Positions 1-31,861 of a stretch of 31,861 nucleotides of DNA are shown here, piece by piece (position 1 is the first letter of the stretch; every line of letters begins with the position of its first letter). The stretch is from a virus. The notes beneath the pieces were generated by a model, which searched no databases, was not told where the DNA came from, and worked only from the letters and a program-made list of their open reading frames with translations. The stretch lies in IMG/VR virus record IMGVR_UViG_3300017776_002911, positions 1 through 31,861 of that record; one strand, 5' to 3'. A program made the translations under genes and the position numbers.

Positions 1-1
1 A

Positions 2-1354
2 CCTGATGTTAATTTAGTACATGCTTCAGGATTTTTAGAAAACATCCAAGTCTTAAAAGACTCTGCAGCTCAAGGAGCTGTGTCAGTGCCGGTTGATATA
101 GATAACCTAGTTAGACAGATACCCCTTATCCAACAAACTCCAGATGGTTGGGTTGCTTCTTTCGGTGCAGAAGTTCTCAAGATACTAGGCGGTGGTAATA
201 CTTATCAAATCAAAACTAATGAGAACGGTATAGAGATGATAAGAGTAAAAGGTATACCACCTATCCCGACAGACTCGACAGGTAAGAAATGGATTAGTTG
301 GGTTGATACTCCACAGACTAATTTAACTGAGATGGATGTCCAAGGTAAATTTGTTTTTGTTGGGTTTACTGATAAAGGTATCTCAAGTCAGGTTGCTACT
401 CCTGTTGGTTTACTAGAACCACACAAGATTCAGGCTGCTTTAGCAGAATCTATACTATTAGAGACACCTAATGTCCCAGAGTACCGATTATTAGCGGAGT
501 TGGGAATATTGGTTTTTTTCGGTCTCCTTATTTCGCTTCTAACGCATTCTTTAGGAATTACGAAGGGCATAGTAGCGGCAGGGTTTACGTGTATTTCTGT
601 GGGATATCTGGGCTGGTATTTTATACAAAAAAATCTATTACTTGACGTAACTTGGTCACTAATTTCTATGTTTATTTTAGCAGCACAACAATTTTATTTA
701 AACTTTAGAACTCAATTTAGACTTAGACAACAAATTAAGAAACAGTTTTCTACTTACCTTGACCCACGACAAGTTGCTATCCTACAAAAAAATCCAGAGT
801 TGTTAAGATTAGGAGGTGAAAGAAGAAGATGTACAATAATGTTTACAGATGTCAGGGGTTTTACCTCAATGTCAGAGAAACTAGAACCAGAAGAAGTTAT
901 TGAGATAATGAATAAAGCTTTAACTATTCAAGCAGATGCAGTTAGAGCTAATGAAGGAATGGTAGATAAGTATATTGGTGATGCTATGATGGCGGTTTGG
1001 AATGCTCCAGTAGATGTTGAGGACCATGAAGATAAAGCTATTAAGACAGCTCTTCAAATACAACACGCAATGCAAGAAGCACAGTTAGATATTGAGATTG
1101 GTATAGGAATAAATTCTGGAGAAATTGTTGCAGGGAATATGGGAAGTGCCTCTCGTTTTGAGTATAGTGTGTTGGGTGATGCTTGTAACTTAGCAGCTCG
1201 TTTAGAGTCTTCATGTAAAACTGTTGGAAAAGATTTAATAATAGGAGAAGAAACCACAAAGGGTTCCTCCTATGATTTTGAAAAATTAAAAGCTATAAAA
1301 GTTAAAGGCAAAGAGAAAGAAGTAAATATTTTTACTTGTCTTTCATCCTTCTAG
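2..1354 (+). CDS. CHASE2-type membrane adenylate cyclase (class III), 5' partial
   Basis: The frame is open to the left edge, so the N-terminus is missing; an internal Met lies at 80 and residues are numbered from it. The visible part has the end of an extracytoplasmic CHASE2-like sensor (to about residue 130), three hydrophobic helices (about 137-155, 162-182, 186-206) and a complete class III cyclase domain (about 250-420). All six catalytic positions are present: metal-binding D257 (FTDVRGFT) and D301 (YIGDAMM), adenine-selecting K297 and D367 (VLGDACN), and transition-state N370 and R374. It should make cAMP from ATP at the inner membrane in response to a periplasmic cue (family knowledge). 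The last 23 bases overlap, antisense, the end of the neighbouring leftward gene, which places it in the same replicon. Base composition matches the phage genes. A cyclase is unusual in a phage; its role here is unknown. Confidence 0.9.
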   Translation, partial: PDVNLVHASGFLENIQVLKDSAAQGAVSVPVDIDNLVRQIPLIQQTPDGWVASFGAEVLKILGGGNTYQIKTNENGIEMIRVKGIPPIPTDSTGKKWISWVDTPQTNLTEMDVQGKFVFVGFTDKGISSQVATPVGLLEPHKIQAALAESILLETPNVPEYRLLAELGILVFFGLLISLLTHSLGITKGIVAAGFTCISVGYLGWYFIQKNLLLDVTWSLISMFILAAQQFYLNFRTQFRLRQQIKKQFSTYLDPRQVAILQKNPELLRLGGERRRCTIMFTDVRGFTSMSEKLEPEEVIEIMNKALTIQADAVRANEGMVDKYIGDAMMAVWNAPVDVEDHEDKAIKTALQIQHAMQEAQLDIEIGIGINSGEIVAGNMGSASRFEYSVLGDACNLAARLESSCKTVGKDLIIGEETTKGSSYDFEKLKAIKVKGKEKEVNIFTCLSSF

Positions 1355-1556
1355 CATTTAAATTTGCTTCTATAATGTTGTGTACTTTATCTAGTTCTAC
1401 TTTAGCAATTTGTAAAATTGTTCTTAAGGTTTCGTAATCAAAAGTTGTGAATTGATTTTTTATTTCTTTAATCTTTGCAACACTTCTTTCCGATACTAGT
1501 TTTCCTTTACTATCAAAAACAATTTTATAACTAATTAGATTCGCTTCCTTTGACAT
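1332..1556 (-). CDS. Small hypothetical protein after nrdB (74 aa)
   Basis: I chose the Met at 1556 (MSKEANLISY) over the one at 1577 because it shortens the overlap with nrdB from 47 to 26 bases. The protein is charged and probably helical in its second half (a TILQIAKVELDKVHNIIEANL stretch, ending RRMKDK). No family was recognised. It is the last gene of the leftward block and its 3' end overlaps the convergent cyclase gene by 23 bases, so no intrinsic terminator fits between the two. Confidence 0.6.
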   Translation of the reverse strand: MSKEANLISYKIVFDSKGKLVSERSVAKIKEIKNQFTTFDYETLRTILQIAKVELDKVHNIIEANLNARRMKDK

Positions 1557-2520
1557 CGGCAAACTCCAATTTACCATAGTCTCCTCTGAGTCCTGCTTTC
1601 ATATAAGAAGTAGCACGACCTTCAAAGAAGTTCTGGTGTTCAACTCCGGTTACCTCGTCCAACCACGGAAGTGGATTTTCTTTCTGACCATAATTAGGTT
1701 TCAATCCAATCTGTAGCAATCTCCTGTCTGCTATGTATCTGTTATATTTATACATATCAGCTTTTGTTAATCCTTTTATATCTCCCATTTCAAAGACAAG
1801 GTCTAAGAACTTATCTTCTAATTCAACCATCTTACGACAAATGTCATATATTTCTTTTTTGAAATCATCTGTCCAGATATCTATATTTTCTTTTATAAAC
1901 TCTTTAAATAATTTTGTCATACCTTCTACGTGTAAGGATTCATCACGAATAGAATATGTAACTATCTGACCCATGCCTTTCATTTTACCAAACCTTGGGA
2001 AGTTCAATAAGATAGCAAAGCTAGAGAATAATTGTAGTCCTTCAGTGAAAGCTGAGTAAACTGCGAGGGTCTTGGCTATTTCTCTTTTATTAGTTTTACT
2101 AGGTTTAAACTGTTCTATGTAATCATGTTTATTAGACATCTCTTCATAATCTGAGAAAGCTTTATATTCAGAATCAGACATACCTACTGTATCTAGTAAC
2201 AAGGAGTAAGAGTGTTGATGAATAGCTTCCATGTTAGCAAAAGATAACATCATCATTCTAGCTTCTGGTGTCTTAAACATCGGTAAGTATTTATCTACAT
2301 AGCCTGAAGCTACATCAACATCTGATTGAGTAAACAGTCTAAAGATTTGTGTTAATAAATGCTTCTCATTATCTGTCAGCTTTTCATTCCAGTCTTTAAC
2401 ATCTGCATGTAAAGGTACAGAGGCAGGATGCCAGTGCATTTGATTTTGTAAATCATAATATTCAAACATCCAAGGATGCTCAAAGGGTTTATAGTATTCT
2501 CTAATTTTTAATAAGCTCAT
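1531..2520 (-). CDS. nrdB: Ribonucleotide reductase class I, beta (radical-generating) subunit
   Basis: The 329-residue NrdB supplies the tyrosyl-radical di-iron subunit for reducing ribonucleotides to deoxyribonucleotides for phage DNA synthesis. Visible ligands fit class Ia: D67, E98 and H101 with the radical Tyr105 in the motif EAIHQHSY, then E160 (AFTEGLQL), and E194 and H197 (IRDESLHVEG). The tyrosine is retained, so the normal radical mechanism is expected. Length is slightly below bacterial NrdB. Its start overlaps the stop of the upstream 74-residue gene by four bases (ATGA), implying translational coupling. nrdA lies upstream in the same block, with three small genes between. Confidence 0.96.
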   Translation of the reverse strand: MSLLKIREYYKPFEHPWMFEYYDLQNQMHWHPASVPLHADVKDWNEKLTDNEKHLLTQIFRLFTQSDVDVASGYVDKYLPMFKTPEARMMMLSFANMEAIHQHSYSLLLDTVGMSDSEYKAFSDYEEMSNKHDYIEQFKPSKTNKREIAKTLAVYSAFTEGLQLFSSFAILLNFPRFGKMKGMGQIVTYSIRDESLHVEGMTKLFKEFIKENIDIWTDDFKKEIYDICRKMVELEDKFLDLVFEMGDIKGLTKADMYKYNRYIADRRLLQIGLKPNYGQKENPLPWLDEVTGVEHQNFFEGRATSYMKAGLRGDYGKLEFADVKGSESN

Positions 2521-2741
2521 TTATTTTCTCCTTCTTCCCAGATTAGTTTTTCTAAACCACCTAATCTTTCATCTGCTTCATTATATTTTCTTACTAGACC
2601 ATCAATAGTATCAATAAGGTTAGGATGGTCCGCTACCCCTACTGCTGTTTCAAAGTAAAGCCATATCTCTATTCTGGCTTCTTCTTTTTGAGCTTTATAT
2701 CTTTGATACAAAGCATCATATATCTTTTGTTTCATGTTCAA
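2517..2741 (-). CDS. Small acidic helical protein between nrdA and nrdB (74 aa)
   Basis: It is rich in Glu, Lys and Ala and likely helical (YKAQKEEARIEIWLYFETAV, then a C-terminal YNEADERLGGLEKL stretch). Met1 and Met3 are both possible starts. It overlaps the preceding gene by 26 bases and nrdB by four (ATGA). No function was recognised; the location suggests nucleotide metabolism or regulation of it, which is inference only. Confidence 0.75.
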   Translation of the reverse strand: MNMKQKIYDALYQRYKAQKEEARIEIWLYFETAVGVADHPNLIDTIDGLVRKYNEADERLGGLEKLIWEEGENK

Positions 2742-2922
2742 TTTTCTTAGCTCCTTTTTTCATTTCATCCCATACAGTTATGGGTAACTTAATATTTTTA
2801 TTAAACAGTTTTAGATAAGCATACTTAGTCTTCTCTGTAACTTCTACTACTTTATAACCAGATTTAACATAAGGATGTTCATAACCTGTAAAGTAAACTT
2901 GATATTTATTTTCCTTGTCCAC
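2716..2922 (-). CDS. Small hypothetical protein (68 aa), GTG start
   Basis: Starts with GTG at 2922, inside the last codons of the upstream 50-residue gene (17-base overlap). The sequence is rich in Lys and Tyr (KYQVYFTGYEHPYVKSGYKV) and looks like a small compact beta-rich protein. No family was recognised. It sits in the nrdA-nrdB interval. Confidence 0.7.
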   Translation of the reverse strand: MDKENKYQVYFTGYEHPYVKSGYKVVEVTEKTKYAYLKLFNKNIKLPITVWDEMKKGAKKIEHETKDI

Positions 2923-3058
2923 GATATTTTTTAAAGCTCCTTTTAAAATTTTTATTCATTGTTGATGTTGCTAAATTTTTTCTACCTTGTGAAGTCTTCT
3001 TACCCCTAACCCCTGTAACAGGAGTGTGGTTTTTAGTTGTACTCCACCTAGCTGCCAT
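2906..3058 (-). CDS. Small basic protein (50 aa) coupled to nrdA
   Basis: The start ATG overlaps the nrdA stop as TAATG at 3056-3060, the arrangement used at many other junctions in this window, which supports it as a real gene despite its size. It begins MAARWSTTKNHTPVTGVRGK and ends RSFKKYRGQGK, with a high Lys/Arg content and almost no acidic residues. Nucleic-acid binding is plausible but not shown. Confidence 0.6.
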   Translation of the reverse strand: MAARWSTTKNHTPVTGVRGKKTSQGRKNLATSTMNKNFKRSFKKYRGQGK

Positions 3059-4950
3059 TAGCCTTCACAAGCTATACATTCAACTTCATCTAATTTAATT
3101 CGTTGAATCTTTACATTAACATTTTCTGCAGCTTTTGCAGCATCTGACCTAAAATAATACAATGATTTTAATTTATGCATAGCATACCAATGCACATCAT
3201 TAACATACTGTAAATATTTATCATGCTCTTCTTGCGATTGTGTCGCTTTAGGCGGCACAAAAAAGAGGTTAACACTTTGTGCTTGGCAGACAAACTCTTG
3301 CCTGATATGTGCATGTTCAACTAATTGAACTTGATTTATTTCGTCAGCAGTTTTAAATATTTCTTTTTCCTCATCACTAAAAATATCTATTTCTTGTATG
3401 GAACCTCTATTGTCTAATATTTTATCCCAGACTTTTTCTACTTCTTCTTTCTTAAGTTCTTTTGTCTTGATTGTTTTTTCAAGATATTTGTTCCGGACTT
3501 TGAAGTTGCCGGAAAGAGTTTTGTGAGTATAAACGTTAGCACGTATCGGCTCAATCGAAGGAGATGTCCCACCACAAATGATACTAGAAGAGGCATTAGG
3601 AGCAATAGCAAGAAGATGACAGTTCCTAGATAAATCACCGAGTGAGTCAGGACAATTCCCCCTATCTCTTGCCAAATCTTTGCTTGTTTTAAGAGCTTCT
3701 GACTTGATGTATTTAAACATTTCTCTATTAATTGAAGTCTGTACGATACCTGCGAATGGAAGGTTTTTACTTTGAAGGTAAGAGTGGAACCCCATTGCTC
3801 CAAGACCGACAGACCTTTCACGATAAGCGGAGTAGGCTGCTTTCTTGTAGCCTTTCCTTCCTTTTTTGACGTAGCTTTTGAATCTTTTGTAGTTGGCATT
3901 ATATTCTCCTATCATAGATGTATCAACAACGTACTCTATAAAATGTTCAAGCACGTTATCTAACATGGTTATTAAATCAGGAATAAAGAACTTATTCTTT
4001 TTCCATTTATCATAATGTTCTAAGTTAACACTAGACAAACAACATACAGCTGTACGTTCTTCATTGGTAGCTAAAGTTATTTCAGAACATAGATTACTTT
4101 GTTTAATTTCTAGACCTAATTCTTTTTGTCCTTTTGGTAAAGCTTCATTACAGGTATCTATATTAACCATGTAAGGCTCACCGGTTTCTGCTCTGGCATC
4201 TAAAATTTTAGACCATAATTCTCTAGCTTTAACTGTCTTAACTGCTTCGTTAGATTTAGGGTCTATTAATCTCCAGTCTGCATCTTCTTCAACAGCCTGT
4301 AAAAATTCATTGTTAATATTTACACCGTTGTGTAAGTTTAAGTTTTTCCTATTTAAGTCACCGCCTGACTCCTTTCTCATGTTAATAAACTCTTCAATCT
4401 CTGGATGCCAAACATTCATGTAAGCAGCATAAGAACCTCTACGAGTTGTGCCTTGGTTGAAGGCTAACATCTGAGAGTCTACAACATGCATGAAAGGTAT
4501 TGAGCCAGTAGACTTACTGCCTTGAGCAGTAGATACTCCATCACTTCTGATGTCTCCCCAGTAACCTCCTATACCTCCACCGGCAGAAGCCAACCAAATG
4601 TTTTCATCGTAGTGTTCTGATAAACCCTCTCGACTATCTGGTACGTAATTTAAAAAACAACTGATAGGTAATCCTCTAGTGGTCCCGCCATTACTAAGTA
4701 TGGGAGTGCTAAACATAAACCATAAGTTAGAAGAATAGTCATATATTCTTTGAGCCATTTCAAAATCTGTTTGACCTTGATAAGTACTAACAAAGACAGC
4801 GGCTCTGGCAAAAGCTTCTTGCGGAGAAGTTTCATCTTGCCAAAAATATCTATCCTTTAAAGTATTAACACTGAAAGCATCTAGTTTTTTATCACGGTCA
4901 TAATCAATTTCAATACCTAAATATGGTTTGACTCCTACTTTATCTATCAT
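3058..4950 (-). CDS. nrdA: Ribonucleotide reductase class I, alpha (catalytic) subunit
   Basis: At 630 residues this is shorter than E. coli NrdA (761) because the N-terminal ATP-cone is absent, so allosteric control of overall activity by dATP is not expected. Catalytic elements are visible: C98 (GLPISCFLNY) and C303 (TAVCCLSSVNL) as the active-site redox pair, N286/C288/E290 (SNLCSEI) at the active site, the radical-transfer pair Y598-Y599 (KSLYYFRS), and a C-terminal shuttle pair C625/C628 (ECIACEG) for re-reduction by thioredoxin or glutaredoxin. A weak purine-rich ribosome site precedes ATG at 4950. It overlaps the upstream DUF3310-like gene by 11 bases and the downstream 50-residue gene by one. 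Confidence 0.97.
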   Translation of the reverse strand: MIDKVGVKPYLGIEIDYDRDKKLDAFSVNTLKDRYFWQDETSPQEAFARAAVFVSTYQGQTDFEMAQRIYDYSSNLWFMFSTPILSNGGTTRGLPISCFLNYVPDSREGLSEHYDENIWLASAGGGIGGYWGDIRSDGVSTAQGSKSTGSIPFMHVVDSQMLAFNQGTTRRGSYAAYMNVWHPEIEEFINMRKESGGDLNRKNLNLHNGVNINNEFLQAVEEDADWRLIDPKSNEAVKTVKARELWSKILDARAETGEPYMVNIDTCNEALPKGQKELGLEIKQSNLCSEITLATNEERTAVCCLSSVNLEHYDKWKKNKFFIPDLITMLDNVLEHFIEYVVDTSMIGEYNANYKRFKSYVKKGRKGYKKAAYSAYRERSVGLGAMGFHSYLQSKNLPFAGIVQTSINREMFKYIKSEALKTSKDLARDRGNCPDSLGDLSRNCHLLAIAPNASSSIICGGTSPSIEPIRANVYTHKTLSGNFKVRNKYLEKTIKTKELKKEEVEKVWDKILDNRGSIQEIDIFSDEEKEIFKTADEINQVQLVEHAHIRQEFVCQAQSVNLFFVPPKATQSQEEHDKYLQYVNDVHWYAMHKLKSLYYFRSDAAKAAENVNVKIQRIKLDEVECIACEG

Positions 4951-5203
4951 CTTTTCCTTCTACATATAATGCTATAATTCCATAATGAATTATTTTTAAT
5001 AGTTCTTTTCTCTTCTCATCTTTCTTACCACATCGCATAGCATACTTCATTATATTACCGATACTAAAACTCTCACCGTGTCCAGCATCTATAATCATAT
5101 CAGTAGCTTGATACTTCCCTTCAGAATAATGTTGGGTATAAGTCGAATCAATATAAGTTTTTATTTCTTGTAAGATTTTATCTTCTTTAAATTTATACTC
5201 CAC
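4940..5203 (-). CDS. DUF3310-like small protein (87 aa)
   Basis: The segment SFSIGNIMKYAMRCGKKDEK followed by LLKIIHYGIIAL matches the signature I know for DUF3310 phage proteins (a GNxIKYxxRxGKK core followed by a helix). Their biochemical role is not established. The start is GTG at 5203, preceded by a GAGGAG ribosome site inside the end of the nuclease gene (11-base overlap). The next gene is nrdA, also overlapping by 11 bases. Confidence 0.75.
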   Translation of the reverse strand: MEYKFKEDKILQEIKTYIDSTYTQHYSEGKYQATDMIIDAGHGESFSIGNIMKYAMRCGKKDEKRKELLKIIHYGIIALYVEGKDDR

Positions 5204-6065
5204 GAATTATCTCCTCTACTTGCGGTTCTTTCTTAACAGTAGTTAAGTAAACAGGACCTTTAGAATATTGAAAAACTCTTAATCCCTTTCCGTCATTAGA
5301 ATCTTTATGACATTCAAACTTATGAGGACAGTAGTTACATTCACGTGCTAATTTGAAATTACCAGAAGAACCTTCGGGTGTTGGTTGATAACAAAACTCA
5401 GGTGGTTTTTTACCCTTAAGTGCAGACTTAACCTTTTTAATTTTAGTCCGTATATTAGGTTTGTCAAGGTCCTCAGGCAGAAAGAGACACAATTCTCCGT
5501 TTACTTTGTTAATAGCTAAGAAACCTCCGGCTTCTGAACCCTCAGCAGTTTCATATCCAGCTAGTTGAGACATGTAACCAAAGCTATCGTGTTCTGGTAA
5601 TGTCCCTGATTTAAATTTCTTAAAGCCAAAGTCAGAGGCAGACTTAATATCTATAACTTCACCATCAATCTTACAGTCCATGTGACCCATGATGCCCTCT
5701 ATCTTTATTTCTTTTTGTTCGTCTGTAACTTTGTGTCCGGCTATTTCAACCAAGAATAAAACTAATCTTTCTAAGATATGACCATATAAAAACTTTATCA
5801 TTGTTGGTGCATCCACACCGACATCTTGTTTGTTAGAGTTCATGTCATACCATAACTGTCTTTGAGGTTTACCAATGTTCGACATTCTTAAAGTAAATTT
5901 TCTTTTACCACGTGGAGTAGACCAATCTCTTAAAGCATGTTCCATATAAACCCCAAAGGATTTATATTGTTCGTCTGTTATTTTTAGTGATTCACCTTGA
6001 CCAAGCTTACCTACAGTATGGTAGATATCATCTATCAAAGTATTTAATTGTTTATTTTTTTTCAT
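5193..6065 (-). CDS. PD-(D/E)XK exonuclease with a four-cysteine (Fe-S type) cluster
   Basis: The 290-residue protein has the nuclease core E99, D130 (GHMDCKIDG), D139-x-K141 (VIDIKSAS) and the Q167-x3-Y171 motif (QLAGY) typical of RecB/Cas4-like nucleases. Four cysteines, C225, C243, C246 and C252 (ECNYCPHKFECHKD), are spaced as in the 4Fe-4S cluster of Cas4/AddB-type enzymes. It is probably the phage exonuclease used for recombination or host-DNA degradation, in the position T7 gp6 holds near the polymerase. Its start overlaps the upstream gene by 14 bases. Confidence 0.87.
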   Translation of the reverse strand: MKKNKQLNTLIDDIYHTVGKLGQGESLKITDEQYKSFGVYMEHALRDWSTPRGKRKFTLRMSNIGKPQRQLWYDMNSNKQDVGVDAPTMIKFLYGHILERLVLFLVEIAGHKVTDEQKEIKIEGIMGHMDCKIDGEVIDIKSASDFGFKKFKSGTLPEHDSFGYMSQLAGYETAEGSEAGGFLAINKVNGELCLFLPEDLDKPNIRTKIKKVKSALKGKKPPEFCYQPTPEGSSGNFKLARECNYCPHKFECHKDSNDGKGLRVFQYSKGPVYLTTVKKEPQVEEIIRGV

Positions 6066-6462
6066 GATTAATTATTGTTTTTAAAGTTTCAGGATTTACA
6101 AAAGCACTAAGTTTAATAAGATACATTCTACTAGCATTATGGTCTCCGCCTGAAACAGAAGGGAAGGAGTTTTGTTCTATTAATTTTTTTAAGGTGTCTA
6201 CTTTAATTAAGATGGACCAATAAATTTCATCACCGTCACATAAGTTATGTAACCAGTAATCAGATTCAGTAGCCATGATGCCAGAAGGTTTACCATAGCT
6301 TTGATATTCAATAGCTATATTCCCTGTGGATAACCACATGCCTCGTTCTGATTTAACTTCTATCTTACAGTTAGATATTATATTGAGAAAGTTATCTTCA
6401 AATTTTTGACCATACTTTAAATCTAGGTCAAATTTTTTACGGTCTGCTTTAGTGGGTTTCAC
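6052..6462 (-). CDS. Small PD-(D/E)XK-fold endonuclease, possible Holliday-junction resolvase
   Basis: The 136-residue protein has an acidic helix (E22, D23), then E35-V-K37 (IEVKSERG) followed by GNIAIEYQ with E52, and GKPSGI..TESDYW. This order fits a small restriction-like nuclease or resolvase fold, analogous in position to T7 gp3 endonuclease I. Start is GTG at 6462 with AGGAGG upstream inside the polymerase end (14-base overlap). Assignment as a resolvase is by motif order and context, not by a clear family match. Confidence 0.6.
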   Translation of the reverse strand: MKPTKADRKKFDLDLKYGQKFEDNFLNIISNCKIEVKSERGMWLSTGNIAIEYQSYGKPSGIMATESDYWLHNLCDGDEIYWSILIKVDTLKKLIEQNSFPSVSGGDHNASRMYLIKLSAFVNPETLKTIINHEKK

Positions 6463-8182
6463 TCCAGTTTCCTCCTACTTTGTACTCACCATCAAGAGGG
6501 CAGAACATATTAAAGTGTTCTCCTGCTTCTCTAAGAGCAGAGACAGCTAACTCTCCGGCTTGGTCTGCCTGAGATTTTACTACTTCTATCTGCCATTCAT
6601 CGTGAATATTTCCAACAAAGTTTGCATTTATATTTAATAAATTAAATTTATTGTTTAATAAAGTTAAAGCCTTTTTCATAACTATTGCTCCACCGCCTTG
6701 TAATAAAGTATTTAAAGCAGCATGTTCGCTTCTAATATATATTTTTCTACCATCTATACCCTTCAAGAAACCACGTGAGGCAGCCTTAGTGACCCTCTGA
6801 CGTAAGCTTTTAAAGGCTGGGAGATTATCTAAGAATCTTTCTTTTAATTCTTTCCCAGAGGCTCTGTTGCCTCCAACTATTTGACCTATCTTAGCATCTC
6901 CTGCTCCATAAACTAAAGCATAAATAAAAGTTTTAGCTTGGTCCCTAGTCTCAAGACCTGCCATGTTTTGATTAGCAGTATGGATATCACCGTGTAAGAT
7001 TTCATTTTTGTAATCATCATCTTTCATATAATGAGCTAACATTCTTAACTCTAAACCACTAGCATCAACACCAAGTAGTTTGTGTTCAAGAGGAACAATC
7101 CAACAAGCTCGGCATTCTGTGCCATACAAGGAACCCATGTTAGGGACCTGAGCCATGTTTGGATTACGGTGTGTCATACGACCAGTGATAGTACCATTGG
7201 TTATTACTTGACCATGAACTCTGCTGTCCGGAGCCAAGGCAGTTAACCAAGAGTCTACTTGTGCTATACGTTTTTGATATAGTAAATAATCTGCTATGAG
7301 TTTAGCTTGAGGGATGTCTTTAATTTTTGATAAGATGTTTTCATCAACTATTGGTTGACCAGTAGGAGTAAACTTCTTAGGTTTCCAACCAAAGTCTATT
7401 AGATATTCTCCTATCTGTTTACGTGAACCTAAATTAAACTGTTGTAATTTTCTACGGTAGAAAGGTTTATTCATACAATCATCGTATTCTTGTTCAGTTA
7501 AACCTACTCTTGAAAGACTACCATCTTTCTTCAGCTTAGGAACAACTAGTTTGTCTCTCAACAATCTAGGTTTAAATACTTTATGTACTTCGTTCTCGAC
7601 CTCAAACATTTTTTCTTTTAAAGAAGCTACTAATAAACTAGCATATTGTTCATCAAATAAAAAGCCATGTTGTTCTTGACCTTTTAAAATCTTAGCTACT
7701 TGATGTTCTAACTCGATGCTTTCTAAACTAAAACCTTTACTGGTTCTCAGTAAAACTTTATAAACAGCTTCGTTTAATTCAACATCTCGACTACAGTAAT
7801 CTAACATCTCAGCAGAGTAGCTATCAAAGTCAGGCTGTTCTTGTTTGGGGATGCCTAGACGATAACCCCAGTTCTGAAGACTGTGTCCGTTTTCTTGGAC
7901 AGGATTAAAGAGCCGAGATAAAACTAAAGTATCTACAACTTTATTGGTAAAGGTGATGTCGTAAAGTCTTTCTAAAACAGGTATGTCGTAGCCAAGGAGG
8001 TTGTGTCCGATTAGGATATCTGCTTGTTTTAGGAGGGCGATACCCTTGTCGATGCAATCAGGTCCAAATTTATAGACCTTCTCCTCATCAAGACCCTTAG
8101 CTACGAGACACCAGACTTTATCAGGTTGAAGACCATTAGCCTCAATATCAAAAATAATTTTAGAAGGAAAGTGGCTGTTCAT
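6449..8182 (-). CDS. DNA polymerase, family A with 3'-5' exonuclease
   Basis: The 577-residue T7-like replicative polymerase has proofreading residues D12/E14 (FDIEANG), D66 and Y129-x3-D133 (YCSRDVE). The polymerase has motif A V372-D373 (VDASGLELR), the O-helix R413-x3-K417-x3-Y421 (RDQAKTFIYALVYG) and motif C H527-D528-E529. The residue equivalent to E. coli Pol I 762 is Tyr (Y421), as in T7; in the literature Tyr at this site accompanies fast virulent replication. It is shorter than T7 polymerase (704), and I see no obvious counterpart of the thioredoxin-binding loop. It overlaps the primase gene by 23 bases. Confidence 0.97.
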   Translation of the reverse strand: MNSHFPSKIIFDIEANGLQPDKVWCLVAKGLDEEKVYKFGPDCIDKGIALLKQADILIGHNLLGYDIPVLERLYDITFTNKVVDTLVLSRLFNPVQENGHSLQNWGYRLGIPKQEQPDFDSYSAEMLDYCSRDVELNEAVYKVLLRTSKGFSLESIELEHQVAKILKGQEQHGFLFDEQYASLLVASLKEKMFEVENEVHKVFKPRLLRDKLVVPKLKKDGSLSRVGLTEQEYDDCMNKPFYRRKLQQFNLGSRKQIGEYLIDFGWKPKKFTPTGQPIVDENILSKIKDIPQAKLIADYLLYQKRIAQVDSWLTALAPDSRVHGQVITNGTITGRMTHRNPNMAQVPNMGSLYGTECRACWIVPLEHKLLGVDASGLELRMLAHYMKDDDYKNEILHGDIHTANQNMAGLETRDQAKTFIYALVYGAGDAKIGQIVGGNRASGKELKERFLDNLPAFKSLRQRVTKAASRGFLKGIDGRKIYIRSEHAALNTLLQGGGAIVMKKALTLLNNKFNLLNINANFVGNIHDEWQIEVVKSQADQAGELAVSALREAGEHFNMFCPLDGEYKVGGNWSETH

Positions 8183-9833
8183 AATCTTTCTTGTTCATGA
8201 CAAATTCGTCAAACTCTGGTTCTTCTACTTTTTCATGTAGCCTACCTGTTTCATTATCATATAGTAGGTGACATGCTAAGCCAGTATCTCCTGTGTATCT
8301 AGACTTCAACACTCTTAGTTTAGTTGTGTTGGCTTCCTCAGGGTCCTCTGCTTGTTGGTTCCTTTCTAATGCTATCACACAATCAGATAATTGTGCAATG
8401 CCTTGTGAACCTTTGAGATGCGAAAGTGAAACCTCAACACCTTGTTCGTGTCCTTTATCTCCGGAGGCTCTTCTAAGATGAGAGACTAAGAGCATACCCA
8501 CTCCTGTTTCTTCGACCAGACTTCTGAGCTTATTCATTAAAGTATCAATACCTCTCCTCTCATCCCCTTCTGTTAAGACATTTACTAACATATGTAAGTG
8601 GTCTACGATAACCCATTGACATTCACAGCCGATAATAATATATCTAAGCTTAGCAAAGATATCTTCTATATCTGTAGCTCCAAGATGAGCATGAATAAAG
8701 ACCCGACCTTCCTCAATAACTTCATCAAATAAAGTTTCTAACTTTTCTTGTGAATAAAGATTTCGTTTTTCATTCAGGTAAATCCTGTCGTTAGCTTCAA
8801 TAGAAACAATACCATCTGCAGTACGTTGCCAGTTTTCTTCCAAGGCTACGATGCCTACGTTGTCCTTAGTATTTTTTATTATCCAGTGTTCTAATTCTCT
8901 GGTCACACTAGACTTACCAAGACCTGTTCCACCAGTAAAAGTTACTAGCTCTCCTTTCCTCAGCCCGTACAACTTATTGTTTAAGCCTTCCCAAGGATAA
9001 GGAATACTAGGTTTAACTTCTCGGTGGAGCCAGTCTTTTTTCTGTGCTGATAATTCAATGATACCGGAAGGGGTATACTGCTTAGCTTCCCAAAAGCTTT
9101 TAGTAAACTCGGTAAACTTACCTTGCTTGAGCATATCGTTAGCATCTTTGTAACCATTAGGTAAGCTCATGATTCTAACCTTGCCGGGTTTAACAATACG
9201 AGCTACCTTTTTAGCCGCCTCTTTACCTTGTTTATCATTATCAAAACAAAGGACAACCTGTTCAAAAGATTCGACAAACTCAAGAGATTCTCTGATATCT
9301 TTGACTGCACCTGATGCTCCTCTTTTTAAAGAGACTACACAATATTTACCTTCAAAGATTTGATAAGCCGCCATCGCATCGCACTCACCTTCAGTAATAG
9401 TAAGATACTTACCACCTTTGTTTCTGAATAACTGTTCACCAAACAGACCTGTATTATCAAAGGTCCCGCCAAAAGAAAATCGTTTATCGTTAACGTATCT
9501 AGTTTTGGTGCCTACGATTTCATCCCCATTAAAATAAGGATAGATGTGTTCTTGAATACCACCGGCTTTATCGGTAACTGAACGTACTCCGAATCTTTTA
9601 GCAGTGGCTTCTTTAATACCACGGTCTATTAAATCGTGGTAACTACCTTGATAGGTAGACAGAAAGGTATTAGATTCTTTAGGTTTAAGACCTTCTGGTT
9701 TTTTATAGTCAGGAAAGAAAGCATCACAACTAAAACATTTAGCCGAGCCATCTTCATTGACGGAAACTGCATCACTTGATTTGCACAAACTGCAAGGTAG
9801 GTGATACTCTACCCATGTACTTTTTGATTCCAT
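8160..9833 (-). CDS. T7 gp4-like bifunctional primase-helicase
   Basis: The 557-residue protein has an N-terminal zinc ribbon C14-x2-C17 ... C33-x2-C36, a TOPRIM primase domain with E148 (ITEGECDA) and D198-N-D200 (CFDNDKQG), and a RecA-like DnaB/gp4 helicase with Walker A G302-x4-G306? to K307-S308 (GGTGLGKSS), Walker B-like VIVDHLH and a downstream LLVSHLRR motif. It should unwind DNA and lay primers for the adjacent polymerase. The ATG at 9833 has a GGAGGG ribosome site immediately after an intrinsic terminator that follows the upstream gene, so its level is probably set below that of the ssDNA-binding protein. Confidence 0.96.
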   Translation of the reverse strand: MESKSTWVEYHLPCSLCKSSDAVSVNEDGSAKCFSCDAFFPDYKKPEGLKPKESNTFLSTYQGSYHDLIDRGIKEATAKRFGVRSVTDKAGGIQEHIYPYFNGDEIVGTKTRYVNDKRFSFGGTFDNTGLFGEQLFRNKGGKYLTITEGECDAMAAYQIFEGKYCVVSLKRGASGAVKDIRESLEFVESFEQVVLCFDNDKQGKEAAKKVARIVKPGKVRIMSLPNGYKDANDMLKQGKFTEFTKSFWEAKQYTPSGIIELSAQKKDWLHREVKPSIPYPWEGLNNKLYGLRKGELVTFTGGTGLGKSSVTRELEHWIIKNTKDNVGIVALEENWQRTADGIVSIEANDRIYLNEKRNLYSQEKLETLFDEVIEEGRVFIHAHLGATDIEDIFAKLRYIIIGCECQWVIVDHLHMLVNVLTEGDERRGIDTLMNKLRSLVEETGVGMLLVSHLRRASGDKGHEQGVEVSLSHLKGSQGIAQLSDCVIALERNQQAEDPEEANTTKLRVLKSRYTGDTGLACHLLYDNETGRLHEKVEEPEFDEFVMNKKDYEQPLSF

Positions 9834-9849
9834 ATGCCCTCCAAAAAGT

Positions 9850-9867
9850 GAGGGTCCGAAGACCCTC
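9850..9867 (-). terminator. Intrinsic terminator with UUCG loop between DUF6447-like gene and primase
   Basis: On the leftward strand, GAGGGTC and GACCCTC form a perfect 7-bp stem around a TTCG loop, followed by ACTTTTT (T-run at 9847-9843). It lies in the 53-base gap upstream of the primase and would let most ssb/DUF6447 transcripts stop while some read into the replication genes. Confidence 0.8.
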
Positions 9868-9886
9868 TTACTATGAAAAATTCAAA

Positions 9887-10123
9887 TTAATTCTCAGACG
9901 ATTCTGAATCATCAGAAGCTTCCGCTTCTTCCTCTTCAACCAATGCCTCATCTGTTAGTAGAGGTCTGAGTTCCTCTTGTAACTTGTCATTGGATTTTTG
10001 TAGTGAGATTTGAAACTGGTTATTGAAAGCCATTTGACTAACATAAGCCTGTACTTGTTGTCTAACTTGTGGGTCAGATAACTTTTCAGTCTCGAAACTC
10101 TTACCGTCAAAATTGATAATCAT
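9887..10123 (-). CDS. DUF6447-like small protein with acidic tail (78 aa)
   Basis: The N-terminus MIINFDGKSFETEKLSDPQV followed by a glutamine-rich helix resembles the DUF6447 family that I recall from marine phages (a short beta hairpin, a LSD motif, then a helix). The last 20 residues are nearly all Glu, Asp, Ser and Ala. The ATG overlaps the ssb stop as TAATG, so it is probably translated with ssb. No activity is known. Confidence 0.7.
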   Translation of the reverse strand: MIINFDGKSFETEKLSDPQVRQQVQAYVSQMAFNNQFQISLQKSNDKLQEELRPLLTDEALVEEEEAEASDDSESSEN

Positions 10124-10536
10124 TAAAATTCCTCGTTTGCATCTAGTAACTCATCACCATCTTGGGCTTTGTAAGGTACTAAATCAATAATCTGCACAGC
10201 TTGTAAGTCCAAGCCTTTACCACTCTTATTATTATAAGTCCAATCGTATTCTTGATACTGGACTTTAACTTTAGAGCCATTACCAACAAGAACATCAACA
10301 TCGTTCTTGTCTGCATCTAGAAGTCTAGGTGCCTTTCTGACCATACCATTCGGACCATTTACTTTCCTCTTGATAACGACAGCAGGACCTTCTTCCATTT
10401 CTCGTACACTATGTCCACGTTCTGCAAAGTCTTTTGCAGTCGCTTCATCAACAACAACGTTGATGGTATACATAGGTTCAAACGTAGTATTGGGTGCTAT
10501 AAGCGAAGCCCAATACGCATTACCTTCAACTATCAT
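10123..10536 (-). CDS. ssb: Single-stranded DNA-binding protein, gp2.5-like
   Basis: The beta-rich 137-residue protein (VEGNAYWASLIAPNTTFEPM, then VVIKRKVNGPNG, VKVQYQEYDW) ends in an acidic tail with a terminal Phe (DELLDANEEF), the arrangement of T7 gp2.5-type ssDNA-binding proteins, where the tail contacts polymerase and helicase. I chose the ATG at 10536 rather than 10548 because GGAGG lies five bases before it; the upstream ATG would contain that ribosome site in its own codons. A sigma70-like promoter and structured leader lie upstream, and a strong terminator follows the next gene, consistent with high expression. Confidence 0.8.
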   Translation of the reverse strand: MIVEGNAYWASLIAPNTTFEPMYTINVVVDEATAKDFAERGHSVREMEEGPAVVIKRKVNGPNGMVRKAPRLLDADKNDVDVLVGNGSKVKVQYQEYDWTYNNKSGKGLDLQAVQIIDLVPYKAQDGDELLDANEEF

Positions 10537-10688
10537 ATAATCCTCCATTGAATAAGTTAATAGTTATGTGGGTTGTAGAGTTCCCCACCCACGAGGGGGA
10601 CCATGTGACTGGATTGTGTGAAACTAATGGAGATAGACGAGGGCAAACATCACACAATGCTCTTAGATTGTTGCCTTCTATCTTCATA
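10537..10688 (-). other. Structured 5' leader of the ssb transcript
   Basis: About 150 untranslated bases follow the promoter. Perfect inverted repeats include ATTGTGTGA (10613-10621) with TCACACAAT (10650-10658). Two overlapping hairpins exclude each other: GTGGGT (10568-10573) with ACCCAC (10587-10592), or TCCCC (10582-10586) with GGGGA (10596-10600). The segment is richer in G and C than its surroundings. This is compatible with a regulatory RNA, possibly one bound by the SSB itself; no known riboswitch class was recognised. Confidence 0.45.
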
Positions 10689-10694
10689 CCTTCC

Positions 10695-10722
10695 ATTATA
10701 TCCAGTAAATATTTTTAATCAA
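10695..10722 (-). promoter_or_regulatory. Sigma70-like promoter for the ssb-replication operon
   Basis: On the leftward strand, TTGATT (10722-10717), a 16-base spacer and a perfect TATAAT (10700-10695). Transcription should start near 10688. The -35 box lies in the last codons of the upstream 83-residue gene. Confidence 0.65.
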
Positions 10723-10966
10723 GCTCTATCTCCATGACCTCAGCCAAGATAGGTTCGACTATGTTATAAGTATCTATATCAAAAAAGTATAGAATGTTTG
10801 CATCGGATGTAACATTGGTTTTCCAAGTTATCTTATCAGCCCTTTCAAACGTGTTCTCTATTGCTGTCTCAAACAGCTTTGCTTTTTCTTTGGTTAGTAA
10901 ATAACCAATCTCGATGGGAGCTTCATCGTGTTCATCTTTAAACTCTCCGACATATCCTAAACTCAT
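10715..10966 (-). CDS. Small hypothetical protein (83 aa)
   Basis: An acidic protein (MSLGYVGEFKDEHDEAPIEI, with a C-terminal EPILAEVMEIELD). The start overlaps the upstream stop as TAATG with AGGAGG just before it. No family was recognised. Its 3' end contains the -35 box of the ssb promoter. Confidence 0.75.
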   Translation of the reverse strand: MSLGYVGEFKDEHDEAPIEIGYLLTKEKAKLFETAIENTFERADKITWKTNVTSDANILYFFDIDTYNIVEPILAEVMEIELD

Positions 10967-11220
10967 TAATGTACCTCCTTATCATTATCGTTTATTAAAT
11001 ATTTATTTACTTCAGCTTTGATGGCTCGTAGTGTTGCTAAAGAACCGCCACCTAACCATGTTCTACCAGTTGCTACGTCTTTGATTTCTAAAACCTCTTC
11101 GACTGAAGCAATGTCTACCATGTTATCTAAGACTTCCATCTCTGATTCACCAAAGTTTTTTAGTTCTTCTTCTTCTCCGTTAATCAATACCTTTACTAGG
11201 TAAGTTTTTGTTTTGTGCAT
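10966..11220 (-). CDS. Small hypothetical protein (84 aa)
   Basis: MHKTKTYLVKVLINGEEEEL followed by a helical acidic segment and TGRTWLGGGSLATLRAIKAEV. The N-terminus suggests a short beta-alpha fold. It overlaps the upstream gene by 41 bases and ends in a TAATG junction. No function was recognised. Confidence 0.7.
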   Translation of the reverse strand: MHKTKTYLVKVLINGEEEELKNFGESEMEVLDNMVDIASVEEVLEIKDVATGRTWLGGGSLATLRAIKAEVNKYLINDNDKEVH

Positions 11221-11467
11221 AATGCATTAATTCCTCATATGTCTCTATCTCAGGACATTGTTTAAGCCACTTCATAACAAACTTATCTGTCATGAAGGAC
11301 AGGTTAAGACGACCATCAGCAAAGACATGCGTTTGGTCAGGGATTACTTCGTGGATATTTTTAATCGTAACTTTCTTAGCTTCTTCTGGTGGTAGAATAG
11401 AATGCATCCAGTCTACTTGAATTGCTTTTACTTTCCTGCGAAGTTTTTTTATTTGCTTACCACTCAT
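11180..11467 (-). CDS. Small basic hypothetical protein (95 aa)
   Basis: The N-terminus is strongly basic (MSGKQIKKLRRKVKAIQVDW) and the centre and C-terminus are mixed (HVFADGRLNLSFMTDKFVMK). The start shares ATGA with the stop of the upstream gene. Nucleic-acid contact is possible from the charge; nothing more can be said. Confidence 0.75.
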   Translation of the reverse strand: MSGKQIKKLRRKVKAIQVDWMHSILPPEEAKKVTIKNIHEVIPDQTHVFADGRLNLSFMTDKFVMKWLKQCPEIETYEELMHYAQNKNLPSKGID

Positions 11468-11754
11468 GTAATAAAATTGTTAGGGTCCTGCATTGCTACT
11501 TCTTCTTTTAAAGTCTCAATAACAAAATCTTTAAAGGCATTTTTAAATGCTTCCATATCCCAACCCCTACGAGAGTGGTAACAAAATTCATAGATAAGTT
11601 TATCGGACACCTTAAAAGAATGTCCGGTCTCTACCATACGTTCTCTAATACAATTAGGAGTAATAGCCCACATGACCAAAGCTTCATTAGCTTCTTCCCA
11701 TTGGACTATAGCATCCCAATCTATTTTCTTTTTTCTACTTTCAAATCTAGTCAT
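11464..11754 (-). CDS. Small hypothetical protein (96 aa)
   Basis: MTRFESRKKKIDWDAIVQWE, then a helical region and a His/Arg/Trp-rich segment (YEFCYHSRRGWDMEAFKNAF). ATGA overlap with the next gene. No family was recognised. The N-terminal basic patch and helices leave a DNA-binding role possible. Confidence 0.75.
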   Translation of the reverse strand: MTRFESRKKKIDWDAIVQWEEANEALVMWAITPNCIRERMVETGHSFKVSDKLIYEFCYHSRRGWDMEAFKNAFKDFVIETLKEEVAMQDPNNFIT

Positions 11755-11770
11755 AATAAATAGTATAACC

Positions 11771-11962
11771 TTAGTTTAAAATTCTTTCTACCCAATTCTC
11801 TGCTACGTTTTCAGCATAACTTTGGGAATGTTCAAAGCATTCAACGACACGAACAAGCATCGTTTGTTTATACAGCTCAACATAGAAACCCTTTCTATTT
11901 CTAAAAATAAAAGCTTCTCTACTCTGAGGTATACCATACTGCGATACTATATCACCTATCAT
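11771..11962 (-). CDS. Small hypothetical protein (63 aa)
   Basis: The longest frame would begin with GTG-TTG-ATG; I chose the ATG at 11962 because it overlaps the upstream stop as TGATG and has GAGAGG upstream. The protein (MIGDIVSQYGIPQSREAFIF) has a mixed beta/alpha composition. No function was recognised. Confidence 0.65.
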   Translation of the reverse strand: MIGDIVSQYGIPQSREAFIFRNRKGFYVELYKQTMLVRVVECFEHSQSYAENVAENWVERILN

Positions 11963-12189
11963 CAACACACCTCTCTTTCTCCACTATCTCTATAACTAAA
12001 ATAGCTTTCTTTAAAATTGACATTTGTTATACCAAGTCTTGTGCCATTTCTGTAACCCTCTTCATCATACCAAACAGAGCCACAAGGCTTGTTTTTGAGT
12101 TCATCTACTTTTTCTAATACTAAGTCTCTTTGTTCTTCAGTATCACATTTGATAATAATATCGTAGGTGCATTCGTTATCCTTTTTCAT
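11962..12189 (-). CDS. Small hypothetical protein (75 aa)
   Basis: I chose the ATG at 12189 (MKKDNECTYDIIIKCDTEEQ) because GGAGG lies seven bases upstream; the frame extends nine codons further, to 12216, through that ribosome site. The N-terminal half looks like a beta-alpha unit (YDIIIKCDTEEQRDLVLEKV). No family was recognised. Confidence 0.65.
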   Translation of the reverse strand: MKKDNECTYDIIIKCDTEEQRDLVLEKVDELKNKPCGSVWYDEEGYRNGTRLGITNVNFKESYFSYRDSGEREVC

Positions 12190-12298
12190 TTTTATTCCTC
12201 CTTTTCTTTTCGTCAATCATCTTAGTTGATTCCCAGACTAGTAAACCTAGCATAAAGAATAAACTAAGACCAAGTAGTAGTTGTATTAATTCATTCAT
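12176..12298 (-). CDS. Small single-pass membrane protein (40 aa)
   Basis: The start overlaps the upstream stop as TAATG (12296-12300). Residues 4-21 are hydrophobic (LIQLLLGLSLFFMLGLLV), followed by a strongly charged tail (MIDEKKRRNKNEKG). The tail-coding region contains the ribosome site of the next gene. It is too short to classify; a small inner-membrane protein is all that is supported. Confidence 0.55.
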   Translation of the reverse strand: MNELIQLLLGLSLFFMLGLLVWESTKMIDEKKRRNKNEKG

Positions 12299-12486
12299 TA
12301 TAAATCCCTACAAATAAATTTATCTTCTAAATAAAGTCGAGCTTGTATCATGTTCTTACGAAGCTCATCATAATCATCTTTAGACATGTGATAAAAAATA
12401 TCACACTGGTCGAAGTCAGCTACCATATACTCCAACACATGTGTCAAAGCATGTAATAGTTCTCTTTCTTTTTTCAATTCATACAT
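12298..12486 (-). CDS. Small hypothetical protein (62 aa)
   Basis: An all-helical looking protein (MYELKKERELLHALTHVLEY ... YDELRKNMIQARLYLEDKF). One base separates it from the upstream gene. No function was recognised. Confidence 0.65.
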   Translation of the reverse strand: MYELKKERELLHALTHVLEYMVADFDQCDIFYHMSKDDYDELRKNMIQARLYLEDKFICRDL

Positions 12487-12487
12487 C

Positions 12488-12700
12488 TTAGTCCCTCAAA
12501 TATTTATCAAGACCTTTAACTATTCTAATCAAAGCATCTTTTAGTTCATCTACATCTTGAGCTTCTCTAATATTTCTAGCCCAATTAGCATTATAATATT
12601 CAGTAGATTCGTTTTCCCAATCTTCTGAAAGCTCGACATATAAATCATCATGAATACTATTCAAGATTTGTTTAAATAAACCGTTAATTTCTACACGCAC
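12488..12700 (-). CDS. Small hypothetical protein (70 aa), GTG start
   Basis: Starts GTG at 12700, two bases after the upstream stop. Acidic and helical (LFKQILNSIHDDLYVELSED, then DVDELKDALIRIVKGLDKYL). No family was recognised. Confidence 0.65.
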   Translation of the reverse strand: MRVEINGLFKQILNSIHDDLYVELSEDWENESTEYYNANWARNIREAQDVDELKDALIRIVKGLDKYLRD

Positions 12701-12702
12701 AA

Positions 12703-12918
12703 TTATACCTCATCAATAATATCATTCAGTTCTTTTTGAATTACTTGAAGATAGTCGAGGTCAATAGCTAAACTAGCTATATAACCCCAATTAACTTCTT
12801 CTCTCTCTAATTCCCTATCAATATTCCATGTATGCATATCATACATTTTATCGTCAAGGTTATGTAAAGCTCCACGTTTAAACTCAATAAGCTTAAGTCT
12901 AATTTCATCTTTAGTCAT
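12703..12918 (-). CDS. Small hypothetical protein (71 aa)
   Basis: Helical and charged (MTKDEIRLKLIEFKRGALHN), ending LQVIQKELNDIIDEV. It overlaps the upstream coiled-coil gene by eight bases. No function was recognised. Confidence 0.65.
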   Translation of the reverse strand: MTKDEIRLKLIEFKRGALHNLDDKMYDMHTWNIDRELEREEVNWGYIASLAIDLDYLQVIQKELNDIIDEV

Positions 12919-13315
12919 CTAGTTTCTCCTCTAATTTTTCTATTCTTTCTATCAGAGTAAGAGTATCTATACGGTCAGATAAGCTCACAAGATTATTAGA
13001 AAGTCTTTCTAGTCTAGTCTCAAAAGGTTCTATCCTAGCTACTAAGTCTTCGTCTTCAATATCACTAAGTCTTGCTCGAGCATCTTCAATGTCAGCTTCC
13101 ATGTCATCAAAGTTATAGTTATAAAGTTTATCTTCAACCTCACCACTAACTAGCTGTTCTATCTCATACTCAGTCTCGGATAGAACATCTCTTTTAATAT
13201 TTTCTTCAACATTATCAAGTTGATTAGCTACTTTTTCTTCTACTCTCTCAATAGATTGTAAAAGCTCAGAATGCATTGTATCAATGCCAAGAAACTTTAA
13301 TAAAAAGTTTTTCAT
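12911..13315 (-). CDS. Coiled-coil protein (134 aa)
   Basis: An amphipathic N-terminus (MKNFLLKFLGIDTMHSELLQ) precedes almost continuous acidic heptad-type helix to the end (RVEEKVANQLDNVEENIKRD; LSDRIDTLTLIERIEKLEEK). A strong AGGAGG lies just before the ATG. It probably oligomerises; the short hydrophobic N-terminus could touch a membrane or a partner. No family was recognised. Confidence 0.7.
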   Translation of the reverse strand: MKNFLLKFLGIDTMHSELLQSIERVEEKVANQLDNVEENIKRDVLSETEYEIEQLVSGEVEDKLYNYNFDDMEADIEDARARLSDIEDEDLVARIEPFETRLERLSNNLVSLSDRIDTLTLIERIEKLEEKLDD

Positions 13316-13606
13316 AATTACCCTCCTACAGGTTTAGTTAAGTGCTAGTTCTCTTTTGAATGTCTAAACTAGCAAGAGACATACAAGTATTCAAGGTCAG
13401 AATGTTGGTTGCTCAACCCAGTCTAGGAAAGCAACTTCAATTCTTCCTTCTCATACTAGTGTTAAATTATGACTAGGGTATTTACAAGGAGACAATATGA
13501 AATATATTGATTGTGGTCTCCTGAGTTACCCTAGTCATAAACTAATACAAGGACTACTCTATATCGATGTGTAGATAATTAATATAAAGCGAATAGTCCT
13601 CGTAAC
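13316..13606. other. Gene-free stretch with a series of inverted repeats
   Basis: No convincing gene on either strand. Perfect palindromic arms: TGCTAGTT (13343-13350) with AACTAGCA (13367-13374); a 14-bp stem TTATGACTAGGGTA (13467-13480) with its complement at 13527-13540, enclosing a second stem GGAGAC (13488-13493) with GTCTCC (13516-13521); and AGGACTA (13550-13556) with TAGTCCT (13594-13600). No U-run follows any of them in either direction, so they are not classical terminators. It divides the small-gene block in two. Confidence 0.7.
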
Positions 13607-13813
13607 TTATACTTTGATGAAGCTGACGATAGCCTGTCCTAAAGCTTCGATTATAGTAGGGGTATCAAAACCCTCTGCTTTGTAATCGAAGTTAGTAAAG
13701 GCAATCTCCATAGCTTCTGTTACTATGGCATCAAATTGTCTCTCATTTAATTTGCTTGAGACGACAACCATCTGAGCTAATTCTTCACAAAATAATTCTT
13801 TATGTGTTTCCAT
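13607..13813 (-). CDS. Small hypothetical protein (68 aa)
   Basis: METHKELFCEELAQMVVVSS, then two predicted helices and a hydrophobic end (EALGQAIVSFIKV). Starts in a TAATG overlap with the upstream gene; the structured gene-free stretch follows. No function was recognised. Confidence 0.65.
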   Translation of the reverse strand: METHKELFCEELAQMVVVSSKLNERQFDAIVTEAMEIAFTNFDYKAEGFDTPTIIEALGQAIVSFIKV

Positions 13814-13956
13814 TATGCACTCTCCTCAAATTTATCTTCATAGAAATAGACAGTAGCTACCACACCTTTAGTCGCACAGTCTCGCACCCTAAAGTCTACA
13901 TCATAAAACTCGTTATCAAGTCTTTTTAGTAATTCGTATTCAGTTAGTTTTTCCAT
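13813..13956 (-). CDS. Small hypothetical protein (47 aa)
   Basis: MEKLTEYELLKRLDNEFYDV, then VRDCATKGVVATVYFYEDKF. Its stop overlaps the next start as TAATG and it begins two bases after the upstream stop, which supports translation. Too short to classify. Confidence 0.55.
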   Translation of the reverse strand: MEKLTEYELLKRLDNEFYDVDFRVRDCATKGVVATVYFYEDKFEESA

Positions 13957-13958
13957 AG

Positions 13959-14252
13959 TTACACCTTGTTAAGATTAGTTAAAGTAAAGACACCATCTTC
14001 AATAAGCTCTAAAACTTTCTTCTTGTTGAGGTCATAACCCCATTGTCTTAAGAAGTTATAAAGATGTTTCATAGTAGTTACTGAATAATCCCAGTAATAC
14101 TCATCAAGATATACTCTACTATCGCTATCTCTTACCATAGCAATCATAGAATCATAGCTTTGAAACAGAGTAGAATTATCTGTATCTACTATTTCAAATT
14201 GATTAGGCACTGTATTGCCATTCGCATTAGTAATATTTCGTACTTTTATCAT
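13959..14252 (-). CDS. DUF8033-like phage protein (97 aa)
   Basis: The pattern NQFEI ... LFQSYDSMIAM ... VYLDEYYWDYSVTTMKHLYNFL and a terminal LTNLN stretch match a phage protein family I know as DUF8033, which has no established function. A clear AGGAGG precedes the ATG, within the last codons of the upstream gene. The family name is from memory and would need a profile search. Confidence 0.7.
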   Translation of the reverse strand: MIKVRNITNANGNTVPNQFEIVDTDNSTLFQSYDSMIAMVRDSDSRVYLDEYYWDYSVTTMKHLYNFLRQWGYDLNKKKVLELIEDGVFTLTNLNKV

Positions 14253-14255
14253 AGT

Positions 14256-14429
14256 TTACCTCCTGTTTGCTCTACGATATGTTTTATATTGCTGAATTAA
14301 AAACCCTTTAAAATCAACAACATAATCTGTAAAACTCTTTTGAGTTTTAAGTTCATTGTATCTGCTCTTTTCATCACAGTATGTCGCATAAGACTTCATA
14401 ATAAATATATCAATCTGTCTGGTCTTCAT
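14256..14429 (-). CDS. Small basic protein (57 aa)
   Basis: MKTRQIDIFIMKSYATYCDE, aromatic and basic, ending YKTYRRANRR; the final codons carry the AGGAGG ribosome site of the next gene. It overlaps the upstream gene by 20 bases. No function was recognised. Confidence 0.55.
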   Translation of the reverse strand: MKTRQIDIFIMKSYATYCDEKSRYNELKTQKSFTDYVVDFKGFLIQQYKTYRRANRR

Positions 14430-14577
14430 GTTCTTGCCTGATAGTTAAACCTTTTGATTCAATAGCAGTATCACCATACAAAAAGTCAGCTATTAACATA
14501 GTCTGTCTTTCAGTAGGGGTAAAATGTTGGTTCAAGAAATACTCTTTAAGTAAGTCTTGGTCTTTAATTCTTTTCAT
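14410..14577 (-). CDS. Small hypothetical protein (55 aa)
   Basis: MKRIKDQDLLKEYFLNQHFT, then PTERQTMLIADFLYGDTAIE. The start overlaps the upstream stop as TAATG. Probably helical; no family was recognised. Confidence 0.6.
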   Translation of the reverse strand: MKRIKDQDLLKEYFLNQHFTPTERQTMLIADFLYGDTAIESKGLTIRQEHEDQTD

Positions 14578-14801
14578 TAGTTTGCCTCCAATTGCACTAT
14601 ATTAAAGCTGTCTTTACCTTCGTAATTTATCCAATCTTTAACAAATGCTGTCCAATCTAAATACCATTCTCTTGTTTCATAATCGAAGTTGTCAGTAACT
14701 CCTTCACAACCATCAGATAGAGCATAAATAATCTCTGAATCTTGTCGTAGTTTGCCATAACAAGAAACTTCATGTCCTTTATAAGTAACTATTGTTTTCA
14801 T
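14577..14801 (-). CDS. Small hypothetical protein (74 aa)
   Basis: MKTIVTYKGHEVSCYGKLRQ followed by an acidic, tryptophan-rich segment (YETREWYLDWTAFVKDWINY). The start is in an ATGA overlap with the upstream gene. No function was recognised. Confidence 0.7.
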   Translation of the reverse strand: MKTIVTYKGHEVSCYGKLRQDSEIIYALSDGCEGVTDNFDYETREWYLDWTAFVKDWINYEGKDSFNIVQLEAN

Positions 14802-14908
14802 ATAATCCCTCTTTCAATACAATAATCTATAACTTCATCTAACCCTTCCATTGTAGGATTAGCTTGTAATAACGATTCTAAAAAATCTGCTAATTTATTA
14901 TCTTCCAT
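14798..14908 (-). CDS. Very small acidic protein (36 aa)
   Basis: MEDNKLADFLESLLQANPTM, then EGLDEVIDYCIERGII: a clean helical, acidic peptide. It lies exactly between two genes with an ATGA overlap downstream and AAGGAGG before its start, so it is likely to be translated. Confidence 0.5.
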   Translation of the reverse strand: MEDNKLADFLESLLQANPTMEGLDEVIDYCIERGII

Positions 14909-14918
14909 TAGGTCCTCC

Positions 14919-15227
14919 TTACCACTCAGGGTATGCCATTAATGTTCCAGCATCATAAGGTTCACAGAACCAACCATGCTCTTTCATAAACTTATCGAAC
15001 ACAGGATTAACACCACCGGTGTTACACCAAGAGTCTCGATAAAAATCAAACATACTATCTGTACCATCAAATTCTGTTGGTATTACATCCCAATCTTCGC
15101 TACCATGAAACCAGATACCTTTCTCTGTTTCATCATCATAGAACTGAGCTAAAGGAACAGCTCTAGCATTTGGATAAGCTTTATTAACTAGCTCAATCAT
15201 TTTGTTAACGGTCTTAATTTTTCTCAT
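14919..15227 (-). CDS. Hypothetical protein (102 aa)
   Basis: I chose the ATG at 15227 (MRKIKTVNKMIELVNKAYPN) because AAAGGAG lies just upstream; the 26 extra upstream codons in frame run through a regulatory repeat and hairpin. The protein is rich in aromatic residues (IWFHGSEDWDVIPTEFDGTD; CEPYDAGTLMAYPEW). No family was recognised. Its leader carries one copy of a 21-base element also found before the next gene upstream. Confidence 0.75.
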   Translation of the reverse strand: MRKIKTVNKMIELVNKAYPNARAVPLAQFYDDETEKGIWFHGSEDWDVIPTEFDGTDSMFDFYRDSWCNTGGVNPVFDKFMKEHGWFCEPYDAGTLMAYPEW

Positions 15228-15300
15228 ATTAAATCTCCTTTTAAAATTTAGTCGGTTTGTCTGCCGATTCCCCAACACTTTGCCACAGCTCGGTGTCGGG

Positions 15301-15321
15301 GTCAAGGTCTTTATTAGTGAT
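15301..15321 (-). repeat. Copy 1 of a 21-base upstream regulatory element
   Basis: GTCAAGGTCT followed by TTATTAGTGAT on the plus strand; it matches the copy at 15586-15606 at 19 of 21 positions. On the leftward strand each copy reads ATC(A/T)CTAATA(A/T)AGACCTTGAC and lies upstream of a small gene, so it is probably a promoter or operator part. Confidence 0.6.
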
Positions 15322-15324
15322 TAT

Positions 15325-15525
15325 CTAACTAACTCTCCTAATTAAGTATTTAGTATATTCAAAGTCTTGTTTGCTACCAATCAAAGCAACAATCTTACTG
15401 CCTTTCTTGAATAGTTTGTATAAATCACCTTTGGAAGAATAATCTTCAAAGTATTTATAGCCATCAACCCTAAGCTGATGTAAAGCTGAATCATAAGTAT
15501 TAAACTTATGTAATGATAGTTTCAT
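15325..15525 (-). CDS. Small hypothetical protein (66 aa)
   Basis: I chose the ATG at 15525 (MKLSLHKFNTYDSALHQLRV) because AAGGAG lies just upstream, next to a 7-bp hairpin; the frame extends nine codons further. The protein is basic with alternating short strands and helices (YKLFKKGSKIVALIGSKQDF). No function was recognised. It is the first gene of the leftward small-gene block after the hub. Confidence 0.7.
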   Translation of the reverse strand: MKLSLHKFNTYDSALHQLRVDGYKYFEDYSSKGDLYKLFKKGSKIVALIGSKQDFEYTKYLIRRVS

Positions 15526-15537
15526 AAAATTCTCCTT

Positions 15538-15555
15538 AACTTGTTTCGACAAGTT
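15538..15555 (-). promoter_or_regulatory. Hairpin abutting a ribosome-binding site
   Basis: AACTTGT and ACAAGTT form a perfect 7-bp stem with a four-base loop (CGAA in the transcript), directly followed by the AAGGAG of the 66-residue gene. It could protect the 5' end or serve as a translational operator. Confidence 0.5.
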
Positions 15556-15585
15556 GCCACCATTGTCGGACAGCTTTGCCGAGAA

Positions 15586-15606
15586 GTCAAGGTCTATATT
15601 AGAGAT
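15586..15606 (-). repeat. Copy 2 of the 21-base upstream regulatory element
   Basis: GTCAAGGTCT followed by ATATTAGAGAT on the plus strand, 19 of 21 bases identical to copy 1 at 15301-15321. It lies about 60 bases upstream of the 66-residue gene. Confidence 0.6.
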
Positions 15607-15690
15607 AATTTAATTAAACCTTTGTCACATAAGTAGACTTATTAGAAAAAATATGATAAAATCGTTTTAAGATATTAGAGATATTAAAAT

Positions 15691-15708
15691 GCCATCAACA
15701 CTTCGCCT
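15691..15708 (-). repeat. 18-base box, copy B
   Basis: GCCATCAACACTTCGCCT, identical to 15762-15779. On the leftward strand it ends in TTGATGGC; a TAATAT lies 15 bases beyond TTGATG, a poor but possible promoter. Confidence 0.7.
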
Positions 15709-15739
15709 CCTGTCCTCCCCCTTTATTAGTAAATAATAA

Positions 15740-15769
15740 ATTATAAAGTTAAATTAATATCGCCATCAA
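15740..15769 (-). promoter_or_regulatory. Candidate leftward promoter
   Basis: TTGATG (15769-15764), 18-base spacer, perfect TATAAT (15745-15740) on the leftward strand. The -35 box lies in the 18-base repeated box. It would drive the small-gene block after the terminator of the hub transcript. Confidence 0.45.
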
Positions 15770-15779
15770 CACTTCGCCT
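15762..15779 (-). repeat. 18-base box, copy A
   Basis: GCCATCAACACTTCGCCT, identical to 15691-15708 and 71 bases away. In the leftward direction its TTGATG serves as the -35 box of the candidate promoter at 15740-15769. Confidence 0.7.
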
Positions 15780-15886
15780 TAAAGTACAACAACTTAATTA
15801 GTTAAACTTATTAATTAACTTGCGAAGCATAATAAGATAATGTGAGGTGGTTGGTCACCATTATTTAGAACAATTTATTTATTTTT

Positions 15887-15913
15887 ACCCTCTAGAAATT
15901 CAGAGGGTTTTTT
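15887..15913 (+). terminator. Intrinsic terminator, rightward
   Basis: ACCCTCT and AGAGGGT make a perfect 7-bp stem with an 8-base loop, followed by a T-run to 15913. There is no rightward gene just upstream in the window, so it would block antisense read-through into the hub. Confidence 0.7.
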
Positions 15914-15934
15914 AGGTTTGGTTGGCTCTGGGAT

Positions 15935-15964
15935 AAAAAAAACCCTCTGAATTTCTCCAGAGGG
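15935..15964 (-). terminator. Intrinsic terminator, leftward
   Basis: On the leftward strand, CCCTCTG (15964-15958) and CAGAGGG (15949-15943) form a 7-bp stem with an 8-base loop followed by eight T residues. It lies 13 bases after the 92-residue gene and probably ends the hub transcript. It shares most of its sequence, inverted, with the rightward terminator. Confidence 0.85.
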
Positions 15965-15977
15965 CTTTGAAGCTAAT

Positions 15978-16256
15978 TTATTTAGGGTTAGCTTTAAGAT
16001 ATAACTTCCTAGCATCTTCATATACTTTAGGAAGTTTCTTAATAGCTTTATCAAACAATAAATTAGCTTTCTCCTTAGTGAATAAGTTAGCTTTACCAAC
16101 TTTTTTATCTCTAAAGGAATTCAAAGTTGACCATACTTGTCTCTCAAGGGCAAAGTTTTTCTTACCTTTGACCCAAGAGAACTTATTAGATAAGGCTTTG
16201 AGTTGGGCATCAGTTGCCAAATCATTCGGGTTTTTAATTACATACTTTGTAGACAT
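15978..16256 (-). CDS. Small basic protein (92 aa), intact copy of a duplicated gene
   Basis: A lysine-rich helical protein (MSTKYVIKNPNDLATDAQLK, then FALERQVWSTLNSFRDKKVG and ARKLYLKANPK). Its ATG overlaps the upstream stop as TAATG and an intrinsic terminator follows. No family was recognised. A decayed inverted copy lies at about 16687-16922, with the start codon lost and several frame breaks, so this left copy is the functional one. The basic charge leaves nucleic-acid binding possible. Confidence 0.75.
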   Translation of the reverse strand: MSTKYVIKNPNDLATDAQLKALSNKFSWVKGKKNFALERQVWSTLNSFRDKKVGKANLFTKEKANLLFDKAIKKLPKVYEDARKLYLKANPK

Positions 16257-16426
16257 TATTTTACCTCCTGTAGGTAGTTTGATAAAGCATTTTGAAACTC
16301 TTTATCATTCGAAGTGACAAAGAGAACTTCAGGTAATAACGATTTCACAACCTCAAGAGCTTGTGTTTTAGATACAGTTTCAACAGCTGAATGAGCTGTA
16401 TGAATATGCGTAATGCATTGTGCCAT
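16256..16426 (-). CDS. Small protein (56 aa), intact copy of a duplicated gene
   Basis: MAQCITHIHTAHSAVETVSK followed by TQALEVVKSLLPEVLFVTSN. AAAAGGAGG lies just before the ATG and the stop overlaps the next start as TAATG. A decayed inverted copy with conserved ribosome site and ATG lies at 16544 onward on the other strand. No family was recognised. It is the first intact gene leftward from the divergent promoter pair. Confidence 0.65.
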   Translation of the reverse strand: MAQCITHIHTAHSAVETVSKTQALEVVKSLLPEVLFVTSNDKEFQNALSNYLQEVK

Positions 16427-16467
16427 AATTGCCTCCTTTTAAGTTTTAATGACGGATAAAGCTATTT

Positions 16468-16494
16468 ACATCTCTGAATACTTGGAAGAGATGT
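16468..16494. repeat. Perfect centre of the inverted duplication
   Basis: ACATCTCT (16468-16475) and AGAGATGT (16487-16494) form a perfect palindrome around 11 bases. The similarity of the two arms begins here and runs outward in both directions. Confidence 0.8.
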
Positions 16495-16543
16495 GTTAAA
16501 ATACTTTAGGAGACATTTAAAACATTAAAAGGAGAATGCAATT

Positions 16544-16685
16544 ATGAGGACGATGTGTTGCCATATTCATAGCTCATTCAGGTGGGGAAACTTCTAAAAT
16601 GCAACTCTGGTGTGCATCGTTATCTGAAGTTCTTTGTCACTTAGAAATAAGGGCTTTCAAAATGCATCAAACTAACACAGGATAA
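16544..16685 (+). pseudogene. Decayed inverted copy of the 56-residue gene
   Basis: Ribosome site GGAG (16531-16534) and ATG (16544) are conserved relative to the intact gene, and the segments CATATTCATA, GCTCATTCAG, CTGAAGTTCT, TTTGTCACTT and TTTCAAAATGC align in order. Indels break the frame: only 17 residues (MRTMCCHIHSSFRWGNF) can be read before a stop at 16595-16597. Confidence 0.75.
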
Positions 16686-16686
16686 A

Positions 16687-16922
16687 AGACCTACAAAGTA
16701 TTATTTAAAACCTTGATTTCAACTGTGGTCAACCCTGCCTTCTTAGTTCTCTTGGCAAAGGTGAAGACTTTCCAGAGAGACAAGTACAACTTTGAAGCCT
16801 GTGATAAATAAGATAAAGGTAACTCACTAAGGAGGAAACTTTAGAAGCTTTGATGAATATTCTGTAACTTAATAACCTATATAGATGCTAGGAAGTCATA
16901 AACTAGTTGCTAACATCTACAT
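16687..16922 (+). pseudogene. Decayed inverted copy of the 92-residue gene
   Basis: Aligns with the intact gene from CTACAAAGTAT to the end (TAAGTTCTCTTGG-like, GAGAGACAAGTA, CACTAAGGAG, GATGCTAGGAAGT). The start codon has become AAGACC and the frame has several stops and shifts, so no protein of the family can be made. Confidence 0.75.
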
Positions 16923-17170
16923 AAGCTTCAAAGTTTCTGGGGTTAAATTGTCTAGGGGTAGGCAGGTGACCACCCCACCCACCGTGTATATATATGTAAT
17001 GGTCGCACATAAATAGCTAAAAGTACTGTAAACCAGCCGGACAATAAAGTTTATAAATTATATTAAAGCAGTATTTAATTTTTGGCACCCTATGGGGTTT
17101 GGTAGGTCTCTAAAGACTATATAAAGTTGGTGGTTATCTAGGTATTCAACCGACCCAACCAGTAACCTTC

Positions 17171-17199
17171 ATTATATAGTTGAGATTAAGATTTGTCAA
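17171..17199 (-). promoter_or_regulatory. Leftward perfect-consensus sigma70 promoter
   Basis: On the leftward strand TTGACA (17199-17194), exactly 17 bases, TATAAT (17176-17171). Predicted start near 17164. The transcript would cross the decayed right arm antisense, then the intact two genes, and end at the terminator at 15964-15935. Confidence 0.85.
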
Positions 17200-17214
17200 G
17201 CTTTTTCTTGACAA
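17193..17214. promoter_or_regulatory. 8-bp palindrome linking divergent -35 boxes (probable operator)
   Basis: TTGTCAAG (17193-17200) and CTTGACAA (17207-17214) are perfect inverted repeats separated by six bases. Each arm contains the -35 box of one of the two opposed promoters, so one dimeric regulator, or one bound RNA polymerase, could block both or force a choice. Confidence 0.75.
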
Positions 17215-17236
17215 TGATTAAATCTATCCCTATAAT
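17208..17236 (+). promoter_or_regulatory. Rightward perfect-consensus sigma70 promoter (late)
   Basis: TTGACA (17208-17213), exactly 17 bases, TATAAT (17231-17236). Transcription should start at about 17243-17244, the ATG of the small terminase gene, giving a message with no leader and no Shine-Dalgarno site. Confidence 0.88.
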
Positions 17237-17243
17237 AAAAACC

Positions 17244-17666
17244 ATGAGTATTCTTCCGGCTGAGAAAAAGAATAGACAGTTAACTGAAAAGCAACAAAAG
17301 TTTTTAGATGCTTTGGTTGTTCATAATGGTAACCCTAAGGTTGCTGCTGAAGTTGCTGGTTATTCTGGTAATTATTATCAAGTATTAAAGGCTTTAAAAG
17401 ATGAAGTTATTAATTTAGCTGAGGATGTGTTAGTACAACATGCTCCTCGTGCTGCTTTTAAGTTAGTTGAGGTTATGGAATCAGATAAACCTATAGCTCA
17501 AGCTAATAATAAACTTCAAGCTGCTCAGACTTTATTAGATAGAGTTGGGATTGCTAAGACTGATACTTTAAATGTTAATCATCAGGCTAGTAATGGTATC
17601 TTTATTATGCCTGATAAAAAAGAAATTATCGTAGAAGCAACTAAATATGAAGATATTCCTGACTGA
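17244..17666 (+). CDS. terS: Terminase small subunit (probable)
   Basis: I chose the ATG at 17244 (140 residues, MSILPAEKKNRQLTEKQQKF) because the upstream in-frame codons back to 17193 lie inside the promoter. The segment LTEKQQKFLDALVVHNGNPK followed by VAAEVAGYSGNYYQVLKAL is the N-terminal helix-turn-helix typical of small terminase proteins that bind the packaging site; the later part (DRVGIAKTDTLNVNHQ) resembles the usual C-terminal region. It heads the late operon that contains the large terminase. Confidence 0.8.
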   Translation: MSILPAEKKNRQLTEKQQKFLDALVVHNGNPKVAAEVAGYSGNYYQVLKALKDEVINLAEDVLVQHAPRAAFKLVEVMESDKPIAQANNKLQAAQTLLDRVGIAKTDTLNVNHQASNGIFIMPDKKEIIVEATKYEDIPD

Positions 17667-17829
17667 AGTAGATAATATTGTTGAAGATAAAAGATTTATA
17701 GGTCCTTATATTAAGGCTGAGTCTTTTGAAGAAGCAGAAAAGATTGCTTATGAGCATGAATTAATTCTAGTAGGAGAGATTCATGAGTTGTTATTAGAGG
17801 AAGAAGTACAAAGAAAGGTTATACATTAA
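17647..17829 (+). CDS. Small acidic protein (60 aa)
   Basis: MKIFLTEVDNIVEDKRFIGP, then a glutamate-rich helix (EEAEKIAYEHELILVGEIHE). It overlaps the small terminase by 20 bases and the next gene by TAATG. The pattern resembles small beta-alpha-beta phage proteins; no function was recognised. Confidence 0.7.
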   Translation: MKIFLTEVDNIVEDKRFIGPYIKAESFEEAEKIAYEHELILVGEIHELLLEEEVQRKVIH

Positions 17830-18116
17830 TGAGTAAGAAAGATTCTAGACTAGCACGAGCAGGAGTTTCAGGTTACAATAAACCTAAACGAACTCCAAGC
17901 CATCCTAAGAAGTCACATATTGTGGTAGCTAAGGAAGGTAGTAAAGTAAAAACAATTCGTTTTGGTCAGAAAGGAGCTAAGACCGCAGGTAAACCCAAGC
18001 CCGGTGAATCGGCTCGTATGAAAGCTAAAAGAAAATCTTTTAAAGCTAGACATGCCAAGAATATTAAAAGGGGTAAAATGTCAGCAGCTTATTGGGCTGA
18101 CAAAGTTAAATGGTAG
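17829..18116 (+). CDS. Small basic protein, DUF6321-like (95 aa)
   Basis: MSKKDSRLARAGVSGYNKPK, IVVAKEGSKVKTIRFGQKGA and a Lys/Arg-rich end finishing SAAYWADKVKW form a pattern I know from many marine phages (I recall it as DUF6321). The strong positive charge and late-operon place suggest a DNA-associated or packaged virion protein, which is inference. Confidence 0.75.
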   Translation: MSKKDSRLARAGVSGYNKPKRTPSHPKKSHIVVAKEGSKVKTIRFGQKGAKTAGKPKPGESARMKAKRKSFKARHAKNIKRGKMSAAYWADKVKW

Positions 18117-18123
18117 AAAAATT

Positions 18124-18234
18124 ATGGAATTAGTAATAGTATTAGTAGTAGTCGTAGCTCTTGGAGTTGTAGCTTTAAAACCAGAAGTGGTGCAAAAAGC
18201 TAAAGACTGGGTACTAACAAAAATTAAAAAGTAA
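18124..18234 (+). CDS. Small membrane protein (36 aa)
   Basis: The start at 18124 (MELVIVLVVVVALGVVALKP) gives one hydrophobic helix of about 17 residues followed by a basic amphipathic segment (VVQKAKDWVLTKIKK). The ribosome site is weak. It could be a small virion-membrane or holin-like peptide; nothing decides between these. Confidence 0.5.
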   Translation: MELVIVLVVVVALGVVALKPEVVQKAKDWVLTKIKK

Positions 18235-18235
18235 G

Positions 18236-18397
18236 ATGCCTCAATTAGGTGATAACGATAGACCCTTGACTATGAAGTCAGGTACTATGGCGGGTAAAGG
18301 TTCTAAGCCTAGACCCGGTGTTTATACTGATAAGTACAGGGATGAATTTGATAGGATATTTAAACATGCCAAAGAAAACAGTAAAGAAAAAAAGTAA
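18236..18397 (+). CDS. Small hypothetical protein (53 aa)
   Basis: MPQLGDNDRPLTMKSGTMAG then KGSKPRPGVYTDKYRDEFDR, basic at the end (KENSKEKK). It begins one base after the upstream stop and overlaps the next gene by 32 bases in another frame. No family was recognised. Confidence 0.6.
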   Translation: MPQLGDNDRPLTMKSGTMAGKGSKPRPGVYTDKYRDEFDRIFKHAKENSKEKK

Positions 18398-18563
18398 GTC
18401 TCGAGTCAACCAAGCTGGTAATTATACCCAGCCCGGTATGCGTAAGAGGCTATTCGAGAAGATAAAGGCTGGTTCTAAGGGAGGTAAACCCGGTCAATGG
18501 TCTGCTCGAAAAGCCCAGCTTTTAGCAAAAGAATACAAAGCCAAAGGCGGTGGCTATAAATAA
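18366..18563 (+). CDS. N-terminal half of a DUF5872-like protein (65 aa)
   Basis: The segment KAGSKGGKPGQWSARKAQLL followed by AKEYKAKGGGYK is the hallmark I know from DUF5872 proteins of large DNA viruses and phages. I chose the ATG at 18366 (MPKKTVKKKSKSRV). It stops at TAATG, where the next gene continues with what looks like the second half of the same domain. Very basic; function unknown, DNA binding likely. Confidence 0.7.
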   Translation: MPKKTVKKKSKSRVNQAGNYTQPGMRKRLFEKIKAGSKGGKPGQWSARKAQLLAKEYKAKGGGYK

Positions 18564-18805
18564 TGGCATTAAAAAAATCTCAAAAGAGTTTAAAACGTTG
18601 GTCCAAACAAAAATGGACTACAGCTAGTGGTAAGAAGTCTTCTGAAACAGGAGAAGTCTATGCACCTAAAGCTACAATAAAAAAATTAAAGTCAACTGCT
18701 GCTGGTCGTAGAAAACTAGCCGCAGCAAATAAAAAGAAAAGAGCAGCAACTGCTAAAGGTAAGCAACATGCAAAGCATGGTTTACATAAAGGCAAGAAGC
18801 GATGA
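18563..18805 (+). CDS. C-terminal half of a DUF5872-like protein (80 aa)
   Basis: MALKKSQKSLKRWSKQKWTT, then SGKKSSETGEVYAPKATIKK, matches the continuation of DUF5872 (a SLxxW..EEW.T.SGK pattern followed by a basic tail). It starts in a one-base TAATG overlap with the first half, and ends in a His/Lys-rich tail (GKQHAKHGLHKGKKR). Two separate polypeptides, presumably expressed together, replace one domain. Confidence 0.7.
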   Translation: MALKKSQKSLKRWSKQKWTTASGKKSSETGEVYAPKATIKKLKSTAAGRRKLAAANKKKRAATAKGKQHAKHGLHKGKKR

Positions 18806-19071
18806 TGTTACCAGACGGTTATATTAGAAGAAAAACTTCAACTATCCCTTTTGGTTATGAGTTGTCAGATATTAAAGGTTATCTTAAACCAATTGAATCT
18901 GAGTTAAAAAACTTACAAGAAGTTTCTGATATGGTTGCTAAAGAACAAATAAGTTTAGGAGTAGCTGTTGATTGGCTCGAGGAAACTACAGAACGTAGAA
19001 TTTCTAAAATGGGTTTGAAGAAACATATAGATAAACTTTATGGCACAAGACAAGAAAGATTGGGAAGTTAA
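18802..19071 (+). CDS. Small helical protein before the large terminase (89 aa)
   Basis: MMLPDGYIRRKTSTIPFGYE followed by ELSDIKGYLKPIESELKNLQ, and SLGVAVDWLEETTERRISKM which reads like a helix-turn-helix. It shares ATGA with the upstream gene and overlaps terL by 32 bases. In related phages I recall similar sequence directly ahead of terL; a DNA-recognition role in packaging is plausible but unproven. Confidence 0.7.
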   Translation: MMLPDGYIRRKTSTIPFGYELSDIKGYLKPIESELKNLQEVSDMVAKEQISLGVAVDWLEETTERRISKMGLKKHIDKLYGTRQERLGS

Positions 19072-20707
19072 TCCTCAGAATTACTTGACAAATCCTGATG
19101 GTAGCTTTATAATAAAGAAGGATGGTACTCCACGTAAAAAAGGTGGTAGACCACAAGGAGCAGGTAATAAAACACCTGACTCTTTAACGTTACAAAAGAA
19201 ATTAACTAAAAAGTTAAAAACAAAAAAAGCTAACGTTCAAAAATTAAAAAAGAAATTAACAAGGGCAGAGAAGTCCTTAACAGAACAAAAGAAGATATTA
19301 ACTGAAAATGTTCTAACAGAATCAGAAGCTAGTAAGCTACCTGATATTGTTCAAGAGCATTTAGATAAGACAGGTTCTCATGTGGCTTTTATGCCTAATG
19401 AAGGACCACAAACAGATTTTTTAGCTGCACCTGAAAAGGATGTCCTTTATGGAGGAGCAGCTGGTGGTGGTAAAAGTTTTGCTATGCTGATTGACCCACT
19501 GCGGTATTGTCATAAGAAAGCACATAGAGCTTTAATTCTTAGACGAACAATGCCAGAGCTTCGAGAGCTGATAGATAAATCCCGAGAGATATATCCTCAA
19601 GCTTTCAAAGGAGCTAAGTTCAAGGAAGTAGAAAAAGTTTGGTATTTTCCAAGCGGAGCTAAAGTAGAGTTTGGATTCTTAGAAAAAGAATCAGATGTTT
19701 ATAGATATCAAGGTCAAGCTTATAGTTGGATAGGATTTGATGAGATTACTCATTTACCTACCGAGTTTGGTTGGAACTATTTAGCATCTCGTTTAAGAAC
19801 AACAGACCCTAGTATAGAAACGTATTTGCGATGTACAGCTAACCCGGGAGGCACAGGTGCTAACTGGGTAAAAAAACGTTATGTTGAAAAAGCTGAACAC
19901 AATACTACTTTTGTTGGTGGTGATGGTTTAACTAGAAAGTTTATTCCAGCTAAATTATCCGACAACCCTTTCCTTGCTGAAGACGGTAAGTACGAACAAA
20001 TGTTGATGTCCTTACCGGCAACGCAAAGAAAGCAACTACTTGAAGGAAACTGGGATGTCGCAGAAGGTGCAGCCTTTACTGAATTTGATATTGATTTACA
20101 TGTTGTACCACCATTTGAAATACCAGCTTGGTGGGAAAGAGTAAAAGCAATTGACTATGGCTACTCTTCCGAATCATGTTGCTTATGGGGAGTTGTTGAC
20201 CCTGATGACAAAACACTACTAATTTATAGAGAATTGTATCAGAAAGGTTTAACAGGGGAAGCACTTTCGCAACGTATTCATGATATGGAAGAATATGAGC
20301 CACGTTCGATACCGGGAGTACTAGATACTTCCGCATGGGCGAAAACAGGTTATACTGGTCCTACTATTGGTGAAATGTTAATAAAAGCAGGACATAAGCT
20401 CAGAAGAGCTGATAAAAATAGAGTTGCTGGAAAAGTACAAATACATGAGTATTTAAAAACTACACCTTCAGGCAGACCTAGGTTGCAGATTTTTAATAAC
20501 TGTGTAAACTTAGTTAGAGAGCTACAGAGTTTACCTTTATCAAAAAGTAATCCTGAGGATGTAGATACTCACGCATCAGACCATGCGTATGATGCTTTAA
20601 GGTATATGATTATGAGCAGACCAAAACTTGATAATCCATTTCAAAGAATGGCAAGAATAAAAAGCTCACATCAGTTTGACCCAGCAGACTCAACATTTGG
20701 ATATTAA
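19040..20707 (+). CDS. terL: Terminase large subunit
   Basis: The 555-residue packaging motor has an ATPase with Walker A G138-GAAGGG-K145-S146 and Walker B I231-GFDE235, then an RNase-H-like nuclease with D372 (KAIDYGYSSE), D429 (GVLDTSA) and D514/D518 (SDHAYDALRY). Residues 1-110 are an unusual basic extension: a GRPQGAGNK AT-hook-like patch at 36-44 and a lysine-rich coiled coil at about 50-90. It overlaps the preceding gene by 32 bases and the portal gene by TAATG. Confidence 0.96.
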   Translation: MAQDKKDWEVNPQNYLTNPDGSFIIKKDGTPRKKGGRPQGAGNKTPDSLTLQKKLTKKLKTKKANVQKLKKKLTRAEKSLTEQKKILTENVLTESEASKLPDIVQEHLDKTGSHVAFMPNEGPQTDFLAAPEKDVLYGGAAGGGKSFAMLIDPLRYCHKKAHRALILRRTMPELRELIDKSREIYPQAFKGAKFKEVEKVWYFPSGAKVEFGFLEKESDVYRYQGQAYSWIGFDEITHLPTEFGWNYLASRLRTTDPSIETYLRCTANPGGTGANWVKKRYVEKAEHNTTFVGGDGLTRKFIPAKLSDNPFLAEDGKYEQMLMSLPATQRKQLLEGNWDVAEGAAFTEFDIDLHVVPPFEIPAWWERVKAIDYGYSSESCCLWGVVDPDDKTLLIYRELYQKGLTGEALSQRIHDMEEYEPRSIPGVLDTSAWAKTGYTGPTIGEMLIKAGHKLRRADKNRVAGKVQIHEYLKTTPSGRPRLQIFNNCVNLVRELQSLPLSKSNPEDVDTHASDHAYDALRYMIMSRPKLDNPFQRMARIKSSHQFDPADSTFGY

Positions 20708-22938
20708 TGGCAGAAGATACAACAAATAATACTTTTTTAAACGCAGACTACATGTATGAGGATGTAGAAGGGGAAGCCGGAAAAAAGCTTAACCTTATTG
20801 AAGACCAAAAACTTAATCTAGTAGGACTTATTCAAAGTCGTTTTGGTGTGGCAGAAGATGCTAGAGACTCTGATGAAAGACGTTGGTTAGAAGCTTACGA
20901 AAACTATAGAGGTCTTTATGGTAAACGTGTTAAATTTAGAGAATCAGAAAAGTCTCGTATCTTTATTAAAATTACCAAGACTAAAGTCTTAGCAGCTTTT
21001 GGTCAATTAGTCGATGTTTTATTTGGCACAGGTAAATTTCCAATTGGTATTAGTGAAACAAAAGTACCAGAAGGCGAAAAAGAAGATGCTCATTTAGATT
21101 TTCAAAATCCTCAACCGGGCATTGAAATGTCTCAACCAACTCCAGATGAAATTGGTAACTTAATAGGTGGACCTTTTGATTTAGGCTATGAAGGTGACGG
21201 TAAAGTTTTAAAACCCGGAGCTACTTTTGGTGATGGTATGTTTAATGAAACTGAAACATCATTAGAAGATAAAGCAGAACAACTAGGTATTTTACAAGAA
21301 GGTTTAAGTCCAGACCCACAAAAACCAGAAATATCTCCAGCTCAGAAAGCTGCGAGAAGAATGGAAAAACTTATTCATGACCAAATAGATGAATCTAATG
21401 GTTCAGCTGAAATGAGAAGTGCTTTACTTGAAGCAGCTCTTTTAGGTACTGGTATTATTAAAGGTCCTTTTAATTTTAATAAAACTTTAAATAACTGGAC
21501 CATGAATGATATGGGAGAACGAGAATATTCTCCTGTGCAAGTTAGAGTACCAAGAATAGAATTTGTTAGTTGTTGGGATTTTTATCCAGACCCCGGTGCT
21601 ACTAATATTAATGAATGCGAGTATGTTATTCATAGACATCGCATGAATACTTCTCAGTTAAGAAACTTAAAGAACATGCCTTACTTTGATAAGGAAAGCA
21701 TTAGGGAAGTTATCCAAGATGGACCTAATTACATCGAAAAAGATTTTGAAAATCAAATTAAAGATGATTACAGTCCAGAAGAAGAGTATTCTAATGCTTT
21801 TGAAGTTATAGAATACTGGGGTATTATGGATGCTCAGTATGCTAGAGAAGTAGGTATTGAGTTAGAAGAAGACGTTGATGACTTAGATGAGGTGCAGATT
21901 AATGCATGGGTCTGTGGTAACAAGCTACTAAGAGCTGTGATAAATCCATTTACTCCATACAGAATACCTTATCATGCTTTCCCTTACGAAAGAAACCCAT
22001 ATAATTTTTATGGTGTCGGAGTAGCTGAAAACATGAATGATTCTCAACAAATTATGAATGGTCATGCTCGAATGGCTATTGATAACTTAGCTTTATCTGG
22101 TTCATTAGTATTTGATATTGACGAGTCAGCTTTAGTAGCCGGACAAAACATGGACATTTATCCCGGTAAGATATTTAGAAGACAAGCAGGTATGCCGGGA
22201 CAAGCAATATATGGTTTAAAGTTTCCAAACACTGCACCTGAAAACATGATGATGTTTGATAGGTTTAGACAACTTGCTGACGAACAAACAGGTATACCTT
22301 CATATTCACATGGACAAACAGGTGTACAAAGCATGACCAGAACAGCTTCAGGTATGTCAATGTTACTAGGAGCAGCTACATTAAACATCAAAACAGTCGT
22401 TAAAAACTTAGACGACTTTTTATTAAAACCTTTAGGCGAAGCATACTTCGCATGGAACATGCAGTTCTTTGAAGGTGGCTTAGATGTAAAAGGTGATTTA
22501 GAAGTTAAAGCAACAGGTACTAATAGCTTGATGCAGAAAGAAGTTAGAAGTCAAAGACTTACTATGTTCTTACAAACTGCACAAAGTCCAGCTATTGCTC
22601 CTTTTGTTAAAATTTCTAAATTGGTTAGTGAACTTGCCTATAGCTTGGATTTAGACCCAGATGAAATTCTGAACGACCCTGAAGAAGCAGCTATGATGGC
22701 ACAAATAATAGGAATGCAAAATGTTAGACAAGAACTTAGCGAAGAAGCTCAATCTACTGGTGAACAATCTGGAAGTATGGGAGTCCCTCAAGGAACACCT
22801 CAACAACCAACGCAACTTGGACCTACAGGCACTGGTGGTGGCAACATCGGAATTGGAAATGTACCGGTTGCAGGGGAAGATTCGTTTAGTGGGACAATTG
22901 GAGCAGCTCAGGGACCAAGTGCAGGAAGCCCTGAATAG
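20707..22938 (+). CDS. Portal (head-tail connector) protein
   Basis: The 743-residue protein forms the dodecameric ring through which DNA is packaged. The portal core is recognisable in the DERRWLEAYENYRGLYG start, the YPDPGAT and EYVIHRHRM segments, and the long helical stretch around QQIMNGHARMAIDNLALSGS and MTRTASGMSMLLGAATLNIK. This is the P22-like type of short-tailed marine phages. The C-terminal 50 or so residues are low-complexity Gly/Pro/Gln/Thr, and another frame is open across them (see the next entry). Confidence 0.92.
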   Translation: MAEDTTNNTFLNADYMYEDVEGEAGKKLNLIEDQKLNLVGLIQSRFGVAEDARDSDERRWLEAYENYRGLYGKRVKFRESEKSRIFIKITKTKVLAAFGQLVDVLFGTGKFPIGISETKVPEGEKEDAHLDFQNPQPGIEMSQPTPDEIGNLIGGPFDLGYEGDGKVLKPGATFGDGMFNETETSLEDKAEQLGILQEGLSPDPQKPEISPAQKAARRMEKLIHDQIDESNGSAEMRSALLEAALLGTGIIKGPFNFNKTLNNWTMNDMGEREYSPVQVRVPRIEFVSCWDFYPDPGATNINECEYVIHRHRMNTSQLRNLKNMPYFDKESIREVIQDGPNYIEKDFENQIKDDYSPEEEYSNAFEVIEYWGIMDAQYAREVGIELEEDVDDLDEVQINAWVCGNKLLRAVINPFTPYRIPYHAFPYERNPYNFYGVGVAENMNDSQQIMNGHARMAIDNLALSGSLVFDIDESALVAGQNMDIYPGKIFRRQAGMPGQAIYGLKFPNTAPENMMMFDRFRQLADEQTGIPSYSHGQTGVQSMTRTASGMSMLLGAATLNIKTVVKNLDDFLLKPLGEAYFAWNMQFFEGGLDVKGDLEVKATGTNSLMQKEVRSQRLTMFLQTAQSPAIAPFVKISKLVSELAYSLDLDPDEILNDPEEAAMMAQIIGMQNVRQELSEEAQSTGEQSGSMGVPQGTPQQPTQLGPTGTGGGNIGIGNVPVAGEDSFSGTIGAAQGPSAGSPE

Positions 22939-22954
22939 AACAGAGGAGAGTTAA
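22721..22954 (+). CDS. Possible overlapping gene in the portal 3' end (77 aa)
   Basis: A +1-frame ORF begins at an ATG in the portal gene, passes the portal stop and ends immediately before the next ATG. It encodes an uninterrupted helical, charged peptide (MLDKNLAKKLNLLVNNLEVW ... QLRDQVQEALNRTEES) opposite a low-complexity portal tail. A start inside it (MYRLQGKIRLVGQLEQ) is also possible. No ribosome site was seen for either start; this is a candidate only. Confidence 0.35.
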   Translation: MLDKNLAKKLNLLVNNLEVWESLKEHLNNQRNLDLQALVVATSELEMYRLQGKIRLVGQLEQLRDQVQEALNRTEES

Positions 22955-24226
22955 ATGGCTTTATTAGGAAAACAAAAAGATTTAGATAAGAACAAAGATG
23001 GTGAAATTTCAGGTGAAGACTTTGCTATGTTAAGAGAACAAAGAATGAGTGGTGGTTTACTAGATGATGACATGATGAGAGTCGGTTATAATAACGGTGA
23101 ACTTGTTGGACCTAAAGAAATGGAATATCCAAATTTTGGTTTTAATGAAGATTATATTAATAAAGAGATTGCAAACGGAATTATTACACATTCAAAACAT
23201 ATGGCAAAGTATTCAGAAAAATATAGTAATCCTGAAGAAAGGGAAAATTATATAAATGAACATATAACTGAGGTAGCTAAAAATTTAAAAAGAGCTGGAA
23301 ATCTTAATGAAGAAACTATGAGGTCTGAATTTAAGAAACAATTAAGTGTTTATAATTTAGGTCAAGATAAAGAAAGAGAACCAATGATTTTTGGTGGCTT
23401 AGCAAAAGCAGCTGCTAAGCAAATATCAAAAGTATTTAAACCAAAAAGAGATACTAAAAAATATTGGGATGGTTTAAGAAAAGATTATTTAGAATTGACT
23501 GAAGATGAAAAATCTTCTTTATCTAAAAAATTTTATGAAAGTATGGAAGAAAATTCAAAAGTTAAATTATCAGACAAAGAATTTGATATGTTAATGTGGA
23601 ATGAAGTAGGTGATGGCTCAACTGATTACAAACCATTTTATCAAATGCCAGAAGAATATTTAATTGAAAAAGGATTTTATAGAGAACAAAAAGCTGAAGG
23701 TGGCGAAATGTTACCTGATGAACAAATGGAACAAAATTTTGTAGACTTTGTGATGAGTGAAGCTTTATCACCCGAAGAAAAGTCTATGTTAGAAGAACAA
23801 CTAGAAGCTAACCCTGAGTTAAGCATTATGTTTGACAAAGTGGTTGAAACAGCTTCTGAGTTTACTGGAGCCGGTCCTGTTGAAGGTCCGGGGACAGGCA
23901 CTTCAGATGATATACCTGCAAGGTTATCAGATGGAGAATTTGTCTTTACTGCCAAAGCAGTTGAGCAGATTGGTGCAGACAACCTCATGCAAATGATGAA
24001 AGATGCCGAAGCTGCTCATGATGCTGGTGGTGAAAGAGAAGCTATGCAAGAAGGTGGTATGCCCTCTAATACTGAAAAAGTTGAAGTCGAATATACTATT
24101 AATCGTCCTGCCGATGCTGCTGTATCTGGAGTTACTCCGTTACTAGCAGAGCAAGAGCAAGAAGATATGATGGATGAAGAAATCAAAAAAAGTATGTTAG
24201 GTCTTACCCCTTATGTGCGTAGTTAA
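22955..24226 (+). CDS. Virion-associated protein with an EF-hand loop (423 aa)
   Basis: The N-terminus carries a classical calcium-binding loop, DKNKDGEISGED, followed by FAMLREQ. Near the C-terminus, EGPGTGTSDDIPARLSDGEF and VFTAKAVEQIGADNL form a motif I know from many marine-phage virion proteins near the portal. Between residues about 60 and 235 the sequence is Lys/Glu-rich and unlike the flanks (KYSEKYSNPEERENYINEHI), suggesting an inserted segment. Ribosome site GAGGAG precedes the ATG. Likely an internal or head-associated structural protein. Confidence 0.75.
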   Translation: MALLGKQKDLDKNKDGEISGEDFAMLREQRMSGGLLDDDMMRVGYNNGELVGPKEMEYPNFGFNEDYINKEIANGIITHSKHMAKYSEKYSNPEERENYINEHITEVAKNLKRAGNLNEETMRSEFKKQLSVYNLGQDKEREPMIFGGLAKAAAKQISKVFKPKRDTKKYWDGLRKDYLELTEDEKSSLSKKFYESMEENSKVKLSDKEFDMLMWNEVGDGSTDYKPFYQMPEEYLIEKGFYREQKAEGGEMLPDEQMEQNFVDFVMSEALSPEEKSMLEEQLEANPELSIMFDKVVETASEFTGAGPVEGPGTGTSDDIPARLSDGEFVFTAKAVEQIGADNLMQMMKDAEAAHDAGGEREAMQEGGMPSNTEKVEVEYTINRPADAAVSGVTPLLAEQEQEDMMDEEIKKSMLGLTPYVRS

Positions 24227-24313
24227 AGATTAACCGAAAGGCGACCTTTGCAAGACAAGCCCTGCCCGTACAGCAGCTACCTTGTAAGAATGCTTAGCAC
24301 TGAATAGGAGAAA
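24227..24313 (+). ncRNA. Candidate structured element between late genes
   Basis: The 87-base gap is richer in G and C than its flanks. It can form AAAGG (24237-24241) with CCTTT (24245-24249), and a nested hairpin ACAAG (24255-24259)/CTTGT (24281-24285) around CTGC (24262-24265)/GCAG (24273-24276). No U-run follows, so it is not a terminator. It lies just upstream of the scaffold ribosome site. Conservation elsewhere cannot be checked here. Confidence 0.4.
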
Positions 24314-24316
24314 ATG

Positions 24317-25171
24317 ATGGCTAAAGAAGATAAGGCTAATCCTTATAATATGAATAAGAGTTGGCACAACGTAGAAGAAAAAGAATTTGTTTCTGCAGAA
24401 CAGTTATATTTTCCAGACCCTAATTCTGAGACTGAAGAAGTTGAAGAAGAAGTTATGGAAGAAGAACAAGTTGAAGCAAAAACAGAGGAAAACAAACCCT
24501 ACAAGCGACCCAACTATAAAAAACGTTATGACGATTTAAAACGACATTATGATAGTAAGCTTAGTGAGTTTAAACAGAGAGAGCAAGAGTTAGTAACTCA
24601 AGCTCAAGAAGGACAACCAAAATATAGTCCACCTAAATCTGAAGAAGAACTAGCAGAGTTTAAGAAAAAATATCCTGATGTTTACGATGTAGTAGAAACT
24701 GTTGCTAATATGCAAAGCGAAAGCAAAGCAAAAGGACTTGAAGAAAAAATTAAATTACTTCGAGAACGTGAGCAAGAGTTAGTAAGATTAGATGCTGAGA
24801 AAGAACTCAAGTCAAGACATCCTGATTTTGATGATATCAGAAACAGTGATGATTTTCATGATTGGGCTAAGTCTCAACCTGAGTCAATACAAAACTGGAT
24901 TTATAAAAATACAGGAGACCCAGAAGCAGCTAGTCGAGCATTAGATTTATTTAAATCTGATTTAGGAATTAGTAAAAATAAAAAGCCATCGGCAGGTTCC
25001 AAACCTAAAGTTTCGGCAGCCGACATAGTAACTGCAAAGACTACTAATGTTGAACCGAAACAAGCTAAAGTTTGGAGCGAAAAGGAGATTCTAGGTTTAT
25101 CTCCAGCTGAGTTTGATAGACTTGAAAAAGAAATCGACAAAGCTTGGGATGAGGGTAGAATCAGTAGATAA
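24317..25171 (+). CDS. Capsid scaffolding protein
   Basis: Start chosen at the second ATG (24317) because its spacing to GGAG is better; the ATG at 24314 is also possible. The 284-residue, highly acidic then helical protein (ETEEVEEEVMEEEQVEAKTE; KKRYDDLKRHYDSKLSEFKQ; a Lys-rich end) lies directly before the major capsid gene, the usual place and character of a scaffold. It should guide prohead assembly and leave the head. Confidence 0.8.
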   Translation: MAKEDKANPYNMNKSWHNVEEKEFVSAEQLYFPDPNSETEEVEEEVMEEEQVEAKTEENKPYKRPNYKKRYDDLKRHYDSKLSEFKQREQELVTQAQEGQPKYSPPKSEEELAEFKKKYPDVYDVVETVANMQSESKAKGLEEKIKLLREREQELVRLDAEKELKSRHPDFDDIRNSDDFHDWAKSQPESIQNWIYKNTGDPEAASRALDLFKSDLGISKNKKPSAGSKPKVSAADIVTAKTTNVEPKQAKVWSEKEILGLSPAEFDRLEKEIDKAWDEGRISR

Positions 25172-25199
25172 ATTAATTTTAACCCAAGAGGAGTAAAAA

Positions 25200-26171
25200 A
25201 TGGCACAGTATTTTGAACCAAGTCCAGATACAAACGCAAACTTTGGTAACTCCGTAGCCGGTCAAACTAATAGTTTCTTCCTGCCTTCTATATACTCTGC
25301 AAAAGTTTTAAACTTTTTCAGAAAGGCATCAGTTGTAGAAGCTATTACAAATACTGACTACTCCGGAGAAATCAATGCATATGGTGATTCCGTAAAAATC
25401 ATCAAAGAACCAGTAATCTCTGTCTCTGATTATACTAGAGGTAGTGACACTACTGCGACAAAATTAACAGACCAAGAACTAACTTTGGTTGTTGATTCAG
25501 CAAAAGCTTTTAAATTCATCGTTGATGATATAGAAGCAAACATGTCACATGTAAACTTTAAAGAAGTGGCAACATCTTCAGCAGCTTATGCTTTAAGAGA
25601 TTCTTTCGATTCAGCAGTAATTGAAAGTATGTTCTCAGGATGTTCTGCTTCTACACCTAACCATATATTAGGTGCAGACCATGCTGACAAATTAGGTGCT
25701 GGAGTCTTTGACGGAACAGGTGGTGTAGACTTAGGTCTATCTGGTGAAACAGACCCACTAGACCTTATGGCTAGAATGGCAAGACTACTTGACGAGCAAA
25801 ATGTACCTGAAGAAGGTAGATGGTTCGTTGCAGGTCCTGATTTCTACGAGCAGCTAGGTCAGTCTGGTTCTAAGTTACTTTCAGTAGACTTTAACGCAGG
25901 TCAAGGCTCAATCAGAAATGGTTTAGTCTCTAGCGGTAAACTAAGAGGATTCTCAATGTACAAATCAAATAACATTGCAGCAACTTCTAATGCTACTGGT
26001 AAAGTCCTTGCTGGACACATGTCTTCAACTGCAACAGCTCAAACAATCATCTCAACTGAGGTCTTAAGAGACCCAAGTTCATTTGGTGATATTGTTAGAG
26101 GATTGCACGTTTATGGAGCAAAAGTATTGAGAGATGAAGCATTAGTTTCAGCTTTCTATCACATTGACTAA
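25200..26171 (+). CDS. Major capsid protein
   Basis: The 323-residue HK97-fold coat protein has a long N-arm (MAQYFEPSPDTNANFGNSVA), a spine-helix region (AAYALRDSFDSAVIESMFSG), a WFVAGPDFYEQL segment, and a C-terminal A-domain (RGFSMYKSNNIAA; IVRGLHVYGAKVLRDEALVS). GAGGAG precedes the ATG and a terminator follows, consistent with very high expression. Confidence 0.9.
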   Translation: MAQYFEPSPDTNANFGNSVAGQTNSFFLPSIYSAKVLNFFRKASVVEAITNTDYSGEINAYGDSVKIIKEPVISVSDYTRGSDTTATKLTDQELTLVVDSAKAFKFIVDDIEANMSHVNFKEVATSSAAYALRDSFDSAVIESMFSGCSASTPNHILGADHADKLGAGVFDGTGGVDLGLSGETDPLDLMARMARLLDEQNVPEEGRWFVAGPDFYEQLGQSGSKLLSVDFNAGQGSIRNGLVSSGKLRGFSMYKSNNIAATSNATGKVLAGHMSSTATAQTIISTEVLRDPSSFGDIVRGLHVYGAKVLRDEALVSAFYHID

Positions 26172-26184
26172 TAGTTGATATTCG

Positions 26185-26211
26185 GGAGGCTCTTCGGAGC
26201 CTTCCATTTTT
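26185..26211 (+). terminator. Intrinsic terminator after the capsid gene
   Basis: GGAGGCTC and GAGCCTTCC form a stem with one bulged base around a TTCG loop, followed by ATTTTT. It likely reduces expression of the downstream tail genes relative to the coat protein. Confidence 0.75.
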
Positions 26212-26222
26212 AAGGAGAAATT

Positions 26223-26390
26223 ATGAAAAAGAAAAGAGAAATGTATTCATACGGTGGTATGGAAAAGAAAAAAATGATGCATGGTGGTAGAGTTAATTAT
26301 GCTCATGGTGGTAAAGCACATAAATCTGTACAAGACATGGAAAGAGCTTGTAAAAAAATGGCAGGTTCTAATTACCACGATGAAGGTTAA
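26223..26390 (+). CDS. Small Lys/Gly-rich protein (55 aa)
   Basis: MKKKREMYSYGGMEKKKMMH, then GGRVNYAHGGKAHKSVQDME: repeated YGG/HGG turns with basic residues, a type I know after the capsid gene in marine phages. AAGGAG precedes the ATG. Function unknown; a minor virion part is possible. Confidence 0.65.
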   Translation: MKKKREMYSYGGMEKKKMMHGGRVNYAHGGKAHKSVQDMERACKKMAGSNYHDEG

Positions 26391-26550
26391 AGCACCTAAA
26401 GGTTATCACTGGATGAAAGCTGGTAAATCTTACAAGCTTATGAAACATTCAGGCAAGTTTGTTCCTCATAAAGGAGCAAGTATGTCAGCAAACTTTGAAA
26501 TACAAAAAAACATAAAAAATAATGGCAACAACATATTTAGATATTACTAA
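26380..26550 (+). CDS. Small basic protein, possibly extended by a homopolymer frameshift (56 aa)
   Basis: MKVKAPKGYHWMKAGKSYKL, KHSGKFVPHKGASMSANFEI, then an odd tail NNGNNIFRYY that runs 29 bases into the next gene. Similar marine-phage proteins as I recall them end soon after EIQKK. One more A in the seven-A run at 26504-26510 would make the frame end as TAATG at the next start, the junction used elsewhere here. So a one-base deletion, slippage or sequencing error is likely. Confidence 0.65.
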   Translation: MKVKAPKGYHWMKAGKSYKLMKHSGKFVPHKGASMSANFEIQKNIKNNGNNIFRYY

Positions 26551-27289
26551 TGAAGTCTTAAGAGAGCTTAATGAAGTTCCTTTAACTTCTTCAACTTTTG
26601 GTAGTGCAAAAGGTTTACAAGCTTTTGTTAAAGATACAGTCAATAAAGCAATCTTTGATATTGCTAATGAAGAACCTCAACTACCTTTTTTTGCTGCTGG
26701 ACTCAGTGGAGCTTCTGACCCCTTTTATGGTAATGTTACAGTAGCAACCACAGCTGGAACTAGATGGTATGTTTTAAAATCTGGTAGTTCTAGTATTACC
26801 ACAGACTATGCTTCAATAGATTGGGATGATTTTTATCTGACAACTATTGGGGTAAGTGGTGAATCAGCTCCGTATGTCTCACAAGGTTTAAAGTTTTTAA
26901 ACAATGCAGATTGGAAAAGATATTATCGAGATAGTGAAAATGCTGATGATGCAGACACACAAGGTTATGGAGAACCTAGACACGTTATTAAATCTCCAGA
27001 CAATAGAAAATTTGGACTAAGTCCTATACCTGATAAAGTTTACAATGTGCATTTTTATGCTTACGTTAAACCGACAGCCTTATCAGCACATGGCGACACA
27101 GTAGTCCTCCCAGAACAATATACAAATGTTATTACTTCTAGGGTTAGATATTATGTATGGCAGTTTAAAGAGTCACCTCAACAAGCTGCTTTTGCTTTAG
27201 ATGATTATAAGAAAGCAATGAAACGTATGAAGTCTAATTTAATTAACCCAACACCTAGGGCAATGACAGACGACAGAACATATTTTTAA
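26522..27289 (+). CDS. Tail tube/connector protein (gatekeeper-like)
   Basis: The 255-residue protein (MATTYLDITNEVLRELNEVP; FVKDTVNKAIFDIANEEPQL; a beta-rich middle; VLPEQYTNVITSRVRYYVWQ) matches the tail tubular protein A/head-tail adaptor type of short-tailed phages. It lies after the capsid gene and before the second tail protein. It should bind the portal ring and the nozzle. Confidence 0.75.
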   Translation: MATTYLDITNEVLRELNEVPLTSSTFGSAKGLQAFVKDTVNKAIFDIANEEPQLPFFAAGLSGASDPFYGNVTVATTAGTRWYVLKSGSSSITTDYASIDWDDFYLTTIGVSGESAPYVSQGLKFLNNADWKRYYRDSENADDADTQGYGEPRHVIKSPDNRKFGLSPIPDKVYNVHFYAYVKPTALSAHGDTVVLPEQYTNVITSRVRYYVWQFKESPQQAAFALDDYKKAMKRMKSNLINPTPRAMTDDRTYF

Positions 27290-27292
27290 TTC

Positions 27293-28903
27293 ATGGCACG
27301 TTCTCAACCTTATACAGTTGCATGTGATGGTGGTCTTGTAACCTCATCAAACTCTATTGATTTATTAAAAACCCCGGGAGTAGCAACAAGATTACAAAAC
27401 TTTGAAGTCTCTATTGAAGGTGGCTATCGCAGAATTAATGGCTATACAAAATATAAAGTTGGTGATGTTACACCTTCTTATCCTGCAGGAAGCCCTGCTA
27501 CTATTTTAGGAGTTTTTCCTTATGCTGATGGAGTTATTGCTTGTGTTAGTGATGATATTTACTTTAGTAATGATGGAGCTAATTGGTTACAGATAAATCG
27601 AAGTTCAGTTTCAGGTAGTGGTGATAACTATACAGACTTTACAGGTCGTAGTGTTTTAAATAGAACTAATCAAGGTCAATGTGCTTTTGCTTTAGCTGAA
27701 GGTGCAACATTTAATTACGGTGAACTATTTATAGCTGACGGAGCTAATAAAATTTATAGCTTTCGTATGGAAGGCACAGGTAACTTAAATACTAGAACAT
27801 TCTTTGCTGCAGAAATTAATGTTACAAATAATAAAGCAGTTAAATTTATTACTGTGCATGATAGTAGATTAGTAGCAGCAGGAGTTGCTGATAATTTAAA
27901 CACAGTATTCTTTTCTGGTTTAAATGATTTTGATAATTTTTCTTCTGGTGGTAGTAATACTTTAGCTGACCAAATAGTAGGTATTAAAGGTTTCCGTGAA
28001 GATTTAATTTTATTTTGTGAAAACAGTATTCACAAACACATTAACATAGGTTTAGGTTTAAATGCTGGAGAAAGAGTAGACCCGATTACAGATAACGTAG
28101 GTTGCTTAAGTGGTTACAGTATTCAAGAAATTGGCGGTGATTTAATATTTTTAGCACCAGACGGTATCAGAACTGTAGCTGGTACAGCAAGAATTGGTGA
28201 CGTTGAGTTAGGTACTATCTCAAAACAAATACAACCTATACTTAGTGAATTAGCTAGAAATGTTGATGAATATACTATTACTAGTTTAGTTATCAGAGAA
28301 AAGTCACAATATCGTTTGTATTATTCTAATCCTTTATCAGTTAATTCAGCTCAAGAAGGCATTATAGGTACACTAAGACCAAACGGTTTTCAATGGTCTG
28401 AGACTAAAGGTTTGGAAGTAACTGACGTTAATTCAAACTTTGACCAAAATGGTGTTGAAGTTTACTATCATGGTGATACTAATGGCTATGTTTATACACA
28501 TGATGTTGGTCATAGTTTTGATGGTACTAACATAAATGCTATATATGAAACACCAGATTATGATTATGGTGACTTTGGTACTCTAAAAACTTTGCATTAT
28601 ATTAAAATGTCCATTACTCCAGAAGGTAATGTGCAGCCAACACTAACAGTTAAGTTTGATTTTGGTAATCTTGATATACCACAACCAGATAGTATTTTAT
28701 TAGACTCAGTACCAGCACCGTCAACATTCAGTAATTCGGTATTTGGCTCAGCAATATTTGGAGCAGCAGAGCAACCACTAGTTAGAGAATCACTAGTAGG
28801 TAGCGGACACAGTAACAATTTTAGATTCTCAAGTAATGATTCAAACGCACCTTATATTGTGAATGGATTTTATGTAGATTACATACCTTCAGGCAGGAGA
28901 TAA
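27293..28903 (+). CDS. Tail nozzle / packaged-DNA stabilisation protein
   Basis: The 536-residue, beta-rich protein (LLKTPGVATRLQNFEVSIEG; YADGVIACVSDDIYFSNDG; ELFIADGANKIYSFRMEG; DLILFCENSIHKHINIG) has blade-like repeats of a beta-propeller type, as in tail tubular protein B or P22 gp10. It starts three bases after the previous gene. It should form the nozzle of the short tail. Confidence 0.75.
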   Translation: MARSQPYTVACDGGLVTSSNSIDLLKTPGVATRLQNFEVSIEGGYRRINGYTKYKVGDVTPSYPAGSPATILGVFPYADGVIACVSDDIYFSNDGANWLQINRSSVSGSGDNYTDFTGRSVLNRTNQGQCAFALAEGATFNYGELFIADGANKIYSFRMEGTGNLNTRTFFAAEINVTNNKAVKFITVHDSRLVAAGVADNLNTVFFSGLNDFDNFSSGGSNTLADQIVGIKGFREDLILFCENSIHKHINIGLGLNAGERVDPITDNVGCLSGYSIQEIGGDLIFLAPDGIRTVAGTARIGDVELGTISKQIQPILSELARNVDEYTITSLVIREKSQYRLYYSNPLSVNSAQEGIIGTLRPNGFQWSETKGLEVTDVNSNFDQNGVEVYYHGDTNGYVYTHDVGHSFDGTNINAIYETPDYDYGDFGTLKTLHYIKMSITPEGNVQPTLTVKFDFGNLDIPQPDSILLDSVPAPSTFSNSVFGSAIFGAAEQPLVRESLVGSGHSNNFRFSSNDSNAPYIVNGFYVDYIPSGRR

Positions 28904-28906
28904 AAC

Positions 28907-31861
28907 ATGGCAGGATATATTCGACAAAGTACATTTAGTGATGGCGATACCATTACCGCAGCATTATTCAATAATGAATATGACCAGTTATTAACAGTAT
29001 TTAGTAATACTTCAGGACACAAACACGATGGTACAGCTGCTGAAGGTCCAGTCATAGGTTTAATAGGTGATGCTGGAGTAGTAACACCCCTCAACAAAGT
29101 CTTAATAGATACTATTAATGACCACATAGAATTTTGGATAGATGATTCAAGTAGTTCAGTACAACAACTTTATATTGCAAACGGTGCAATAGTTCCTACT
29201 TTAACTAATGATATAGATTTAGGTACTTCTTCTCTACAATTTAAAGATTTATATATAGACGGCACAGCTAACATAGATAGCTTAGTAGCCGACACTGCAG
29301 ATATTAATGGTGGCTCAATAGACGGTGTAGTCATTGGAGCTAACTCAGCAGCAGCCGGTACCTTTACGACAGTAACTACGACAAGCAACGTTGTTGTCGG
29401 TGGTAACCTAACTGTCTCTGGCACAACAACTACAGTCAACAGTAACGAAGTTAATATCGGTGATAACATCATTGTCCTTAATTCAGATGAGACAGGAACA
29501 CCATCACAGAATGGTGGGATTGAAATAGAACGAGGTACGTCAACTAATGTCTCACTACTATGGAATGAAACTAATGACTATTGGACATTTGGTAGTAACC
29601 ACCTAAACTTCCCAGACAACTCCAAAGCCTACTTTGGTACTGGTAATGATTTAGAGATTTATCACGATGGTAGTCATAGTAGATTAAAAGAAACAGGCAC
29701 AGGTAATTTTTATTTTGATGTTTCAAATTCTTTATTTATAAGAAGAAATGATACATCTGCATTGATGGCATCATTTGAAACAGGTACTGCTAAATTATAT
29801 TTTGACAACTCTTTAAAACTAACCACAGCTAGTGGTGGAGTTACTATCACAGGCACAGCAACAGCAACAGCTTTTTCAGGACCTTTAACAGGTAATGTCA
29901 CAGGAGATGTGACTGGTAATGTTTCAGGAAATCTAACAGGCTCTGTTTTAACTGCAGCCCAAACAAATATCACAAGTCTTGGTACTCTATCAAGCTTAGC
30001 AGTCTCTGGTGCAATCACAGCTTCAAGTACTATTGCAAGTAACAATATAACCATAACAGACGATGTGCCAAAAATTACTTTTACTGATAGTGACACTAGC
30101 ACTTCTGCAAGTATTTCTTCAAACAGCAGTCATTTAACATATACCACAGCTGCAGCAAGTAGAGACCATATATTCAAACAAGACACAACAGAACGCATGA
30201 GATTAACTGATGTGGGTCTTGGTATTGGAACTACTTCGCCAAGTGAAATACTTCATTTAACACACGCAACAAGTAGTAGGGCAAGATTTGTTAGCACTGA
30301 TGGTGCTAATAGAAGCATGTTGGTGGGAGTTAATTCATCTGACGGTGGTGAAGTTAGAGTTGCAACAGCTCATGGTTTAAAGTTTTACACAAATGATGTT
30401 GAAAGAATGTCAATAGCTTCTGGTGGTGATGTTACTATAGCAAATAATCTAACAGTCACCGGTAACGCAACTATCAACGGTAATCTAACCTTTGGTAATG
30501 CTAATACCGACACAGTTTCTTTCGGAGCTGATATAGATTCAAACATTATACCAGACGATGACAATACTTATGACCTCGGCAGTTCTTCACAGGAATGGAA
30601 AGACTTATACATAGATGGTGTGGTATATGCCGACCAAATAGACCTAGGCGACAACGAAAAGATTAGACTAGGTGCTAGTCAAGATTTAGAAATATATCAC
30701 GATGGGTCTAATAGTTATATCTGGGAAAAAGGTACAGGTAACTTAATAGTTCGTGGTACTGAATTTAGACTGCAAGATAGCTCTGCTAATACAATGCTAA
30801 TTGCAAATTCAGGTGGTGGTGTTGGTGTTTATCATAATGCATCACAAAAACTAGCCACAACCTCAACAGGTATAGATGTTACTGGTGCATTAGCAGTCAA
30901 TTCAGGCACAACAGACACAGCAGCAACTTTTACTAGTTCAGATGCAGCAGTAGCAGTAAACTTTGTAGCTTCTGATAATTCTATGCAGATAGCCACATCA
31001 GGCACAGATGGGATTATAAAAAATAATGGAGCTGGTAACTTTAGGTTGTTCAATAATGGTGCTGAAAGACTACGAATAGACAGCTCAGGCAACGTCGGCA
31101 TCGGAACGAGTTCGCCAAGTCGTAAATTACACATTAATGGTGGCACAGCAAACTTTGTTGCTAAATTTGAATCAACTGATGGTATAGGTGGTATTTTAGT
31201 TGCCGATAACTCTACAACTGTTGACTTAGCTGTAGCAGCAGAAGGTAATAATTTATCTTTCTATAACAACTCTGAACGCATGAGAATAGCCAGCGATGGT
31301 TCTTTATTTTTAAATCACACTAATAGTTGGGAAAGTCTAGGAACTATTGTTCTTAAACAAAAAGCTGATGACAGAGGTCTTGGTATTGTTGATGATGCAG
31401 GGCAAAATGCATTTCAAATTATAAATAATGGCTCTGTTGCAGGTATAAAATATAATGTAGATAATCCTATTACATTTTCACAAAGCTCTGGCGAGAGAAT
31501 GCGTATCAATGGTATAGGCAACGTCGGCATCGGAACAAGTTCGCCAAGTGCTAATCTTCATGTTTTATCTTCAGGTAATGGTGAAATAGAAGTAGAAAGA
31601 GCTAGTGGTGCTTTGATTAATTTACAAGCACAATCTGCTAGAGGTGTTATAGGCACAGACTCAAACCATGAACTACAATTCAAAACTAATAGTTCCAGCA
31701 GAATGACCATTAATACCTCAGGCAACGTCGGCATCGGCACGAGTTCGCCAAGTGAGAAACTTCATATTGTAGATACAAGTAATCCAGCATCAACTACAGG
31801 TTCAGTAATCATAGAAGGTCGTAGAGATGGTACTGCTAACTTAATGGAATTAAGAGCAAGA
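28907..31861 (+). CDS. Tail fibre protein, 3' partial (985 residues visible)
   Basis: The ATG at 28907 has CAGGAGA upstream and the frame stays open to the window edge. The N-terminal part (MAGYIRQSTFSDGDTITAAL) would bind the tail. The rest is repetitive: LQFKDLYIDG and QEWKDLYIDG; two LEIYHDGS units (about 29655 and 30690); and four G(N/L)(V)GIGT-SPS units, a fibre motif known from many marine phages. The last three are encoded by nearly identical 33-base DNA stretches. It is the likely receptor-binding protein. Confidence 0.9.
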   Translation, partial: MAGYIRQSTFSDGDTITAALFNNEYDQLLTVFSNTSGHKHDGTAAEGPVIGLIGDAGVVTPLNKVLIDTINDHIEFWIDDSSSSVQQLYIANGAIVPTLTNDIDLGTSSLQFKDLYIDGTANIDSLVADTADINGGSIDGVVIGANSAAAGTFTTVTTTSNVVVGGNLTVSGTTTTVNSNEVNIGDNIIVLNSDETGTPSQNGGIEIERGTSTNVSLLWNETNDYWTFGSNHLNFPDNSKAYFGTGNDLEIYHDGSHSRLKETGTGNFYFDVSNSLFIRRNDTSALMASFETGTAKLYFDNSLKLTTASGGVTITGTATATAFSGPLTGNVTGDVTGNVSGNLTGSVLTAAQTNITSLGTLSSLAVSGAITASSTIASNNITITDDVPKITFTDSDTSTSASISSNSSHLTYTTAAASRDHIFKQDTTERMRLTDVGLGIGTTSPSEILHLTHATSSRARFVSTDGANRSMLVGVNSSDGGEVRVATAHGLKFYTNDVERMSIASGGDVTIANNLTVTGNATINGNLTFGNANTDTVSFGADIDSNIIPDDDNTYDLGSSSQEWKDLYIDGVVYADQIDLGDNEKIRLGASQDLEIYHDGSNSYIWEKGTGNLIVRGTEFRLQDSSANTMLIANSGGGVGVYHNASQKLATTSTGIDVTGALAVNSGTTDTAATFTSSDAAVAVNFVASDNSMQIATSGTDGIIKNNGAGNFRLFNNGAERLRIDSSGNVGIGTSSPSRKLHINGGTANFVAKFESTDGIGGILVADNSTTVDLAVAAEGNNLSFYNNSERMRIASDGSLFLNHTNSWESLGTIVLKQKADDRGLGIVDDAGQNAFQIINNGSVAGIKYNVDNPITFSQSSGERMRINGIGNVGIGTSSPSANLHVLSSGNGEIEVERASGALINLQAQSARGVIGTDSNHELQFKTNSSSRMTINTSGNVGIGTSSPSEKLHIVDTSNPASTTGSVIIEGRRDGTANLMELRAR
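31088..31120 (+). repeat. Fibre DNA repeat, copy 1
   Basis: Encodes GNVGIGTSSPS; 33 bases nearly identical to 31517-31549 and 31721-31753, and GC-rich compared with the surroundings. Confidence 0.85.
31517..31549 (+). repeat. Fibre DNA repeat, copy 2
   Basis: Same 33-base repeat with one base different (ACAAGT for ACGAGT). Confidence 0.85.
31721..31753 (+). repeat. Fibre DNA repeat, copy 3
   Basis: Same 33-base repeat with one base different from copy 1 (GGCACG for GGAACG). A more diverged protein-level copy is at about 30215-30244 (GLGIGTTSPS). Confidence 0.85.

Follow-up and report, generated by a model that had tools for sequence, protein, structure and literature searches.

Two small genes, here called A and B, lie at an early/late hub in an uncultured viral genome record of 31,861 nucleotides (IMGVR_UViG_3300017776_002911), which is referred to as a whole as the window. 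Both are read leftwards, and both open reading frames are whole and overlap by one base, which agrees with the original prediction that the pair is intact and coupled. The two genes occupy one arm of a giant imperfect inverted repeat, the other arm of which is non-coding (Table 1). The TerL protein of the window is closest to that of phage HTVC115P (64% over 86%), and further matches were found for the portal/head-tail adaptor, the major head protein, the primase-helicase and the DNA polymerase. Judged by these related terminase, portal, head and replication genes, the window belongs to the HMO-2011-type phages, and the phages that carry the cassette are an uncultured marine group related to phages infecting SAR11 bacteria. 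The record is probably a fragment, because isolates measure 53-56 kb.

Table 1. Features at the hub of the window (positions are those of the whole stretch)
Feature	Position	Strand	Remarks
Two copies of GCCATCAACACTTCGCCT	15691..15779		15691-15708 and 15762-15779
Whole hairpin cassette, clamp to clamp	15842..16985	+	From alignment, RNAfold and the right swap boundary (16952-16954) between near-identical phages
Left base clamp GGTGGTTGGTCACC	15846..15859	+	
Intrinsic terminator	15939..15968	-	Right after gene B
Left (coding) arm	15950..16475	-	
Gene B, 92 aa	15978..16256	-	Predicted four helices, pLDDT 82
Gene A, 56 aa	16256..16426	-	Predicted beta-beta-alpha-beta-alpha, pLDDT 85.5
Apical loop	16476..16486		Between two perfect 8-nt repeats
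Right "shadow" arm	16487..16949		Non-coding, imperfect complement of left arm
Conserved right-base motif	16963..17002	+	Also in relatives without the inverted repeat
Right base clamp GGTGACCACCCCACC	16965..16979	+	
P_L	17171..17199	-	Perfect TTGACA-17-TATAAT, into the hairpin
P_R	17208..17236	+	Perfect TTGACA-17-TATAAT, towards the terminase genes

The inverted duplication that had been predicted is real. Local alignment of 15950-16475 with the reverse complement of 16949-16487 gave 381 identities, 68 mismatches and about 41 gap events, so that the arms do differ by both substitutions and indels, and the alignment score was 371, whereas 300 dinucleotide shuffles averaged 35.5 and reached 59 at most; similarity no better than that of shuffled sequence, the outcome named beforehand as speaking against the duplication, did not occur. 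The arms meet at their centre as described, in the perfect repeats ACATCTCT (16468-16475) and AGAGATGT (16487-16494), which are separated by a spacer of 11 nt. In the RNAfold prediction, the cassette contains 402 long-range pairs, every one of them across the centre and the outermost being 15842:16982, and the fold of the + strand has z = -29, that of the - strand z = -19. At each bulge the right arm is mostly 1-4 nt shorter than the left. No other long inverted repeat of that size is present in the window or in nine long relatives.

Coding capacity is confined to the left arm. The loci encode homologous A and B proteins throughout (A about 56-64 aa, B about 85-109 aa), and the A proteins diverge to about 20% identity. 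In profile searches, 60 of the 65 left arms contained a complete A and 60 a complete B, whereas none of the 65 right arms contained either; relatives keep no intact right-arm genes but a non-coding arm instead, and the right arm of the window itself has no such open reading frame. Neither A nor B matched Pfam, PHROGs gave only chance-level and unconvincing matches to them, and their predicted structures found no PDB fold with an E-value below 1. Considered as possible parts of a type I or III toxin-antitoxin system, A and B showed no related toxin family in these searches. The INPHARED isolates yielded no match at the DNA level and none to either protein, and B was encoded in none of 138 candidate stretches of bacterial genomes. 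Rfam returned 18 weak matches, none reaching the gathering score.

Two observations were made elsewhere in the window. At the contig edge (80-1351, + strand) lies a gene whose product combines a CHASE2 with an adenylate/guanylate cyclase catalytic domain (Pfam PF05226 and PF00211). It is unusual for a phage and possibly host-derived, and the ribonucleotide reductase genes next to it are on the other strand. At 29000-31800, where the structural gene region ends, several long open frames run along the opposite, - strand; a repetitive gene on the + strand probably accounts for them as its shadow ORFs.

The repeat is not peculiar to the window. A search with B yielded 66 loci, 61 of which have at least 1.2 kb upstream; among these, the repeat was recovered by BLAST in 56 and by Smith-Waterman alignment in the remaining five. 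Many different giant imperfect inverted repeats lie upstream of the terminase in relatives, with arms 64-76% identical by BLAST. In total, a hairpin occupies the same hub in at least 65 loci, each locus having its own, and across the group the hairpin that one strand is able to form spans about 1.1 to 1.5 kilobases. The hairpins divide into two classes, the window belonging to class II. Watson-Crick pairs per base of the longer arm amount to 0.65-0.78 in all 65 hairpins, and none is near-perfect.

The repeat was at first suspected to come from a read that folded back and was noisy on its second pass, because most differences between the arms are short deletions in the right arm. This explanation, like any other sequencing or assembly artefact, is refuted and retains practically no probability: the same right arm is present in contig L007, which comes from a different sample, within a stretch that is 92% identical with only a few single-base gaps, and dozens of different hairpins are found at the same locus. 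The original prediction was thus correct in arguing that the repeat is not an assembly mirror artefact, now confirmed by an independent contig, and wrong in calling one arm decayed, as the imperfect right arm recurs nearly free of indels in L007. The idea of a decayed relic of a rearrangement is likewise not supported; the repeat may nevertheless have originated as a relic, given that the distant relatives L022 and L032 have + strand A-B homologues and no repeat. Two apparent patterns were set aside. Right-arm indels seemed far more frequent than indels between phages, a difference that weakened to 0.12 against 0.08 per substitution under a stricter alignment. Class II helices seemed not to exceed about 16 bp, against 27 bp in class I, and since the shortfall of long helices relative to a geometric model was moderate, it is not relied upon.

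Within a phage, the right arm follows its own left arm. The arm-to-arm score within a phage is 0.31-0.56 per base, whereas between distant phages left arms fall to 0.07 and right arms to 0.04 per base, which is the shuffled level. Alignments A2 and A3 proved too diverse to be searched for patterns, and the closer set A4 took their place. In 13 close hairpin pairs, 81 two-sided substitutions keep a Watson-Crick pair and 24 do not, compared with 18 doubles of any kind expected under independence, although the sequences are related and the counts are therefore not independent. The base clamp likewise covaries on both sides (GGTATGGTC, GGAGTGGTC, GGAGTGGGC, GGCATGGTC). Because the arms track each other within a phage and pair-preserving doubles far outnumber those expected, arm complementarity is maintained.

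Such tracking need not be the work of selection alone. In PMC8604942 and PMC8794818, template switching is described as homogenizing the arms of inverted repeats and maintaining RNA hairpins; among the 81 compensating changes are 34 transversions, some of the compensated pairs being clustered, which suggests conversion by template switching alongside selection. A rival explanation of this kind is a neutral relic, i.e., an old inverted duplication whose arms are alike only through DNA-polymerase template switching at imperfect palindromes. We regard a purely neutral origin of the likeness as improbable. About 500 bp of useless DNA would be expected to be lost, yet essentially every locus with A-B has retained the arm over a divergence that brings A to about 20% identity, and no young, near-perfect repeat is found among the hairpins; both points argue against the right arm being a neutral leftover. 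Neutral conversion also does not produce the 9:1 polarity of wobble pairs described below. The suggestion that the arm may have a non-coding job thus gains support from at least 65 retained self-complementary non-coding arms, in which compensating changes follow the left arm, and A-B with its mirror copy appears to be a genetic device that is being maintained, not a duplicate in decay.

The cassette is also a swappable module, as whole cassettes differ between otherwise near-identical phages. For example, the terminase genes of the window and L021 show a dS of 0.00 over 417 codons, yet the dN of A and B is at least 0.4. From 16952 rightwards, the window matches L006 at 97.9% identity, and over most early genes at 87-95%, whereas the two have nothing in common between 15780 and 16952. 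In L006 and L008, the A-B genes are distant relatives and the repeat is down to some 70-90 nt, located where gene A begins. In L022 (5844-6331) and L032 (3434-3939), distant A-B homologues lie on the + strand in the position of the right arm without an inverted repeat; both phages keep the hub promoters, and L022 also keeps the right-base motif. L163, L167 and L199, which were found by that motif, have neither A-B nor a large repeat. The exchange of cassettes between near-identical marine phages suggests diversifying selection, as might arise from phage-phage or phage-host conflict.

The flanks of the hairpin carry several conserved signals. Of the 30 relatives scanned, most have the back-to-back pair P_L/P_R with no more than a single mismatch, and all 30 have P_L. 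Elements similar to the terminator of the window were seen by eye at the left base of several relatives. As read from these signals, a P_L transcript would cross the right arm into A-B and end at the terminator. In the left flank, a consensus search for sigma-70-like promoters on the + strand brought up none that stands out (mean 3.26 mismatches, compared with 3.00 in shuffled sequence). The right-base motif, GGCAGG.GACCA..CCC....CC followed by TATATAT, is shared by the window, L006, L008, L022 and L079 and occurs in 48 contigs. Iteron-like repeats of the CCCTCAACCAACCGAC type are present in the left flanks of the hairpins of the window, L053, L056 and L064, and some left flanks contain a DnaA-box-like TGTGGATAA; these elements may mark a replication origin beside the hub. 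Apical mini-hairpins with C-GNA-G loops (ACGCAGT, ACGAAGT, GCGTAGC) occur in L109-L150 (e.g., L129:3661-3776), and mini-hairpins of this type are exceptionally stable in single-stranded DNA.

The promoter arrangement brings in the main rival of the reading that we favour, namely that only the P_L transcript matters and that the shadow, as a 5' leader, folds onto A-B and limits translation until ribosomes or a factor open it. Such a self-repressing leader would fit the perfect consensus P_L at the same site in nearly all of the 30 relatives, the terminator after B, the - strand fold z of -19, and the reduced repeat of L006 and L008, which covers the start of gene A. Its difficulty is that the mismatches are polarized against pairing of the - strand, the opposite of what it predicts, unless selection tunes the hairpin to be weak; on balance, we think it unlikely, while taking it seriously.

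This polarity is strong in class I, where 815 mismatches are G-U on the + strand, compared with 175 that would be G-U on the - strand (A-C on the + strand). After arm composition and transitions were modelled, the class I G-U term had p = 5e-6, a value that is approximate as the rows are related. Over the A-B coding part of class I, the numbers are 578 G-U pairs on the + strand and 66 on the - strand, and because mismatches are polarized in this way, the + strand pairs better. Skews at four-fold sites reveal no matching excess of G+T on the + strand and do not explain the polarity. The + strand fold is the more stable in 19 of 21 cases, and at an apical three-way junction that many hairpins, those of class II among them, have in common, 29 cells are of the G-U type on the + strand and one is of the A-C type. 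The window, a class II member, is weakly polarized (21 G-U against 11 A-C), the wobble polarity term for class II is not significant, and class II arms, including those of the window, are bulged and not wobble-rich. Taken together, the compensatory doubles and the wobble polarity of the + strand indicate that complementarity is conserved as RNA structure. The main tension lies here: the promoters point left, whereas the wobble pairs say that the rightward RNA pairs better. The G-U excess could also reflect selection against pairing of the - strand mRNA alone.

Polarity also bears on a DNA-level element, that is, a cruciform or single-stranded DNA hairpin at a replication or packaging hub in which A-B is merely located in one arm. 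The hub position, the iteron-like repeats and DnaA-box-like elements, and the stable C-GNA-G mini-hairpins are all in keeping with such an element, and a + strand single-stranded DNA hairpin would likewise tolerate G-T better than A-C. A double-stranded cruciform, however, has no strand preference, whereas the mismatches do, and phages without the repeat retain the same hub promoters and right-base motif. We consider this explanation rather improbable.

Our leading reading, held tentatively and from sequence comparison, is that the repeat is a selected RNA-level device, in which the + strand forms a giant hairpin whose 5' arm, antisense to A-B, is masked in cis by the 3' shadow arm. The cassette at the early/late hub of these HMO-2011-related phages consists of the leftward A-B genes and a non-coding mirrored shadow, which would be kept for pairing. 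Transcription from P_L would produce the A-B mRNA, in which the shadow arm would form a long 5' leader, while some rightward transcription through the hub would yield a + strand RNA with its 5' half antisense to A-B. The shadow arm, being transcribed next in the same RNA, would fold onto the antisense half and mask it, so that sense and antisense transcription might coexist. The choice of wobble pairs would keep the + strand paired, while A-C mismatches would stop the A-B mRNA from folding fully and leave A-B translatable; the net role may be control of A-B expression. We count L022 and L032, whose A-B homologues lie on the + strand and lack the repeat, in favour of this model.

In broader terms, the cassette may be an undescribed kind of regulation, in which an operon is permanently paired with a non-coding shadow, the + strand hairpin masks its antisense in cis, and the whole is exchanged as a hypervariable module; we put this forward somewhat more guardedly still. 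Compact phage genomes normally lose spare DNA and long inverted repeats, and here a complementary, non-coding operon copy of about 500 bp is maintained over the long term. Strand-polarized wobble pairs record which strand must fold. If the RNA reading is true, the hairpin would be unusually long for a base-paired RNA element of bacteria or phages, and it would reconcile opposing transcription in a new way.

No prior description of the cassette was found in the open-access literature, and the paper on the HMO-2011 group does not mention a hairpin, inverted repeat or non-coding element. A diversity-generating retroelement, which has direct template and variable repeats with adenine-specific changes and a reverse transcriptase, was considered and rejected: the repeat is inverted, its arms differ by numerous indels and by substitutions of every type, and the ORFs searched near the hub included no reverse transcriptase. 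Any claim of novelty covers the architecture, the mechanism being a proposal. In the isolates HTVC115P, HTVC103P and HMO-2011, as in the window, the terminase genes diverge from the early genes (PMC9038755). Unlike in the window, the hub of the HMO-2011-type isolates checked has no long inverted repeat, and no A or B homologue was found in them. The cassette resembles cis-antisense RNA regulators in that the expected + strand product fully overlaps, and is antisense to, a small operon; it differs from them in that the antisense arm runs on covalently into an imperfect, sense-like copy, which is maintained and pairs with this arm. To our knowledge, no antisense system with such a covalently attached copy is known. 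In eukaryotes, hairpin RNAs and miRNA genes can originate when an inverted copy of a coding gene gives rise to a long imperfect fold-back. The cassette shares both the inverted copy and the long imperfect fold-back with this type of origin, but its host is a bacterium without Dicer/Argonaute silencing, and here one of the two hairpin arms is the coding original itself. Finally, long inverted repeats that overlap protein-coding sequence are also described, in PMC6649704, for Nematomorpha mitochondria, where the palindromes are perfect, up to 284 bp long and inside genes, with both arms encoding protein; the repeat of the window, by contrast, is about 500 bp long and imperfect, and one of its arms is non-coding.
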